From positions 1 to 57,508 of the forward strand of contig JAUMVX010000011.1 of assembly GCA_030529945.1 (NCBI GenBank): 57,508 bases of DNA, given 5' to 3'. The notes beneath the pieces are model-generated. The model saw only the letters and a program-made list of their open reading frames with translations. It did no database searches and was not told where the DNA came from. The stretch comes from Bacteroidia bacterium (GTDB lineage Bacteria > Bacteroidota > Bacteroidia > Bacteroidales > UBA932). Of the stretch, positions 1 through 57,508 are shown piece after piece. Position numbers and translations under genes: made by a program. Every line of letters begins with the position of its first letter. Within the stretch, counting starts at the first letter, position 1.

Positions 1-384
1 GGCCGTTTGAATGAACCTCTAAGTGAAGCAGGTTATTTTTTACACATTACTTAATAAAGTAAGGCGCATATGTTTCGATATCTGGCTTTTGGGCAAAGAT
101 AGTTAAAACAATCCGTACCGGGGCCAGAACGGGGCCTTTTTTATCTTACAAAACCAAAATATAAGCCATTGAAAATGAGGTCAATAAAAAAGCCTATAAG
201 AATTAAATCTTACAAGCCTTTTAGTTCCGATTGTCGTGTGACTATAAAGTGCTGGATATCAACAAGATGCTCTATTTTTTTGGTAAATCCCCTGTGCAGA
301 GTCCTTATGTGAGAAATAAGTTCATCGAAGAAAATCAGTGTCTTGTAGTGTACCAGCCGCCTCGACACCACAGACACTCTTCAC
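1..384. other. Left-edge non-coding, AT-rich stretch
   Basis: No convincing gene is seen here. The short open frames have no recognisable protein character. It contains a small inverted repeat (TTACTT / AAGTAA, 47-62) and a GGGGCC-rich hairpin followed by six T's near 122-142. It is AT-rich like the neighbouring ATPase genes and unlike the rest of the window, consistent with an accessory region whose other side lies outside the window. Confidence 0.5.
121..142 (+). terminator. Weak rho-independent terminator candidate
   Basis: A GGCC/GGCC stem, extendable by G-U pairs around a loop of about 7 nt, is followed directly by TTTTTT. The stem is short, so it would be a weak terminator for something transcribed rightward from outside the window. 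No gene upstream can be seen to support it. Confidence 0.3.
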
Positions 385-1590
385 TCAATACAGGAAGCCG
401 AAGACCCAGAGGGGGATTTTCCGGAAGACCGCCGTGTCAATGCCGTCCGCCGCAATGAACCCGTCCTCCTGCACGTCAATCTGCGAATATCCCTTGTCCT
501 TCCCGCCAACCTCTATGACATAGCGCCCGTCAATCTTGAAATCGGCATTCTTCATTCCGCCGTACTCTATCCGGTGTCCGGCAGAGGAAAGCTGGTTGCA
601 GAAAAAGGTTTCCCGGACAGTGCCGGTCTCCGGGACTGACGGGCATAGGGCATACAACAGGTTTGGATTGTCCAACAGAATCTTGTCCGGTTTCTGCAAA
701 TCGCCGGTTGTCAGCAGATTGGAGAACAAACGCCGTATAAGCTTGGCATCCTCCAGATGCTTAAGATACTGGAGTACGGTCAGACGCTGAAGACCGAGAT
801 TGCGTGACATCTTCGCCACATCCACCTCAAACGGGAGCATCCCCGAGAGTACCTGCATCAGAGCCTTGATTTTTCTTGTGTTGGAGACATCCACTCCACA
901 TTGGGATGTCAGTTCATTTTCAATCGTATAATTCACAACATTCTCGACTCTCGGGGCATAAGCCACGGAATCCTCAAAATAGAAAGGATAATATCCGGCT
1001 TGCAGATAATTCCGGAAATATTCCAGCGGGCGGCACTGCTCCCTTATGTCAAGGCAAATTTCTTCCGGACGTGCAAACAGTTCCTCCAATGATACGGCAG
1101 GATAGTCCATCACCTTTGTCAGACGGAGATATTCCCGAAAGGAAAGACCGGGCATATCGTAGATTAACATTCGTCTGGAAAGATCCGCCATACCGCTCCT
1201 GAGCGCCAGCAGCGAACTCCCGCTCAAGACAAGGTGAAGTTTCGGGAAAAGATCGTAAATCTCCTTAATCTCTACGCTCCACTTGTCGTATCTATGTATC
1301 TCATCTATGAACAGATGCGTCCCGCCGTGCCGTACAAACACTTCGGCGGTATCAATGATGGTGTGATTTGAGAAATATCCGGAATCTGCGGAACAGTAAA
1401 GGATATGCCTGTCTCCTGCTGTGTAATTAAGTTTTATTCTCTGAAGGATAAGAGTGGACTTCCCGACTCCTTTCGGGCCGCGAATGCAGAGCAGGCGGCT
1501 GTTCCAGTCCACAATGTCCATAAAATCCCTGACATAGTCCGTTGGGGTTACCGCCAAATATTCATCGTGCCGTTGAAATAACTTTTCCAT
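385..1590 (-). CDS. AAA-type ATPase, AAA_14/DUF4143-like (copy 1)
   Basis: 401 aa. The Walker A loop GPKGVGKST is at residues 38-46, the Walker B HLFIDEIH around 92-99, and a sensor-like LVLSGSS near 120-126. The C-terminal third has a winged-helix-like stretch followed by DFKIDGRYVIEVGGKDK, which resembles the D...ExxGK arrangement of degenerate PD-(D/E)XK folds seen in DUF4143 proteins. These ATPases are common accessory genes in Bacteroidales and archaea, and their physiological role is unsettled. The start ATG at 1590 is supported by a TATATTTG box 25 nt upstream. The neighbouring gene is a full-length paralog with Walker motifs at the same residue numbers, so the pair arose by duplication or joint acquisition. 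The end of the protein (PLWVFGFLY) is also found as a scar near 40.96 kb. No partner gene or toxin is adjacent. Confidence 0.85.
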   Translation of the reverse strand: MEKLFQRHDEYLAVTPTDYVRDFMDIVDWNSRLLCIRGPKGVGKSTLILQRIKLNYTAGDRHILYCSADSGYFSNHTIIDTAEVFVRHGGTHLFIDEIHRYDKWSVEIKEIYDLFPKLHLVLSGSSLLALRSGMADLSRRMLIYDMPGLSFREYLRLTKVMDYPAVSLEELFARPEEICLDIREQCRPLEYFRNYLQAGYYPFYFEDSVAYAPRVENVVNYTIENELTSQCGVDVSNTRKIKALMQVLSGMLPFEVDVAKMSRNLGLQRLTVLQYLKHLEDAKLIRRLFSNLLTTGDLQKPDKILLDNPNLLYALCPSVPETGTVRETFFCNQLSSAGHRIEYGGMKNADFKIDGRYVIEVGGKDKGYSQIDVQEDGFIAADGIDTAVFRKIPLWVFGFLY

Positions 1591-1598
1591 ACCAACAG

Positions 1599-1670
1599 GT
1601 GTTTTTCAATACCTGCAAATATACAGTGTTTTTTATACAAAACAGAAATATATCAAAAGTGTTTTTTACA
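1599..1670 (-). promoter_or_regulatory. Promoter with three AAAAACAC direct repeats
   Basis: On the minus strand a Bacteroidetes -7 box TATATTTG lies at 1616-1623, upstream of the ATG at 1590. Three copies of a T/A-A-A-A-A-C-A-C element (plus-strand GTGTTTTT) begin at 1599, 1626 and 1659, two upstream of the -7 box and one in the leader. Regular repeats straddling a promoter suggest an operator; the cognate regulator is unknown. The ATPase itself is a possible autoregulator (inference). Confidence 0.55.
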
Positions 1671-1758
1671 AAAAACGCGTCGATATAGCTTGGGTCAGAA
1701 AAGGGACATCAGACAGGACATCGATCTTGACATTTCGCTGAGCGAGTCGTGGAGATGT

Positions 1759-2955
1759 TCAATAGGCCAGCCCGACAATCCAGAGCGGCAGTTTCTTCCC
1801 GATAGGATACTCCATATTGTCAGCAAGAATGTATGAGTCGGGAATGTCCGCAATCTGTTCGAATGATTTGCCTTCGCCGCCGACTTCGAGGGTGACGGTT
1901 CCGTCTATCTTGAAATCTCCTGCAGCTCTTCCGTATTCCACGCTGTGTCCCGGACTCAACTGGCTCACTACGAAGCACTCCCGGACTGTCCCGATTTGAT
2001 TCTGAGAGCTAAGCGCGAAAAGCATATTCGTGTTGTGGATGAAGATCTTGTCCGGCTTCTGCATTTTAGTCACTGACTTGTTGTCAGCGTATATCAGGTT
2101 TATCAGCTCCGCCCTGTCCATCGAACCGAGATAACTGAGTACGGTGTTCTTGTTGATTTCCAGGTACGATGCAAGCTTTGAGATGTTGACTTCATACGGA
2201 AGATTGCCCGCCAGGAACATCATCATCGCTTTGAGTTTCCTCGTGTATGCAGGATCGATTCCGCAGAACATCGGCATCTCCTGTTCGATGATGTAGTTCA
2301 CGACATTCTCGATTCTCGTGTAGTATTCCACCTCGCTCCCGTCATAGAAAGGATAATATCCAACTCGCAGATACTCCTCGAACATTTTCTGAGGACGGCA
2401 TAGGCTGTTGACCTTGTCGCAGACGCTGTCGGCGTCGGAAAGAATCTCGTCAAGGGTGAACCTCGGCAGCTCTATTCCCTTGTAGAAGTGGAGGAACTCC
2501 CTGAAAGAGAGGCCTTCCATAGTATAAGGAAGGACTCGTCTGGACAGGTCAGCATCGGCGTTGAGAATCTGAAGAAGAGATGAACCGCTGAAAGTGATCA
2601 TAAGATCTGGATACAGCTCACTGATTTCCTTGATTTCCTGGCTCCAGGTGGGATACTTGTGGACTTCATCGAGAAACAGATGCTTCCCTCCCATCTGGTG
2701 AAAGCGTTCCGCAAGGTCAAGAAGGGAATGGGACGAGAAGTAGATGCTGTCCATAACGCAATAGAGAGCCTCGCCGGCATTGATGCCGTAGGTTTTGCGT
2801 ATGTACTGCTTCATCAGCGTGCTCTTGCCTACGCCGCGCGAACCCTTGATGGCGACAAGCTGCTTCTCCCAGCTGATATCATTCATAATCCCACGGATGA
2901 TTTCCATTCTGACTCTGGAAATATACATCCTGTGTTTCTGCATTAACGTTTCCAT
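1759..2955 (-). CDS. AAA-type ATPase, AAA_14/DUF4143-like (copy 2)
   Basis: 398 aa paralog of the upstream-lying copy. Walker A GSRGVGKST is at 38-46, Walker B HLFLDEVHK at 92-100, a sensor-like TFSGSSLLQ follows, then DLSRR, GLSFREFL, GYYPFY and ENVVNY blocks shared with copy 1. The C-terminal DFKIDGTVTLEVGGEGK block corresponds to the nuclease-like end of DUF4143 proteins. It ends PLWIVGLAY, so it is diverged rather than a recent duplicate. The start ATG at 2955 follows a TATATTTG box at 2981-2988. About 168 nt separate the two ATPase genes and each has its own promoter, so they are probably not an operon. Biological role unknown. Confidence 0.85.
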   Translation of the reverse strand: METLMQKHRMYISRVRMEIIRGIMNDISWEKQLVAIKGSRGVGKSTLMKQYIRKTYGINAGEALYCVMDSIYFSSHSLLDLAERFHQMGGKHLFLDEVHKYPTWSQEIKEISELYPDLMITFSGSSLLQILNADADLSRRVLPYTMEGLSFREFLHFYKGIELPRFTLDEILSDADSVCDKVNSLCRPQKMFEEYLRVGYYPFYDGSEVEYYTRIENVVNYIIEQEMPMFCGIDPAYTRKLKAMMMFLAGNLPYEVNISKLASYLEINKNTVLSYLGSMDRAELINLIYADNKSVTKMQKPDKIFIHNTNMLFALSSQNQIGTVRECFVVSQLSPGHSVEYGRAAGDFKIDGTVTLEVGGEGKSFEQIADIPDSYILADNMEYPIGKKLPLWIVGLAY

Positions 2956-2980
2956 TCCGGAAGTTGTATTTTTATATGTG

Positions 2981-3044
2981 CAAATATAGGAAAGCTTAAT
3001 TAAATAAGCAAAAATTCAAGAAATCCGCTTAATAGATTAAGCGG
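2981..3044 (-). promoter_or_regulatory. Promoter with palindromic operator candidate
   Basis: The -7 box TATATTTG (2981-2988) is followed upstream by GCTTAATTAAATAAGC (2994-3009) and by a perfect 9-bp inverted repeat, CCGCTTAAT AG ATTAAGCGG (3025-3044). GCTTAAT half-sites therefore occur several times across the -33 region of ATPase copy 2. This is the architecture of a repressor or activator site, but the binding protein cannot be named. Confidence 0.6.
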
Positions 3045-3122
3045 CAGTCTATAATTTGACCTTTTCGTCAAGAGTCAAGGAGTAGATTACTTTAAGTCTC
3101 AATGCAGCATAAGTTAATGTCC

Positions 3123-4451
3123 TCATACTTGAGGAACTTTTAGGGGAGGCCACAAAAGACCTCCGGTGCTAATGAACAGCGTGTCTTTATTCCGAACAAT
3201 TGTAAACGAGTGACTTGCTCCCGATGCGTCTCCGTCAAAATAGGACCGCGGAAGATCGAATAAACGGTGGCCGTCTACATCGAGAATCACATCACCTTCT
3301 TTCACACCGAAATCTTGCCAAAATGACCCGTCTTTTACGAAATCGACTACGGCGTGCCCTTCTCTGTCCCGAAAGGCCCGAAAACGGAATTCTTCATTCC
3401 CTTTCTGTCGACTATGATCTTCTTGCAGTGATATATATGCTATGGGAATCAGCTCGATACGATGTTCGGCAGGATAGAAACGCAGATTAAACGACTTCAA
3501 AAAGTCCATTCCTGCCACAATCATTTCACGCTCTCCAGAAATTTTCCATTGACGTAATATTTTGCGGTGTTCAATCCATAGTTTTCGATCCAACAACCCA
3601 TAATCCTGTATCAGATAGAGTGTTGGGAGGACACCGTTTTTAGGAGGGCAAACATATTTCAGGGTTGTTTCGTCACTTAAGGCAGAATGCATCAGACTGT
3701 CTGGTTCAGAATTCAGATAAACAATGGACGCAGAGCTCCCTGTGTCCAATACCAAATCTGCTCGTGGGTATACAAATGTGTCCCCAAGACGAAATTGAAA
3801 CGGAAATTCTCGAATGACAAACTGGCTTCCAACGACATCCATTTGCAATGAGATTCCCCGCCAGGAGAAAATGGGATAATCATATATCGAGAGACATTTA
3901 TGTTCGCAGTCTAGCTCCCACATACGGGTATCATCATTGGGAATGGAAAAGATTCCATCAGCAGCGGAAAAATCCAGAGTCCGCCCATCCACGATTCGGC
4001 ACTCAGAATAGCAGACCCGGTCGCCTCCGATGGAAAGCGAGATATGGTTCTTTACGGTCATACAGGGAATGTCACGCTTGAAATTCCATCCCGACTTCAG
4101 TGATTCTGTCGGGCAGAACCGATTGATCAAACCGCTTTTTTCCGCAAAGTTTTTGTCCAGAATAAGCATCCCGGCACTTCCTGTGTCAAAAATCAAGCTG
4201 CATTCATATACAGAATCCAACTTCGTTTCAATTACCGGATGGCCAAGCATATCGTATTCGAATTTGCACGCTGCAGATTGAAGACGAAAGAGACCGTTCC
4301 CCGGCCATCTCCAAAGCGGGTAATCGAGTCTCTCCGCTTCAGGTTTAAGTACGCCTGCCGGGGCGTGCGGTTGCGTTCCTCCGTCAAAAGTGGCGCAGCC
4401 GGAAACAAGGAATAGAATGAATATAATGGTTATTTGAAACACGGTGGCCAT
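3123..4451 (-). CDS. Aspartyl-protease-like lipoprotein with two DTG motifs and PDZ-like C-terminus
   Basis: I start the protein at the ATG at 4451 (442 aa) rather than at 4568, because it then opens with a lipoprotein signal (MATVFQITIIFILFLVSGC, lipobox Cys19). Two aspartyl-protease signatures are visible: LIFDTGSAGML (D89) and LVLDTGSSAS (D236). Both catalytic-type motifs are thus in one chain, as in bilobal pepsins, whereas many bacterial 'aspartyl protease family' proteins carry one. Residues about 355-430 (FVKDGSFWQDFGVKEGDVILDVDG) look like a PDZ domain. It is predicted to sit on the periplasmic or outer-membrane face. The gene is AT-rich relative to the core genome and flanked by decayed sequence. 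Substrate unknown; proteolysis is inferred from motifs only. Confidence 0.72.
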   Translation of the reverse strand: MATVFQITIIFILFLVSGCATFDGGTQPHAPAGVLKPEAERLDYPLWRWPGNGLFRLQSAACKFEYDMLGHPVIETKLDSVYECSLIFDTGSAGMLILDKNFAEKSGLINRFCPTESLKSGWNFKRDIPCMTVKNHISLSIGGDRVCYSECRIVDGRTLDFSAADGIFSIPNDDTRMWELDCEHKCLSIYDYPIFSWRGISLQMDVVGSQFVIREFPFQFRLGDTFVYPRADLVLDTGSSASIVYLNSEPDSLMHSALSDETTLKYVCPPKNGVLPTLYLIQDYGLLDRKLWIEHRKILRQWKISGEREMIVAGMDFLKSFNLRFYPAEHRIELIPIAYISLQEDHSRQKGNEEFRFRAFRDREGHAVVDFVKDGSFWQDFGVKEGDVILDVDGHRLFDLPRSYFDGDASGASHSFTIVRNKDTLFISTGGLLWPPLKVPQV

Positions 4452-4603
4452 TCGAATATTACAAAAACAGATGGTGACAGGCCAATAACTATTACTCAAG
4501 TTTCGCACGCAAGTGAATAATAATTGAAAAATAAGGCTAAAGGTCATTGATAATCCAATGATTGTCACTATATTAGTAGTGCGAACAAACTCATATAGTT
4601 CCT

Positions 4604-4846
4604 TTAGCCAGGAACAAAAATAGACAAATAATCTCTGAACTCAAAGATTTCTTCAGACAGAATGATGCCGCAAGGAGGAAGTTTATTCAAATCCTCTACT
4701 GTTTTCCGCAACGGGACACCCAAATTCGATTTGAAATCAGTCCTACTCACTTTAGTGATTCCTACGAAAGAACTTGCTGTAAGGCCAGTTCCCAGAATAG
4801 ATACGGGAAGGTGCGAAAAATGCCGTGGAGGATAAGGTTTTGTGAG
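4604..4846 (-). pseudogene. Possible gene fragment without start
   Basis: The minus strand is open for 80 codons between stops and reads as protein-like sequence (SILGTGLTASSFVGITKV then KLPPCGIILSEEIFEF), but has no ATG. It lies directly upstream of the aspartyl-protease gene in the same orientation. It may be the 3' remnant of a lost gene. I do not recognise the family. The alternative is a chance open frame. Confidence 0.3.
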
Positions 4847-4982
4847 TCAACTACTTAAATGACTCTTCTCTCCCTATTTTGAATAGGAGGAGAGTATGGC
4901 ATCTTATTGAATGTTAGTCGGTTATCCTCCACGCCCTTCTCCTTCTTATCTCCTGTTCTCAATGCGGAGCCGGCCGTAGAAG

Positions 4983-5177
4983 ATGATTGCGTTCACGGGG
5001 TCTGCCCTCCGGGGGCTACGTAGTGCATCGAAGGCCACGAAAATGGGCAAAAACGTGGCCGTCGATGTCATTTTATACATCGAAGTGATGAGGTAAAACG
5101 TTTTTCTGTGGCCATCACTGCACTCCTGTTCTTCACATCGGGACACCCAAACCGAGTTATCAGAAAATCAATACTGA
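4983..5177 (+). pseudogene. Short open frame interrupted by one stop, inside a probable dispersed repeat
   Basis: From the ATG at 4983 the frame reads MIAFTGSALRGLRSASK then KNVAVDVILYIEVMR, meets a single TAA at 5094-5096, and continues as NVFLWPSLHS to TGA at 5177 (65 codons in all). One point change would restore it. The antisense strand of the same stretch is also open. I suspect a repeat present elsewhere in such genomes rather than a working gene. There is no functional assignment. Confidence 0.3.
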
Positions 5178-5308
5178 TTATCAATCGTTTACAAAATCGC
5201 CCCCCCCAAAAAAAGCGCGAAAAAAAGACGCGATAATTTGCGTCCCGTTTCATTTTTGCCGCCGAGAGGCGAGAGGTCGGTAAGTGATGATGAAAAAAAT
5301 AAGTTGGT

Positions 5309-5415
5309 AAGTTTTTGTGAAGGATTATTGTGGATAAATTTGTTTGTGAAGAAGGAGTGTACCGGGGTACACGACTGATGAACAAATGAATTTAGACCAA
5401 AAAGACGAGCAAAAG
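5309..5415 (+). repeat. ~107 bp repeat, copy A (inverted partner at 17737-17845)
   Basis: It matches the reverse complement of 17737-17845 with about six substitutions and a 2-nt indel. A conserved core hairpin GTGTAC-CGGG-GTACAC is present, and the loop differs between copies (CGGG vs TGGG) while the stem is kept. This copy lies immediately upstream of the gpmI promoter. Confidence 0.85.
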
Positions 5416-5440
5416 CACCAAGTTATTTTTTAGGAATCAC

Positions 5441-5448
5441 TAACTTTG
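5441..5448 (+). promoter_or_regulatory. gpmI promoter -7 box
   Basis: TAACTTTG fits the Bacteroidetes TAnnTTTG consensus and lies 48 nt upstream of the gpmI ATG. Its position rules out the TTG-initiated N-terminal extension, which would begin inside the box. Confidence 0.65.
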
Positions 5449-5496
5449 CAGGATTCAAGGAAATTCCCTGAATTCATAAAGAAAACGATAACAGAT

Positions 5497-7017
5497 ATGG
5501 ACAGAAAAGTTCTTCTTATGATTCTCGACGGCTGGGGTGAAGGCAGACACGACCGTTCGAACGCCATCTACACCCAGGGTCAGCCTTTCATCGACTCCCT
5601 GCGAGCCAAATATCCTTTCAGTCACCTGCAGGCCTGCGGCGAATACGTCGGACTTCCCGACGGACAGATGGGAAACTCCGAAGTGGGCCATATGAACCTC
5701 GGAGCCGGAAGGGTAGTGTACCAGGACCTCGTGAAGATAAACATCGCCTGCCGCGAGCACGCTCTGCTCGGCAACGGCGAAATCAAGGCAGTTTACGAAT
5801 ACGTGAAAAAATCCGGTAAGAAGCTCCATTTTATGGGCCTCTGCTCCCACGGCGGAGTGCACTCCTCCCTCGACCATCTATATGAATTCCTCGCCGAAGC
5901 CAAGAGGCAGGGTCTCGAAGAGGTTTATGTCCACTGCTTTATGGACGGCCGCGACACCGATCCCCACAGCGGCTACGGTTTCATCAAGGAGCTTGAGGAG
6001 AAGATGTCTCAGACCACAGGCCGGGTAGCCACCGTCTGCGGCCGCTTCTACGCCATGGACCGCGACAAGAGATGGAACCGCGTAAAGGAAGCCTACGATA
6101 TGCTCGTGGAAGGGAAGGGAGCTGAATTCACATCCCCGCTCGAAGCCGTCAAGGCATCTTACGACGCCGACGTTACCGACGAATTCATCAAGCCTGCTGT
6201 CATCACGGAAAACGGCGCGCCGCTCGCGAAAATCGAAGAGGGCGACGCCGTCATCTTCTACAACTTCCGCAACGACCGTGCGCGCGAGCTCACCTCCGTC
6301 CTCACCCAGAAGGATATGCCGGAAGAGGGAATGCACACCGTTCCGCTCTACTACTGCTGTCTCACGCCTTATGACGCGTCATTCGAAGGCCTTCACATCC
6401 TCTTCGACAAGGAAGTCGTGAAGGACACTCTCGGCGAGACCGTCGCCAAGGCCGGCAGGCGGCAGCTGCGCATCGCGGAGACCGAGAAATACGCTCACGT
6501 GACCTTCTTCTTCAACGGCGGCCGCGAGACCCCGTTCGAGAACGAAGACCGCATACTCGTGAATTCCCCGAAAGTCGCCACCTACGACCTGCAGCCCGAA
6601 ATGAGCGCGGTCGAAGTCACGGACAGGCTCATCGAGGCCATCCGCTCCGAGAAGGAGGATATGATCATCCTGAACTTCGCAAACGGCGATATGGTAGGCC
6701 ACACGGGAGTCTATAAGGCCATCTGCAACGCGGTCGGATGCATCGACGGATGCGTCGAGGCCGTAGTGACCGCTGCCATAAACCACGGTTACGCAGTCCT
6801 GCTGACCGCCGACCACGGCAACGCCGACCACGCCATAAACGAGAACGGCACGCCGAACACCGCCCACTCGCTGAATCCGGTCCAGTTCATCGTGATCAAC
6901 GCCGGCGACGAGGTGAAAAGCGTCAGAGACGGCGCACTCTGCAACGTAGCTCCGACCATCCTCAAGCTTATGGGCATTCCTCAGCCCGAGGCGATGACCG
7001 CGGAACCTCTCATATAG
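5497..7017 (+). CDS. gpmI: 2,3-bisphosphoglycerate-independent phosphoglycerate mutase
   Basis: 506 aa, the usual length. It interconverts 3- and 2-phosphoglycerate in glycolysis with two Mn ions, in the cytoplasm. The alkaline-phosphatase-fold metal site is visible: LDGWGE (D11), the phospho-accepting serine in [10 protein letters not shown] (Ser61), [29 protein letters not shown] and TADHGNAD. I chose the ATG at 5497 because [14 protein letters not shown] is the family's normal beginning and the longer frame overlaps the promoter. It stands just downstream of repeat copy A. The sister glycolytic gene pgk lies next to copy B, 12 kb away. manA follows after 42 nt. Confidence 0.95.
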
Positions 7018-7019
7018 GC

Positions 7020-7038
7020 GGCCGCTTACGCGTCCAAT
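7020..7038 (+). repeat. Interspersed 19-mer motif (GGCCGCTTACGCGTCCAAT)
   Basis: It begins 2 nt after the gpmI stop codon. It differs by one base from the identical 19-mers in rnpA and ahcY. It sits in the short gpmI-manA spacer. Confidence 0.6.
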
Positions 7039-7059
7039 CCTAACGCAAGAAGAAGCATT

Positions 7060-7914
7060 ATGTACAAGTTCGCGCCCATACTGAAGACGCCGGTCTGGGG
7101 GACCGAGAAATGGGTCCTCTCGTCCGTGCGCGGCAGCGAGTCCGTCGTGGCGGAGGGTCCGGAAAAGGGAAAGACCCTCAGCGAAGTCTATGGCGGAGAA
7201 TTTCCGCTGCTCATAAAGTTCATCGACGCTCACGACGACCTCAGCATACAGGTGCATCCGAATGACGAATTGGCCGCGAAGCGGCACGGATGCCACGGCA
7301 AGACGGAGATGTGGTATGTCGCTGCGGCGGACGAGGGTGCGCACCTGCTCTCGGGCTTGAAGAAGAGCATCACTCCGCAGGAGTATGTCACCCTCGTGGA
7401 GCAGAAGCGGATAGTCGAGGCGCTCGCGGATTACCGGGTGTCGGAGGGAGACGTGTTCTTTCTGCCCGCCGGGCGCATCCACGCCATAGGCGGAGGCTGT
7501 CACATAGTGGAGATCCAGCAGACCTCCGACATCACCTACCGCATCTACGACTACGGCCGCCCCGGGACGGACGGAAAGCCCAGAGAGCTTCATACCGCCC
7601 TGGCCAGGGAAGCCATCGACTACAGCGTGCTCCCGGACTACAGGACGCATTACGAGAAGCGGGACGACACTCTCACGCAGCTTGTGAAATGCCCGTACTT
7701 CACCACCTCCCTGCTGAAGCTCACGGCCCCGTACACACTTAAGGCCGAGGGCAAACCCATCGTCCTCATCTGCTTCGGCGGCGGGGCTGAACTCAGGTCG
7801 GAGACCGGGTGCTGTCCGCTCCGCGCAGGCGAGGCGGTTCTCGAAAACTGCGGCGCAGACATACGGATCACGCCGGAGGAGGGCGGCTGCAGCCTGATCG
7901 TCACGGAGCCTTGA
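7060..7914 (+). CDS. manA: Mannose-6-phosphate isomerase, class I (short form)
   Basis: 284 aa. It interconverts fructose-6-phosphate and mannose-6-phosphate, feeding GDP-mannose for glycans. The cupin Zn ligands are recognisable in IQVHPNDELA (Gln/His), GKTEMWYV (Glu) and LPAGRIHAIGGG (His). The segment ITYRIYDYGRPGTDGKPREL is the family's conserved substrate loop. The protein is the short bacterial type that lacks the extra helical domain of the E. coli enzyme. It is probably co-transcribed with gpmI; no separate promoter was recognised. Confidence 0.9.
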   Translation: MYKFAPILKTPVWGTEKWVLSSVRGSESVVAEGPEKGKTLSEVYGGEFPLLIKFIDAHDDLSIQVHPNDELAAKRHGCHGKTEMWYVAAADEGAHLLSGLKKSITPQEYVTLVEQKRIVEALADYRVSEGDVFFLPAGRIHAIGGGCHIVEIQQTSDITYRIYDYGRPGTDGKPRELHTALAREAIDYSVLPDYRTHYEKRDDTLTQLVKCPYFTTSLLKLTAPYTLKAEGKPIVLICFGGGAELRSETGCCPLRAGEAVLENCGADIRITPEEGGCSLIVTEP

Positions 7915-8024
7915 CCCTCAGAGCTGCTGGAGGGAGTTCCCGAATGCGGCCCTGCGGCAGATTCCGTAAGCGGAAAGCATCTGCTGCCGCTCACGGCAAA
8001 CAGACATACATTTAAATAACATAT

Positions 8025-10286
8025 ATGACGAAAAACAACAGAGGCGGGAAAGGTTCCCGCTACGGTCGCCCCTCGGGCGGCCACAGAAGCGCAGACGGCC
8101 GCGCTGAAAGCGGAAAAAGCAGCCGGAACCACAGCGGAAGACGCGGCCGCGACAGCCGTGAAAACCGCTTCAGAAACTACCCTCAGTACAGCGGCAAGGT
8201 CCAGATGACCCGCGAGGGGAACATCTACGTGATCGTGGAGGGGCAGGAGGAAGACATCTACGTAAAGAAGAGCAAGACGCATAACGCATTGAACGGGGAC
8301 ACCGTTACGGTGGCCCTGACGAAGGAAGCCGTCGGCAGGCAGCACCGCGAGGGCGAAGTCATCGAGGTGACTCAGCGCTGCACCAAGCCTCACGTGGGGA
8401 TACTCCATTTCGTGGGCAGGCAGTGCTGGGTGCTGATGCAGAGCAAATCGATGCCTTACGACATAGAAGTCGATGCCGAACAGGCTGCCGGGATGGGCGG
8501 AAAGAGCGGAATGAAGGCCGCCGCCATAGTGGACGGCTGGCTCCGTCACGAACTCAGCCCCAAGGGACACGTCACCGATGTTCTGGGAATGCCGGGCGAG
8601 AACGACACCGAGATGCACGCGATATTGGCCGAATTCGGCCTGCCTTACCGCTTCGAGAAGGAAGTGGAGGACGAGGCCGCCCGGATCCGGCAGGACATCA
8701 CGCCAAAAGACATTGAGGGCCGACGCGATATGCGCGGCACGCTCACCTTCACCATAGACCCCGCGGACGCCAAGGACTTCGATGACGCGCTGTCGTTCCG
8801 CCGTCTCGATGAAGGGAATTTCGAGGTGGGAGTCCACATCGCGGACGTCTCGCACTACGTCCTCCCCGGAACTCTTCTGGACAAGGAGGCGCAGGAGCGC
8901 GGCACGTCCGTATATCTCGTGGACAGGACCGTCCCTATGCTCCCGGAAATCCTGAGCAACAATCTCTGCTCCCTCCGGCCTCACGAGGACAAGCTCACCT
9001 TCTCCACCATATTCATCATCACGCCGAGAGGGCGTCTGGCGGACCGCTGGTTCGGCAGGACGATCATAAACTCCGACAGAAGGTACAATTACGACGAGGC
9101 CCAGGCAGTGATCGAGAAAGCGGTCGAAGACTCCTCCTTCAAGGGAGCCGACAAGGTCGAAGAAGCCGTTCTGGAGCTTTACAGACTCTCCCGTATCTTC
9201 CGCAAACGCCGTTTCGACGCCGGAGCGATGAACTTCGAGCGTCCCGAGATGAAGGTGGAAGTGGACGAGAAGGGCCGCCCGGTGAACATCTACGAGAAGA
9301 TCTCCAAGGAGGCGAACTGGCTCATAGAAGAATTTATGCTGCTCGCGAACCGTTCCGTGGCCGAGTTCATCGCCACCGGCGGCAAGATGAACGGCGTAGC
9401 CTCGCGCAAGGCCAAGACCTTCGTCTATCGCGTGCACGATGTCCCGAACACCGAGAAAGTCGAGAACCTCCGCAGCTTCGCGGGCAATTTCGGATATCAG
9501 ATGGCCCCGACCGAGGGGTCGAAGGGAATCTCCAAGACTCTGAACAGCCTCCTGCAGGAGGCCAAGGGCAAGCCGGAGTTCGAGGCGCTGCAGATGCTCG
9601 CGCTCCGCTCGATGGCCAAGGCCAAATACAGCACGGACAATATCGGCCATTACGGGCTGGCCTTCGATTTCTACACCCATTTCACTTCTCCTATCCGCCG
9701 CTACCCGGACACTATGGTGCACAGGCTCCTGGCGATGTATCTGGACGGAGCCGAGTCCCAGAGCAAGGACTATTACGAGCAGCAGTGCGTGCACGCCTCC
9801 GAGCGCGAGGGCGTCGCGGCCGAAGCCGAACGCGCGTCCGTGAAATACAAGCTCGTCGAGTATATGCAGGACAAGCTGGGGGAGGAATACGACGGCCAAA
9901 TCTCAGGTCTTACCGACTGGGGGATGTACGTGGAGATCGAGCCTACGAAGATCGAGGGTATGATAGCCCTGCGCGAAATCCGCTCCGACTTCTACGAGTT
10001 CGACGAGGAGCACTACTGCATAAGAGGCCGCCGCACGCGCAAGACCTACCGTCTCGGCGACCCTGTCCGCATCCGCGTGAAAAGCGCGAACCTCGAGCAG
10101 AAGCTGCTTGACTACGAGCTCATAGAACCCCTCGCGGACGCCGGCACGGCGTCCAATGAGCCCCTCCGCCGCGATACCGGTTTTCGCGCCGAAGGCTCCC
10201 GCCACGGGACTCACCGCAGCACCCGTCCGGGCAAGGGCTCGGGCTCTTCCCACCGGGGAGGCAAGAGCCGCAAGAGCGGGAAATGA
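8025..10286 (+). CDS. rnr: Ribonuclease R (RNB-family 3'-5' exoribonuclease)
   Basis: 753 aa. It degrades structured RNA processively in the cytoplasm. The N-terminal ~45 residues are Gly/Arg/Ser-rich and basic, followed by cold-shock/OB-like segments. The RNB catalytic block is DPADAKDFDDALSF (about 243-256) with GVHIADVSHYV, then the channel motif GHYGLAFDFYTHFTSPIRRY. An S1 domain (GQISGLTDWGMYVEIE) lies near 625-700, ending in a basic Gly/Ser/Arg tail. An interspersed CGTCCAAT motif is embedded in the start of that tail. It stands in a plus-strand run after manA, with a GC-rich 110-nt spacer. Confidence 0.94.
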   Translation: MTKNNRGGKGSRYGRPSGGHRSADGRAESGKSSRNHSGRRGRDSRENRFRNYPQYSGKVQMTREGNIYVIVEGQEEDIYVKKSKTHNALNGDTVTVALTKEAVGRQHREGEVIEVTQRCTKPHVGILHFVGRQCWVLMQSKSMPYDIEVDAEQAAGMGGKSGMKAAAIVDGWLRHELSPKGHVTDVLGMPGENDTEMHAILAEFGLPYRFEKEVEDEAARIRQDITPKDIEGRRDMRGTLTFTIDPADAKDFDDALSFRRLDEGNFEVGVHIADVSHYVLPGTLLDKEAQERGTSVYLVDRTVPMLPEILSNNLCSLRPHEDKLTFSTIFIITPRGRLADRWFGRTIINSDRRYNYDEAQAVIEKAVEDSSFKGADKVEEAVLELYRLSRIFRKRRFDAGAMNFERPEMKVEVDEKGRPVNIYEKISKEANWLIEEFMLLANRSVAEFIATGGKMNGVASRKAKTFVYRVHDVPNTEKVENLRSFAGNFGYQMAPTEGSKGISKTLNSLLQEAKGKPEFEALQMLALRSMAKAKYSTDNIGHYGLAFDFYTHFTSPIRRYPDTMVHRLLAMYLDGAESQSKDYYEQQCVHASEREGVAAEAERASVKYKLVEYMQDKLGEEYDGQISGLTDWGMYVEIEPTKIEGMIALREIRSDFYEFDEEHYCIRGRRTRKTYRLGDPVRIRVKSANLEQKLLDYELIEPLADAGTASNEPLRRDTGFRAEGSRHGTHRSTRPGKGSGSSHRGGKSRKSGK
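10136..10157 (+). repeat. Interspersed CGTCCAAT-type element in the rnr tail
   Basis: A perfect GGACGCC / GGCGTCC inverted repeat is followed by AAT and encodes DAGTASNE. It reads through the same frame as the rnpA copy (…ASN…). It sits after the S1 domain in a non-conserved tail. Confidence 0.45.
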
Positions 10287-10339
10287 CACCGGGCGGCTGC
10301 CGCCGCCTTAAGTGATGAAAATTACTTCCGAGACGCACT

Positions 10340-11749
10340 ATGGACGGACTTAACCGCGAAATACTCCGTCTGGCGATTCCGAGCATCTTCGCCAACATCA
10401 CCGTTCCGCTCGTCGGGATGGTGGGACTTGCCGTTGCCGGGCACTTGACCGGCCCCGGCGGAGTCGGTGCGGCCGCCTTCATCGGCGGGATGTCCATAGG
10501 TGCTATGCTTTTCGACCTGCTCTACTGGAACTTCGGCTTCCTGCGTGCGGGCACGGGCGGGCTTACGGCCCAGGCTTTCGGGCGGGGAGATATGCGCGAA
10601 TGCGGACTCATCTTCGCGCGGGCCTTCGGCATAGCATTGGCGGTAGCCGCCGTGATTCTCCTCCTCCAGTGGCCTTTCATCCAGCTGTGCTTCGCCTTCA
10701 TAAAATGTTCTCCGGAGGTCAAGGAGCTCGCGTCGCAATACTTCTACATCCGTGTCTGGGCTGCGCCGGCGACCCTTTCTCTGATGGGCTTCAAGGGCTG
10801 GTTCATAGGTATGCAGGACTCGTTCAGCTCGATGATGTGCGATGTCATAGTGAATGTCATAAACATCGCCGCGTCCCTCGTTCTGGCTCTCGGGCTGGGG
10901 GACTGGGCCGGGATGGGGTTCCCGGGCATCGCGCTCGGAACCGTGATCGCGCAGTACTGCGGTCTGACTTATGCCATCTTCACTATGACGGCCAAATACC
11001 GTCGCCGGGTGTTCTCGGCGCTGCGCCGCGAGGATGTGTCGGAGGTCTTCAGAGGCGAGCAGATGCGCCGCTTCCTTGCGATGAACGCGAACATCTTCGT
11101 GCGTTCCGTCTGCTTCATAGCCATATACATCGGCTTTACGGTCATCTCCGCGAGCTACGGGGACCTTATGCTCGCCACGGGCACCATAATGATGAATCTG
11201 ATGCTGCTCTTCTCCTACGTCACCGACGGCTTCGCCTATGCAGGTGAGGCGCTCACGGGGCGTTTCATCGGAGAAGGGTCTAAGACTCTCACGCGCCGCA
11301 CGGTGAAGTGGGTGTTCATCTGGAGTATGAGTCTCGCGGCCATATTCACGCTGCTCTATACCGTGAGCGGAGTGCCGCTGCTGAGGATGATGACTTCCGA
11401 TGTGGAGGTGATAGAGGCCTGCAGGGAGTTTCTGCCCTGGCTGGTGGTGACACCTATGGTGGGCTGTGCGGCCTTCACCTGGGACGGCATCTATCTGGGG
11501 GCCACGGCTTCACGCGGCGTGCGAAATGCGATGATAGTGGCGGCCCTGGCCTTCTTCGGCTGCTACTTTCTGGGGTATCTGTGGATGGATTCCGCCGACC
11601 TGACCGAGGTCCGCCGCAACGCCACCGCCATCCATCTGCTGATGGTCGGCTATTTCGCACATCTTCTCGCCCGCACCGTCCTGCTCACAGCGCAGTACCG
11701 CCGCGAAGTGATCCGCAGCAACTTCCCGGACTTGGAATCACTTACTTAA
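10340..11749 (+). CDS. MATE-family multidrug/toxin exporter
   Basis: 469 aa with about twelve hydrophobic helices in two pseudo-symmetric halves. The opening LNREILRLAIPSIFANITVP and the GLAVAGHLTG / GFLRAGTGGLTAQAFGRGD blocks are typical MATE features. MATE proteins export cationic drugs or metabolites using Na+ or H+ gradients; the substrate cannot be told from sequence. The gene ends with the recurring GGAATCACTTA sequence and converges on the DUF2723 gene. Confidence 0.88.
   Translation: MDGLNREILRLAIPSIFANITVPLVGMVGLAVAGHLTGPGGVGAAAFIGGMSIGAMLFDLLYWNFGFLRAGTGGLTAQAFGRGDMRECGLIFARAFGIALAVAAVILLLQWPFIQLCFAFIKCSPEVKELASQYFYIRVWAAPATLSLMGFKGWFIGMQDSFSSMMCDVIVNVINIAASLVLALGLGDWAGMGFPGIALGTVIAQYCGLTYAIFTMTAKYRRRVFSALRREDVSEVFRGEQMRRFLAMNANIFVRSVCFIAIYIGFTVISASYGDLMLATGTIMMNLMLLFSYVTDGFAYAGEALTGRFIGEGSKTLTRRTVKWVFIWSMSLAAIFTLLYTVSGVPLLRMMTSDVEVIEACREFLPWLVVTPMVGCAAFTWDGIYLGATASRGVRNAMIVAALAFFGCYFLGYLWMDSADLTEVRRNATAIHLLMVGYFAHLLARTVLLTAQYRREVIRSNFPDLESLT
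11734..11744 (+). repeat. Recurring 11-mer GGAATCACTTA
   Basis: The same 11-mer occurs exactly at 34480-34490 and 39505-39515, with near copies at 5433 and (reverse) about 4754-4762. Here it forms the last codons of the MATE gene. Confidence 0.4.
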
Positions 11750-11834
11750 GCGGCCTTCCCGAATAATCTTATTCCGGTCATCGGCCACGCGCAGCTGCCG
11801 GGATCGTTCTCCTACCGCCGGCTGCGGGCAGCAT

Positions 11835-14800
11835 TCAGCCTGCGCTGTCCGACAGCTCCAGCTTCTCGGAAGCCTCCTGATGTGGCTTGGAGCTTTTGCC
11901 CAGGACATAATCCAGAAGGGCGTTGAAGTTGCTGTCCATCTTTTCCGCGAGCTCCTTGTCTCCGGCTCTGGTCAGAGCGTCCTGCAGGTAGTAGATATAG
12001 TTGCCCGCAAGCTCGAAGTCCGACTTCGAATACTCGTAGAACTCCAGATAGAACCCGGCGGTCTCGATAAGGGAGTTGAACATCTCCAGAGCCAGGGTCC
12101 GCGCCTTTTCCACTTCCCCGAGCACGTAATAGTCCGAAACCATCTCGATCACGGAGAAGTCGTTAGACGAGAAGCCCAGAATGATGCTCTCCAGAGGGTA
12201 ATTTTCGCTCTTTATGTATTCCTGGCACTTGTCCAGCATCTCCAGGGCCCTGTCCTTCTCGCCGGCGTCGATGAACGCGTTCGCCATCGTCACGAAGAGA
12301 TTCCTCTGCGAGAACACTCCCACGTGGGTATAGAGATTCTGGTAGTCCACGAAGTAGTCCGTGCGCGAAATGGCGTCCCACTTGAACTTTTCCGTCATCA
12401 GGCTGTAGAGCTCATCCGTATCGACCGCCCCCGCTTCGCCCGTCTGAATCTTGTTCCGGAACGGAATCAGTCTGCAGGAGAAGCCTTCGTACATAAGATA
12501 GTCCCGTATGCCTATGTTCAGGTCTCCGCCCATATTCAGCATATTTATCGGACGGTCCCACTGATAGTTCGAGAGCAGATCCAGCATAAAGAGCTCAGGC
12601 TTCGTGAGATAATCCTTGTTCTCGGGAATCTCGATGACCATCTCGTCCGGAATCCTGTCCGCGAACTTCTCCGGTACGATGCCGTATTTCAGCGCATTCT
12701 CCCTGTTAACCGGAATGCTGATTCTGCGCGAGATGATGTAGTCCACCTTGCGGCCGCTGGTAAGGGACAGCTTCACCTCCGGATGGCGGAACACCTCCAT
12801 CACGTCGGAGATCGGCATAACCTGCCCGCGGGTGTCGTAGATGTACACGAACTCGTTCGTGCCGTAGAGATACTGGCCCTGTCCGATGCTCAGCGGCAGC
12901 GGCTTGGACTCGTTGCAGGCCCATTTCATCTGGTCGATATACCAGTCGGTGCCCAGCAGGGAGGTGTTGCAGATACGCACGTCCGTGCGCACGCCCTCCA
13001 CTTCCTGCGCATACCAGAGCGGGAAGGTGTCGTTATCCCCGTGAGTAATGAGTATGCCCTGCTCTCCCACGGAATTCAGGTAGTTCGAGGCCATCTCCAC
13101 GGAGGTGCGGCGGTTGCTGCGGTCGTGGTCGTCCCAGTTCTGCTGCGCCATAAGCGCGGGAACGCAGAGGCACGCGGCTGTGCAGCACAGCGCAAGTGCG
13201 GCGGAGTGCCTGTGCGCCTTCGCGGTTTCGCAGATCCAGCTCCACAGCCCGGCAGCGGCCAGGCCGATCCAGATGCAGAAGGCATAGAACGAGCCGGCGT
13301 AGGCATAGTCCCTTTCCCTCACCTGATTAGGGGTCTGGTTCAGATATATCACTATGGCTATGCCTGTCATAAAGAAGATCAGGAAGACCAGCCAGGCGCC
13401 GCGCTTGTCCTTGTCGAACTGGAAGAAGAGTCCCAGAAGTCCCAGGAGCAGAGGCAGCATATAGTAATGGTTCTTGCCCTTGTTCTCCGCGAGAACCTTC
13501 GGGGCCCGGGACTGGTCTCCCAGACGGAATTCGTCCAGAGGCTTGATGCCGCTCTCCCAGTTCCCGTAGAACAGATTGCCCGGACTCGGGCTGTGGATTT
13601 CGTTCTGCCGGCCCGCGAAGTTCCACATAAAATATCTCCAGTACATCCAGTTCATCTGGTAGTCGAAGAAGTAGCGGAGATTGGCCCCCATAGTCGGTTT
13701 GCGGTACTGCGCTCCGCTTATTTTCCTGCCCTTGCCCTGAGTGTAGTAGTTATAGAATTCCACATATTTGCCGGCGGGGTCCGCATACCACATCCTCGGG
13801 AAGAGCATCTTGCCCGCCGCATCGTATTTGGCCTCCACAGGGCCGTCCGCGTGGACATATCTGCCTCCGAGCGGAGTCCAGTACTTCGGGACGGAGGTCT
13901 CGAAAGGCGCATCGTAGTACTGTCCGTAAAGGATCGGAGTGGAGCCGTACTGCTCGCGGGACAGATACCTCACGAGGGTGAAGGCGTTGTCCGGCTGATA
14001 TTCGTTCGTAGGTGTCTTCGCGCAGGAGCGGATGATGTCGATGCTGAAGATGGAGAAGCCCACTATGATGGTCGTCAGGCACAGTATGGCGGTGTTCCAG
14101 AAGACCTTGCCTTTGCGCATAGTCCGGAAGGCCCCCCAGAAACAGAGGGCGAATACGGCCACCATAAAGAAGGCTGCGCCGGTATTGAAAGGCAGGCCGA
14201 GGACATTCACGAAGAAGAGGTCTGTGAGGGCCGCCGCCTTAGGCAGCAACGGTATGATTATGAAGAGTATGAGGGCGAGAATCACTACGGAGAGCAGACC
14301 GATTTTCAGGAATTCCCCGAAGGTGAACTTCCCCTTCTCCCGTTTGCGGTAGAAGTACATAAAGACGAGAGCGGGGATGGTCAGCAGGTTCAGAAGGTGC
14401 ACTCCGATGGAGAGTCCCATCAGGAAGGAGATCAGTATGATCCAGCGGTTCGCGTGTGGGGAGTCCGCCTGTTCGTACCAGCGGGTCATAGCCCAGATCA
14501 CGAGGGCGGTGAAAAGCGAGGACATCGCGTACACCTCTCCCTCCACTGCGGAGAACCAGAACGTGTCGGAGAAGCAGTAGGCGAGGGCTCCGGTAGCGCC
14601 GCTGCCCAGGATGGCTATGGCGGCTCCGGTCGCATAAGTCCCGTCTTCGCGCCTCGGCACCAGCCTCTTAACGAAGAAGACGATGGTCAGATAAAGGAGG
14701 AAGATGGTGGCGGCCGAGCAGAGTGCGCTCATTATGTTCACCATAACGGCCGCGTGCGAGGCGTCCCCGAACATAGTGAAGAATCTCGCGATCAGCTGGA

Positions 14801-14975
14801 ATACGGGGTTCCCCGGAGGATGTCCGACTTCCAGCTTATAGGAAGACGCTATGAATTCCCCACAGTCCCAGAATGAGGCCGTAGGTTCGATGGTGGAAAG
14901 GTAAGTCACCGCCGAGACGATGAAGACGGCGAGGGCTGTCAGACGGTTCCACAGCTTATATTTCTTTTCGTTCAT
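11835..14975 (-). CDS. DUF2723 (TMEM260-like) membrane glycosyltransferase-family protein
   Basis: 1046 aa, a typical Bacteroidetes DUF2723 protein. Ten or more membrane helices occupy roughly residues 10-620, opening with the signature TYLSTIEPTASFWDCGEFIA, GHPPGNPVFQLIARFF and FSDTFWFSAVEGEVYAMSS. The C-terminal ~300 residues form a soluble part with TPR-like helices (MANAFIDAGEKDRALEMLDK). The family belongs to the GT-C/protein-O-mannosyltransferase-like clan, and the animal member TMEM260 is an O-mannosyltransferase. A role in the periplasmic O-glycosylation known in Bacteroidales is plausible but inferred. Its promoter diverges from that of SUI1. Confidence 0.85.
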   Translation of the reverse strand: MNEKKYKLWNRLTALAVFIVSAVTYLSTIEPTASFWDCGEFIASSYKLEVGHPPGNPVFQLIARFFTMFGDASHAAVMVNIMSALCSAATIFLLYLTIVFFVKRLVPRREDGTYATGAAIAILGSGATGALAYCFSDTFWFSAVEGEVYAMSSLFTALVIWAMTRWYEQADSPHANRWIILISFLMGLSIGVHLLNLLTIPALVFMYFYRKREKGKFTFGEFLKIGLLSVVILALILFIIIPLLPKAAALTDLFFVNVLGLPFNTGAAFFMVAVFALCFWGAFRTMRKGKVFWNTAILCLTTIIVGFSIFSIDIIRSCAKTPTNEYQPDNAFTLVRYLSREQYGSTPILYGQYYDAPFETSVPKYWTPLGGRYVHADGPVEAKYDAAGKMLFPRMWYADPAGKYVEFYNYYTQGKGRKISGAQYRKPTMGANLRYFFDYQMNWMYWRYFMWNFAGRQNEIHSPSPGNLFYGNWESGIKPLDEFRLGDQSRAPKVLAENKGKNHYYMLPLLLGLLGLFFQFDKDKRGAWLVFLIFFMTGIAIVIYLNQTPNQVRERDYAYAGSFYAFCIWIGLAAAGLWSWICETAKAHRHSAALALCCTAACLCVPALMAQQNWDDHDRSNRRTSVEMASNYLNSVGEQGILITHGDNDTFPLWYAQEVEGVRTDVRICNTSLLGTDWYIDQMKWACNESKPLPLSIGQGQYLYGTNEFVYIYDTRGQVMPISDVMEVFRHPEVKLSLTSGRKVDYIISRRISIPVNRENALKYGIVPEKFADRIPDEMVIEIPENKDYLTKPELFMLDLLSNYQWDRPINMLNMGGDLNIGIRDYLMYEGFSCRLIPFRNKIQTGEAGAVDTDELYSLMTEKFKWDAISRTDYFVDYQNLYTHVGVFSQRNLFVTMANAFIDAGEKDRALEMLDKCQEYIKSENYPLESIILGFSSNDFSVIEMVSDYYVLGEVEKARTLALEMFNSLIETAGFYLEFYEYSKSDFELAGNYIYYLQDALTRAGDKELAEKMDSNFNALLDYVLGKSSKPHQEASEKLELSDSAG

Positions 14976-15008
14976 AATCCTGCAGTTTCCGATGTGCGGT
15001 AAAACTTA

Positions 15009-15037
15009 CAAATATACAAAGTAATTCCCTATATTTG
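15009..15037. promoter_or_regulatory. Divergent promoters for DUF2723 gene (-) and SUI1 gene (+)
   Basis: The minus-strand -7 box TATATTTG is at 15009-15016 and a plus-strand TATATTTG is at 15030-15037. The two boxes are 13 nt apart, so the two polymerases would compete for overlapping DNA. The SUI1 leader would be about 15-19 nt. Confidence 0.65.
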
Positions 15038-15056
15038 CAAAAACGCAGGCCCCGAT

Positions 15057-15401
15057 ATGGCAGACAATGACTGGAAGAAAAGGCTCGGAGTAGTGTATTC
15101 CACTGACCCGGGCTTCGTTTACGAAGAAGACGAGCAGCAGCGCGAGCAGACCCCCGCTCCCGAGAAGCAGCGGCTCATAGTGACGATAGACCGCAGACAG
15201 CGTGCCGGAAAGCAGGTGACTCTGGTGAAGGGATTCGTCGGCTCGGACGAGGACCTCGCCGCTCTCGGGAAAAGCCTGAAGCAGCGCTGCGGCGTGGGCG
15301 GGACGGCTAAGGACGGGGAGATAACTCTTCAGGGCGATCTGCGCGAGAAAGTCTGCGCTCTGCTCGCACAGATGGGCTATAAGGCCGGGCGGGGGAATTA
15401 G
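15057..15401 (+). CDS. SUI1/YciH-type translation initiation factor (eIF1 homolog)
   Basis: 114 aa. The C-terminal ~75 residues are a SUI1 domain (IVTIDRRQRAGKQVTLVKG, then LKQRCGVGGTAKDGEITLQG), preceded by an acidic Gln/Glu-rich linker. In eukaryotes eIF1 controls start-codon fidelity. The bacterial homolog YciH is reported to affect initiation stringency but is not essential. The start ATG at 15057 lies 19 nt after a clear -7 box. Confidence 0.9.
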   Translation: MADNDWKKRLGVVYSTDPGFVYEEDEQQREQTPAPEKQRLIVTIDRRQRAGKQVTLVKGFVGSDEDLAALGKSLKQRCGVGGTAKDGEITLQGDLREKVCALLAQMGYKAGRGN

Positions 15402-15456
15402 GACTTTTTGCGCAGCTATTCCCCGATGCGGCGCGCCCGGCGCCGGGGAGAGGGGG

Positions 15457-15476
15457 ATTGGACGGCTGTGCCGGCC
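15457..15476 (-). repeat. Interspersed CGTCCAAT-type element between SUI1 and DUF4271 genes
   Basis: The minus strand reads GGCCGGCACAGCCGTCCAAT, closely matching the copy after recJ (GGCCGGC..CAGCCGTCCAAT). It is next to a GC-rich palindrome CCCGGCGCCGGG (about 15437-15448). Confidence 0.5.
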
Positions 15477-15490
15477 TTCTGGATTTGCTT

Positions 15491-16231
15491 ATGGAGTGTC
15501 AGATTCTTCAGATTACGCCTCCCGCGCAGGAGGCTTTCGAGAGCGGAACTCTGCTTCTGCCGGGTTCTCCCGTGCCCGGAGCGCAGAGCGCCGCCGTCTG
15601 GAGCGATGTGCTGGTGAATTCGACGCTTGTCGTGTTTTTCGCGCTGCTGGTGCTGCTGAATATGCGCACCTTCATCCATATCATTCCGCAGCTGCTGCCG
15701 ACACTCTCGCGATGGAAGACCTGCCTGAGTCTGGACCACAACATCCATCTCTGCCGCGAACGGGGCTATGCCGCGCTCATCCTTTTCGTGCCTTTCTGTC
15801 TTCTTGCGGACCGCTATGCTCTGGTCCGGCCTTCGCTTTTCGACACTTTTCCTCCGCAGTGGCGCGCGGGAGCCGTGACGGGACTGCTGCTGCTGTACGT
15901 CCTGCTGCGCAGACTGTCCTTCTCCCTATGCGGGCTGAAAGTCCGGCGCAGGGAAGCTTTTCTCGCGGCGCACCGAAGCAGTTACGGCTACTTCATCCTT
16001 ATGCTCGTGCTGCTTCTCGCTTCGGCCGGAGTCTGTGCGATCTTTAAATGTAACGATTTGACGATCAGTCATATCTTGCTCGCGGAAATCCTCCTTTGCT
16101 ATCTTCTGGCGGTAGTGCGGAAGGGGCAAATTTTAAATTCATTTTGCAATCCATTTCTGACATTTTTGTATCTTTGCGGCCTTGAATTGATTCCTACCGG
16201 GATGCTGACGGCGGCAGTGCTGCTTCTGTAG
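15491..16231 (+). CDS. DUF4271 integral membrane protein
   Basis: 246 aa from the ATG at 15491. I prefer this to 15458 because the extra eleven residues are encoded by the interspersed element and GC palindrome. About six to seven hydrophobic helices are seen (VLVNSTLVVFFALLVLL, GYAALILFVPFCLLA, GAVTGLLLLYVLL, FILMLVLLLASAGVCA, ILLAEILLCYLLAVV, FLTFLYLCGLELIP). Proteins of this type sit directly upstream of hemD in many Bacteroidetes; their function is unknown. The hemD promoter lies inside its last codons. Confidence 0.72.
   Translation: MECQILQITPPAQEAFESGTLLLPGSPVPGAQSAAVWSDVLVNSTLVVFFALLVLLNMRTFIHIIPQLLPTLSRWKTCLSLDHNIHLCRERGYAALILFVPFCLLADRYALVRPSLFDTFPPQWRAGAVTGLLLLYVLLRRLSFSLCGLKVRRREAFLAAHRSSYGYFILMLVLLLASAGVCAIFKCNDLTISHILLAEILLCYLLAVVRKGQILNSFCNPFLTFLYLCGLELIPTGMLTAAVLLL
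16169..16176 (+). promoter_or_regulatory. hemD promoter -7 box inside DUF4271 3' end
   Basis: TATCTTTG is preceded by TTTTG at 16142-16146, about 22 nt away, giving a full -33/-7 pair. It lies 83 nt upstream of hemD. Confidence 0.6.
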
Positions 16232-16258
16232 CGTCACCGTGGGGTTTAGAAAGATATT

Positions 16259-16999
16259 ATGGCTATCGAAAAGATATTGATCTCACAGCAGGCCTCTCTC
16301 AAGAATCAGGCTTATGACGCGTTGAGCGAGAAATACGGTGCAGAAATCGAATTCCGACAGTTTTTCAAGATAGAACCGCTCACTTCGCGCGAGTTCCGCG
16401 CCCAGAGAATCAATCTTCTGGACTACACGGCGGTGGTGTTCTCCTCGCGTCACGCGATCGACGCGTATTTCTCCCTGAGCGAGGAACTCAGGACGAAAAT
16501 CCCCGAGACGATGAAGTATTTCTGCACCACCGAACTGGTGGCGATGTACCTGCAGAAGCACATCGTGTACCGCAAGCGCAAGATTTTCTTCGGAAGCGGC
16601 ACGCCGGAGTCCGTGGTCGCGCTCGTAGGACCCAAGCACAAGGGCGAGAAGTTCCTCATCGCGACTTCGGAGGGAGCGAACAGCGATCCGATGACGAGTC
16701 TTTTCGAGGCCGCCGGCATAGAGTACAGGACCGCCGCGTTCATAAAGAGCGTGTCCCAGAACCTCTCGGACCTGAATCTGTCCGACTATAATGCCGTCGT
16801 CTTCTACAATCCCGCGGACGTGAAGTCCCTTTTCGAGAACTTCCCGGATTTCCGTCAGGGTTCCCTCAAGTTCATCTCCTACGGAAAGAGCATAGTCAAG
16901 GCTATGGAGGATGCCGGTCTGGAGATAGTGATCAAGGCTCCTTCAGCCGACTGCCCTTCGGTGGCCAAGGCTATCGAACTTTACCTGGAAAGCAGATAA
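16259..16999 (+). CDS. hemD: Uroporphyrinogen-III synthase
   Basis: 246 aa, family length. It cyclises hydroxymethylbilane to uroporphyrinogen III in haem/sirohaem synthesis. The HemD fold is recognised by its low-complexity signatures: DYTAVVFSSRHAIDAYF in the first half, and SDYNAVVFYNPADVKSLFE plus FISYGKSIVKAMEDAGLEIV in the second. HemD sequences diverge widely, so assignment rests on these blocks and on the DUF4271-hemD-rnpA-yidD order common in Bacteroidetes. No other haem genes are in the window. Confidence 0.85.
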   Translation: MAIEKILISQQASLKNQAYDALSEKYGAEIEFRQFFKIEPLTSREFRAQRINLLDYTAVVFSSRHAIDAYFSLSEELRTKIPETMKYFCTTELVAMYLQKHIVYRKRKIFFGSGTPESVVALVGPKHKGEKFLIATSEGANSDPMTSLFEAAGIEYRTAAFIKSVSQNLSDLNLSDYNAVVFYNPADVKSLFENFPDFRQGSLKFISYGKSIVKAMEDAGLEIVIKAPSADCPSVAKAIELYLESR

Positions 17000-17019
17000 C
17001 ATCCGTTTACCCGCAAGTG

Positions 17020-17427
17020 ATGGCTTACACTCTCACCAAAGCCGAAAGACTGTCCGGCAAGACCGCCGTCTCCGCCCTCATACGCAAGGGCAGATGGGGA
17101 GTGGCTGCGCCGCTGCGCTACTGTTTCCTTCCCGGCAACGGCTGCGGACACAGCCGCATACTGCTTGCCGTGCCCAAGAAGCTGTTCAAGCGTGCGGTGA
17201 AGCGCAATCTTCTCAAACGGAGGCTGCGCGAGGCGTACCGCACTCAGAAGGACCTGTTGCCGGCAGCTGCGGGCGTGGACCTTCTGCTGAGCTATTCGAG
17301 TTCCGAGATTATGCCTTCTGCGGCTCTGCGCGAAAGTGTAGCCGCAGTCCTCCGCCAGGTCGCCTCACGTGCGGCCGCTGACGCGTCCAATCCCGCTCTT
17401 CACCTGTCCGATGGAGAATCTGAGTAA
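17020..17427 (+). CDS. rnpA: Ribonuclease P protein component
   Basis: 135 aa. It binds RNase P RNA and helps 5' maturation of tRNA. The RNR motif region [19 protein letters not shown] is clear, along with [17 protein letters not shown] at the start. The last ~20 residues ([14 protein letters not shown]...) are an unusual extension that contains an exact copy of the interspersed 19-mer. I start it at the second of two adjacent start codons (ATG 17020, after GTG 17017). It overlaps yidD by 17 nt, implying coupled translation. Confidence 0.92.
17373..17391 (+). repeat. Interspersed 19-mer GGCCGCTGACGCGTCCAAT in rnpA
   Basis: Identical over 19 nt to the copy in ahcY at 42550-42568. Here it encodes AADASN in the C-terminal extension of RnpA. 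Confidence 0.7.
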
Positions 17428-17683
17428 AGGCGCCACCCGGCTTTCAGCTCTGCGCTCTGCGGTCCGGAAGGCCGCCGTCTTCCCTTTCGTGTGTCTGATA
17501 CGCTTTTATCAGATCTGCATTTCTCCTCTTAAGCCGCCTACCTGCCGTTTCACTCCCACCTGCTCGCAATACGCCCTCGAGGCCTTCCGCAAATACGGCC
17601 CTCTGAAAGGCTTCTACCTTTCTCTGCGCCGCCTTCTGCGCTGTCATCCCTGGGGCGGCTCGGGCTACGACCCCGTCCCGTGA
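17411..17683 (+). CDS. yidD: Membrane protein insertion efficiency factor YidD
   Basis: 90 aa from the ATG at 17411. Diagnostic residues are [22 protein letters not shown], then [12 protein letters not shown] and [13 protein letters not shown]. YidD is a small inner-membrane-associated protein that assists YidC-dependent insertion. The longer frame from 17369 is rejected, because those codons belong to the rnpA tail and the family begins near this Met. It is the last gene before the bidirectional terminator. Confidence 0.9.
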
Positions 17684-17703
17684 GAGCGGCCGCTGCCGGT
17701 TTA

Positions 17704-17741
17704 AAAAGGAGGGTGACTAATAACTTAGTCACCCTCCTTTT
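17704..17741. terminator. Bidirectional terminator between yidD and pgk
   Basis: Perfect 17-bp arms (17704-17720 and 17725-17741) containing GGAGGGTGACTAA, with a 4-nt loop, end in four T's on one side and begin with A's on the other. It works for the converging yidD (+) and pgk (-) transcripts. Its right arm abuts repeat copy B. Confidence 0.92.
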
Positions 17742-17845
17742 GCTCGTCTCTTTGGCCTAAATTCGTTTGCTCATCAGTCGTGTACCCCAGTACACTCCTT
17801 CTTCACAAACAAATTTATCCACAAAAATCCTTCACAAAAAAACTT
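17737..17845 (-). repeat. ~107 bp repeat, copy B (inverted partner of 5309-5415)
   Basis: On the minus strand this follows the pgk stop codon by 8 nt and is about 94% identical to copy A. The conserved hairpin is GTGTAC-TGGG-GTACAC. Copy B is continuous with the strong terminator; copy A lacks it. Confidence 0.85.
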
Positions 17846-17853
17846 ATGAGGAA

Positions 17854-19107
17854 TTACTCTCTGATGGCTGCGATGCCCGGGAGTTCCTTGCCCTCTATGG
17901 CCTCCAGCATAGCGCCGCCGCCGGTGGAGACATAGCTGACCTTGTCAGAGTAGCCCATCTGAGTGACAGCCGCCACAGAGTCGCCGCCGCCTACAAGGGT
18001 GTAGGTCCCGTTCTTCGTCGCCTCGGCGAGGAACTCGGCGATCTTAAGAGTTCCGCCGGCGAACTTAGGAAGCTCGAAAACGCCTACAGGGCCGTTCCAG
18101 AGCACGGTCTTAGAAGAGAGGATGACCTTCTTCCAGGTCTCGAGGGATGCCGGACCTGCGTCCATACCCTCCCACTCGTCAGGAATGTCGTTTGTCGGGG
18201 CGAGAAGGGTAGGGGAATCATTGCTGAACTCGGTGCCGCAGAGAGTCTCGGTGGAAAGATAAACCTTCACTCCCTTCTCCTCGGCTGTCTTCAGGATGCT
18301 GAGAGCCTCCGGCATAAGCTCGTCCTCGTGGAGAGACTTGCCGATCTTGCCGCCGCGGGCCTTGATGAAAGTATAGCCCATACCGCCGCCTATGATGAGG
18401 TTGTCCACCTTGGTCACGAGGTTCTGGAGAACTGCGAGCTTAGAAGAAACCTTGCTGCCGCCGATGATGGCCGTAAGAGGATGGCCGGCATTCTTCAGCA
18501 CGTTGTCGATGGCCTTGATTTCGCCTTCCATAAGGTAGCCGAACATCTTGTCGTTCGGGAAATACTTGGCGATGAGGGCGGTGGAGGCGTGTGCGCGGTG
18601 AGCCGTACCGAAAGCGTCGTTAATGTAGCAGTCGGCGTAGGAGGCGAGATGCTTTACGAACTCCTTCTGGCTTTCCTTCACGGCAGCCTTCGCGGCCTTC
18701 TTCTCCTCATCGGAGGCGTCCTCGGCGAGTCCTCTCGGCTTACCCTCCTCCTCAGCGTAGAAACGCAGGTTCTCGAGCAGGAGAGCCTCGCCCGGCTTGA
18801 GGGCGGCCACCTGAGCGTCAGCCTTCATACAGTCGTCCGCGAACTGGACAGGAACGCCGAGCTTCTCGGAAACGTGAGCCACGATGTGCTTGAGAGAGAA
18901 TTTCGCGTCCACTCCCTTCGGACGTCCGAGATGGGACATAATGATGAGGGAGCCGCCCTTCTCGAGGACTTTCTTCAGTGTAGGGATGGCGGCGCGGATG
19001 CGGGTATCATCTGTAATCTCGAACTTCTCGTTAAGCGGAACGTTGAAGTCCACTCTTACTATCGCCTTCTTCCCGGCGAAGTCATACTTGTCTATGAATT
19101 GCTGCAT
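17854..19107 (-). CDS. pgk: Phosphoglycerate kinase
   Basis: 417 aa. It transfers phosphate from 1,3-bisphosphoglycerate to ADP in glycolysis. Family blocks are VRVDFNVPL near residue 18, [61 protein letters not shown], and the C-terminal nucleotide loop GGGDSVAAV then [10 protein letters not shown]. Its promoter box TAATTTTG lies 32 nt upstream. The 3' end runs into repeat copy B and the shared terminator. Confidence 0.97.
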
Positions 19108-19138
19108 AAGTATATAAAGTTTATAATGTCCGTATCCG

Positions 19139-19176
19139 CAAAATTAGCATTTTTCGTCCGATAAACCTTATCTTTG
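19139..19176. promoter_or_regulatory. Divergent promoters for pgk (-) and the methyltransferase gene (+)
   Basis: The minus -7 box TAATTTTG is at 19139-19146 for pgk, and the plus -7 box TATCTTTG is at 19169-19176, 22 nt upstream of the methyltransferase ATG. Both match TAnnTTTG. Confidence 0.65.
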
Positions 19177-19198
19177 CGGACGCTAAATCGTTATTTGT

Positions 19199-20122
19199 AT
19201 GCAGATTGAGTTTCCGGGCAGTCAGTGGACTGATTATGAGATAATAGATACGGGAGACGGAGAGAAGCTGGAGCGTTACGGGAATGTGGTGATGTCGCGC
19301 CCGGAGCCCAAGGCCCTCTGGCGCAAGTCGCTTTCCGATGCCGAGTGGCTGCGGATGGCCTACACCCGCTTCCGTCCGGGCGCCGGCTTCGGCAAGGCGG
19401 GAAAGGAGGACAGCGGAACCTGGGAGCGGCTCCGGCAGATGGATGACCAGTGGCATATCTGCTATCCGGGCGCGCAGAGCGGCCTGCGCTTCGACCTCAG
19501 GCTGGGTCTGACCTCCTTCAAGCACGTGGGCGTCTTCCCGGAGCAGGCTCCGAACTGGGAGTACATCTACTCGCAGAGCAGACGCATCGCGCAGTCTTTC
19601 GCCTCCGAAGGCAGAGGCAAACCGAAAGTGCTGAACCTCTTCGCCTACACGGGGGCCGCCTCTCTGGCGGCCAATTCCGCCGGAGCGGACGTGACTCATC
19701 TGGATTCCGTGCGGCAGGTAGTCACCTGGGCCCGGGGCAATATGGAGCACAGCTCTCTGGAGGGCATCCGCTGGACAGTGGAGGACGCTATGAAATTCGT
19801 GCGCAGGGAGGCCCGCCGGGGGAACAAGTATCAGGGCATCATCCTGGACCCGCCGGCCTACGGACACGGGCCGGACGGGGAGAAGTGGAAACTGGACGAA
19901 TGCATCTACGAGATGCTCTCGCACGTGGCGGAAATCCTCTCGGAAGAGCGGAGTTTCCTCGTGCTGAATCTGTATTCGAACGGATTCTCCCCTCAGCTGG
20001 GCGAGTCGCTCCTGCGTGAGACATTCGGGCACGGAATCAAGGCTGAAAGCGGCGAACTGGGACTCCGGGACCGTTTCGGCAAGGTGCTGCCGCTCTCCAT
20101 CGTGGTCCGTATGGAACGATAG
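19199..20122 (+). CDS. Class I SAM-dependent methyltransferase (RlmI/RlmK-type)
   Basis: 307 aa. The SAM-binding motif I is VLNLFAYTGAASLAANSAGA, followed by the acidic VTHLDSVRQVVTWA, and the catalytic ILDPPAYGHG loop (NPPY-like) of rRNA methyltransferases. RlmI/RlmK relatives modify 23S rRNA at cytosine or guanine. No separate PUA domain is obvious at the N-terminus, so the target is uncertain. The start ATG at 19199 is set by the nearby promoter. It converges on the tricorn-like gene. Confidence 0.82.
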   Translation: MQIEFPGSQWTDYEIIDTGDGEKLERYGNVVMSRPEPKALWRKSLSDAEWLRMAYTRFRPGAGFGKAGKEDSGTWERLRQMDDQWHICYPGAQSGLRFDLRLGLTSFKHVGVFPEQAPNWEYIYSQSRRIAQSFASEGRGKPKVLNLFAYTGAASLAANSAGADVTHLDSVRQVVTWARGNMEHSSLEGIRWTVEDAMKFVRREARRGNKYQGIILDPPAYGHGPDGEKWKLDECIYEMLSHVAEILSEERSFLVLNLYSNGFSPQLGESLLRETFGHGIKAESGELGLRDRFGKVLPLSIVVRMER

Positions 20123-20125
20123 AGC

Positions 20126-20174
20126 GGCCCGTCCGCGGACAGGCCGGAAGCTTCGGCAGACTTCGCTGCCGAAG
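20126..20174. terminator. Double hairpin between convergent genes
   Basis: The palindrome GTCCGCGGAC (20131-20140), flanked by GGCC/GGCC, is followed by CTTCGGCAG-ACTTCG-CTGCCGAAG (20151-20174, 9-bp perfect arms). No T-tract follows, so it may act as an mRNA 3'-end stabiliser or as a terminator on either strand. Confidence 0.5.
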
Positions 20175-20182
20175 GCGGCAGC

Positions 20183-23100
20183 CTATCTGATTTCCGGCAG
20201 TCCGAGGTCCTTGAAGGTGCGCGGGGCCGGGGTGGAAGGGAGACTCTTGCGGTCCTTGAGCTGCTCGAGGGCTACTTCTATGGCCTTATTCAGCTGCTCG
20301 TCCTCACCGGCATACTCCTTTATCGGGTCGTTGTCCAGCAGGATATCCGGATCCACTCCGTGGTTCTCCACTATCCAGTCGCCGGTCGCGGCATCGTAAT
20401 TCGTGAAGAAAGGCACCCTGACGTCAGTCCCGTCCATATAAGGCAGAGAGCCGCTGATACCCACTATGCCGCCCCAGGTTCTGGTGCCTATGACGGTGCC
20501 CAGACCGTTCGCCTTGAAGCTCCACGGGAACAGGTCTCCGTCGGAAGCCGAGTATTTGTTTATCAGCAGCACCTTAGGGCCGTCGTGCGTGCCCTCCGGA
20601 ACAGTCCCGTTCAGATTCGACCCTCTCGACATCGTCATACGGTAGGTCTTGCGGAGCAGCCGCTCGATGACCATAGGGGAGATGTTGCCTCCGCCGTTCT
20701 CGCGGTCATCGATGATGAGGGCCTCCTTGTCCAGCTGAGGATAATACCAGCGAGCGAACTCGTTCAGACCCTCCGGCCCCATATCCGGAATGTATATGTA
20801 GCCCACCTTGCCGCCGGACTTCTCCTCCACGGTGCGGATATTCTTCATAACCCATTCGTAGTGCTCCAGAGGATATTCGTCCGCTATAGGCCTTACCACC
20901 ACCTTGCGACCGCCTTCGGAAGCGGACTTGTTCACCGTCAGCTCCACGAGCGAGCCGGCCTTGCCCACCAGCAGCCTGTAGATATTGTCCACATCTCTCA
21001 GGGACTCCCCGTCGATTGCCGTGATATAGTCGCCCTCGGCTATGTCCATACCCGGTTCCGTGAGCGGCGAGCGGAGCTCGGCGCGATAGACCGCCCCCTC
21101 ATAGATATGGTCGATGCGGTAGAATCCGTCCGTTCTGCTGAGCTTGACGCCGAGAAGACCCATAGGGATGCGCTCCGGCTTCGGATAGTCGCCCGGGCTC
21201 ACGTAAGCGTGACCGCTCGCAAGCTCTCCGATCATCTCGCCGATGACATAGTTCAGGTCCAGACGCGTCTTCACGTAAGGGAGAAGTTCCGCGTACTTGT
21301 CTTTGACCGCTTTCCAGTCTCTTCCGTGCATATTTTCCAGATAATAGCCGTCTCTGAAGGCCCTCCAGACCTCATCGAAAATCTGCGGCCACTCCCGGGA
21401 ATAGTCCACGACGGTGTACATATTGTCCACATCGATCAGTTCGCCTCCGGCTACCTTCGCGGCCGGGAAGTTGACGGCCTTCCATTTGCCGCCGGAGGTG
21501 GAGATGGCTTTCTTGTCTCCGGCCCTGTACATTATCATACCGTCGGCGCAGTCCTCCATCCTGCCGCTTTCGAAGTCATAGGTCTTCGTGCCTCCGCGAC
21601 CGCTGTACCAGACCTTCTTGCCGTCGCAGAAATAGGAACGTCCCCCCTCTATCGGCAGCTTGACAGTGCGATCGACAAGTCCCTCGGGGTCGATTTTCAC
21701 CTTGACGGACGGGGCGGCCTCAGCTGCCTTGCCGGCTGTCTTGCCGGATTTCCCGGCCGGCTTCCCGGCGGGTTCCGCCTCGTCAGACCCTCCGGAAACG
21801 GAAGACTCGCTGTCGGACGGCAGAAGCGGCGAAGGGGTGTCCGCGGCGAGCATCGTCATATATGCGCCGCCCATATCGCCGTAGGCGTAGTTCCACTCGA
21901 TGCGGCTGTAGATCGGCTTGAGGTCCCTGTCGGAATTGAACAGCAGGTATTTGCCGTCCGTCGAGAAACTCGGTGACGAGGAATTGTACCACTTCTGCGT
22001 GACCGGATACTCTTTCCCGGTCTCCAGATTATGCACATATACGACATTCATCCTGTTCGTGGCCGGACGAGTGTATGCTATCCACTTGCTGTCCGGAGAA
22101 TAGACCACCCCTCTGAATTCCTGCTCGGGGCACTGAACCACCGTCCGTGAAGCCCCGGTGTGCGGATCCACTTCCACGATGCGGTTCTTGCGGTCGGTGT
22201 ACAGTATGTGCCTGCTGTCCGGACTCCACTGCAGGTCGCGGATATAGGTGTCGTTGCCGGATGTCAGCTGCACCGCCTCGCCCCCTCTTGCCGTATCGTA
22301 AAGATAGATTTCGGTTTCGCCTGTGCCGTCTCCGATGAAGGCTATCCACCTGCCGTCGGGGCTCCAGTCCGCGCAGCGCTCGTTGGACCCCGGGGTCTTG
22401 GTTATGTTTCTCGTGACGCCCTTGCCCACCGGCACGTCGAAGAGCTCGCCCCTCGCCGTCACGGCCATTCTCTTTCCGTCAGGCGAGAGACTGAAGGAAT
22501 TGCGTCTGATTTTGCCCACGTTCATCCTTTCCGCGCGTGCGTACACCAGATCGGAGGCCAGAGTGATGTGTATCTGCTGCGAAGTTTTCGTCACCGGGTC
22601 GAGCTTATAGAGGAAGCCTCCCTTCTCGAAGACCAGCAGATGCCCGTCCGTGCTCGGAAACTTCACGTCATAATCCCGGAAATCAGTCACCTTCGATGTG
22701 GCTCCGGTCTTCGTGTCGTACACGAAGAGATTCATCGTCATATCCCTGTCGGACGCGAAATAAATCTCGTCTCCCACCCACATCGGGAAGATGTCCTGGG
22801 CATCGCAGTCGGTGATCCGCTCCACTTTTTCGCCGTCATAGACCCAGATTTCGTCGGCCATACCGCCGCGATAATACTTCCAGGTCCTGAATTCGCGCAT
22901 AACGCGGTTATACGCAAGTTTCTTCCCGTCCGGAGAATACGAGCAGAAGCCGCCTTCCGGAAGCGGAATCTCCTCCGGCATCCCGCCGTGGACGGAGACG
23001 GTCCACAGCTTGCCCGGGAATCCCTCGCCCGTGCGGTTGCGGTACACGATTCTCTGCCCGTCGGGAGTCCAGCCCATCACGATATTGTTCGGTCCCATAC

Positions 23101-23464
23101 GGTCGCCGAGGTCATCGCGTCCGTTCGTAGGAGTATAGGTCAGGCGCACAGGTTCTCCGCCCTCGGCCGGTATGAGGTAAACTTCTCGGTTCCCGTCGTA
23201 CTCGCCCGTGAACGCGATCATCGTCCCGTCCGGCGAATAGCGCGCGAACATCTCGTAACCTATGTGAGATGTCAGCCGGCGGGCCTGCCCGCCGGCCAAT
23301 GGAGCCGTGAACAGGTCTCCCGCATAGGTGAACACCACCTCGCGTCCGTTAGTCGCCGGGAAACGGAGCAGACGCGCTTCCGCATCTGCGCCGGCTTTAA
23401 GGTCTGCGCCGCTGCACAGACAGAGCGCAGCCGTAAAAATCAGGGATAATTTCTTTGTCTCCAT
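20183..23464 (-). CDS. Tricorn-like protease (WD40-like propellers, PDZ, S41 peptidase), exported
   Basis: 1093 aa. An N-terminal signal-like segment (LSLIFTAALCLCSG) is followed by two propeller regions of PD40/TolB-like repeats (YSPDGTMIAF, WTPDGQRIVY, YSPDGKKLAY, WSPDGRWIAF, WSPDSRHILY, YSPDSKWIAY). An Ala/Lys/Gly linker lies near 555-590, then a helical domain, a PDZ (GMDIAEGDYITAIDGESLRD near 790-850) and an S41 core ending GTRTWGGIVGISGSLPYMDG. Tricorn trims peptides from other proteases; the secreted Bacteroidetes forms presumably act in the periplasm. Length and order match the family. Confidence 0.9.
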   Translation of the reverse strand: METKKLSLIFTAALCLCSGADLKAGADAEARLLRFPATNGREVVFTYAGDLFTAPLAGGQARRLTSHIGYEMFARYSPDGTMIAFTGEYDGNREVYLIPAEGGEPVRLTYTPTNGRDDLGDRMGPNNIVMGWTPDGQRIVYRNRTGEGFPGKLWTVSVHGGMPEEIPLPEGGFCSYSPDGKKLAYNRVMREFRTWKYYRGGMADEIWVYDGEKVERITDCDAQDIFPMWVGDEIYFASDRDMTMNLFVYDTKTGATSKVTDFRDYDVKFPSTDGHLLVFEKGGFLYKLDPVTKTSQQIHITLASDLVYARAERMNVGKIRRNSFSLSPDGKRMAVTARGELFDVPVGKGVTRNITKTPGSNERCADWSPDGRWIAFIGDGTGETEIYLYDTARGGEAVQLTSGNDTYIRDLQWSPDSRHILYTDRKNRIVEVDPHTGASRTVVQCPEQEFRGVVYSPDSKWIAYTRPATNRMNVVYVHNLETGKEYPVTQKWYNSSSPSFSTDGKYLLFNSDRDLKPIYSRIEWNYAYGDMGGAYMTMLAADTPSPLLPSDSESSVSGGSDEAEPAGKPAGKSGKTAGKAAEAAPSVKVKIDPEGLVDRTVKLPIEGGRSYFCDGKKVWYSGRGGTKTYDFESGRMEDCADGMIMYRAGDKKAISTSGGKWKAVNFPAAKVAGGELIDVDNMYTVVDYSREWPQIFDEVWRAFRDGYYLENMHGRDWKAVKDKYAELLPYVKTRLDLNYVIGEMIGELASGHAYVSPGDYPKPERIPMGLLGVKLSRTDGFYRIDHIYEGAVYRAELRSPLTEPGMDIAEGDYITAIDGESLRDVDNIYRLLVGKAGSLVELTVNKSASEGGRKVVVRPIADEYPLEHYEWVMKNIRTVEEKSGGKVGYIYIPDMGPEGLNEFARWYYPQLDKEALIIDDRENGGGNISPMVIERLLRKTYRMTMSRGSNLNGTVPEGTHDGPKVLLINKYSASDGDLFPWSFKANGLGTVIGTRTWGGIVGISGSLPYMDGTDVRVPFFTNYDAATGDWIVENHGVDPDILLDNDPIKEYAGEDEQLNKAIEVALEQLKDRKSLPSTPAPRTFKDLGLPEIR

Positions 23465-23519
23465 ATCGAACGGTATTTGGCCTCGAACTATCAGCCGGAT
23501 CCGGGGCCGGTTATCTTTA

Positions 23520-24395
23520 TTATTTGATGGCTTTTGCGTAATGCGTGGGCTCCTTGCGGGGAGTCTGCGGGCGCACTATGGCCGCCGGCATTTTCTTCCG
23601 GTACGCATAGACGAGCAGGCACACGCCGGCGATGATGAACGGGATGGACAGAAGCTGGCCCATATCCAGCACCATACTCTGCTCGAATTCCACCTGCGGT
23701 TCCTTGATGAACTCTATGAGGAAACGCATACCGAAGCATCCGATGAGGAAAAGTCCGAAGAAGGTCCCCCGGTAAGTCCTGTCCAGACGCTTGCAGTAGA
23801 TCCACACGAGAATCAGGCCGAGAATGAGATAGGACAGGGCCTCGTAGAGCTGGGTGGGATGTTTGGGCTCGGTCTCGCCCCTGAGCGTGAACACCATTCC
23901 CCAGGGGAGTGAAGTCACGTCTCCGTATATTTCGGAATTGAAGAGATTTCCCAGACGTATCATACAGCCCGCGAAAGCCACGGTGATGCAGAGCCGGTCC
24001 ATAATCCAGAGGAAGTCGAAATTATTCCTCTTTCCGTAATGCTTCGAGAACCACCACATCGCCAGAAGCAGGGCGATGGCTCCGCCGTGCGAGGCGAGGC
24101 CCCCCTTCCAGGGCATAAAAATCTCCGCGAAACCCTCCAGGCTTCCCAGATAATACTCGGGCTGATAGAACAGGCAGTGTCCCAGACGCGCACCCACGAT
24201 GGTGGCAATCAGAAGCGTATAGAGAAGCGGGTCCAGAAGCTTTTCGTCCACGCCCTCCCTTCTGAAGAATCCTCTGAAGATGAACCAGCCGATGATGAAG
24301 CCCGACACGAACAGAAGCGAATACCACCTCAGAGCGAAGCTCCCTATCTGAAAAATGACCGGACTCACATTCCAGTCGATGAACAGCAAATCCAT
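23520..24395 (-). CDS. lgt: Prolipoprotein diacylglyceryl transferase
   Basis: 291 aa with about seven membrane helices. It adds diacylglycerol to the lipobox cysteine of prelipoproteins at the inner membrane. Key blocks are VGARLGHCLFYQPEYY, KGGLASHGGAIALL, and GCMIRLGNLFNSEIYG with the conserved Arg-Gly-Asn. The C-terminus is a basic tail. The start ATG at 24395 is supported by a -7 box TATTTTTG at 24424-24431. It probably serves the lipoproteins in this window and is transcribed separately from the operon upstream. Confidence 0.95.
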   Translation of the reverse strand: MDLLFIDWNVSPVIFQIGSFALRWYSLLFVSGFIIGWFIFRGFFRREGVDEKLLDPLLYTLLIATIVGARLGHCLFYQPEYYLGSLEGFAEIFMPWKGGLASHGGAIALLLAMWWFSKHYGKRNNFDFLWIMDRLCITVAFAGCMIRLGNLFNSEIYGDVTSLPWGMVFTLRGETEPKHPTQLYEALSYLILGLILVWIYCKRLDRTYRGTFFGLFLIGCFGMRFLIEFIKEPQVEFEQSMVLDMGQLLSIPFIIAGVCLLVYAYRKKMPAAIVRPQTPRKEPTHYAKAIK

Positions 24396-24423
24396 TTGTC
24401 TGATGTTAATTCCACAAATCAGA

Positions 24424-24431
24424 CAAAAATA
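24424..24431 (-). promoter_or_regulatory. lgt promoter -7 box
   Basis: TATTTTTG on the minus strand, with a TTG about 20 nt further upstream, lies 28 nt before the lgt ATG. It lies between the end of the phosphate-like operon and lgt. Confidence 0.55.
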
Positions 24432-24462
24432 GGCATATCCCGATAAAAATACAAGTCCCCCT

Positions 24463-25968
24463 CTATACGACCTCTTCGATGGAGTCGATTCCGTCCCGGT
24501 TCAGGGCCACGCGGAAGCGCTTGAATTCCGTGCTCAGGTTCTTGTTCCCCCGGCCGAGGTCGCCCTTGCCGGACTCGTCGTAATTCATCTGCAGCACGAT
24601 GTTCATATAGTATATCTTGTCGCAGGCCACGGTTTTCAGGGTTCCGTCCTCGGCGATCGAGGTCACGTTCACCTTCGGGTTGTCCATCTTCTGGAGAAAA
24701 CTGTTCACGTTCAGCCGGATGATGTCGTTTATGCCGCTGCTGTCATAATCAGAAAGCCGGCTCAGCGCCTTGCGGTCTATATGCACCTGCTTGCGGTAGA
24801 GTATCACGCGGTCATCGGAGATTCTTTTTTCCACCTGAAGCAGCCTCTTGTGGTAGCGCACGAACTTGACCTCCTCCGGCACCTTGGAGTCCGGGATGAA
24901 GTCCATTCCTTCCTTTATGGAGCCGATGATTTCGTCCTTCACGCGGATCTTGGCCTTGTTGTCGAAGAAGCGGCTGCCTATCTGATGGGCGAAATAGTAG
25001 CGGGACAGCTCCTTGATGCGGTCCTTTATCATATAGCTGATGACCAGTATGATGAAGAAGGGGAGGGTGAAGTTTCCGAATTTCTGCTGGAAAGTGAAGC
25101 TCACGATCGTGGCGAACATCATCGCCATTCCGGCCGCGATGCTGAAGTAGAGCTGCTCCACGAGCGCCCCGTCCTTTTTCTTCGGGATGTCCGTGAAAAG
25201 GTCGCTCTCCACGTATTTTTTCAGGGCCCCGAAACGGAAGAGCATAACCCTGTTATGCATCGGATCGTCAGAGGACAGGACGGAGTAGTCCATCTTCTGC
25301 CTGTACGCATTCTCTTCGCGTATCAGGGAGAGAAGCCCCTCTGCGGCGGCGGAGTACTCCCTCTCTCCCTTCCCCGTCAGGAAGCCGATGATCTTCACGC
25401 TGTGCGACTGCACTATAGTGCTTATGAAATCGTCCCCGAAGTACCAGCAGCTCATCGTCTCGTCGCTCACGCCCGGGGAGTTTATGATGTTGCGGGCGGC
25501 GCGGTACTCCGAGAGTATTTTCCGGCAGCTGTCCACGTATTGGCTGCAAAGCCAGCCTATGTCTTCCTTGAGCACGCGCTCCGAGCAGATGTGGCGGAAC
25601 TCCTCGCGGCTCGCGCTCTTGGTGATGGCGGCGAACATCTTTATCTGGTATTCGTACTCGGCCGTCATCGTGCGCGTCGGGTTCAGGGCGAGATTCTCGA
25701 AGGAGCGGCGCAGCTTCAGGAGCGGGGTCGCGCTGCCTCCGGCTATCTCGCGGAGCAGGAAACGCGGAGTGATGAGCCTCACGTTCGACTTCACGTCCTG
25801 ATAGAAGTCGGAGTTGGAGTAGCTGTCGGAGCTGATGCCGAGGCTCTTGGGTACAAATATCCACATATACACGGAGAAATCGTTGCGGCGCAGCTTCCTC
25901 CGTGTCACGAACCCCATCTTGAACTCGATGGAGAAACGGTCGTGAATCTTCGTGATGATGTCTATCAT
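24463..25968 (-). CDS. Unknown membrane protein with two central helices, last gene of the phosphate-like operon
   Basis: 501 aa when started at the ATG at 25968, which overlaps the preceding TGA as ATGA; the nine extra upstream codons are discarded. Residues about 270-315 form two adjacent hydrophobic helices (LYFSIAAGMAMMFATIVSF and LPFFIILVISYMI). Large N- and C-terminal soluble domains lie on either side, probably both cytoplasmic. The C-terminal part (DKIYYMNIVLQMNY, FRVALNRDGIDSIEEV) looks beta-rich. I do not recognise the family. Translational coupling to the SLC13 transporter gene suggests a joint role in transport or its regulation. Confidence 0.75.
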   Translation of the reverse strand: MIDIITKIHDRFSIEFKMGFVTRRKLRRNDFSVYMWIFVPKSLGISSDSYSNSDFYQDVKSNVRLITPRFLLREIAGGSATPLLKLRRSFENLALNPTRTMTAEYEYQIKMFAAITKSASREEFRHICSERVLKEDIGWLCSQYVDSCRKILSEYRAARNIINSPGVSDETMSCWYFGDDFISTIVQSHSVKIIGFLTGKGEREYSAAAEGLLSLIREENAYRQKMDYSVLSSDDPMHNRVMLFRFGALKKYVESDLFTDIPKKKDGALVEQLYFSIAAGMAMMFATIVSFTFQQKFGNFTLPFFIILVISYMIKDRIKELSRYYFAHQIGSRFFDNKAKIRVKDEIIGSIKEGMDFIPDSKVPEEVKFVRYHKRLLQVEKRISDDRVILYRKQVHIDRKALSRLSDYDSSGINDIIRLNVNSFLQKMDNPKVNVTSIAEDGTLKTVACDKIYYMNIVLQMNYDESGKGDLGRGNKNLSTEFKRFRVALNRDGIDSIEEVV

Positions 25969-27491
25969 AGCAGTCCCGGGGTGTATCCCAGCCACTTCAG
26001 TACCGTCTCGCCCCAGACGAGTATGAGCAGCCAGCAGAGTGTCATCATAGTGATGCCGAAGCGGAACGTGTCGCTCCAGCTGTATTGGTTGGTGTTATAG
26101 AGCAGCGCGGCGGGCTTGCTGTTGAACGGCAGGACATAGACGTGCTCTATGAGCATCGCCACAGGGAAGGACAGACTGAGCTGCGGCAGGCCGAACTTCT
26201 GTTCCACCCCGAGGGCTATGGGCACGAATATCAGGGTCCTCATAGTCTTCGACTCGAAGATGAGTCCGCTGAACATCATCATAAAGGTGAGTATGACGTA
26301 AAGCAGAGCGAACGGGGCGTCGTCGCTGATGCCGAGACTGTTGAAGAACACGTCCACAAGTGTCCCCGGGAGGCTGGTCGCGTCGAGTCCGGCTCCCAGA
26401 GTATATGCTCCGGCGGAGAAGAGCATCAGGTGCCAGGGGATGTCCACATCGTTCCATTTCACCACTCCGATTCCCGGCATAAGGGCGATGACCGCGCCCA
26501 GAAATGCCACTGTGGTGGCGTCCAGGCCGTGGAGCTTGTCCGTGGACCAGAGTATCAGCACTCCGAGAAAGATGGCTACCGCCTTGTATTCCTCGCCCGT
26601 CATCCTGCCCATTGCGCTGAGTTCGCTCCGCAGCCTTTCCAGACCGCCTTCGATCTGAGGGACCTGCTCCTCCTTTTTCATCGGGAAGATGAGCTTGGTG
26701 GCGACTATCCAGCCCAGAAGGGCCATTATTATCGTGAGCGGGAAGCAGGCGACGAACCAGTCGCTGTATCCTATGGTCGAGCCGTAGGCCCCCATAAAGA
26801 GGGAGATGGCCAGAAGATGTGCTCCGGAGCCGGTCAGGAAGCCGGTGGCGGTGATGTTTATTTCGAAAAGGTTCTGCAGGACCAGATTTCGTCCGAAATT
26901 GTTGCGCTTCCCGTCAGATGCCCCGTATATGGCGCAGATGACCATAAAGATGGGCAGAAGGATGGTGGCCTTGGCTGTCGTGGCGGAGATGAAGGCCGAA
27001 AGGACCAGGTTTATGATGATGAAACTGAAGAAGATGCCTTGGGCACTGTGTCCGAAGCGGAGCACGAACCAGAGCGCGAATCTTTTCGCCACCCGGGTCT
27101 TCACCAGCATCGAGGCCAGCACGAAGGAAAGTATGTTCAGCCACATCACCGGATGACCGAGCTGCGCGAAGGCCGTCTTCTGCGGCACCACTTCGGTGAG
27201 CACGATCGCGAGTATGATCACCAGCGAGGTGAGGTAGTTCGGGATGGCTTCCGTCATCCAGAGCACCAGTCCCGCGATGAAAATGGCGAGCATAGACTTT
27301 TCGGCCGGAGTCTGGAGGAACGGAACCTCCAGAATCCAGTTGAAAAGCACGAAGAGAATTATGGCGAGAGGACCGCCCAGTCGGGCCATCCATTTCTCGA
27401 AGCCGGATTTCTCCATCTTCGGGAGTTTCTCGATTCTGTAATTGTTCATATCCAGCGGGTCATAGCCCCGGACTGTGCGCTCCTCAGTCAT
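25965..27491 (-). CDS. SLC13/DASS-family anion:Na+ symporter
   Basis: 508 aa with about 11-12 membrane helices. DASS hallmarks are the ATTAKATILLPIFMVICAIYG block, VLALTEAIP-like LWMTEAIPNYLTSL, and a C-terminal LPFNSKPAALLYNTNQYSW. DASS carriers take up dicarboxylates, citrate, sulfate or phosphate, and yeast Pho87/Pho90/Pho91 are phosphate-transporting members. In this operon, beside DUF47, an OprO/P-type porin and CYTH proteins, phosphate is the most economical guess, but the substrate is not shown by sequence. It is coupled to the downstream gene by ATGA. Confidence 0.85.
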   Translation of the reverse strand: MTEERTVRGYDPLDMNNYRIEKLPKMEKSGFEKWMARLGGPLAIILFVLFNWILEVPFLQTPAEKSMLAIFIAGLVLWMTEAIPNYLTSLVIILAIVLTEVVPQKTAFAQLGHPVMWLNILSFVLASMLVKTRVAKRFALWFVLRFGHSAQGIFFSFIIINLVLSAFISATTAKATILLPIFMVICAIYGASDGKRNNFGRNLVLQNLFEINITATGFLTGSGAHLLAISLFMGAYGSTIGYSDWFVACFPLTIIMALLGWIVATKLIFPMKKEEQVPQIEGGLERLRSELSAMGRMTGEEYKAVAIFLGVLILWSTDKLHGLDATTVAFLGAVIALMPGIGVVKWNDVDIPWHLMLFSAGAYTLGAGLDATSLPGTLVDVFFNSLGISDDAPFALLYVILTFMMMFSGLIFESKTMRTLIFVPIALGVEQKFGLPQLSLSFPVAMLIEHVYVLPFNSKPAALLYNTNQYSWSDTFRFGITMMTLCWLLILVWGETVLKWLGYTPGLL

Positions 27492-27503
27492 AATTCAGCA
27501 GTT

Positions 27504-27977
27504 TTATTTCCAGTTCTTGTAAGGGTTCTTCATAAGCATCGAGTTGTAGTAGCGGACGTCGCCCGTCACTTCCTCACCGAGCCACTTCGGCCTGTCGAAG
27601 GCCTCGTCCTCGCTTCCGAGTTCCACTTCTGCCACGGTCAGACCGTCATTGTCTCCGTAGAACTCGTCCACTTCGAAGGTGTGCTCTCCGGCTTTCACCA
27701 GATAGCGGGTCTTGTCGATGACTCCCGGCTCGCAGATCTTCAGAAGCTCCTTAACCTCGTCCACAGGGATTTCCTTCTCCCACTCGAAACGGCTTGCGCC
27801 GCTCTCGGAACCGATTCCCTTGATGGTGATGAAGCCCTTGTCACCCTTTACTCTCACGCGCACGGTGCGCTCCGGAACGGAGCTGAGATAGCCCTGTGTG
27901 ATGCGTGTAGCCTTGAAAGCGTCCTGCTTGAAGCAGTCGCATTTCACCAGAAACTTTCTTTCTATTTCCTGTGCCAT
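27504..27977 (-). CDS. CYTH-domain (triphosphate tunnel) protein
   Basis: 157 aa. The diagnostic ExExK is present as EIERK at residues 4-8 (EIERKFLV). Tunnel-strand pairs follow: TVRVRVKGDKGFITIKG, FEWEKEIPVDE, KTRYLVKAGEHTFEVDEF and LTVAEVELGSEDE. Short bacterial CYTH proteins hydrolyse inorganic triphosphate (tripolyphosphatase), while other members are class IV adenylate cyclases or thiamine triphosphatases. The operon context favours inorganic (poly)phosphate, by inference. It starts 3 nt after the CYTH-like gene upstream. Confidence 0.88.
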   Translation of the reverse strand: MAQEIERKFLVKCDCFKQDAFKATRITQGYLSSVPERTVRVRVKGDKGFITIKGIGSESGASRFEWEKEIPVDEVKELLKICEPGVIDKTRYLVKAGEHTFEVDEFYGDNDGLTVAEVELGSEDEAFDRPKWLGEEVTGDVRYYNSMLMKNPYKNWK

Positions 27978-27980
27978 AGC

Positions 27981-28625
27981 TTATTCGTTTGCGAGCGGTT
28001 TATCCGACATTCCGATGACGCGTTTGATGGCCTGGAGATAGTTTATGTTCTCCACACCTTCGAGGTGACAGTCGGCGACGGTCTTCTTTATATCTTCTAT
28101 TTCAGTGGATTCGGAGTTGATGGTGACTACTTTCGCGCCGTTGATGAGGACGTTGCCCACCTCGCAGATGGTGTCGTTCACCATATAGCCGAATCTCTGC
28201 TTGTGCACTCTCACCGCAGCCAGATCCGGATTCGCCTTCACCATAGCGATGAACTCGTCGAGGGTGTAGCTGTCCTTGTCCAGCTTGGGCATCTCCACCA
28301 TAAAGGCCGGGAACACCTCTTTCTCGAGAACCTCGCGTGAAATCGGGAATTCGCCCTTCATAAGCGGGTTCCACTGCTCGAAACCGTCCACGCTGCGCAC
28401 GAAGGTCTTGATGTCCATCTTGCCGTTACGGATTTTGGTGTTGTTGATGTCGTTTGCCTTGGAGACGATGTAGATTTCGTCGCTTTCCCTCTCCCAGACC
28501 TTCTCCGGTACAGGGACGGAAAGACGTGCCATCCTCTTGTGAGCTTCGCAGAAACACTGACCGAAGCTGCGGAATTCGAAGCGCGGCTTGGACGCTTCAC
28601 CGATTTTCATTTCTTCTTTTGCCAT
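27981..28625 (-). CDS. Unknown protein, possibly a divergent CYTH-like partner
   Basis: 214 aa, soluble, no signal peptide. Its order of predicted strands parallels the adjacent CYTH protein: a first strand RFEFRSF, then DEIYIVS, KIRNGKMDIKTF, RVHKQRFGYMV, TICEVGNVLING and KVVTINSESTE. However, the ExExK motif is not conserved. It could be a non-catalytic or substrate-altered tunnel-fold protein forming a complex with its neighbour. That is my pattern reading, not an established family. Start spacing of 3-10 nt to both neighbours shows tight operon membership. Confidence 0.7.
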   Translation of the reverse strand: MAKEEMKIGEASKPRFEFRSFGQCFCEAHKRMARLSVPVPEKVWERESDEIYIVSKANDINNTKIRNGKMDIKTFVRSVDGFEQWNPLMKGEFPISREVLEKEVFPAFMVEMPKLDKDSYTLDEFIAMVKANPDLAAVRVHKQRFGYMVNDTICEVGNVLINGAKVVTINSESTEIEDIKKTVADCHLEGVENINYLQAIKRVIGMSDKPLANE

Positions 28626-28635
28626 TGCTTAAAAA

Positions 28636-29463
28636 TTATTTTTCAAGCCCTTCCACAGGGTTTGCCGTATTGTTTTCATTTGCTGTTCCCGGAGTCGCCG
28701 CGCAGTGGTACCAGCTTCCGTTTCCGTCCGGAACACGGGCGTAGGATGCCGCCGCCTTGGTCACGCACTCCACGAGGTTGAAGACGTCGATGCGGTTCCC
28801 CTTAGGGTCGCGGAGCTCGATCTTCACAGCCTTTTTGGCCGACAGGCCGGAATGGAAGATATAGTCCGCGCTCTGCTCGGGATGGTCCGCCTGCACGTCC
28901 TCGCTGTAGAGCAGAATGAACTCGCCGGGCTTGATGACGGCTGACGGGGCGGTCCAGACAGCCTCTTCCACCTTGTCGTCCTTGATGATGTTCACGCCCT
29001 TGATGCGGATTTCGTCATTGCCCTTGTTGTAGAGCTCGATGAACTTGTCGTTGCCGTTCAGCTCGTTCAGTACCAGCCCGCTGTAGTCGATCGGGACTTC
29101 ACCCACGGTGTAGGAGGCTTCCGCGGAGACCGCGCTGCGGCTGCCGGTGCTGGCTTCCACGCGGTATGTCACCTTGGTCCCCTCGGCGGCTCCCGGGATG
29201 GTGCCCGAGTACACGCCCTTGGAAACGCTGCTCATTGCGGCGGTGGCTTCCGCCGCGCCGCCCAGCTTGTATTTAAGCTCCACCTTGGCGATGTCCACTA
29301 GTGAGGCTACATTGGCCGTCACGGTGACGGCGTCGTCTTCTGTATAGGCGACGGTGTTCTGCAGTCCGGAGATGGTGACTCCGTCATATATCTTGTCTTC
29401 CACGCAGGAGATGCCGAGCGCGAAAGTGAGCGCAAGCGCCGCGAATAATGCTGTCTTTTTCAT
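28636..29463 (-). CDS. Lamin-tail-domain (LTD) lipoprotein
   Basis: 275 aa from the ATG at 29463 (an ATG four codons upstream is also possible). The lipoprotein signal is KKTALFAALALTFALGISC, followed by an Ig-like beta domain (about 30-115). An LTD domain follows: GLVLNELNGNDKFIELYNKG, IRIKGVNIIKDDK, VIKPGEFILLYSED, AVKIELRDPKGNRIDVF, SYARVPDGNGSWY. Bacterial LTDs are surface or secreted beta-sandwich modules, often near nucleases or phosphatases, and may bind ligands or anchor partners. Being between the porin and CYTH genes, it is probably exported to the outer membrane as part of the same system. Confidence 0.82.
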   Translation of the reverse strand: MKKTALFAALALTFALGISCVEDKIYDGVTISGLQNTVAYTEDDAVTVTANVASLVDIAKVELKYKLGGAAEATAAMSSVSKGVYSGTIPGAAEGTKVTYRVEASTGSRSAVSAEASYTVGEVPIDYSGLVLNELNGNDKFIELYNKGNDEIRIKGVNIIKDDKVEEAVWTAPSAVIKPGEFILLYSEDVQADHPEQSADYIFHSGLSAKKAVKIELRDPKGNRIDVFNLVECVTKAAASYARVPDGNGSWYHCAATPGTANENNTANPVEGLEK

Positions 29464-29476
29464 ATTCTGTGTCATT

Positions 29477-30874
29477 TTAGAATGCTACCTGGAAACGCAT
29501 CGATATCATATGGTAGTCCACGCCGGCCTTGCCGTCGCTCTCCACCACCTTGGTGTAGTCCTTGGTCGGCTTGCCGGAGGCGTCGTGGCCCACGTAGAGC
29601 TTGCCCTTGCCGTTCGCGTAGCGGTCGTTGTTGTTATACTGATAGTTGATGACGAACTTGATGTTCTTCATAGGGTAGAAGTTGATTCCGAAGCTGTACG
29701 CCTCCGCGCAGCCTCCGAAGTAGTCGGTGGTGTTGAAGTCGCAGAGCTCGTAGCGGAAGGCGAGTTCCACGTCTCCCCAGCTGCGTCCCGGAGTTATGCG
29801 GGTAGGCTTCGCTCCGTCGCTGTCGTAGTTCTGTCTGCCGCCGAAGAGCAGGTAGGAAGCCTGGGCGTACCAGCCTTTCGCCCACTGGGTGCCGAGCGGG
29901 TTCACATCCTTGTCGAGGAAGGCTCCGCGGGTGATGTAGGCCGTCTCATAGCGAAGGCCCCTGTGGAAGCCGGCGAGTTCCGCCGTCCAGAGCAGTTCGT
30001 GGTCCAGTCCGTTTATGGCATCGGTGTCGAGATACTTCTTGCGGTTTATGCTCGTGGTGTTGCGGCTGCTGTAGCGGGCCACTTTGTAGCCGTCGGTGGA
30101 TGCGGCGCTCGGGTTGCGGTACGAAACGGCTCCGCCGATGTGCAGGCCGGTGTTCGGGTTCTTGTAGAGCGGACGGATGGCGATCTTTCCGGTATAGGCG
30201 AGACCCACGTTGCGGCCGTAGTCCTTGTTGTTGTCATTCTTCGCGGTAGCCTCTTCGCTGCCCTTGAGTTCGGGTCCGAATACTCCGGCCGAAGCCCAGA
30301 ACCAGTTCTTCGACCAGGTGGCTCCGAGACCCAGATGTCTGGAAGGGGCCAGGGCGGTGACCATAGGCCGCTCCATAAACATAAGGTAGCGCGAAGAAGT
30401 GTTGCGCTGCAGGGAGAAGTTCTCCTTGAAGTTACCTGCCTTGATTTCGAGTCCCGGCACTCCGGTGTAGGAGAGGATGGCGTCCTTGAGTTCGCAGACT
30501 CCGTCGGCCCAGTCGGTGTCGAGTTCCGCGTACCAGTTCCTGTCGATCTGTGTCTTCACAGCGAAGCGGGCGCGGCGGATGGACATTCCGTTGCCGATGT
30601 GACTGCTGTTCTCGCTGCCGTCCAGCTTTGCGTCCGTGAAGTCCGGACCGCCGAAGAATACGGCGGCGTCACCCTGCACGCGCAGGTCGAACCACATCTT
30701 GTAGCCGATGGACGGGGCGTCCAGAACCATAATGCCGTCCTGGACCTTGAACTGGCCGTCAGTGGAGACCACTTCCTGGCCATACTGGTTCACGGCCGTC
30801 TCCTGCTTGTTTTCCTGCGCCGCGAGCGAGGTCGTCAGGAGAGCCGTAGCGATAAATAGAAAAGTTTTTTTCAT
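29477..30874 (-). CDS. OprO/OprP-type (phosphate-selective) porin
   Basis: 465 aa from the ATG at 30874; the eight upstream codons are dropped because the signal peptide MKKTFLFIATALLTTSLAAQ starts here. It ends in ...MISMRFQVAF, with the terminal Phe of outer-membrane barrels. Family features are IRRARFAVKTQIDRNWYAEL, LEIKAGNFKENFSLQRNTS and MFMERPMVTALAPSRHLG, then alternating aromatic beta strands. Pseudomonas OprP/OprO channels select phosphate and polyphosphate through an arginine ladder. Whether that ladder is kept here cannot be judged by eye. It is immediately downstream of the PiT-like/LuxR gene. Confidence 0.87.
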   Translation of the reverse strand: MKKTFLFIATALLTTSLAAQENKQETAVNQYGQEVVSTDGQFKVQDGIMVLDAPSIGYKMWFDLRVQGDAAVFFGGPDFTDAKLDGSENSSHIGNGMSIRRARFAVKTQIDRNWYAELDTDWADGVCELKDAILSYTGVPGLEIKAGNFKENFSLQRNTSSRYLMFMERPMVTALAPSRHLGLGATWSKNWFWASAGVFGPELKGSEEATAKNDNNKDYGRNVGLAYTGKIAIRPLYKNPNTGLHIGGAVSYRNPSAASTDGYKVARYSSRNTTSINRKKYLDTDAINGLDHELLWTAELAGFHRGLRYETAYITRGAFLDKDVNPLGTQWAKGWYAQASYLLFGGRQNYDSDGAKPTRITPGRSWGDVELAFRYELCDFNTTDYFGGCAEAYSFGINFYPMKNIKFVINYQYNNNDRYANGKGKLYVGHDASGKPTKDYTKVVESDGKAGVDYHMISMRFQVAF

Positions 30875-30898
30875 TACTGCAATTGTGTTGGTTATCAT

Positions 30899-32479
30899 TT
30901 ATATGCTTTTTATGAAATCTGTCAGACTCTGTTTCCGGTCCAGACCGAACTTGCTCCTGAGCCGGTGCCGGCATATCTCCGCGCTTTTCGGCGCTATGTT
31001 CATAAGGGCCGCGATATATTTAGTGGAGAAGCCGAGCCGCAGCAGCGTCGTGAGCCGGCGTTCTCCTCCGGTCAGCTGAGGGAACTTCTCCTGAAGCCTT
31101 ACCGTGAAGTCCTTGTGCAGCTGCTCGACCTGTGTATAGAACCGGTCTATCTCGTTGTCGAAATTCATCCTCAGACTCAGCTGCGCCGAAATCTCGTGCA
31201 GGGCCCTGTCCTTTTCCGCCGGGTCGGACAGAAGCCGCGCCTGCTTCACCATCCCGTTCAGCCGCCCGATGAACTCCTTCTGCTCGGTGATGTTCATCGC
31301 CACGCTCAGCAGTTCCTGCCTCTTCAGCTCCAGCTGGTTCCGCAGATGCTCGTTCTCTATGGTCATATTCTTGACTTCCAGACTGTTAAGCGTGTGCCTG
31401 TTCTCGTTAATCTGTTCCTCCTGATCTCTGAGCGCCTGCCCGGAATGGCGCGAGCGCGAGTAGAGAGTGTAGATGACAGTCCCCGACATAAGTGCCAGCA
31501 GAGCGACCGCAAGCACCATCACCCTCACCGGAGACAAGTTCCCCGCGCCGTAGATGAGCATAAGGGTCAGGCAGGTCAGGACTAGAGCGGTCAGCGGCAC
31601 GCCTATGCCGGAAAGCGCCAGCCTCGCGGCTTCAGCCCCGCTCATATACTCCTGTCTTTTCACTGCGGAGCAGCCTCCGAGCGCGGCGAAAGCCAGAAGT
31701 CCCGGGGACATCACCGTAGCTTTACAGCCCACGCACCCCGCCGCCGCATCGCTCGAAAACAGGGCGCAGACGACCGCTACCGAGCACACCGTAGCGAGAA
31801 TGACATCGTAGTTGAGGTCGAATTGCCTCTCGCCCAGACTCCCGATGCTCCGCCCGAGGAAGGGGAGAGCCGCAAGCGTTCCTGCCGCCAGAGCGAGCGC
31901 CACTCCGCTGCGTCCGTCCGCCGCGAGAGGAAAGCTGCCTCGGATGAGCGAAATGTTCGCTCCCGCGCATACGAGCATAAGAGCTGCCGCCACGCTCGTG
32001 CAGATGCCCAGATTCCTGACCAGGATGAGGCGGTGCTTCCGCGAATGTCTGCAGATGAGCGATATGGCCCGGCAAAGTAGAGCCGCGGTCAGGGCGGCGA
32101 GCGCCAGCGACACTATGGCTGCAAGCAGCCAATCTTTCACTCCTCCCGGGTCTCCGTTTCTGAAGAGGCTGTAGCCTGCTGCCGCGCCGGTAAATGCCCA
32201 CAGCGAAGGCCTGTATGCGGAGATGAGCCGTCCCGCCGCCACTGCTCCCAGTGCTCCGAGACAGATGATGGCTACCCCGGCGGCATCTATTCCGGCCGCC
32301 CCGGAGCCGCCCGCCGTCAGGAAACTGCCCGCGCAGATGAGAACAGGCACGGCTGGAATCAAGGCGCTGCGTCGTATCGCGCTGCAGTTCTGCACCGGAG
32401 CGAGTATGACGCTCAGGTCCGTGAAGCTGCACAGGCACATCATCACCGCAAGTGCGAGTATGGAAACTATGCCGTCCAT
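30899..32479 (-). CDS. Membrane transcription regulator: degenerate PiT-like domain fused to coiled coil and LuxR-type HTH
   Basis: 526 aa. Residues 1-340 hold about ten hydrophobic helices whose pattern follows PiT (PHO4) phosphate transporters twice over. DLSVILAPVQNCSAIRRSAL (21-40) corresponds to the first GANDVANA repeat, and CAGANISLIRGSFPLA (171-186) to the second. GRSIGSLGERQFDL (209-222) plus GCVGCKATVMSPGLL (248-262) corresponds to the GxxVxxxxG...PVSTTH segment. The transport residues (Asp of GAND, the PVSTTH loop) are not kept. Residues about 345-400 are a coiled coil, and 470-520 (LTGGERRLTTLLRLGF, YIAALMNIAPKSAEICRHRLRSK) are a GerE/LuxR-type helix-turn-helix. It starts 3 nt after DUF47, the normal PiT partner gene. 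I infer a phosphate sensor that binds DNA from the membrane. The HTH is secure; the PiT homology is my reading and needs a profile or structure test. Confidence 0.75.
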   Translation of the reverse strand: MDGIVSILALAVMMCLCSFTDLSVILAPVQNCSAIRRSALIPAVPVLICAGSFLTAGGSGAAGIDAAGVAIICLGALGAVAAGRLISAYRPSLWAFTGAAAGYSLFRNGDPGGVKDWLLAAIVSLALAALTAALLCRAISLICRHSRKHRLILVRNLGICTSVAAALMLVCAGANISLIRGSFPLAADGRSGVALALAAGTLAALPFLGRSIGSLGERQFDLNYDVILATVCSVAVVCALFSSDAAAGCVGCKATVMSPGLLAFAALGGCSAVKRQEYMSGAEAARLALSGIGVPLTALVLTCLTLMLIYGAGNLSPVRVMVLAVALLALMSGTVIYTLYSRSRHSGQALRDQEEQINENRHTLNSLEVKNMTIENEHLRNQLELKRQELLSVAMNITEQKEFIGRLNGMVKQARLLSDPAEKDRALHEISAQLSLRMNFDNEIDRFYTQVEQLHKDFTVRLQEKFPQLTGGERRLTTLLRLGFSTKYIAALMNIAPKSAEICRHRLRSKFGLDRKQSLTDFIKSI

Positions 32480-32482
32480 CTC

Positions 32483-33127
32483 CTAAAAGCTGTTTTTGAT
32501 AGCCATAACCGACAGCTGGTCAGCCACTTTAATGGCCGCGTGCGAGATTTCCTCTATGTGCAGGGCGAAATATCTGAGATGGAATTTTTCCGAGAGCTTA
32601 AGCTCGTTCATAGTGTGGAACACCGTCCTTTTCAGCGTCTTGGCCTGCTTGTCGGCTTCCTGTGCGTAGAAATAGACTCTGTGGCTCTTTTCCACGGTAA
32701 GGTCAGGGCTGCGGAAGTAGGATTTGGCCGCCGGGATGGCGCTCTCTACGGATTTCGTGGAGAGCTCGGTCAGTTTCAGATAGTCAGCATTGAGTGCGAC
32801 CGGGATGTACGGACGCTCTATCTCGAACTGGCAGAGGTTGTTGTCGATTTTCGTGATGATGTTCACTACTCTTTCGAGCAGTCTCATCACGTCTCCCCTC
32901 AGCCGCACGTAGGCCGACTGTCTGTAGAGGTCGCTCTCTATCTCCCTGAGCAGGATTTCCGCGTCGGACTTGATCCCGGACATAGTCTGAAGATTGTCGC
33001 TCAGCTGCGGAGTCTCCCCGTAGAGATAATTCTTCACTCCCTCCTTGAACACGAGCTGGGCCCTGTCGACTGCGTCGAAGAGCTTGTCCATATTCTCTAT
33101 GGTTCTGTTTATCTTCTTTGAAAACAT
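32483..33127 (-). CDS. DUF47 family (PhoU-like) phosphate-transport regulator
   Basis: 214 aa, all-helical. It resembles the DUF47/PhoU-like proteins encoded next to PiT transporters (opening FSKKINRTIENMDKLFDAV; LREIESDLYRQSAYVR; INNL-like ITKIDNNLCQFEIERP; FHLRYFALHIEEISHAAIKV). Such proteins are thought to bind metal clusters and modulate phosphate uptake. Here the following gene is not an ordinary PiT carrier but the PiT-like/LuxR fusion, so the partner of DUF47 is likely that regulator. It is the first gene of the operon. A -7 box lies 136 nt upstream and a small overlapping upstream frame is present. Confidence 0.85.
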   Translation of the reverse strand: MFSKKINRTIENMDKLFDAVDRAQLVFKEGVKNYLYGETPQLSDNLQTMSGIKSDAEILLREIESDLYRQSAYVRLRGDVMRLLERVVNIITKIDNNLCQFEIERPYIPVALNADYLKLTELSTKSVESAIPAAKSYFRSPDLTVEKSHRVYFYAQEADKQAKTLKRTVFHTMNELKLSEKFHLRYFALHIEEISHAAIKVADQLSVMAIKNSF

Positions 33128-33177
33128 AGCGTGTCCTTGTTATTCTGTAACCATCGTATGTCCCATCGCTGAAACAT
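33109..33177 (-). CDS. Possible leader peptide overlapping the DUF47 start
   Basis: The ATG at 33177 opens a 22-codon frame (MFQRWDIRWLQNNKD...) that ends 18 nt inside DUF47 in another frame. The sequence around its start (CGCTATGTTT) is duplicated exactly at the DUF47 start 50 nt later, so the leader may come from a local duplication. Translation could tune DUF47 expression; nothing in sequence proves it is translated. Confidence 0.25.
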   Translation of the reverse strand: MFQRWDIRWLQNNKDTLCFQRR

Positions 33178-33262
33178 AGCGCGTTCTCTGTGGTTTTTCG
33201 GAGCCTCCATTCTCTCCGGGGGAGCGAACCCTCGGATTTTTGCGCCGTGAGCTTCACTTCGC

Positions 33263-33270
33263 CAAATATA
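33263..33270 (-). promoter_or_regulatory. Promoter -7 box of the phosphate-like operon
   Basis: TATATTTG on the minus strand lies 136 nt before the DUF47 ATG. The leader between them can form CCGAGGG/TCCCCCGG and CGGAG/CTCCG stems. No further promoter was found before any later gene in the cluster, supporting one long transcript of eight genes. Confidence 0.6.
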
Positions 33271-33375
33271 CGTCATCCGGACGGAAAAAAAAAGGCTCCG
33301 TATGTAACGCCCGGATACCCGTACCGGCAGGTGTTAAGTTGTGCTCATAGCATAAACATTTAAGAATTAAACAAA

Positions 33376-33413
33376 TAAAAAAATGCAGTAAAGTATTTAT
33401 CGATACTTACTGC
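33376..33413 (-). terminator. Terminator downstream of aroE
   Basis: On the minus strand, GCAGTAAGTAT-(CGATAA)-ATACTTTACTGC forms an 11-bp stem with one bulge (33385-33413), followed by ATTTTTTTATT. It is 115 nt past the aroE stop and protects the next operon's promoter from read-through. Confidence 0.75.
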
Positions 33414-33527
33414 AAATATATAAGATATTTTGTAAAGTTCGGAACGTTTATTTTGCCGTGCGCGGAGAGCTTATTTTTTCATTTTATTAAAGGCTACTCA
33501 TCCGGCCCCTGCGGGAAGTTCGCGGTT

Positions 33528-34415
33528 TCAGAGAGACTGTCCCGCAGTCAGCGCCTCGATGTCCGGGGTGATTCCCGTCATTATTCCGTAACCGGAGATG
33601 GCCTGGCCGAGGAGCCAGCGGACGCCCGGAATGTACCTGACCCCGCAATCCTGCAGACGTGCGAGCCTCAGGCCCGTGAAGGCCGGATTCCTGTAGTTCG
33701 CTTCCAGAAGGATAAGCCCGCCTTCCTTTCTTTCGGGCCGGAAATCATCCAGACTGTCCAGAGCGGCGGGCAGAGTATAGATCAGAAAGTCCGCTTTCGC
33801 CGCAGCATCAGCAAACTCATCTGTCGAACCCGTTGTGAAGCCGTATTCAGGCAGGCCTTTCGCGAATGCCTCAGCCTTCTCCACACTCCTGTTCAGTATG
33901 GTGGTGCAGAAGCCAGCCTCTGCGGAGGCGACCGCCGCGGCCTTGCCGGCCCCGCCGCAGCCGACCACGACTGCGGACGGCCTGCGCCCGTATTTCTCTT
34001 CCAGACACTTGCGCAGGAACTGGTGGATTTTCTTGTGGGCGGAGGCTCCGAACTCGGCATAGAATTCGGCTATGATGCCCGGATACAGGGCTTCAGCTAT
34101 GCAGAGGATTACGCCCGAGAAATCGGAATTGTGACATTCTACCCCGTCCTTGGTGTGCAGCAGAATATTCGCCGCCCCGATAAGCAGGCAGGGACCCGAT
34201 ACGATGTCGGCCTTGCCGAATGCATCCTCCTTGAAAGGGGCGGTCACGTTCACTGCCTTGTACTCCCGCAGAAAGCGGAGGTAGGATTCCTCGAAAACCT
34301 TGCCTTCTATCAGGTCATAGGGAAAACGTCCGCTGTATGCTGTCCGGAACAGCTGCGGACTTGCGGAGTGTCCGATGGGGTCTCCGATCAGTCCGAAACG
34401 AGTAGAGTCTATCAT
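33528..34415 (-). CDS. aroE: Shikimate dehydrogenase
   Basis: 295 aa from the ATG at 34415. The longer frame to 34487 overlaps the upstream gene and adds non-family residues. It reduces 3-dehydroshikimate with NADPH in aromatic amino-acid synthesis. Substrate-site motifs are LIGDPIGHSASPQLF, NVTAPFKEDAF (catalytic Lys) and NSDFSG (Asp). The nucleotide loop is VVVGCGGAGKAAAVA followed by LNRSVEKA. The C-terminus has ISGYGIMTG, where the common form ends in a short amphipathic helix with Gln. The pathway sister aroK lies 4.4 kb away on the other strand. Confidence 0.9.
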   Translation of the reverse strand: MIDSTRFGLIGDPIGHSASPQLFRTAYSGRFPYDLIEGKVFEESYLRFLREYKAVNVTAPFKEDAFGKADIVSGPCLLIGAANILLHTKDGVECHNSDFSGVILCIAEALYPGIIAEFYAEFGASAHKKIHQFLRKCLEEKYGRRPSAVVVGCGGAGKAAAVASAEAGFCTTILNRSVEKAEAFAKGLPEYGFTTGSTDEFADAAAKADFLIYTLPAALDSLDDFRPERKEGGLILLEANYRNPAFTGLRLARLQDCGVRYIPGVRWLLGQAISGYGIMTGITPDIEALTAGQSL

Positions 34416-34476
34416 TTTAGAGATGATGAAATTAGTCTGTCGATGCCCGAACACAGGTAAAAGCTCCCGTCCATAT

Positions 34477-35418
34477 TCAGGAATCACTTACATTGCGCTG
34501 TCTTACAGCTTCATACAGAAGAATGGCCGCGCTCACCGATGCGTTCAGCGAGTCCAGACGGCCTTTCATCGGGATTCTTATATGCGCATCAGCGGCCCGC
34601 CTCCATATTTCGCTCAGCCCCGTGGCTTCAGTGCCTATCGCGATGGCGGTTCCTCCGGTCATCGGGCAGTCGTAATATAGGACTGAGTCCTGGAGCTGGG
34701 CAGTATAGATGCGGATGGAGTGTTCTTTCAGCCAGGATACCGCCTCCTGCGAAGTGCAGCAGACCGTAGGGACCGTGAATACGGCTCCGATGCTGGAGCG
34801 GATGAGATTCGGGTTGTACAGGTCTGTGAGAGGGTCGCAGATCAGCACTGCATCGGCTCCCGCCGCATCCGCGCTCCGCAGGATGGCCCCGAGGTTTCCG
34901 GGCTTCTCCACCCCTTCGAGCACTGCGATGAGAGGGGAAGGATTGACCGTAAGGTCTGTTAAAGAAAGTTCGCGCGAGCGCATCACTCCGATGACTCCTT
35001 CCGTGGAGCCTCTGAGGGCCACCTTTTCGTAGAGGGACGCAGGCAGCTGCACGAGCAGCAGCTTCGGGTTCAGCGCCTCAGCCCTCGCGACAAGCGCCTC
35101 CAGACCGTCTTTGCCCTCGACCCCGGCCGCCCGGTCTGCCGAAACGTATCCGCTGTCCTTGCCCGTTGTCATAAGCCCTGTCGGGACTCTCCCGCCTGTA
35201 GCGTCCGCTTCCGTGGAGATGCGCCGCTCCCGTGCGATCACCTCCCCGCAGACGAAGAGCGTCTGAGGGATGAAGCCGGCGCTGAGACAATGCCCGAGCT
35301 CACGCTGCCCTTCGACCGCGAAAAGTCCACGCTCGCGGCGGAGCCTGGACTTTTCCTGCAGTGCGAGCAGGTCCTTGATTTTCGGATTCTGCGCCGAAGT
35401 GACCGTCTCGACTCTCAT
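34477..35418 (-). CDS. SpoU/TrmH-family RNA 2'-O-methyltransferase
   Basis: 313 aa. An N-terminal substrate-binding domain (TSAQNPKIKDLLALQEKSRLR, then GLFAVEGQRELGHC) precedes the SPOUT knot. The three motifs are EGVEKPGNLGAILRSADAAG, IAIGTEATGLSEIW and LDSLNASVSAAILLYEA. The family methylates 2'-O of rRNA or tRNA; the specific site cannot be assigned. An internal stretch near 75-110 rich in Thr/Gly/Asp looks like a variable insertion. The last codons contain the recurring GGAATCACTTA sequence (reverse). Confidence 0.87.
   Translation of the reverse strand: MRVETVTSAQNPKIKDLLALQEKSRLRRERGLFAVEGQRELGHCLSAGFIPQTLFVCGEVIARERRISTEADATGGRVPTGLMTTGKDSGYVSADRAAGVEGKDGLEALVARAEALNPKLLLVQLPASLYEKVALRGSTEGVIGVMRSRELSLTDLTVNPSPLIAVLEGVEKPGNLGAILRSADAAGADAVLICDPLTDLYNPNLIRSSIGAVFTVPTVCCTSQEAVSWLKEHSIRIYTAQLQDSVLYYDCPMTGGTAIAIGTEATGLSEIWRRAADAHIRIPMKGRLDSLNASVSAAILLYEAVRQRNVSDS
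34480..34490 (+). repeat. Recurring 11-mer GGAATCACTTA
   Basis: Exact copy of the sequence at 11734-11744, extending to a 12-mer match with C. It overlaps the 3' end of the SpoU methyltransferase gene. Confidence 0.4.
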
Positions 35419-35424
35419 ATGGGG

Positions 35425-36966
35425 CTACTGTTGAGTTTCCCCGTCTTTCTTCAGTATCTTCTCGGGACGCATCTGAGGGAAGAACAGCACGTCCTGGATG
35501 GTCGTCTGCCCGGTCATAAACATCGTCAGGCGGTCGATTCCCATACCCAGACCGGAGGTCGGCGGCATACCGTATTCGAGTGCGCGGACGAAGTCGTAGT
35601 CGATGAACATCGCCTCGTCGTCGCCCCGGCTCTTGAGACGGGCCTGCTCCTCGAAACGCTCCAGCTGGTCGACAGGGTCATTCAGTTCGGAATAGGCATT
35701 GGCCAGCTCCTTGCCGCAGACGAAGAGTTCGAACCTCTCGGTCAGTGCCGGATTGTCCCTGTGACGCTTCGTCAGAGGGGACATCTCGACAGGGTAGTCG
35801 GTGACGAAGGTCGGCTCTATGAGATTCTTCTCGGCATATTCTCCGAAGATGGCGTCTATCAGCTTGCCCTTGCCCATAGAAGGCTCGATTTCCACGTGCA
35901 GCTCCTTGCAGGTGGCGCGAAGCTGCTCCTCGTCCATTCCGCTCACGTCCACCCCGGCATACTGCCTGATGGCCTCGAGAATCGGCAGACGGCGGTACGG
36001 CGGCTTGAAACTTACCTTGTTCCCGCCGATGGTCACTTCGTCTGTGCCGTTCACCTTCAGGGCGATCCTTTCGAGCATCTTCTCCACGAACTCCATCATC
36101 CAGATATAGTCCTTGTAGGCCACGTAGATCTCCATACAGGTGAACTCGGGGTTGTGGGTCTTGTCCATACCCTCGTTCCGGAAATCCTTGGCGAACTCAT
36201 AGACTCCGCTGAAACCTCCTACGATGAGTCTCTTCAGGTAGAGCTCATTCGCGATTCTCAGATACAGAGGGATGTCCAGAGCGTTATGATGCGTGATGAA
36301 CGGACGTGCCGTCGCTCCTCCCGGAATGCTCTGGAGGATAGGGGTCTCGACTTCGAGGCAGCCGGCTTCGTCGAAGTACTCGCGCATCGTGGCGATGATC
36401 TTCGCTCTCTTCACGAAAGTCTCCTTCACCTGCGGATTCACTATGAGGTCCACATACCTCTGGCGGTAGCGCATCTCCGGGTCCGAGAACGCGTCGAACA
36501 CTTTGCCGTCCTGCTCCTTGACGATGGGAAGCACCTTGAGCGACTTGCTCAGGAGAGTGAGTTCTTTCGCGTGGACGGACAGCTGTCCGGTCTGGGTGAT
36601 GAAGGCGAAACCCTTGATTCCGATGATGTCTCCGATGTCCAGAAGCTTCTTCCAGACGGTATTGTACATAGTCTTGTCTTCGCCCGGGCAGATTTCGTCT
36701 CTCTTCACGTAAATCTGGATTCTTCCGCTCTCATCCTGAATCTCTCCGAACGAGGCCGCGCCCATAATGCGGCGGCTCATCACGCGTCCCGCGATGCAGA
36801 CTTCCTGAAAGTTTCCCTTTTCGGCGTCATACTCAGCAAGTATCCGTGCCGCCGTGGCGTTTACCGGGTAGAGTGCCGCCGGGTAAGGTTCGATGCCGAT
36901 TTCTCTGAGCTTCGACAGTGAGTCCCTTCTCAGGAGTTCCTGTTCGCTGTATTCAACATTTGCCAT
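35425..36966 (-). CDS. lysS: Lysyl-tRNA synthetase, class II
   Basis: 513 aa from the ATG at 36966, where the family's [10 protein letters not shown] start lies; 67 codons of upstream open frame are non-coding and contain the promoter. It charges tRNA-Lys. An OB-fold anticodon domain (about 55-145: [29 protein letters not shown]) precedes the class II core. Motif 2 is [26 protein letters not shown] (about 255-280) and motif 3 is [21 protein letters not shown]. Its -7 box TAATTTTG is at 37015-37022. The SpoU methyltransferase gene follows at 6 nt. Confidence 0.96.
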
Positions 36967-37014
36967 ATATCTGTGAGTATAATAATCATAATCCGATACT
37001 GCCGTACCGAACTG

Positions 37015-37080
37015 CAAAATTACTATTTTTTTTCTTCCCGAGGAATAGCGTTGTTTATTCGGCGGAATTCCGTAACTTTG
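37015..37080. promoter_or_regulatory. Divergent promoters for lysS (-) and recJ (+)
   Basis: The minus -7 TAATTTTG is at 37015-37022. The plus pair is TTG (37051-37053) and TAACTTTG (37073-37080) with 19 nt between, an ideal Bacteroidetes spacing. The recJ ATG is only 7 nt after the -7 box, so its mRNA would have almost no leader. Confidence 0.7.
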
Positions 37081-37087
37081 ACGGGAT

Positions 37088-38821
37088 ATGGCGAGAGAAA
37101 GCAAATGGATACTGAAAGAACCCGCCGACCAGTCGAAAGTCAGCAGGCTTGCCACTGAGGTCGGCATAGACCGCGTGCTGGCGGAACTCCTCGTGAAGCG
37201 CGGTGTCGAGACCTTCGAGCAGGCCCGCAGATTCTTCCGTCCGAGTCTCGACCAACTTTACGACCCGTTCCTGATGAAGGATATGGACGTGGCGGTGGAG
37301 CGGCTGCGCCGGGCGGTGACAAGCCGGGAGAAGATTCTCGTTTACGGAGACTATGATGTGGACGGGACCACCGCGGTGTCGCTGGTTTACTCCTTTCTGA
37401 AAGACTATACCCCGAATCTGGACTTCTACATCCCCGACCGGAACGACGAAGGCTACGGCGTGTCCCAGAAGGGCATAGACTGGGCCGCCGATAACGGCTT
37501 CACCCTCATCATCACTCTCGACTGCGGCATAAAGGCCATAGAGAAGACCCGCTACGCAGCCTCGCGGGGCATAGATATGATCATCTGCGACCATCATCTT
37601 CCGGATGACGAGCTTCCCGCCGCCGTCGCCGTGCTCGACCCTAAGCGGACGGACTGCAGCTATCCTTTCGACGACCTTTCCGGCTGCGGCGTAGGTTTCA
37701 AGCTCGTCCAGGCCTATTCGCAGCGCTACGGCATTCCGTTCGAAAACCTTATCCCCCTGCTCGACTATCTGGTCGTGAGCATCGCCTCCGACCTCGTGTC
37801 CATCGTGGACGAGAACCGCACTCTCGCGCATTTCGGACTGAAGCAGCTGAACGAGAACCCTCGCGCCGGTCTGCTCGCGATGGTGAATCTCTCGAAGCTC
37901 GAGCTCGGCCACATCACCATAGACGACATAGTCTTCAAGATAGGTCCCCGTATAAACGCCGCCGGCCGTATGGAGACGGGAAGACTCTCCGTGGAGCTTC
38001 TGACCGCGACCGGCTTCGAGCAGGCGATGACGATAGGGGAGCGCATAAACGACAACAACAACGAGCGCAAGAGCATCGACCGCGAGATAACCCAGGATGC
38101 CATACGGATGGTCCAGGAGGGCAAATGCCTGTCGTGGAAGAACGCGACCATAGTCTATGACCCGAACTGGAACAAGGGCGTGGTCGGCATCGTCGCCTCG
38201 CGTCTCGTGGAGGCTTTCTACAAGCCGACCATCGTGCTGACCCGATCGAACGGCTACGTGACCGGCTCCGCCCGCAGCATACAGGGATTCGACCTCTACG
38301 AGGCCATCGAAAGCTGCGCGCCCCTGCTCGAGAACTTCGGCGGGCACGTCTATGCTGCGGGCCTGACGCTGCGCGAAGAGAACCTCGCGGAATTCAGCGA
38401 GCGCATCGACAAGTACATAGGCGAGCACATCACACCCGAGATGCTCACGCCCGTGCTGAGCCTCGACGCCCGTCTGGACTTCTCGCGCATCACGCCGAAA
38501 TTCTTCCGAATACTGAAGCAGTTCCAGCCCTTCGGCCCCGGCAACAGCAACCCCGTCTTCCTGACGGAGAACGTCTATGACGGCGGCAACGGACGCAAGG
38601 TAGGCGCGGGCGGAGTGCATATGAAGCTCGACCTCATCCAGGAGTCGCAGCCTTACCACCAGATACCCGCCATCGCGTTCAATATGTCCGACTTCTTCGA
38701 CTACATCAAGGCGGGCAATCCTTTCGACGTCTGCTACTCGATAGTGGAGAACTACTATCGCGGCAACGCCACCATCCAGCTCCGCGTCAGAGACTTGCAC
38801 GAGCGCGAAGAGATGATTTAG
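37088..38821 (+). CDS. recJ: Single-stranded-DNA exonuclease RecJ
   Basis: 577 aa. A 5'-3' ssDNA exonuclease of recombination and mismatch repair. The DHH phosphoesterase motifs are [12 protein letters not shown] (residues 85-96), [20 protein letters not shown] and a [10 protein letters not shown] segment. The DHHA1 block GRMETGRL and the C-terminal [13 protein letters not shown] glycine-rich motif follow, ending in the OB-fold region. Start [14 protein letters not shown] is the family's normal opening, and the promoter position makes the transcript nearly leaderless. aroK follows after a 36-nt spacer carrying an interspersed element. Confidence 0.96.
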
Positions 38822-38823
38822 CC

Positions 38824-38845
38824 GGCCGGCTTTCAGCCGTCCAAT
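38824..38845 (+). repeat. Interspersed CGTCCAAT-type element after recJ
   Basis: It begins 2 nt after the recJ stop and contains a CGGCT-TTC-AGCCG hairpin followed by TCCAAT. It matches the minus-strand copy at 15457-15476 almost throughout. Confidence 0.5.
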
Positions 38846-38857
38846 GTCGTTTTAACT

Positions 38858-39487
38858 ATGACCCGGAAGACTGCCCCTCACTGCATCACCCTCATCGGAA
38901 TGATGGGTAGCGGCAAGACCCTTGTCGGCCGCGCTCTGGCCCGGCGTCTGGGCTGGAGCTTCATCGACCTCGACGAACGCATTTCGCAGGAACAGGGCCG
39001 CAGCATCCCCGAGATCTTCGCGGCTGAGGGCGAAGCGGCCTTCCGCGCCCTCGAACTCCGGACCCTCTCTTCAATTCTCTCTCCGCTCAGCCCTGCCGCT
39101 CCGCGGCCAATCCCTCTTCCCCCGAAGACCAGGACCTCTGTCGTTGAGACCTCCGCTGCCGCTCCCGGACCCATAGAGGAGACCTCACTCTGCTCCACGG
39201 TCCTCTCCCTCGGCGGCGGCACCATCCTGCAGCCCGAGTGCGCCGCCCTCGTGTGCGCCCACAGCCTCTGCATCCGTCTCACCGCCTCGGTAGAGACCCT
39301 CTGCGAGCGTCTCAGGGCAGACCGGAACAGACCCCTGCTGCAAGGCGGGCAGCCCCTCGAAGACAGGATAGCGCAGCTCCTTTCCGAGCGCGAAAGCGCC
39401 TACGCCGCAGCCGCGCACATCACCATCCCCACCGATGCCCACACCCCCGACGACATCATCGCCCAGCTGCTCTCCCTCCTCCGGTAG
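38858..39487 (+). CDS. aroK: Shikimate kinase with Pro/Ser-rich insertion
   Basis: 209 aa against about 170 for the family. It phosphorylates shikimate with ATP. The P-loop GMMGSGKT is at 14-21; FIDLDERI (Asp for shikimate), EGEAAFRALE and SLGGGTIL (118-124) are in order. Residues about 74-112 are an extra Pro/Ser/Thr/Ala-rich segment with no family counterpart, placed just before the LGGG loop. The last 26 codons are duplicated 1.4 kb downstream across an inserted ATPase gene. The protein should still be functional, as all catalytic blocks are intact. Confidence 0.9.
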   Translation: MTRKTAPHCITLIGMMGSGKTLVGRALARRLGWSFIDLDERISQEQGRSIPEIFAAEGEAAFRALELRTLSSILSPLSPAAPRPIPLPPKTRTSVVETSAAAPGPIEETSLCSTVLSLGGGTILQPECAALVCAHSLCIRLTASVETLCERLRADRNRPLLQGGQPLEDRIAQLLSERESAYAAAAHITIPTDAHTPDDIIAQLLSLLR

Positions 39488-39489
39488 TC
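39411..39489 (+). repeat. aroK 3'-end direct repeat, left copy (attachment-site-like)
   Basis: 79 nt covering the aroK C-terminus and stop, matched at 73 of 79 positions by 40794-40872. The left copy completes the aroK reading frame. Confidence 0.85.
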
Positions 39490-39494
39490 AGCTT

Positions 39495-39515
39495 AGTGAT
39501 TATAGGAATCACTTA
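39495..39515. repeat. Palindrome containing GGAATCACTTA
   Basis: AGTGATT-ATAGG-AATCACT (39495-39513) lies 7 nt after the aroK stop at the left boundary of the inserted segment. It could be a boundary sequence or a weak terminator between convergent genes. Confidence 0.4.
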
Positions 39516-39544
39516 TATCATATAGTCGACGTTAAAATAGTGGT

Positions 39545-40684
39545 TTATAGTCTGCCCCGGAACCACAGAGCCATAAACCGGTCATAGATGACATAGCCCT
39601 CCGTTTTATGATAGACAATCTCTTTATCTTCAAGAACTTTCAGAGCGGCCTTGACACTGCTGGCTCCCGGAAGCCGATGTCTCTTTATGAATTGTCCTGA
39701 CAGAGGCCGTGAAACGATACCGTCTTCTGCGATCGCCTTCAGCACAGACATCTGGTTCTCCGTGAAGAACTGAACCATACTTTCATATTGAGGTTCCCGG
39801 TTCCCGAGAATGGCAGCTATGGCGGAATTGACCTGTCCCACATTGTCCACCGCGTCAAATTCTTCATACAGGCGGTTCATAATGCATTGGATGTACCAGG
39901 TATGTCCCTCGAAACGTCTGTATATTTCCGCAAACGCATCCTGTGACAGTTCCCCTCCTTTCTCAAGGAAAAACTTGCGGCAGAAGTCATAATAGACGTT
40001 CTCGTCCAATGGCTTCAGCCCCATCATCTCAGTACTCTGGTAGAACGGGTGCTTGGGAGAACCGAATATTTCTGACATCAGATGATGCTTGCTGCCGGAA
40101 AAAATGAAATGGATGTGCTGGGTAAACTGGATGTAAGAGCGCAGCATAGCTTCCGTCCCGCTTTCCGGATACTCGGCAATCTGCTGGAATTCATCTATGG
40201 CGATATAGATTTCTTTTCCGCTGCCGTTCAGACAGTCGAACAGACTGCGGACGGTCGGCTCTTCCTGCTCCTGCTCGACCCTTACCGAGAAATTCGTCTC
40301 TCCGGAAACGGGATTCAGAGAAAGTACCGGACGTAATGAGCCCAGAAATCCTGCAGCTTTTTCCGCTATGGATTCATTTTTCCGGATGAAGCCGTTGATG
40401 GTCATTTCTGCAAACGCCTCCACGAAATCCCGCAAATTCTTTGTGGCAAAAATATCGAGATAAAGGCACACAGCCCCCTTGTCCTCTTCCTTCAAGTGAT
40501 AGAATGTGTTTTTGATGAGCCCCGTCTTTCCTATTCTGCGAGCAGATATAAGCGTCACGTTCCTGCCGTTTCTCAGATGCGAAAGCAAGGCGGCAGTCTC
40601 TTCCAGCCTGTCACAGAAGTATTCGGGGCTTTCATATCCCTGATAAATGAACGGGTTTGCCAGTTTGCCGTTAGTCATCTTCAT
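39545..40684 (-). CDS. Inserted AAA-superfamily ATPase (ATPase_2/STAND-like)
   Basis: 379 aa. Walker A is SARRIGKTGL (about 48-57), Walker B IYIAIDEFQQI, and a sensor-like IHFIFSGSKHHLM. A C-terminal winged-helix (VLKAIAEDGIVSRPLSGQFI, ...VKAALKVLEDKEIVYHKTEGYVIYDRF) follows. This is a different ATPase group from the two at the left edge (no DUF4143-like nuclease end), but likewise an accessory gene with no partner nearby. It sits between two direct copies of the aroK 3' end and has lower GC than its flanks, so it was probably acquired. Start ATG 40684 (or 40678) follows an inverted-repeat region. Confidence 0.87.
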   Translation of the reverse strand: MKMTNGKLANPFIYQGYESPEYFCDRLEETAALLSHLRNGRNVTLISARRIGKTGLIKNTFYHLKEEDKGAVCLYLDIFATKNLRDFVEAFAEMTINGFIRKNESIAEKAAGFLGSLRPVLSLNPVSGETNFSVRVEQEQEEPTVRSLFDCLNGSGKEIYIAIDEFQQIAEYPESGTEAMLRSYIQFTQHIHFIFSGSKHHLMSEIFGSPKHPFYQSTEMMGLKPLDENVYYDFCRKFFLEKGGELSQDAFAEIYRRFEGHTWYIQCIMNRLYEEFDAVDNVGQVNSAIAAILGNREPQYESMVQFFTENQMSVLKAIAEDGIVSRPLSGQFIKRHRLPGASSVKAALKVLEDKEIVYHKTEGYVIYDRFMALWFRGRL

Positions 40685-40702
40685 AGTGATGTTGTTTTTC
40701 GC

Positions 40703-40735
40703 GTTACAATATAGTTGTTACATAATTCTTGTAAC
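40703..40735 (-). promoter_or_regulatory. Inverted/direct GTTACAA repeats upstream of the inserted ATPase gene
   Basis: GTTACAA (40703-40709) and TTGTAAC (40729-40735) form a 7-bp inverted repeat, and a further GTTAC lies between them at 40717-40721. They sit 19-51 nt before the start codon, where an operator would be expected. No good TAnnTTTG box was found. Confidence 0.45.
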
Positions 40736-40793
40736 GGCAAAAATGCAACAAAAAAACAACAAGCGCAAACTTTTCTGAGACGAACATACCCCG

Positions 40794-40872
40794 CCGCGCA
40801 CATCACCATCCCCACCGACACCCGCACCCCCGACGACATCATCACCCATCTGCTCCCCCTCCTCCGGTAGTC
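40794..40872 (+). repeat. aroK 3'-end direct repeat, right copy
   Basis: It still encodes an intact aroK C-terminus (AHITIPTDTRTPDDIITHLL...) and stop. It differs from the left copy at six positions, half of which change amino acids conservatively. The divergence suggests the two ends come from different aroK alleles rather than from a recent tandem duplication. Confidence 0.8.
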
Positions 40873-40957
40873 CTGATTTATCTCAGTCCCCGCTTCCTTT
40901 TTCCCAATGTACAAGGTTGGACTTCTGCTTCCGCCTCAGGTTACTTCAGAGATACGA

Positions 40958-40987
40958 TCAATACAGGAACCCGAAGAGCCAAAGCGG
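40958..40987 (-). pseudogene. Scar of a DUF4143-type ATPase 3' end
   Basis: The minus strand reads PLWLFGFLY and stop, matching the end of ATPase copy 1 (PLWVFGFLY, stop) with DNA similarity over about 38 nt and a 1-nt deletion just upstream. Only the last codons remain. It shows that a second type of ATPase gene once occupied the same site next to aroK. Confidence 0.55.
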
Positions 40988-41051
40988 ATTTTACAATTCA
41001 AACCACAAAAATATTGAAAAATTTATGGTTGGAACCGAAAATAACCCGTTT

Positions 41052-42230
41052 TTATAGTCTCGAATATACCGTGCGGCCCCCGCAGAAGACGCGGGCGACG
41101 GCACTCGAATCGGCGGAGTAGATCCAGTTCGAGACCACGTTGAAGCAAGGCTGCATCTTGCGTGCGTGAAGGTCCAGCAAAACAGCGTCCGCCACCTTGC
41201 CCTCGGCGATCACGCCCGCGTCTATCCCGAACGCCTCCGCACCCCCGCGGGTAGCCCATTCCAGCACCTGTCCGGCGGGAGCTATGGCCGGGTCTCCGGC
41301 CAATTTCGCCAGCAGCGCGGCGAACTTGCACTCCTCGCGCATATCCAGATTGTCGTTCGAAGAGCATCCATCCGTACCCAGAGCGATTCTCACGCCCGAA
41401 GCGATGGCCAGCTCATAAGGGAAACGCCCGCTGCCCAGCTTCATATTCGAGCAGGGGCAGTGCACAGCGGTCACGCCGCGAGCGGCCAATATGTCCCATT
41501 CCTCGCGGTCGATGTGGATGCAGTGCGCCGCGATCACGTCCGGACCGAGGAAGCCGATGCTGTCCAGATAACGCACCGGAGTCGTCCCGTGCGCCTTCAG
41601 ACAGTCCTCCACCTCAGTCACGGTCTCGGACAGGTGGATATGCAGTTTCAGCCCGTTTTCGCGGGCGAGGCCCGCCGCCATCTTCAGCCTTTCTTCGCAG
41701 ACGGTGTATATCGCGTGCGGAGCCACAGCCAGAGTGATGCGTCCGCCCGTAGGGTCCTTCCACTCGCTCAGAAACCTCTTCTTCTCCTCCAGCAGGGCCA
41801 GAGGATGGTTATCCATAATGGTGATTCCGATGCAGGCGCGGATGCCCGCTTCCGCCACCTCATCTATGGTCTCCTCTATGTCGAAGTACATATCGTTGAA
41901 GAACACGCTCCCGGTAGAGACCATCTCGCGTACCGCCAACCCGCTTCCCCTGCGTATGTCCTCGGCTGTGAGCTTATCCTCGTAAGGCCAGATGTAGTCC
42001 TGCAGCCAGGTCTGCAGGGGCATATCGTTAGCGTAGCCGCGAAGCAGACTCATCGCCGCGTGGGTGTGCGCGTTATAGAATGCCGGCACTATCGCAAAGC
42101 CCTCGGCATCAATCGTTTCGTCCGCCGCGCTCTCCTGCGTCACCCCTTCCAGCGCGAAGCGCCCGTCCCTCAAAAGCACGCATCTTCGCTCCCCGTCGAG
42201 AAGCACATTTTTCAGCAGAATACTTCCCAT
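41052..42230 (-). CDS. mtaD: S-adenosylhomocysteine/5'-methylthioadenosine deaminase-type amidohydrolase
   Basis: 392 aa. A TIM-barrel metal hydrolase that deaminates the adenine of SAH or MTA. Metal ligands and signatures are NAHTHAAMSLLRGYANDMPL (HxH), LHIHLSETVTEVEDC, AAHCIHIDREEWD (His), VHCPCSNMKLGSG and ALGTDGCSSNDNLDM (Asp), the last being close to the MTA/SAH deaminase signature. It begins 10 nt after ahcY on the same strand, which strongly suggests both act on SAH. Guanine or other purine deaminase activity remains possible. Confidence 0.85.
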   Translation of the reverse strand: MGSILLKNVLLDGERRCVLLRDGRFALEGVTQESAADETIDAEGFAIVPAFYNAHTHAAMSLLRGYANDMPLQTWLQDYIWPYEDKLTAEDIRRGSGLAVREMVSTGSVFFNDMYFDIEETIDEVAEAGIRACIGITIMDNHPLALLEEKKRFLSEWKDPTGGRITLAVAPHAIYTVCEERLKMAAGLARENGLKLHIHLSETVTEVEDCLKAHGTTPVRYLDSIGFLGPDVIAAHCIHIDREEWDILAARGVTAVHCPCSNMKLGSGRFPYELAIASGVRIALGTDGCSSNDNLDMREECKFAALLAKLAGDPAIAPAGQVLEWATRGGAEAFGIDAGVIAEGKVADAVLLDLHARKMQPCFNVVSNWIYSADSSAVARVFCGGRTVYSRL

Positions 42231-42240
42231 ATCCGAGGCG

Positions 42241-43488
42241 TCATTCTCCGTAAAGATACCTATGCTGCTCCGCGCTCAGCTCATCGATCGAGCAGCCCCA
42301 ATAGCTTATCATTCTCGAGGCGACCTCGCGGTCAATCTCCGCCGGCACCTCGCGTGTCATCGCTCCGATCTCCCTCCGCTGCCCGCGATGCTCCACGAGA
42401 TAGCGCGCGCTCAGAGCCTGAATCGCAAACGACATATCCATAATCTCCGCCGGATGCCCGTCGCCGGCCGCGAGATTCACGAGCCGTCCCTCCGCGATGA
42501 CATAAATCCTTCTGCCGTTCGCGAGCCGGTAGCCCATAATGTTCTTTCTGGCCGCTGACGCGTCCAATGCCATATTCTTCAGTCCGGCCACGTCCACTTC
42601 CACATCGAAATGTCCCGCGTTGCAGCAGATCGCCCCGTCCTTCATCTTCAGGAAATGCTCCTTAGTGATGATGTCCTTGCAGCCCGTCACGGTGATGAAG
42701 AAATCACCCTTCTCCGCAGCTTCGGACATCTTCATTATGCTGAATCCGTCCATCACGGCCTCCATAGCCTTGATAGGGTCCACTTCTGTGACTATAACCT
42801 TGGCTCCCAAGCCTTTGGCTCTCATCGCCACACCCTTTCCGCACCAGCCGTAACCGGCCACGACCACGGTCTTGCCCGCGACGATAAGGTTCGTAGTGCG
42901 GTTTATCCCGTCCCAGACCGACTGCCCGGTGCCGTAGCGGTTGTCGAACAGATGCTTGCAGTCGGCATTGTTCACCAGCATCATCGGGAAGAGGAGTTTT
43001 TTCTCGCGGTCCAGAGTCTTCAGACGGAGGATGCCCGTGGTGGTCTCCTCGCAGCCTCCTATCACGCCCGGAATAAGGTCCCTGAACTCGGAATGCATAA
43101 GGGACACCAGATCTCCTCCGTCATCGATGATGATGTTCGGCCCGGCTTCCAGCACCCTGCGGATGTGATTTTCATACTCTTCAGTGCTCGCGCCGTACCA
43201 GGCGAACACATTCAGGCCGTCGTGCACCAGAGCCGCGGCCACATCGTCCTGGGTGGAAAGGGGATTGCTGCCGGTGACGTACATCTGAGCCCCGCCTGCG
43301 GCGAGAACCTTGCACAGATAGGCAGTCTTGGCCTCCAGATGCACGGACAGAGCCACTTTCAGACCCTTGAACGGCTGCTGCCGGGAGAATTCCTCCTCAA
43401 GTCCCCGGAGCAGAGGCATATTGTGCTTTACCCACTCTATTTTCAGTGCTCCATCCTGCCGGAGCTCGGCATTTCTGATTTCGGACAT
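42241..43488 (-). CDS. ahcY: Adenosylhomocysteinase
   Basis: 415 aa. It hydrolyses S-adenosylhomocysteine to homocysteine and adenosine using bound NAD. Signatures are YVTGSNPLSTQDDVAAAL, DDGGDLVSLMH, GGCEETTTGILRL and NADCKHLFDNRYGTGQSVWD (substrate Lys/Asp region). The NAD loop is VVAGYGWCGKGVAMRAKGLG. The variable loop near residues 300-320 (LDASAARKNIMG) contains an antisense copy of the interspersed 19-mer. The protein ends with a Tyr-Leu-Tyr-Gly-Glu tail close to the catalytic C-terminus usually ending in Lys-Tyr. It forms an operon with mtaD. Confidence 0.95.
   Translation of the reverse strand: MSEIRNAELRQDGALKIEWVKHNMPLLRGLEEEFSRQQPFKGLKVALSVHLEAKTAYLCKVLAAGGAQMYVTGSNPLSTQDDVAAALVHDGLNVFAWYGASTEEYENHIRRVLEAGPNIIIDDGGDLVSLMHSEFRDLIPGVIGGCEETTTGILRLKTLDREKKLLFPMMLVNNADCKHLFDNRYGTGQSVWDGINRTTNLIVAGKTVVVAGYGWCGKGVAMRAKGLGAKVIVTEVDPIKAMEAVMDGFSIMKMSEAAEKGDFFITVTGCKDIITKEHFLKMKDGAICCNAGHFDVEVDVAGLKNMALDASAARKNIMGYRLANGRRIYVIAEGRLVNLAAGDGHPAEIMDMSFAIQALSARYLVEHRGQRREIGAMTREVPAEIDREVASRMISYWGCSIDELSAEQHRYLYGE
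42550..42568 (+). repeat. Interspersed 19-mer GGCCGCTGACGCGTCCAAT in ahcY
   Basis: Exact match to 17373-17391. It lies antisense to ahcY and is translated there as LDASAA in a surface loop. Confidence 0.7.
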
Positions 43489-43534
43489 ATCATCTCACAT
43501 TATATGGTGTCACATTGGAAGCTGTCAGAGCTTC

Positions 43535-46240
43535 TCAGAAGAGCGTGAGCTCTTCGCCCTCTTCGGGCTCGTCATTTACATATTCCTGCGGAGGCATTTG
43601 CGGGAGGGGTTCTTGTGCGGGGCTTTCCGGAGCCGCGGCCTCATCTTCCACCGGAACCTCCAGAGGCTCGATGAAATACACTTTCTTCACATCCAGGCTG
43701 TGCACCTTTTTACCCTTGGCCGTAAGGCCCTTTCTGGCTATGAACTCCTCTGCGCTGAAGACTTCGCTCTCGCGGTACTCCCACTTGCCTCCGAACTCCA
43801 CCTTGAACTGCGGTCTCTTTTCGTCCGAGAGTTCCACAAGGTATGAGGCTTTGCCTTCGGCGATGAAGAGAGTAGGGGTGTTGTCGCTCAGGGTGAAAGA
43901 GAATCTCTTGACATAGAACGCCCCTGCCGAAGCGTCCCGGTAGAGTGCGGTGAAGACCTTGTCCGGGTCGAACTTCTCGATTCTGAGCACGTCGCCCTGA
44001 TACTTGTTCACCAGGTCGAAGGATGTGGTGTAGTAGGTTCCGTTCCTGAAGACGGCGAGAACCTTGTCGCCGGAGCCGAATTGGCCGAGGTACCGGCCTC
44101 GGCCGTCCTCGTTCAGCTTCTGTATGTCCGCGTCGTACCAGATGTCCTTGCCGGCGATGGTGCTCACGCCGCGGCTGCGCAGCTGGATTCTCTGTATGGG
44201 ATTCTTCGACACGAGGTTGCCTCTGGAGCTTCTGCCCTTTATGGCGAGCTGCGAGAAGTCGTATTCGAAGCTGTTCTTCTTGAGCTTCGGACGCGGGCGC
44301 AGCAGGACTTTCACCGTCTCGGCCTCGCCGTTGGAATTGGCCGTGAACCAGAGGATTGCGGACCCGGGCTCTCCGGTGGTGATGTCGTATTCCTTGTCGC
44401 GGGTCACGCTCGTGATGGCGAAGCGCTTGGCATAGCTGACGGCTCCCTTGCCCTCGCGGTAGATTACGTTGTAGATGGTGCGTGAGTCGTTGCGGCTGAA
44501 CACGCCCACGTAGATCAGATTCTTCCAGAAGAAGGCCTTGTCCGTGACCTTCGTCACCTTGTACTTGCCTTCTTTGGAGATGACGATGACTTCCGAGAGG
44601 TCGGAGCAGTCGGCTATGAACTGCACCTGCTCGTCTTTCTTGAGGCCGATGCCCACGAAGCCCTCGGAGAGGTTCGCGTAGAGCTTCGCGTTGTTGTTCA
44701 CCACCTTGGTGGCGGCGATGGTCTCGAAGCCGGTGATTTCCGTGCGGCGCGGATGGGCGGCTCCGTATTTCTTCTTCAGGGACTTGAACCAGTCTATGGT
44801 ATAGCGGGTGATGTGGTCCAGATCGTCCTGGACGGCGGCCATTTCCTCCTCCATCCCGCGGATCTTCTCGTCGAGGGCTCTGGTGTCGAATTTCGAAATC
44901 TTGCGCACCGGTTTTTCCACCAGTTTCAGGATGTCGTCCATCACGACGGTGCGGCGCAGCAGGTCCTGGTACTGCTTCATCCGCTCGAACACGTCTTCTA
45001 TCTGCTGCTCCCAGCTCATCTGGTCCTGTTCCAGGACTTTGTAGATGCGGTTCTCGAAGAAGATGCGCTCCAGAGACGACCAGTGCCATTCGTCCTCCAG
45101 TTCGCCCATCCGTATGTGCAGCTGCGCTTCGAGCAGGTCTCTGGTGTGGAAAGTGTCGTAGCGCAGTATCTCGTCCACGTCCAGGAACTCAGGCTTGTTC
45201 TCCCTGATTACGCAGGCGTTCGGGGAGAGGGTGGTCTCGCAGTCCGTGAAGGCGTAGAGCGCGTCGATGGTCTTGTCGGGGGACACGTCGTTCGGCAGAT
45301 GTATCACCAGACGCGCCGAAGCGGTGGTCATATCCTCTATCTTGCGGATTTTTATCTTGCCTTTCTCCTTGGCTTTGAGGATGGAATCCACTATGGAGTG
45401 TGTGGTCTTCCCGTAAGGGATTTCCGTAATGACGATGGTATTCTTGTCTATCTTCTCGATTCTCGCGCGGACTTTCACGACCCCGCCCCTGTGCCCCTTC
45501 ATATATTTGGAACAGTCGGCGAGACCTCCGGTAGGGAAGTCCGGAAGGATTTCGAATTCCTTGTCCTGCAGGATGGCGATGGAGGCGTCTATGAGTTCGT
45601 TGAAATTATGCGGAAGGATCTTCGAGGACATTCCCACGGCGATGCCGTCCGTGCCCTGCGCGAGCAGCAGCGGGAAGCGTACGGGAAGCTCCGTAGGCTC
45701 CTGGTTGCGGCCGTCGTAGGAAGTCATCCAGTTCGTTATCTTGGGGTCGAAGATGACCTCTTTCGCGAATTTGCTCAGACGGGCCTCGATGTATCGCGGA
45801 GCGGCGTTGCCGTCCCCCGTGAAGATGTTTCCCCAGTTACCCTGACAGTCTATCAGATAGCCTTTCTGCCCCAGCTGGACGAGGGCTCCCAGGATGGATG
45901 CGTCTCCGTGAGGATGGTATTTCATAGCCTCGCCGACCAGATTCGCCACCTTGGTGAGGCTCCCGTCGTCCTTTTTGTACATCGAATGGAGCACGCGCCT
46001 CTGCACGGGCTTCAGTCCGTCCACTATATGGGGGACGGCCCTCTGGAGAATCACATACGAAGAATAGTCCAGGAACCAGTCCTTGAACATTCCGGAAAGT
46101 TTGAACTTCCGGCTGTCGTCTCCCAGCAGCCTGTCGAACTTCCCGGACGGCTGCGCGTCTTCCGCTACCGTCTCTTCCTCCTCCCCTCCGATCTCTTCCA
46201 TATTCTGTCCAAGTTCCTCGTCGTCCCGATAATCGTCCAT
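43535..46240 (-). CDS. parC: DNA topoisomerase IV subunit A
   Basis: 901 aa. The breakage-reunion subunit of a type IIA topoisomerase. An acidic N-terminal tail (about 40 residues) precedes MFKDWFLDYSSYVILQRAVP, GLKPVQRRVLHSM, KYHPHGDASILGALV and the active-site tyrosine in NAAPRYIEARL. A C-terminal beta-propeller follows from about 510. No GyrA box (QRRGGKG) is seen, which favours ParC over GyrA. The protein ends in a Pro/Glu-rich acidic tail. The partner parE is not in the window. The gene is separated from era by 167 nt with tandem repeats. Confidence 0.9.
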   Translation of the reverse strand: MDDYRDDEELGQNMEEIGGEEEETVAEDAQPSGKFDRLLGDDSRKFKLSGMFKDWFLDYSSYVILQRAVPHIVDGLKPVQRRVLHSMYKKDDGSLTKVANLVGEAMKYHPHGDASILGALVQLGQKGYLIDCQGNWGNIFTGDGNAAPRYIEARLSKFAKEVIFDPKITNWMTSYDGRNQEPTELPVRFPLLLAQGTDGIAVGMSSKILPHNFNELIDASIAILQDKEFEILPDFPTGGLADCSKYMKGHRGGVVKVRARIEKIDKNTIVITEIPYGKTTHSIVDSILKAKEKGKIKIRKIEDMTTASARLVIHLPNDVSPDKTIDALYAFTDCETTLSPNACVIRENKPEFLDVDEILRYDTFHTRDLLEAQLHIRMGELEDEWHWSSLERIFFENRIYKVLEQDQMSWEQQIEDVFERMKQYQDLLRRTVVMDDILKLVEKPVRKISKFDTRALDEKIRGMEEEMAAVQDDLDHITRYTIDWFKSLKKKYGAAHPRRTEITGFETIAATKVVNNNAKLYANLSEGFVGIGLKKDEQVQFIADCSDLSEVIVISKEGKYKVTKVTDKAFFWKNLIYVGVFSRNDSRTIYNVIYREGKGAVSYAKRFAITSVTRDKEYDITTGEPGSAILWFTANSNGEAETVKVLLRPRPKLKKNSFEYDFSQLAIKGRSSRGNLVSKNPIQRIQLRSRGVSTIAGKDIWYDADIQKLNEDGRGRYLGQFGSGDKVLAVFRNGTYYTTSFDLVNKYQGDVLRIEKFDPDKVFTALYRDASAGAFYVKRFSFTLSDNTPTLFIAEGKASYLVELSDEKRPQFKVEFGGKWEYRESEVFSAEEFIARKGLTAKGKKVHSLDVKKVYFIEPLEVPVEDEAAAPESPAQEPLPQMPPQEYVNDEPEEGEELTLF

Positions 46241-46328
46241 ATGCCAATCAGTTAGTCTTAATCTTCTTGTTATTCTTCTTCATTGCCGGAGCTTTTTGTG
46301 TCATTTTCGGAAGCTCCTCTGCGCCGTG

Positions 46329-46404
46329 TCATTACTCTTCGTAGCCGAGGCACCGCTGCTCCGGGGTCATTTTTCCGCGTAGCCGAGGTGTCGCTGCTCC
46401 GGGG
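46329..46404 (-). repeat. Two 38-bp tandem copies of the era 3' end
   Basis: Units 46329-46366 and 46367-46404 repeat with a 38-bp period and lead straight into the real era end at 46405. Each unit on the minus strand reads PEQR.LGY-E and a stop, echoing the Era end RRFGYEE and stop. They are non-coding beyond the era stop. Confidence 0.8.
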
Positions 46405-46407
46405 TCA

Positions 46408-47289
46408 TTACTCTTCGTAGCCGAAGCGTCTGAGTTCCTTGCGGTTTTCCCTCCAGTCCGGATCAGTCTTCACATACAGGCTCAGGAACACTTTCTTCTG
46501 GAAGAAGTCCTCCATCTCCAGCCGGGCCTGCGTTCCGGTCCGTTTCAGCGCTTGCCCCTGCCGGCCTATGATTATGCTCTTCTGCGAATCCCTCGTCACG
46601 TAGATGATCGCGGAGATGTCGTATCTCTCCTCGCCCTCCTTGAAGCTCTCCACTTCCACCTGGCAGCAGTACGGAATCTCCTGGCTGTAATTCAGAAGAA
46701 TCTTCTCCCGGATGATTTCCGAAGCGAAGAAACGCATATTTCTGTCCGTGAAAGTGTCCTTGTCGTACCACGGCGGGCTCGGCGGGAGCTTTTCCAGGAT
46801 GGCCGCGAAAATGTTCTCCACGCCGAACTTCTCCCGGGCGGATGCCGGGATGATGACGGCGGAGGGCAGTTTACGCTTCCAGTCCTCCATCAGGGAGACG
46901 ACCGCGGCCTGGTCGCTGAGGTCTATCTTGTTCACCACCAGTATAATCGGGCAGGAAAGCCGGCCGAGTTTCTCCACGTACTCGGAATTCTTGTCCGGGG
47001 TCTCCACCACGTCCGTGACATAGAGTATGATGTCCGCATCGCCGATGGCGGCATCCACGAAGTTCATCATATTCTGCTGCAGGCGGTAGTGCGGCTTGAG
47101 GATGCCGGGAGTGTCGGAGTAGACTATCTGGTAGTCATCTCCGTTCACTATCCCCATAATGCGATGGCGCGTGGTCTGGGCTTTCGCCGTCACTATGGAC
47201 AGCTTCTCCCCGACCATCGCGTTCATCAGCGTGGACTTCCCGACATTGGGATTGCCGATTATGTTTACGAATCCTGAACGGTGTTCCAT
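46408..47289 (-). CDS. era: GTPase Era
   Basis: 293 aa. It assists 30S subunit assembly by binding the 3' end of 16S rRNA. The G1 motif GNPNVGKST is near residue 12; G2 falls within KAQTTRHRIMGI, G3 is DTPG, G4 NKID and G5 SAR (IPASAREKFG). A C-terminal KH domain contains VTRDSQKSIIIGRQGQALK. Its ATG overlaps the rluB stop by one base (TAATG), so translation is coupled. The 3' end has been tandemly duplicated into the downstream spacer. Confidence 0.96.
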   Translation of the reverse strand: MEHRSGFVNIIGNPNVGKSTLMNAMVGEKLSIVTAKAQTTRHRIMGIVNGDDYQIVYSDTPGILKPHYRLQQNMMNFVDAAIGDADIILYVTDVVETPDKNSEYVEKLGRLSCPIILVVNKIDLSDQAAVVSLMEDWKRKLPSAVIIPASAREKFGVENIFAAILEKLPPSPPWYDKDTFTDRNMRFFASEIIREKILLNYSQEIPYCCQVEVESFKEGEERYDISAIIYVTRDSQKSIIIGRQGQALKRTGTQARLEMEDFFQKKVFLSLYVKTDPDWRENRKELRRFGYEE

Positions 47290-49010
47290 TATACGTAGGC
47301 ACCCATTTTGAGGATGTTCACCTCACCCTCGGTGAGGTATCTCCATTCGCCCTTGCTTACTCCCTTCTTCGTGAGTCCGGCGAAATAGACTCTGTCGAGT
47401 GCGCGCACGTCGTAGCCGAGGGTTTCGAAAATCCTGCGTACCACGCGGTTCTTTCCGGAGTGTATCTCGATTCCCAGACGTCTGTGGTCGTTCTCGTCTA
47501 TGTATTCCAGCTCGTCCGCGGCCACGACTCCGTCAGTGAGTTCTATCCCCTGAAGGATCTTCTCGTAGTCATCCTGGCTCAGTTCACGGTCGAGTATCAC
47601 CTGATAGATCTTCTTCTTGTCATAGGACGGATGGGTGAGCCTCTCTGCGATCTCCCCGTCGTTCGTGAACATCAGTACGCCCGTAGTGGCCTTGTCGAGA
47701 CGGCCTACAGGATAGACTCTCGCGCTGCAGCCCTTCAGCAGGTCCATCACGGTCTTCTCGGCGTGAGGGTCGCTGGCCGTGGTGACATAGCCCTTCGGCT
47801 TGTTCATCACGATATAGACCTTCTCCTCTCCCTTGAGACGCTCGCCGTTGAAACGTACGTCGTCATTGAGGACATTGACCTTGGTGCCGAGCTCCGTCAC
47901 CACCTCGCCGTTCACGGTAACTACACCAGCCTGGATGAACGTGTCGGCTTCGCGGCGTGAGCATACGCCCGAGTTCGCTATGAATTTGTTGAGGCGTATT
48001 TCCTCCTTTATCGGCGTAGGTGCGCCGTCGTAATCGGACGCGTTCCAATTGTCGATCTGAGGACGGCGGCTGATCATCCTGTTCACGCCGGCTTCGTCTG
48101 TCTCAGTGAACTGAGGCGGCACATTCTTCCTTTTCGCCGAGCCTTTTGCTTTCGGCTTCATTCCCGGTTTTGCTCCGAACTTGGAGTTTCTACGTGGGGC
48201 TCCTTCGCCGCCGGCCCTGTCGTAAGACGGACCCCTATCGTAACTGCGGTGCTGCCCGCCTTCTCCGGAGGCGTAGCTTCTGCGCTGCTGACCGTCTTCA
48301 CTGTAGCTTCTGCGTTGCTCTCCCTCGGCGGAGTTTCTGTTTCCGTAGGAGCTTCTTCCATAACTCTGGCGCTGAGGACGGTCGCCGTAGCTTCTGCGCT
48401 GCCCCTCTTCGCCATAATTGCGGTGCTGCCCGCCTTCGCCGGAGTTGTAGCTTCTGCGCTGCTCGCCACCTTCACCGTAGCTACGGCGCTCGCCGTATCC
48501 GCGGCCGCTGTACGAAGGACGCTGCTCACCGTAGCTTCTGCGCTGTCCGCCTTCTCCGGAGGAGTAGCTTCTGCGCTGTCCTTCTTCGCCATAACTGCGG
48601 CGCTGCCCGCTTTCGCTGTAACTGCGGCGCTGCTCGTCACCTTCGCCGTGATACCTGTTTCCATAGCTTTCCGAATAGGAGTTTCTTCCGTAGCCCTGAC
48701 GCTGAGGACGGTCGCCGTAGCTTCTGTGCTGCTGCCCGCCTTCGCCGTAGCTTCTGCGCTGCTGTCCGCCTTCTCCGGAGCTGTAACTACTGCGCTGCTC
48801 GCCGCTCTCCCCATAGCTTCTGTGCTGTCCGCCGAAACTGCGGCGCTGCTCTCCACCTTCACCATAGCTTCCCGATGCCACGACCTTCTTGCGTGGTCTG
48901 AGCTTTCTTCCTTCCGCAGAATACGCCGGTCTGCGCTCTGCACTTTCGGAACCGTAATCGCTACGGTTCTCCTCCTGACGGTCGAAACCGTCGTTCTTGT
49001 AATCTTCCAT
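47289..49010 (-). CDS. rluB: Pseudouridine synthase (RluB/RsuA family) with giant Tyr/Arg/Gly/Ser-rich N-terminus
   Basis: 573 aa against about 240-300 for the plain enzyme. Residues about 330-573 are the catalytic unit: S4 domain RLNKFIANSGVCSRREADTF, the active-site motif GRLDKATTGVLMFTNDG (Asp near 438), and SGKNRVVRRIFETLGYDV. Residues about 20-275 are low-complexity repeats of the type RRSYGEGGQ, SYSSGEGGQ, GDRPQRQ, predicted to be disordered and strongly basic/aromatic, like RNA-binding condensate proteins. A basic linker follows (SKFGAKPGMKPKAKGSAKRK). It modifies 23S rRNA by family inference. It lies in the exbB-exbD-tonB-rluB-era run. Confidence 0.92.
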   Translation of the reverse strand: MEDYKNDGFDRQEENRSDYGSESAERRPAYSAEGRKLRPRKKVVASGSYGEGGEQRRSFGGQHRSYGESGEQRSSYSSGEGGQQRRSYGEGGQQHRSYGDRPQRQGYGRNSYSESYGNRYHGEGDEQRRSYSESGQRRSYGEEGQRRSYSSGEGGQRRSYGEQRPSYSGRGYGERRSYGEGGEQRRSYNSGEGGQHRNYGEEGQRRSYGDRPQRQSYGRSSYGNRNSAEGEQRRSYSEDGQQRRSYASGEGGQHRSYDRGPSYDRAGGEGAPRRNSKFGAKPGMKPKAKGSAKRKNVPPQFTETDEAGVNRMISRRPQIDNWNASDYDGAPTPIKEEIRLNKFIANSGVCSRREADTFIQAGVVTVNGEVVTELGTKVNVLNDDVRFNGERLKGEEKVYIVMNKPKGYVTTASDPHAEKTVMDLLKGCSARVYPVGRLDKATTGVLMFTNDGEIAERLTHPSYDKKKIYQVILDRELSQDDYEKILQGIELTDGVVAADELEYIDENDHRRLGIEIHSGKNRVVRRIFETLGYDVRALDRVYFAGLTKKGVSKGEWRYLTEGEVNILKMGAYV

Positions 49011-49029
49011 TTCTGAATTTGCCTTCCGG

Positions 49030-49803
49030 CTATTTTAAATTAAATATATAGGTAATGCTACCTTGCTGGAGAGCAGGCGCGTCCGCGCTCATATTGAAGT
49101 GCGCGCCGAGTGCCGCCTTGCGTGCTTCAGCCCATAAATTCTTGTCCGTGACCGTGGTCCCGTCGGCTCCCGCCAACGCTTTCTGAACCTTTCCATACTG
49201 GTCCACCCAGATGGTCACGACCACCTTTCCGCTCGCCTGTGACTCATAAACCGGACGCGGCAGCGAGCCCACCACGCTTCTTCCCTTGAGGTGCGCGTTC
49301 GGAGTCCCTCCGACCGCCCCTTTTTCAGTATTGCCCTTAGGCTGCCCCGCCTTGTAGCCCTCCGAAGCCTGCACTGCCCCGTGCGGAGCCGTCAGGGAAG
49401 TGTCCTTTCTGCTCATACCCGGAAATGAGGCCCGAGGGTCCAGAACCGGTTCCGCCTCAGTCACGGGCACTTCCACGTCCCCGTGATCATCCGGTGCGGC
49501 CGCCGGCGTGAGATTCTTCTCCGCCACATAAGGCGATTCGCTCCTCTGCACCAGTTCCACCGGCTTGCTCAGGTCGATCTCCTCCGCCTGCGGCTGCCTG
49601 CCGTTGCGCTGCTGCACCACCCTTACCGGCTCCTCCTCGAAATCGATGAGAAAGGTCGTCTCCTGCGGCGGCGGGTATATGTATTTCAGACCGGTGAAAG
49701 AGCAGAAGAGAGCCGAGCAGACGGGTATGGCCACGGCCAATACCGCGCCCACCGCGCTGGAAATCTTCTCCTGCCTCTCCCTTTCTCTGAGATACTGTTT
49801 CAT
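49030..49803 (-). CDS. tonB: TonB-family energy transducer
   Basis: 257 aa. A short cytoplasmic N-terminus, one membrane helix (ISSAVGAVLAVAIPVCSALF, about 15-35), then a periplasmic Pro/Glu-rich spacer and a C-terminal TonB-like domain (GKVVVTIWVDQYGKVQKALAG, ... AARKAALGAHFN). The classic TonB Pro-Lys repeats are weak. It transfers proton-motive energy to outer-membrane receptors together with the adjacent ExbB/ExbD. Gene order and spacing (6 nt from exbD) support one complex. Confidence 0.87.
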   Translation of the reverse strand: MKQYLRERERQEKISSAVGAVLAVAIPVCSALFCSFTGLKYIYPPPQETTFLIDFEEEPVRVVQQRNGRQPQAEEIDLSKPVELVQRSESPYVAEKNLTPAAAPDDHGDVEVPVTEAEPVLDPRASFPGMSRKDTSLTAPHGAVQASEGYKAGQPKGNTEKGAVGGTPNAHLKGRSVVGSLPRPVYESQASGKVVVTIWVDQYGKVQKALAGADGTTVTDKNLWAEARKAALGAHFNMSADAPALQQGSITYIFNLK

Positions 49804-49809
49804 AATGCA

Positions 49810-50220
49810 CTATTCCGGCTGCGTCGCCAGAATCACTTTATAATGGTTTCTCTTCGCGATGTTCATCATCGCCACAATCTCCTTTACAGGGACGCTCTCG
49901 TCCGAATATATGGAGAAAGTCGGGTCTTCTTCACCCTGAAGAAGCACCACGAGCTCGTCCTCTACGGTCTCATAACTGACCGGCTCTTCGTTGCCGTTCA
50001 CGTGATAGGTGTAGATGTCGTCCCCCCAGTCCTTGATGCTCACGCTCACCGTGGCCTTCGCGGACACCTGTCCCGTGCTCTTCGGCAGAAGAAGCTTCAG
50101 CGCGTTCGGGTTCACTAGCGTCGAGGTCACGAGGAAGAAGATGAGCAGCAGGAACACGAGGTCGCTCATCGATGACATCGATGTCTCGGACAGAGGTCTG
50201 GTAGTTCTCTTTATGGCCAT
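49810..50220 (-). CDS. exbD: ExbD/TolR biopolymer transport protein
   Basis: 136 aa. A single N-terminal helix with the essential aspartate context (SSMSDLVFLLLIFFLVTST) and a periplasmic ExbD domain. The ATG is 1 nt after the exbB stop. It forms the proton channel with ExbB. Confidence 0.92.
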   Translation of the reverse strand: MAIKRTTRPLSETSMSSMSDLVFLLLIFFLVTSTLVNPNALKLLLPKSTGQVSAKATVSVSIKDWGDDIYTYHVNGNEEPVSYETVEDELVVLLQGEEDPTFSIYSDESVPVKEIVAMMNIAKRNHYKVILATQPE

Positions 50221-50221
50221 A

Positions 50222-50944
50222 CTATTCGTTGTCTGCTTCGGCCGGCTCGTTGAGCAGGTCCATAAAGTTTATGGTCGCGCTCTCCATCTTGAACACCAGT
50301 CCGGAGATCTGATTTGTCAGGTAATTGTATCCGAAATAAGCGAGGATTCCCACGATGAGACCGCCCACGGTCGTGACCATAGCGGTATAGATGCCGCTGG
50401 AAAGCATAGTGATGTCGAGGTTGTTCCCGGCCTGGGACATATTGAAGAAGGCCTGGATCATACCCACTACGGTGCCGAGGAAACCGATCATAGGAGCACC
50501 TCCGGCGCAGGTGGCGAGGAATGGAAGGCCCTTTTCGAGTCTGGCCACTTCGAGATTGCCCGTATTCTCGACTGCGGTCTGTATGTCAGCGAGAGGGCGT
50601 CCCATACGCTCGATTCCCTTCTGTACGAGCCTGGCGACAGGGGAGTCATACTTCTCGCAGAGGGTCAGCGCGGACTTTATCTTGCCTTCGTGGATATAGT
50701 CGCGTATGTCGTCCATAAAGTTACGGTCTATCTTCGAGGCCTGGCGGATCATCCACCACTTCTTGCCGAAGATGTAGAAGGCGATGATGGAGAGCGCCAG
50801 CAGCACCAGCATCAGCCATCCGCCCTTGCAGGCCATTTCTATCAGTGAATAAGTCATTTCCTGCTGCTGAGGCACGGCCTGAACTTCGGTTGCCGCCTGC
50901 TCGAGGGCGGCAAGAGTGTCGATTTGGAGGAGATTGGAAAGCAT
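50222..50944 (-). CDS. exbB: ExbB/TolQ proton channel subunit
   Basis: 240 aa. Three membrane helices, with the MotA/TolQ/ExbB block GTVVGMIQAFFNMSQAG and TAMVTTVGGLIVGILAYFGYN. It is the first gene of the ExbB-ExbD-TonB unit. A -7 box TACTTTTG lies 51 nt upstream. An N-terminal segment of about 35 residues before the first helix is typical of Bacteroidetes members. Confidence 0.93.
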   Translation of the reverse strand: MLSNLLQIDTLAALEQAATEVQAVPQQQEMTYSLIEMACKGGWLMLVLLALSIIAFYIFGKKWWMIRQASKIDRNFMDDIRDYIHEGKIKSALTLCEKYDSPVARLVQKGIERMGRPLADIQTAVENTGNLEVARLEKGLPFLATCAGGAPMIGFLGTVVGMIQAFFNMSQAGNNLDITMLSSGIYTAMVTTVGGLIVGILAYFGYNYLTNQISGLVFKMESATINFMDLLNEPAEADNE

Positions 50945-50994
50945 ATTTTCTATACTGTTTAAAATCTAAATTAACACATTCAATACCAATTCTG

Positions 50995-51002
50995 CAAAAG
51001 TA
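50995..51002 (-). promoter_or_regulatory. exbB operon promoter -7 box
   Basis: TACTTTTG on the minus strand matches TAnnTTTG and gives a ~45-nt leader. It probably drives exbB-exbD-tonB-rluB-era. Confidence 0.6.
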
Positions 51003-51111
51003 GCCATTTTTTTTCGAAACCGCTGCAAAAATGTAGATTGTACATCAACGGGTATAAAGAGAGCAGGGTGGAATGCCCGACTAACTGGCGTCCCCGGCGG
51101 CGGCCGGCAGA

Positions 51112-52047
51112 TCAATACCTCACTTTAGAGAGAAAGAGCGGATGGCCGGGGACGGACTCGCCGGCGGCGCAGCGGCTGCCGCCGGAAAGGAGGAGGGTGA
51201 AGTCCTCTATGCTGCGTTTGCCCCGGCCCACTTCGAGGAGCGAACCCACCACGGCCCTGACCATATTGCGCAGAAAACGGTCGGCGCTTATGCGGAAGTA
51301 CCAGTAGTCCTGTCCGGGGGAAGCAAGGCAAGGGCTGCAGCCGGAAGCGGCCGGAAGCGGATGTGAAAAACTGTCCGGATTGGCCGGGGACGGCCGGGAG
51401 AAAAAATCAGGATTGGCCGGGGACGGCCGGAAGGAATCTGCCTCCGGCTGCCCGGGAAGCGGAGCCGGAGCACCCATAACCGCGATGTGCGAGGGGGTAT
51501 AAGGCTTCCAGAATGCTTCCTCGACGGTGCAGATGCTGCTTTTCGTGTCGCTGCCTACTTTCTGGAAGCAGGAGAAGTCGTGCGTGCCCGTGAGCTTGGC
51601 GGCAGCGCGGTTCATCGCGTCGAAGTCCAGCGGAAAAGTGTAGAGCAGCGAGTATCTTTCCATGAACGGATCCTTATGCGTATGCAGAAAATATGTATAT
51701 TCGCGCCTCACCGCGCTGAAGCGTGCGTGATACTCCGTCCCGTGCGCATCGGCGCTTCCGGGACATAGTCCGAGCACCTTGTGTACGGCGATTTCACGGG
51801 GGAGGATGGCATTTAATTTGTAGCAAATCTGCGCCGTGTCCAGAGGCCCCTCGAAGTCGAAATGGGCGGCGTATCCGCAGGCATTGACGCCCGTATCGGT
51901 CCTTCCGGCACCGGTCACGCGGATGCGGCATCTCAGCAGTGCCGACAGCGCTTTCTCGATGCTGTCCTGGACGGTCCGTGCATCGGGCTGGCTCTGCCAC
52001 CCGCAAAAGCCGCTCCCGTCGTAGGAAAGTGAAATGAAATAACGCAT
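51112..52047 (-). CDS. truA: tRNA pseudouridine(38-40) synthase with repeat insertion
   Basis: 311 aa from the ATG at 52047; typical TruA is about 245-270. The catalytic Asp51 lies in AGRTDTGVNA. Further blocks are NAILPREIAVH, FHARF-like YHARFSAVRREYTYF, GTHDFSCFQKVGSD and RISADRFLRNMVRAVVGSL. Residues about 191-247 are a Pro/Ser/Ala/Asn-rich insertion with a duplicated RPSPANPD unit, placed before the conserved YWYFRISADRFL strand. The upstream open frame (58 codons) is discarded because a -7 box TAATTTTG lies 5 nt before this ATG. Confidence 0.92.
   Translation of the reverse strand: MRYFISLSYDGSGFCGWQSQPDARTVQDSIEKALSALLRCRIRVTGAGRTDTGVNACGYAAHFDFEGPLDTAQICYKLNAILPREIAVHKVLGLCPGSADAHGTEYHARFSAVRREYTYFLHTHKDPFMERYSLLYTFPLDFDAMNRAAAKLTGTHDFSCFQKVGSDTKSSICTVEEAFWKPYTPSHIAVMGAPAPLPGQPEADSFRPSPANPDFFSRPSPANPDSFSHPLPAASGCSPCLASPGQDYWYFRISADRFLRNMVRAVVGSLLEVGRGKRSIEDFTLLLSGGSRCAAGESVPGHPLFLSKVRY
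51377..51430 (-). repeat. 33-bp-period tandem repeat in truA
   Basis: A 21-bp sequence (beginning GGATTGGCCGGGGACGGCC on the plus strand) is repeated exactly at 51377-51397 and 51410-51430. Translated, it gives RPSPANPD twice inside the insertion. Confidence 0.85.
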
Positions 52048-52052
52048 AGGCG

Positions 52053-52060
52053 CAAAATTA
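52053..52060 (-). promoter_or_regulatory. truA promoter -7 box
   Basis: TAATTTTG on the minus strand ends 5 nt before the truA ATG. The transcript would begin at or very near the start codon. Confidence 0.6.
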
Positions 52061-52071
52061 GGAAAATAAAT

Positions 52072-53064
52072 ATGGAAAATGTAAACATCAAGGAACTCAA
52101 CGACCGCATTCAGCAAGAAAGTGCGTTCGTGGACCTCCTGTCTATGGAAATGGGTAAGGTCATTGTGGGTCAGAAAGCTCTTGTGGAGAACCTTCTCATC
52201 GGACTTCTCGCTAACGGACACATCCTTCTCGAAGGTATGCCCGGACTGGCGAAAACATTAGCCATCAATACCTTGTCTCAGGCGGTCAATGCCCGATTCA
52301 GCCGTATCCAGTTCACTCCCGACCTCCTGCCGGCCGATGTGATAGGCACGCTCATATACTCGCAGAAGAACGAGGCCTTCGAAGTTCACAAGGGCCCCGT
52401 TTTCGCGAACTTCGTCCTCGCGGACGAAATCAACCGTTCCCCGGCGAAGGTGCAGTCCGCCCTGCTCGAAGCTATGCAGGAGCGGCAGGTGACTATCGGC
52501 GACCGGACTTTCCCTCTGCCGGACCCGTTCCTCGTGATGGCCACGCAGAACCCTGTCGAGCAGGAAGGCACCTATCCTCTTCCGGAGGCCCAGGTGGACC
52601 GTTTTATGCTGAAGGTCGTGGTGAGCTATCCTAAAAAGGAAGAGGAACGCCTCATCGTGAGGATGAATAACAGCGGCACCTTCCCGAAAGCCTCCCCTGT
52701 AGTGAGTCCGGAGGACATCATCCGCGCCCGCGGGGTCGTGCGCGAAGTCTATATGGACGAAAAGATAGAGCGCTACATCGTGGACATAGTTTACGCGACC
52801 CGTACCCCGGAGGACTACGGTCTCGCTTCTCTTAAGGACCTCATCTCCTACGGCGCGTCCCCTCGTGCCAGCATCTCCCTGAGTATGGCGGCGAAGGCCT
52901 ACGCGTTCATCAAGCGGCGCGGCTACGTGATTCCGGAGGATGTGCGCGCCGTCTGCAATGAAGTGATGCGCCACCGCATCGGACTCAGCTACGAAGCCGA
53001 AGCTGAGAATGTCAGGGCCGAGGAAATCATCTCCAAGGTCGTAAACGCCGTCAATGTTCCGTAG
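52072..53064 (+). CDS. MoxR-family AAA+ ATPase
   Basis: 330 aa. Walker A GMPGLAKT is at 55-62; Walker B and the family motif are LADEINRSPAKVQSALLEAM, then ATQNPVEQEGTYPLPEAQVDRFM. MoxR ATPases act as chaperones with VWA-domain partners. Here the DUF58 protein and two VWA proteins follow in order. No -7 box was seen within the short divergent spacer with truA. Confidence 0.95.
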   Translation: MENVNIKELNDRIQQESAFVDLLSMEMGKVIVGQKALVENLLIGLLANGHILLEGMPGLAKTLAINTLSQAVNARFSRIQFTPDLLPADVIGTLIYSQKNEAFEVHKGPVFANFVLADEINRSPAKVQSALLEAMQERQVTIGDRTFPLPDPFLVMATQNPVEQEGTYPLPEAQVDRFMLKVVVSYPKKEEERLIVRMNNSGTFPKASPVVSPEDIIRARGVVREVYMDEKIERYIVDIVYATRTPEDYGLASLKDLISYGASPRASISLSMAAKAYAFIKRRGYVIPEDVRAVCNEVMRHRIGLSYEAEAENVRAEEIISKVVNAVNVP

Positions 53065-53124
53065 CGGAGGCTGCGGGAGCGATTACCGGAAAGTCCGCGT
53101 AAGAATTAATCAATACAGCTTCTT

Positions 53125-54015
53125 GTGGAAAGCACTGATGCGAAAGACCTTCTGAAGAAGGTCAGACAGATAGAAATAAAGACCAAGGCTCTCAGCCACC
53201 AGATTTTCGCCGGCGAGTACCATTCGGCCTTCAAGGGCCGCGGAATGGCGTTCAGCGAGGTCCGCGAGTACCGCTACGGCGACGATGTGCGCAATATGGA
53301 CTGGAATGTCACCGCCCGTCTGAGAGCGCCGTACGTGAAGGTGTTCGAAGAGGAGCGCGAACTCACCGTCGTGCTGCTCATAGACGTGAGCCGTTCCGGA
53401 CTCTTCGGTACGGTCTCCCGGACCAAGCGCGGACTCATCACCGAGATAGCGGCGGTACTGTCCTTCTCGGCCATCCTGAACAACGACAAAGTCGGAGCTC
53501 TCTTCTTCTCCGACCGCGTGGAGGAGTTCATCCCCCCGAAGAAGGGCCGCAGCCACCTTCTGCGCATCATCCGCGAACTCATAGAACTCAAGCCTACCTC
53601 GGACGGGACCGACATCGGCGCGGCCCTGAGGTTTCTGGCGAACGCTATGAAGAAGAAGTGCACCGCGTTCCTGCTGAGCGATATGCTCGATGCCGGTCCC
53701 GGCTGCAGTCCGCGTTACGAGGAGGCGCTCAAGGTCGCTTCCTCCCGCCACGACCTCTCGGTGATCAAGGTTTACGACCCGCGCGAGCAGAGCATCCCTA
53801 ATGTCGGCCTGGTGCACGTGAAAGATTCCGAGTCGGGCAAGTCAGCCTGGGTGAACACAGCATCCCGCAAGACTCGCGAGAGCTACGCCGAGTGGTTCGC
53901 GGCCATTTCCGCCGCCGAGACGGGAATCTTCCGCAAATACAAGATAGACAGCGTGGACATCGCCACCTCCGATGACTATGTCAAGCGCCTGATGATGTTT
54001 TTCAAGACAAAATGA
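53125..54015 (+). CDS. DUF58 (VWA-like) protein of the Bat operon
   Basis: 296 aa with a GTG start at 53125. The DUF58 signature is GMAFSEVREYRYGDDVRNMDW. A VWA-like core has VVLLIDVSRSGLFGT with the DxSxS-type motif. It is the standard second gene after moxR and presumably a MoxR client in envelope or stress functions. The stop overlaps the next ATG (ATGA). Confidence 0.9.
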   Translation: MESTDAKDLLKKVRQIEIKTKALSHQIFAGEYHSAFKGRGMAFSEVREYRYGDDVRNMDWNVTARLRAPYVKVFEEERELTVVLLIDVSRSGLFGTVSRTKRGLITEIAAVLSFSAILNNDKVGALFFSDRVEEFIPPKKGRSHLLRIIRELIELKPTSDGTDIGAALRFLANAMKKKCTAFLLSDMLDAGPGCSPRYEEALKVASSRHDLSVIKVYDPREQSIPNVGLVHVKDSESGKSAWVNTASRKTRESYAEWFAAISAAETGIFRKYKIDSVDIATSDDYVKRLMMFFKTK

Positions 54016-55025
54016 AAGCTGCAATAAGACATACCGCGACAGCTCTCGCCGCCTGCGCGCTTCTTCTCGGCCTTACGGCCAATTCCGGCCTCCACCCGGT
54101 GACCGGTTCCTTCGTCGAGCAGCTGCAGAAGCGGGATTCCATCCTCATCGCGGACCAGCTCCGCTACGGCTTCAGCCTGCAGGATGTGGAGGAGGGCACC
54201 CGCATAGCCCTGCCCGACTGGTCCTCAGCCCTGAAGGACACTCTGACGATGGTGGAGAACTGGAAACTCGACACGCTGAAAGTGAAGGGCCGCGAGAGTT
54301 CCCGCAAATACGACATCCGGGGCTATATGATACTCGCCCCTTTCGAGGCCGGAGAATACCATCTTCCGCAGATAACTCTCGAACGCACTGCTCCGGGGGG
54401 CGCGGTGGACACCCTGATTTTCGACGCTCAGACCCTGACGGTCACCACACTGCCGGTGGATACGGCCACATTCGTGATTCACGACATCAAGGGACAGATA
54501 CGCTATCCGCTGACATTCCGGGAACTGATTCCCTACATTCTGGGCTTCCTGCTGCTGGCCGGCATCGTGGCCGGGCTCACGCTCCTGATACTGCGCCGCC
54601 GCAGAAACAGACTCGCGCAGACACGCGGCGAACCCGCCTACATCGTGGCGCTCCGCGCTCTGGACAAGTTCAGAGGCGACAAATACTGGGCTCCCGATAA
54701 GCAGAAGTCATACTATTCGGGCCTGACCGACACACTGCGCGAATACATCGCGGCAACCTTCGGGATAGATGCCAGAGAGATGACCACCGCCGAGATTTTC
54801 GCGGCTCTCAAAGGCAGGGAGCACATCAGCTCCGACATATATGACGAAACCCGCTCGCTCTTCGAACTCGCGGACTTCGTCAAATTCGCCAAGCACACGG
54901 CGGACGAGCAGGAGAACGCCCGGGCCTTGCCCGCGGCCGTGCGCTTCGTCACCTCGACATATCAGTCCATAATGGACGAGGAAGCCGCTTCGGCGGAGAA
55001 ACAGAAAGCTGAAAAGGAGGCCTGA
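54012..55025 (+). CDS. Bat-operon membrane protein (BatD-like/DUF4381-like position)
   Basis: 337 aa. An N-terminal signal segment (HTATALAACALLLGLTA), a periplasmic beta-rich domain (about 40-170), one helix (LIPYILGFLLLAGIVAGLTLLIL), then a cytoplasmic helical domain (ALRALDKFRGDKYW, YYSGLTDTLREYI, ...LFELADFVKFAKH). This arrangement fits the protein usually encoded between DUF58 and batA in Bacteroidetes. Its precise function is not established. Confidence 0.75.
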   Translation: MKAAIRHTATALAACALLLGLTANSGLHPVTGSFVEQLQKRDSILIADQLRYGFSLQDVEEGTRIALPDWSSALKDTLTMVENWKLDTLKVKGRESSRKYDIRGYMILAPFEAGEYHLPQITLERTAPGGAVDTLIFDAQTLTVTTLPVDTATFVIHDIKGQIRYPLTFRELIPYILGFLLLAGIVAGLTLLILRRRRNRLAQTRGEPAYIVALRALDKFRGDKYWAPDKQKSYYSGLTDTLREYIAATFGIDAREMTTAEIFAALKGREHISSDIYDETRSLFELADFVKFAKHTADEQENARALPAAVRFVTSTYQSIMDEEAASAEKQKAEKEA

Positions 55026-55026
55026 A

Positions 55027-56010
55027 ATGTTTTTCGAATACCCCAAACTTCTCTGGCTTCTCGTCCTGCCGCTGCTGCTGATTCTTAACTATATAAGAAT
55101 CGAGCTCACCGACCGCAGGCCCCACCTGCGCGTCCCGGTGCTCGAGCAGTGGCGCAGCGGAGGCCGCACCCCTCTCGCAGTGCTCCGGCACCTGCCGTTC
55201 ATCCTCAGGATAGCGGCTCTGTCGCTCATCATAGTGGCTCTCGCACGTCCGCGTTCTTCCACTCAGACGGACAAGATAGAGTCGGAAGGCATAGACATAG
55301 TACTCACTATGGACGTGTCCACCAGTATGCTTGCCCGGGACTTCAATCCGGACCGCATAAGCGCCGCCAAAGACATCGCCATCGAATTCATCTCCCAGAG
55401 GCCTTCGGACCGCATCGGCATCGTGGTGTTCGCCGGGGAGAGCTACACCCAGTGCCCTCTCACCACCGACAGGGCCACTCTCATAAACCTTATGAAGGAA
55501 GTCCAGACCGACCTCATCGAGGACGGTACGGCAATCGGCAACGGTCTGGCCACCGCAGTGGCCCGTATGAAGGATTCCGATGCCAAGAGCCGCGTGGTCA
55601 TCCTGCTTACCGACGGCGTGAACAACCGGGGTGAGATCTCTCCGCAGACCGCCGCCGAGATCGCGAAGACCTATGGCATCAGAGTCTATACCATCGGTGT
55701 GGGAGCCAACGGAACCGCCCCGTATCCGGTTATGACCCCTTGGGGCGTGCAGCTTCAGGATGTGAGGGTCGAGATCGACGAAGCCCTCCTTCAGGATATC
55801 GCCCGGACTACAGGCGGGCGGTATTTCCGTGCCACGGACAATACCAAACTCTCCGAAATTTACAGCGAGATAAACAGGATGGAGAAGGCCCGCACCACCA
55901 TAGACAGTTTCCCTGTCTATACGGAACTTTTCGACCGCTTCGGCCTCGCGGCGCTGCTGTGCCTGCTTCTGGAGATGCTTCTGAGGGCATTTTTCCGCCC
56001 GCTGCCGTAA
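55027..56010 (+). CDS. batA: VWA-domain membrane protein BatA
   Basis: 327 aa. Two N-terminal helices, then a von Willebrand A domain with the MIDAS motif DVSTS (96-100) and LTDGVNNRGEISP, and one C-terminal helix. Bat proteins were linked to oxygen tolerance in Bacteroides fragilis. Start ATG 55027 is 1 nt after the preceding stop. Confidence 0.92.
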   Translation: MFFEYPKLLWLLVLPLLLILNYIRIELTDRRPHLRVPVLEQWRSGGRTPLAVLRHLPFILRIAALSLIIVALARPRSSTQTDKIESEGIDIVLTMDVSTSMLARDFNPDRISAAKDIAIEFISQRPSDRIGIVVFAGESYTQCPLTTDRATLINLMKEVQTDLIEDGTAIGNGLATAVARMKDSDAKSRVVILLTDGVNNRGEISPQTAAEIAKTYGIRVYTIGVGANGTAPYPVMTPWGVQLQDVRVEIDEALLQDIARTTGGRYFRATDNTKLSEIYSEINRMEKARTTIDSFPVYTELFDRFGLAALLCLLLEMLLRAFFRPLP

Positions 56011-56030
56011 ACCGTAAAGATTTTCGAACA

Positions 56031-57032
56031 ATGCTGTATTTCGCAAATAGTCAGTTTCTTTATCTGCTGCTGCTCGTTCCCGTGCCGCTCATAGTCTATG
56101 CTCTGCTGTGCAGGCTGCGCCGCCGCAGGCTCCGCTGTTTCGGGGACGAAGATGCGGTAAACGCTCTTATGCCTTCCCGCTCCGCCGCAAAGCCTTGGGT
56201 GAGAGTCGTGTTCTTCTGCATAGCTTCAGCCTTTTTCGTCATAGGGCTTTCGCGCCCTCTTATCGGAGCGAAACTCAAGGAGCACGAATCCAAGGGCGCT
56301 GAGCTAATGATATGCCTGGACGTGTCGAACTCTATGCTTGCCGAGGACTATTCCCCCTGCCGTCTGGACAGGGCCAAGCTCGCCATCTCACGCATAGTGG
56401 ACAAGCTCCAGGGAGACCGTATCGGGCTTATCCTCTTCGCCGGAACCTCCTTCGTGCAGCTGCCCATCACCACTGACTATGTCTCCGCTAAAATGTTCCT
56501 CAGCAGCGTGAACACTGATTCCGTGCCGGTCCAGGGAACTGCCATAGGAGACGCGCTCACGCTGGCCGCCAAGAGTTTCAGCGCCCAGAGCGAGAAGAGC
56601 CGCGCCATCATAGTCATCACCGACGGCGAGAATCACGAGGACGACGCCGTGGAAGCGGCCAAGCAGATCGCCTCCACCGGGGTGCGCATCTACACCATAG
56701 GCGTAGGTTCCCTCCAGGGCCAGCCGATACCCAAGAACGGGGAGCTTCTCAAGGACAGGGACGGGAACATCGTAGTCACCCGCCTGGACGAGGACACGCT
56801 GCGCAGGATAGCCCGGGAGGGCGGCGGCGCCTACGTGCACGCGGGCAATGAAGAATTCGGCCTCAACCCTATCGTCGAAGACATAAAGAAGATGGAGGCC
56901 GAGAGGTTCAGTTCCGTCGTATTCGAGGAATACGACGAACAATATATGTACTTTTTCGCCGCTGCCCTCTTCTTCCTGATGCTCGAAATGCTGATAGGGG
57001 AAAGAAAGTCGCGCGTAAAACTGTTCGGATGA
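56031..57032 (+). CDS. batB: VWA-domain membrane protein BatB
   Basis: 333 aa from the ATG at 56031; the longer frame back to 55740 lies inside batA. N-terminal helices (FLYLLLLVPVPLIVYALL, VVFFCIASAFFVIGL) are followed by a VWA domain with MIDAS DVSNS (97-101), ITDGENHEDDAV, and a C-terminal helix. It is a paralog of BatA. Its TGA overlaps the batC ATG. Confidence 0.93.
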   Translation: MLYFANSQFLYLLLLVPVPLIVYALLCRLRRRRLRCFGDEDAVNALMPSRSAAKPWVRVVFFCIASAFFVIGLSRPLIGAKLKEHESKGAELMICLDVSNSMLAEDYSPCRLDRAKLAISRIVDKLQGDRIGLILFAGTSFVQLPITTDYVSAKMFLSSVNTDSVPVQGTAIGDALTLAAKSFSAQSEKSRAIIVITDGENHEDDAVEAAKQIASTGVRIYTIGVGSLQGQPIPKNGELLKDRDGNIVVTRLDEDTLRRIAREGGGAYVHAGNEEFGLNPIVEDIKKMEAERFSSVVFEEYDEQYMYFFAAALFFLMLEMLIGERKSRVKLFG

Positions 57033-57508
57033 TGAAAAGGTTTACAGTCATACTTCTGGCATTGACCCTCTCCGCAGGCCTTCAGGCCCAGACGGACCGC
57101 AGCGAGGTGCGTGCGGGGAACCGCAAGTTCCGCAAGGGCGACTACAAGAATGCCGAAATCGATTACAGAAAGGCTCTGGTGAAGGACTCCCTTTCGGTGG
57201 CCGGCTGCTATAATCTCGCTTCGACCCTCTATAGAATGGAGGATTGGGACGGGGCTCAGAAGGCTCTGGAGCCGGTGAAGGAGAGCATTTCCGGAACCCC
57301 GGACGAAGCGGCCTACCGGTATAACGCCGGTGACGTGGCTCTGCAGAAAAAGGATTATGCTGCGGCGGCGGAGGCTTTCAAGCAGTCACTGCTCAAGAAT
57401 CCCGGCGATCTGGACGCGAAGGAGAACTACATCTACGCCAAGCTGATGATGCAGAATCAGCAGAATGGAGGCGGGCAGAATAACCAGGACCAGAACCAGG
57501 ACCAGGAC
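57029..57508 (+). CDS. batC: TPR protein BatC, truncated by the window end
   Basis: 160 codons are visible. A signal peptide (MMKRFTVILLALTLSAGLQA) is followed by TPR repeats (FRKGDYKNAEIDYRKALV, YNLASTLYRMEDWDGAQKAL, YNAGDVALQKKDYAAAAEAF), then a Gln/Asn/Asp-rich stretch that runs off the window. The ATG at 57029 overlaps the batB stop (ATGA). It is the usual next gene after batB, a periplasmic scaffold by inference. Confidence 0.88.
   Translation, partial: MMKRFTVILLALTLSAGLQAQTDRSEVRAGNRKFRKGDYKNAEIDYRKALVKDSLSVAGCYNLASTLYRMEDWDGAQKALEPVKESISGTPDEAAYRYNAGDVALQKKDYAAAAEAFKQSLLKNPGDLDAKENYIYAKLMMQNQQNGGGQNNQDQNQDQD

Follow-up and report, generated by a model that had tools for sequence, protein, structure and literature searches.

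The locus considered here raises the question of what becomes of a membrane transporter that has been joined to a DNA-binding domain, and in particular whether the product can be a receptor that no longer transports. To our knowledge, transporter-derived receptors are known in isolated cases, and the path leading from transporter to receptor is rarely visible. The gene at issue, dPiT-HTH, lies in a stretch of 57,508 nt from a Bacteroidia bacterium (contig JAUMVX010000011.1; ‘the window’ below is this whole analysed stretch), and the reading for which we argue, largely from comparison of sequences, is that it probably encodes a membrane-tethered one-component transcription factor descended from a PiT-HTH fusion, which would sense together with a neighbouring DUF47 protein and control its own operon. 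Among its relatives are intact fusions, whose PiT core keeps its signature residues, and decayed ones, whose core does not. The parts of the protein and of the operon are collected in Table 1.

Table 1. Features at the dPiT-HTH locus, in coordinates of the window
Feature	Position	Strand	Basis or remark
LTD (lamin-tail-domain) protein, lipoprotein by eye	28636..29475	(-)	PF00932 E 1.6e-11; synteny
Porin_O_P outer-membrane porin, abutting dPiT-HTH downstream	29477..30898	(-)	PF07396 E 1e-32; synteny
dPiT-HTH, 526 aa, ATG start	30899..32479	(-)	ORF; aligned to 21 intact fusions and 82 other decayed proteins
LuxR/GerE/NarL-type HTH, residues 461-526	30902..31099	(-)	PF00196 at 469-521; DevR chains in PDB
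Coiled-coil-like linker, residues 341-460	31100..31459	(-)	By eye
PiT-derived membrane domain, residues 1-340	31460..32479	(-)	Alignments, profile comparison
Extra hydrophobic segment past the PiT core, residues 323-337	31469..31513	(-)	Column-averaged hydropathy and charge
DUF47 / PhoU_div (PitR-type) partner	32483..33127	(-)	3 nt upstream of dPiT-HTH
Single divergent box copy AACTTTACAA, 1 mismatch, weak	33430..33439	(-)	Box known upstream in relatives

Residues 1-340 of the window protein are polytopic by hydropathy; the second Asn of both GANDxAN-type signatures is absent from them, as is the P-x-S-T motif, and D21 and N175 are kept. Hydropathy and charge averaged over the alignments place a hydrophobic segment after the PiT core, both here and at residues 375-392 of an intact relative (L042), with a K/R-rich stretch next, and this added segment would make the HTH cytoplasmic. 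For human PiT1 and PiT2, tag studies put the C termini outside and an older model puts them inside (available text of PMC3126765). The linker, coiled-coil-like as a preliminary description of this DNA had it, has a mean identity of 0.47 among decayed proteins. The GerE/LuxR-type HTH named in that description is borne out by the set as a whole, in that all 78 decayed proteins of the alignment used (A2, which excludes L054, L067 and L075; the window protein is included) match GerE at E ≤ 0.01, the window protein itself scoring 17.2 bits against PF00196 (E 0.0039), under the cut-off of 23.5. A weak match to NF053779, the BT3442 family (20.1 bits against a cut-off of 940), spans residues 320-521 only, likeness to such Bacteroidota coiled-coil and LuxR HTH proteins being confined to the C-terminal part.

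Descent of the membrane domain from PiT is less readily seen. Searched singly, the window protein has no match to PHO4 (Pfam), and to that extent the profile check put forward in the preliminary description came out negative; 33 of 78 decayed proteins do, however, match PHO4 singly at E ≤ 0.01. A profile of the 78 decayed proteins, with no intact one inside, has as its top PDB match among 177,635 sequences the entry 6L85 (‘Phosphate transporter’, E 1.5e-7), which we take to be TmPiT, and DevR HTHs rank next. In profile-profile comparison the membrane parts of decayed and intact proteins match with a probability of 99.7 (E 2.8e-26), as do those of the window clade (4 sequences) and the intact set with 97.2 (E 3.9e-11), SLC13 and Lgt controls staying under 0.5. 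Against canonical solo PiTs (7 sequences) the match is weak, with probability 11 for the decayed profile and 1.3 for the window clade, and against the ~757-aa PHO4 protein that the window's genome encodes separately the values are 0.3 and 1.4; kinship therefore runs via the intact-fusion subfamily and 6L85. Along the sequence, the PiT layout previously claimed for the second half holds in alignment with intact fusions, CAGANIS falling on SLGANNIAN, GRSIGSLGER on YSKKVMETIG and ATVMSPG on MVPVSSTQ. The first half, which had not been listed, aligns also, with TDLSV on NDAAN.

In a tree of the C-terminal part (121 rows) a branch nested within the intact fusions separates off the decayed set at SH-aLRT 84, a moderate support to be weighed against 3 misplaced rows among the 17 of the outgroup and against several long branches that meet. 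With intact orthologues in the same synteny and the profile comparison, this supports the earlier surmise of a converted transporter, and origin from PiT followed by decay appears well supported.

Both forms occur within one bacterial family. Of 149 family genomes sampled, 55 have any match, many to the common C-terminal coiled coil and HTH only, and 12 have the gene in this operon: a decayed form in ten, among them the window's genome, and an intact PiT in the other two (L042 in G111 and L043 in G012). The latter are fusions of 582-583 aa scoring 185 and 188 bits against PHO4 and 37 and 40 bits against GerE. Eight decayed orthologues were scanned for PHO4, four of which gave 42.7, 36.4, 26.7 and 23.1 bits and the others none at E ≤ 1, though for one of these four (L038) the genome search gave a sub-threshold 23.7 bits. 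In G066 a frame of 335 aa (L016) corresponds to residues 412-526 and may be a further member, truncated.

A contig search with the window protein alone as query found no relative; with an alignment as query it found 217, from which the best 80 by likeness to the window protein were kept, all of the decayed kind because of that ranking. MAGs titled as Bacteroidales, Bacteroidia or Rikenellaceae make up nearly all of these best 80 of 217; ruminant gut is the source of many, and a complete genome, that of Bacteroidales bacterium CF (CP006772.1), is among them. Intact loci were sought separately and ranked by likeness to an intact query, and since each set was ranked by its own query, intermediates may be missed; the rows of both sets are related, not independent. 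With an intact fusion as query, 87 of the 295 genomes of the order sample match at E ≤ 1e-20, over half via the C-terminal part alone, and same-length, full-length intact fusions from 19 were used, one more with an internal stop (L131) being excluded. Also dropped were L145, L147, L148 and L150-L156, lacking a full C-terminal part, and, as duplicates in the decayed set, L048, L061, L067, L080, L103, L112 and L124. Farther out, two of 247 genomes in the class sample match at E ≤ 1e-60, one frame of 629 aa (L157) being by eye a fusion and the other (L158) stopping after the PiT part, and the nine matches in the phylum sample of 247 cover the PiT part only; the C-terminal extensions of the two of these nine that were read (L159 and L160) have no HTH.

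Gene order in the window and at the two intact loci of the family is identical, DUF47 - X - Porin_O_P - LTD, with the present gene at X. DUF47 is immediately 5′ in 79 of 80 decayed loci with enough room, a mechanical ORF start overrunning it in the exception (L075), and in 19 of 20 intact loci, the twentieth (L142) having a 205-nt gap. Wherever room is full the porin is immediately 3′ (78/78 decayed, 2/2 intact), and if partial matches at short flanks count it is present in 18 of 21 intact loci, those with no match being L127, with almost no flank, L146, with a short flank, and L140, with none within 1488 nt. Of the 67 decayed loci with room for it, 63 have an LTD gene next in order. A hairpin at 33384-33414, in the window's promoter, looks like the terminator of the upstream gene, and the folding of this region barely exceeds that of shuffles (z -1.49, with 15 of 200 as good).

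What the core has lost was read from an alignment of 83 distinct decayed with 21 intact proteins, and in keeping with the preliminary description signature residues are lost: six positions present in 20 or 21 of the 21 intact fusions are kept in none of the 83, namely N24, Q55, Q100 and N187 (21/21 intact) and P95 and T98 (20/21), and S286 and Q288 (21/21) survive in one. N24 and N187 are parts of the two GAND-type signatures, and P95 and T98 belong to the P-x-S-T motif. The decayed set thus does not carry two GANDVANA-type signatures, though D/E21 and N183 remain. Position 21 is acidic in 81 of the 83 (D in 43, E in 38) and D in 20 of 21 intact, and by its place in the first signature it would, in our own correspondence, answer to D28 of human PiT2, reported as critical for transport (available text of PMC3126765). 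Other positions kept, again out of 83, are N183 (82), F262 (80), P322 (80), G296 (78), P283 (76) and H157 (74), and the decayed membrane part has conserved positions in D221 (77/83), F241 (80/83) and P295 (80/83). HTH positions conserved in at least 20 of 21 intact proteins are kept in 80-83 of the 83 decayed. The decayed protein has presumably lost transport.

Transport by the intact fusions themselves is no more than plausible, because their second PiT signature departs at L180 and N184, which stand at the places of H502 and D506, critical in human PiT2 (available text of PMC3126765). Their best NCBIfam transporter match, in 3 of 3 scanned, is the CysP sulfate permease model at 59-77 bits against a cut-off of 400, and because this is their best match, far under cut-off as it is, the original substrate could be another oxyanion; phosphate seems the most likely ligand.

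That the decayed gene is a pseudogene was considered and rejected, open reading frames being full-length (524-562 aa in 81 of 83, the two longer ones owing to mechanical ORF start) and dN/dS well below 1. Fifty-nine related pairs, which share members and do not include the window gene, gave 0.047-0.274 for residues 1-340, so that purifying selection acts on the membrane part; 58 of them gave 0.016-0.209 for the remaining residues, where the last pair was saturated. Decayed proteins share on average an identity of 0.28 in the membrane part and 0.77 in the HTH, as against 0.57 and 0.56, respectively, for intact ones. Conservation has shifted its weight away from the transporter and towards the DNA-binding part; since the two sets differ in taxonomic spread, the firmer contrast is the one seen inside each set.

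Against a receptor function for the membrane part it may be held that this part is now a mere anchor, the signal being read by DUF47, a PitR/PhoU-like protein, or by the coiled coil. The window's DUF47 protein has no Pfam match alone (TIGR00153 is weak, E 0.068), yet the neighbour had been called correctly, since orthologues in the same place match PF01865 in 5 of 5 relatives scanned (E 8e-13 to 6e-21) and the window protein is picked up at E 7e-83 when the profile is built from intact-linked DUF47s. We read it as belonging to the PitR group. In S. aureus, PitR, a PhoU-like protein linked to Pit, controls the two-component system PhoPR (available text of PMC13170248), and that precedent, with a DUF47 gene that is well conserved and adjoins in 79 of 80 loci, is what an anchor has in its favour. 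The membrane part is, however, of near-constant length with conserved positions of its own (D221, F241, P295), more than an anchor needs, and most decayed-linked DUF47s have altered acids from which intact-linked ones never depart. At position 159, D stands in 21 of 21 intact-linked and V in 66 of 82 decayed-linked proteins, the window's retaining D159, and position 196 is D in 21 of 21 as against K in 54 of 82. Because of these alterations a joint change of the pair, DUF47 and membrane partner changing together, is suggested, and we regard the anchor as unlikely, though it keeps a serious claim.

A second alternative turns on the region upstream of DUF47, where the decayed loci have a repeated box. 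Among 66 decayed loci differing pairwise at >40% of positions, 59 have CTCTACAA upstream of DUF47 (shuffles expect 0.4), at a density in the 250 nt upstream of 6.7 per kb as against 0.13 elsewhere in the same loci, and with 126 copies there on the coding strand versus 7. ACTCTACAW on the coding strand is found in 68 of 80 decayed upstreams (shuffle mean 0.35) and in 6 of 20 intact (0.15). Its commonest spacing is 11 bp (69 pairs), followed by 13 (22), 22 and 43 (20 each), 55 (18) and 33 (16). If the spacing must be exactly 11 bp and each copy may have one mismatch at most, tandem pairs occur upstream in 30 of 80 decayed loci but in 0 of 20 intact ones, for which reason the array is taken as a trait of the decayed branch. 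Over 12 whole genomes a tandem 21-mer (≤ 3 mismatches) has six matches, four of them upstream of this operon and each the sole one in its genome (G029, G114, G092 and G129); the remaining two are elsewhere with 3 mismatches each, and a reversed control also gave 2. The 21-mer is absent from six of the 12 genomes searched, the window's among them, and because the window has just one copy, with 1 mismatch, the box argument is weaker for it than for its relatives. A two-copy pattern with 2-4 nt between copies occurs in 18 of 149 family genomes, against 9 for the reversed control, and of four family matches with exactly 3 nt between, three are at this operon. No LuxR-type inverted repeats were found upstream of the decayed set, just A/T-rich words of low count. 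The case for the box as the DNA target of the HTH is circumstantial.

The same array could be a Bacteroidales Pho box, the operon being a target of PhoB and dPiT-HTH acting elsewhere or nowhere. PhoB boxes are 11-bp direct repeats, the very layout seen here. The absence of tandem 11-bp pairs upstream of all 20 intact fusions also fits, since the box is for that reason no constant companion of the HTH, and in B. fragilis PhoRB controls pst and a phosphate/sulphate permease (available text of PMC3547664). A general Pho box sits poorly, though, with the 21-mer being unique to this operon in the four genomes where the operon matched, with 20 stretches (45 kb) upstream of NptA, other PiT and Pst genes that have three single CTCTACAA and no array, and with the HTH being the most conserved part of the decayed protein. 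We judge control by PhoB, in place of dPiT-HTH, to be rather unlikely.

Whether the decayed protein may still transport, with changed substrate or coupling and the HTH as a side function, depends partly on what else in these genomes could move phosphate. Na_Pi_cotrans is present in 10 of 10 decayed-gene genomes (11 of 12 genomes overall), and another PHO4 protein passes cut-off in seven of the ten, none doing so in G129, G097 and G108. PstB passes cut-off in one of 12 genomes (G029) and PhoU in none, by models that pass in 13 and 12, respectively, of 14 control genomes. Sub-threshold PstB- or PhoU-like matches occur in most of the 12, those to PstB being other ATPase-like frames and those to PhoU mostly lying inside Na_Pi_cotrans frames; in G029 a 92-bit PhoU match adjoins its PstB. 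A direct sensor could fill this PstB/PhoU gap. Continued transport is favoured by purifying selection on the membrane part, by the retention of N183 (82 of 83) and of an acid at position 21 (81 of 83), by the three of ten genomes with no other PHO4 protein, and by the weak match of intact fusions to a sulfate permease model. It is countered by Na_Pi_cotrans in every decayed-gene genome, by N24, Q55, P95, T98, Q100 and N187 remaining in none of the 83 and S286 and Q288 in one, and by a membrane part that is the least conserved in the decayed set (0.28) and equal to the HTH in the intact (0.57, 0.56), and seems to us quite improbable. Scarcely credible, and rejected on synteny, profile comparison and PDB match, is a chance resemblance of an unrelated polytopic domain with a LuxR HTH, as in the Coriobacteriia 12-TM LuxRs: the window protein's want of a PHO4 match and the weak solo-PiT profile match (probability 11) are outweighed by the syntenic intact orthologues, by PHO4 matches in 33 of 78 decayed proteins and by 6L85 as the first PDB match.

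Parallels to a transporter-derived transcription factor can be drawn with several known systems. With PiT / SLC20 (PHO4; 6L85) there is membrane-domain homology by profile and the DUF47 neighbour, but the six intact-fusion positions are at 0/83 in the decayed set and an extra TM-like segment, coiled coil and HTH have been added. Closest in build are the Coriobacteriia LuxRs of 10-12 TM (DadR, CadR, HcdR), which likewise have a polytopic N-terminus and C-terminal LuxR HTH and regulate neighbouring genes, as proposed here (available text of PMC9734109). The main text of that paper does not use the word ‘transporter’ and calls the mechanism unclear, whereas here the membrane domain can be followed back, by way of intact relatives, to a named family of transporters. 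Closest in concept is the CbrA transceptor, where a transporter domain (SLC5) is likewise fused to a signalling output, which in that case is a histidine kinase of a two-component system (available text of PMC13022988 and PMC8871633); dPiT-HTH differs in itself carrying the DNA-binding domain and in the loss of transporter residues. Yeast Ssy1, also a receptor derived from a transporter family, is eukaryotic and works by proteolytic activation of a separate transcription factor (available text of PMC12958826). A traced path from intact transporter to transport-dead transcription factor is in neither the available text of PMC9734109 nor that of PMC13022988, and a search by title and abstract, limited to top-ranked results and with subscription papers mostly outside its coverage, found no PiT-HTH fusion.

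The ancestor proposed is a PiT-type oxyanion transporter already bearing a C-terminal coiled coil and LuxR-type HTH. As the sequences show, intact PiTs of Bacteroidales are joined to the HTH by the added hydrophobic segment and the coiled coil, the operon reading DUF47 - PiT-HTH - Porin_O_P, and in one lineage, without leaving that operon, the PiT core has lost residues which the intact fusions keep, with the protein staying full-length and the HTH being more conserved. A remnant site (the acid at 21 and N175 of GAN), the PhoU-like DUF47 or both would report oxyanion status, most likely that of phosphate, and a conformational or oligomeric change would travel through the coiled coil to the HTH. 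The HTH, predicted to bind DNA, would do so at the ACTCTACAW boxes upstream of DUF47 and so control the DUF47-dPiT-porin-LTD operon. Outer-membrane uptake might then follow phosphate status without Pst/PhoU, while NptA-type proteins (Na_Pi_cotrans), joined by a further PiT in genomes that have one, would carry out uptake itself. The ‘phosphate transceptor’ of the preliminary description would keep its sensor part, but the window protein looks receptor-only and the term in its strict sense would fit the intact fusions better. The larger proposition, on which we are evenly divided, is that this lineage built a PiT-LuxR transporter-transcription factor and later shed transport, so that a pseudo-transporter acts on its own uptake operon in replacement of Pst-PhoU-PhoR. 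If that is true, both ends of the path survive in living members, one intact and the other decayed, within the same operon of related genomes, with the decayed branch bearing its own repeated operator. The two ends would provide a concrete model for the origin of polytopic membrane LuxR regulators, and, for gut and rumen Bacteroidales, a candidate direct sensor of phosphate or another oxyanion.

When the relatives' DUF47 genes are compared, acids that are invariant in the DUF47 proteins linked to an intact PiT-HTH (the fusion of a full PHO4, or PiT, part to a LuxR-type HTH) are often found to be replaced in those linked to the decayed form. The window's own DUF47 matched no Pfam model at E <= 1. 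In a group of five loci (L038, L056, L062, L101 and L123), copies of the upstream box, CTCTACAA, fall within the DUF47 ORF as called mechanically, 20 nt in from its start, so that translation in this group may really begin at a later codon. Also upstream of the window's operon is an inverted repeat that looks like the terminator of the gene ending at 33528; when compared with shuffled sequences, the folding of the stretch containing it is barely above that of the shuffles.

Features of the window considered here
Feature	Position	Strand
510-aa protein, middle part hydrophobic by eye	24463-25995	-
Na_sulph_symp-type transporter gene	25965-27491	
Gene for 157-aa protein	27504-27977	
214-aa protein	27981-28625	-
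DUF47	32483-33127	-
Inverted repeat TGCAGTAAGTAT...AATACTTTACTGCA, then T-rich stretch, beyond gene ending at 33528	33384-33414	-

There is a second PHO4 protein in the window's genome, ~757 aa in length (L001, G000:C90:17709-19091), and its long C-terminal extension looks PhoU-like by eye; with Pfam, PHO4 alone was reported for it and no other model. Among relatives, an intact-type PiT-HTH gene, L131 (G215:C20:6498-8222), has an internal TAA within its PiT part, which splits it into two ORFs, one matching intact relatives over their residues 1-229 and the other over 233-579. A different type of variant is L140 (G399:C4:27893-29620), where an intact PiT-HTH is followed, after 21 nt, by a gene related to the one for the window's 157-aa protein instead of by the porin gene.

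Downstream of the window's operon, the gene for the 510-aa protein, which had no Pfam match at E <= 0.001, overlaps the end of the transporter gene. In most of the decayed loci whose sequence extends far enough, the 214-aa protein, also with no Pfam matches, follows on in the operon's gene cluster.
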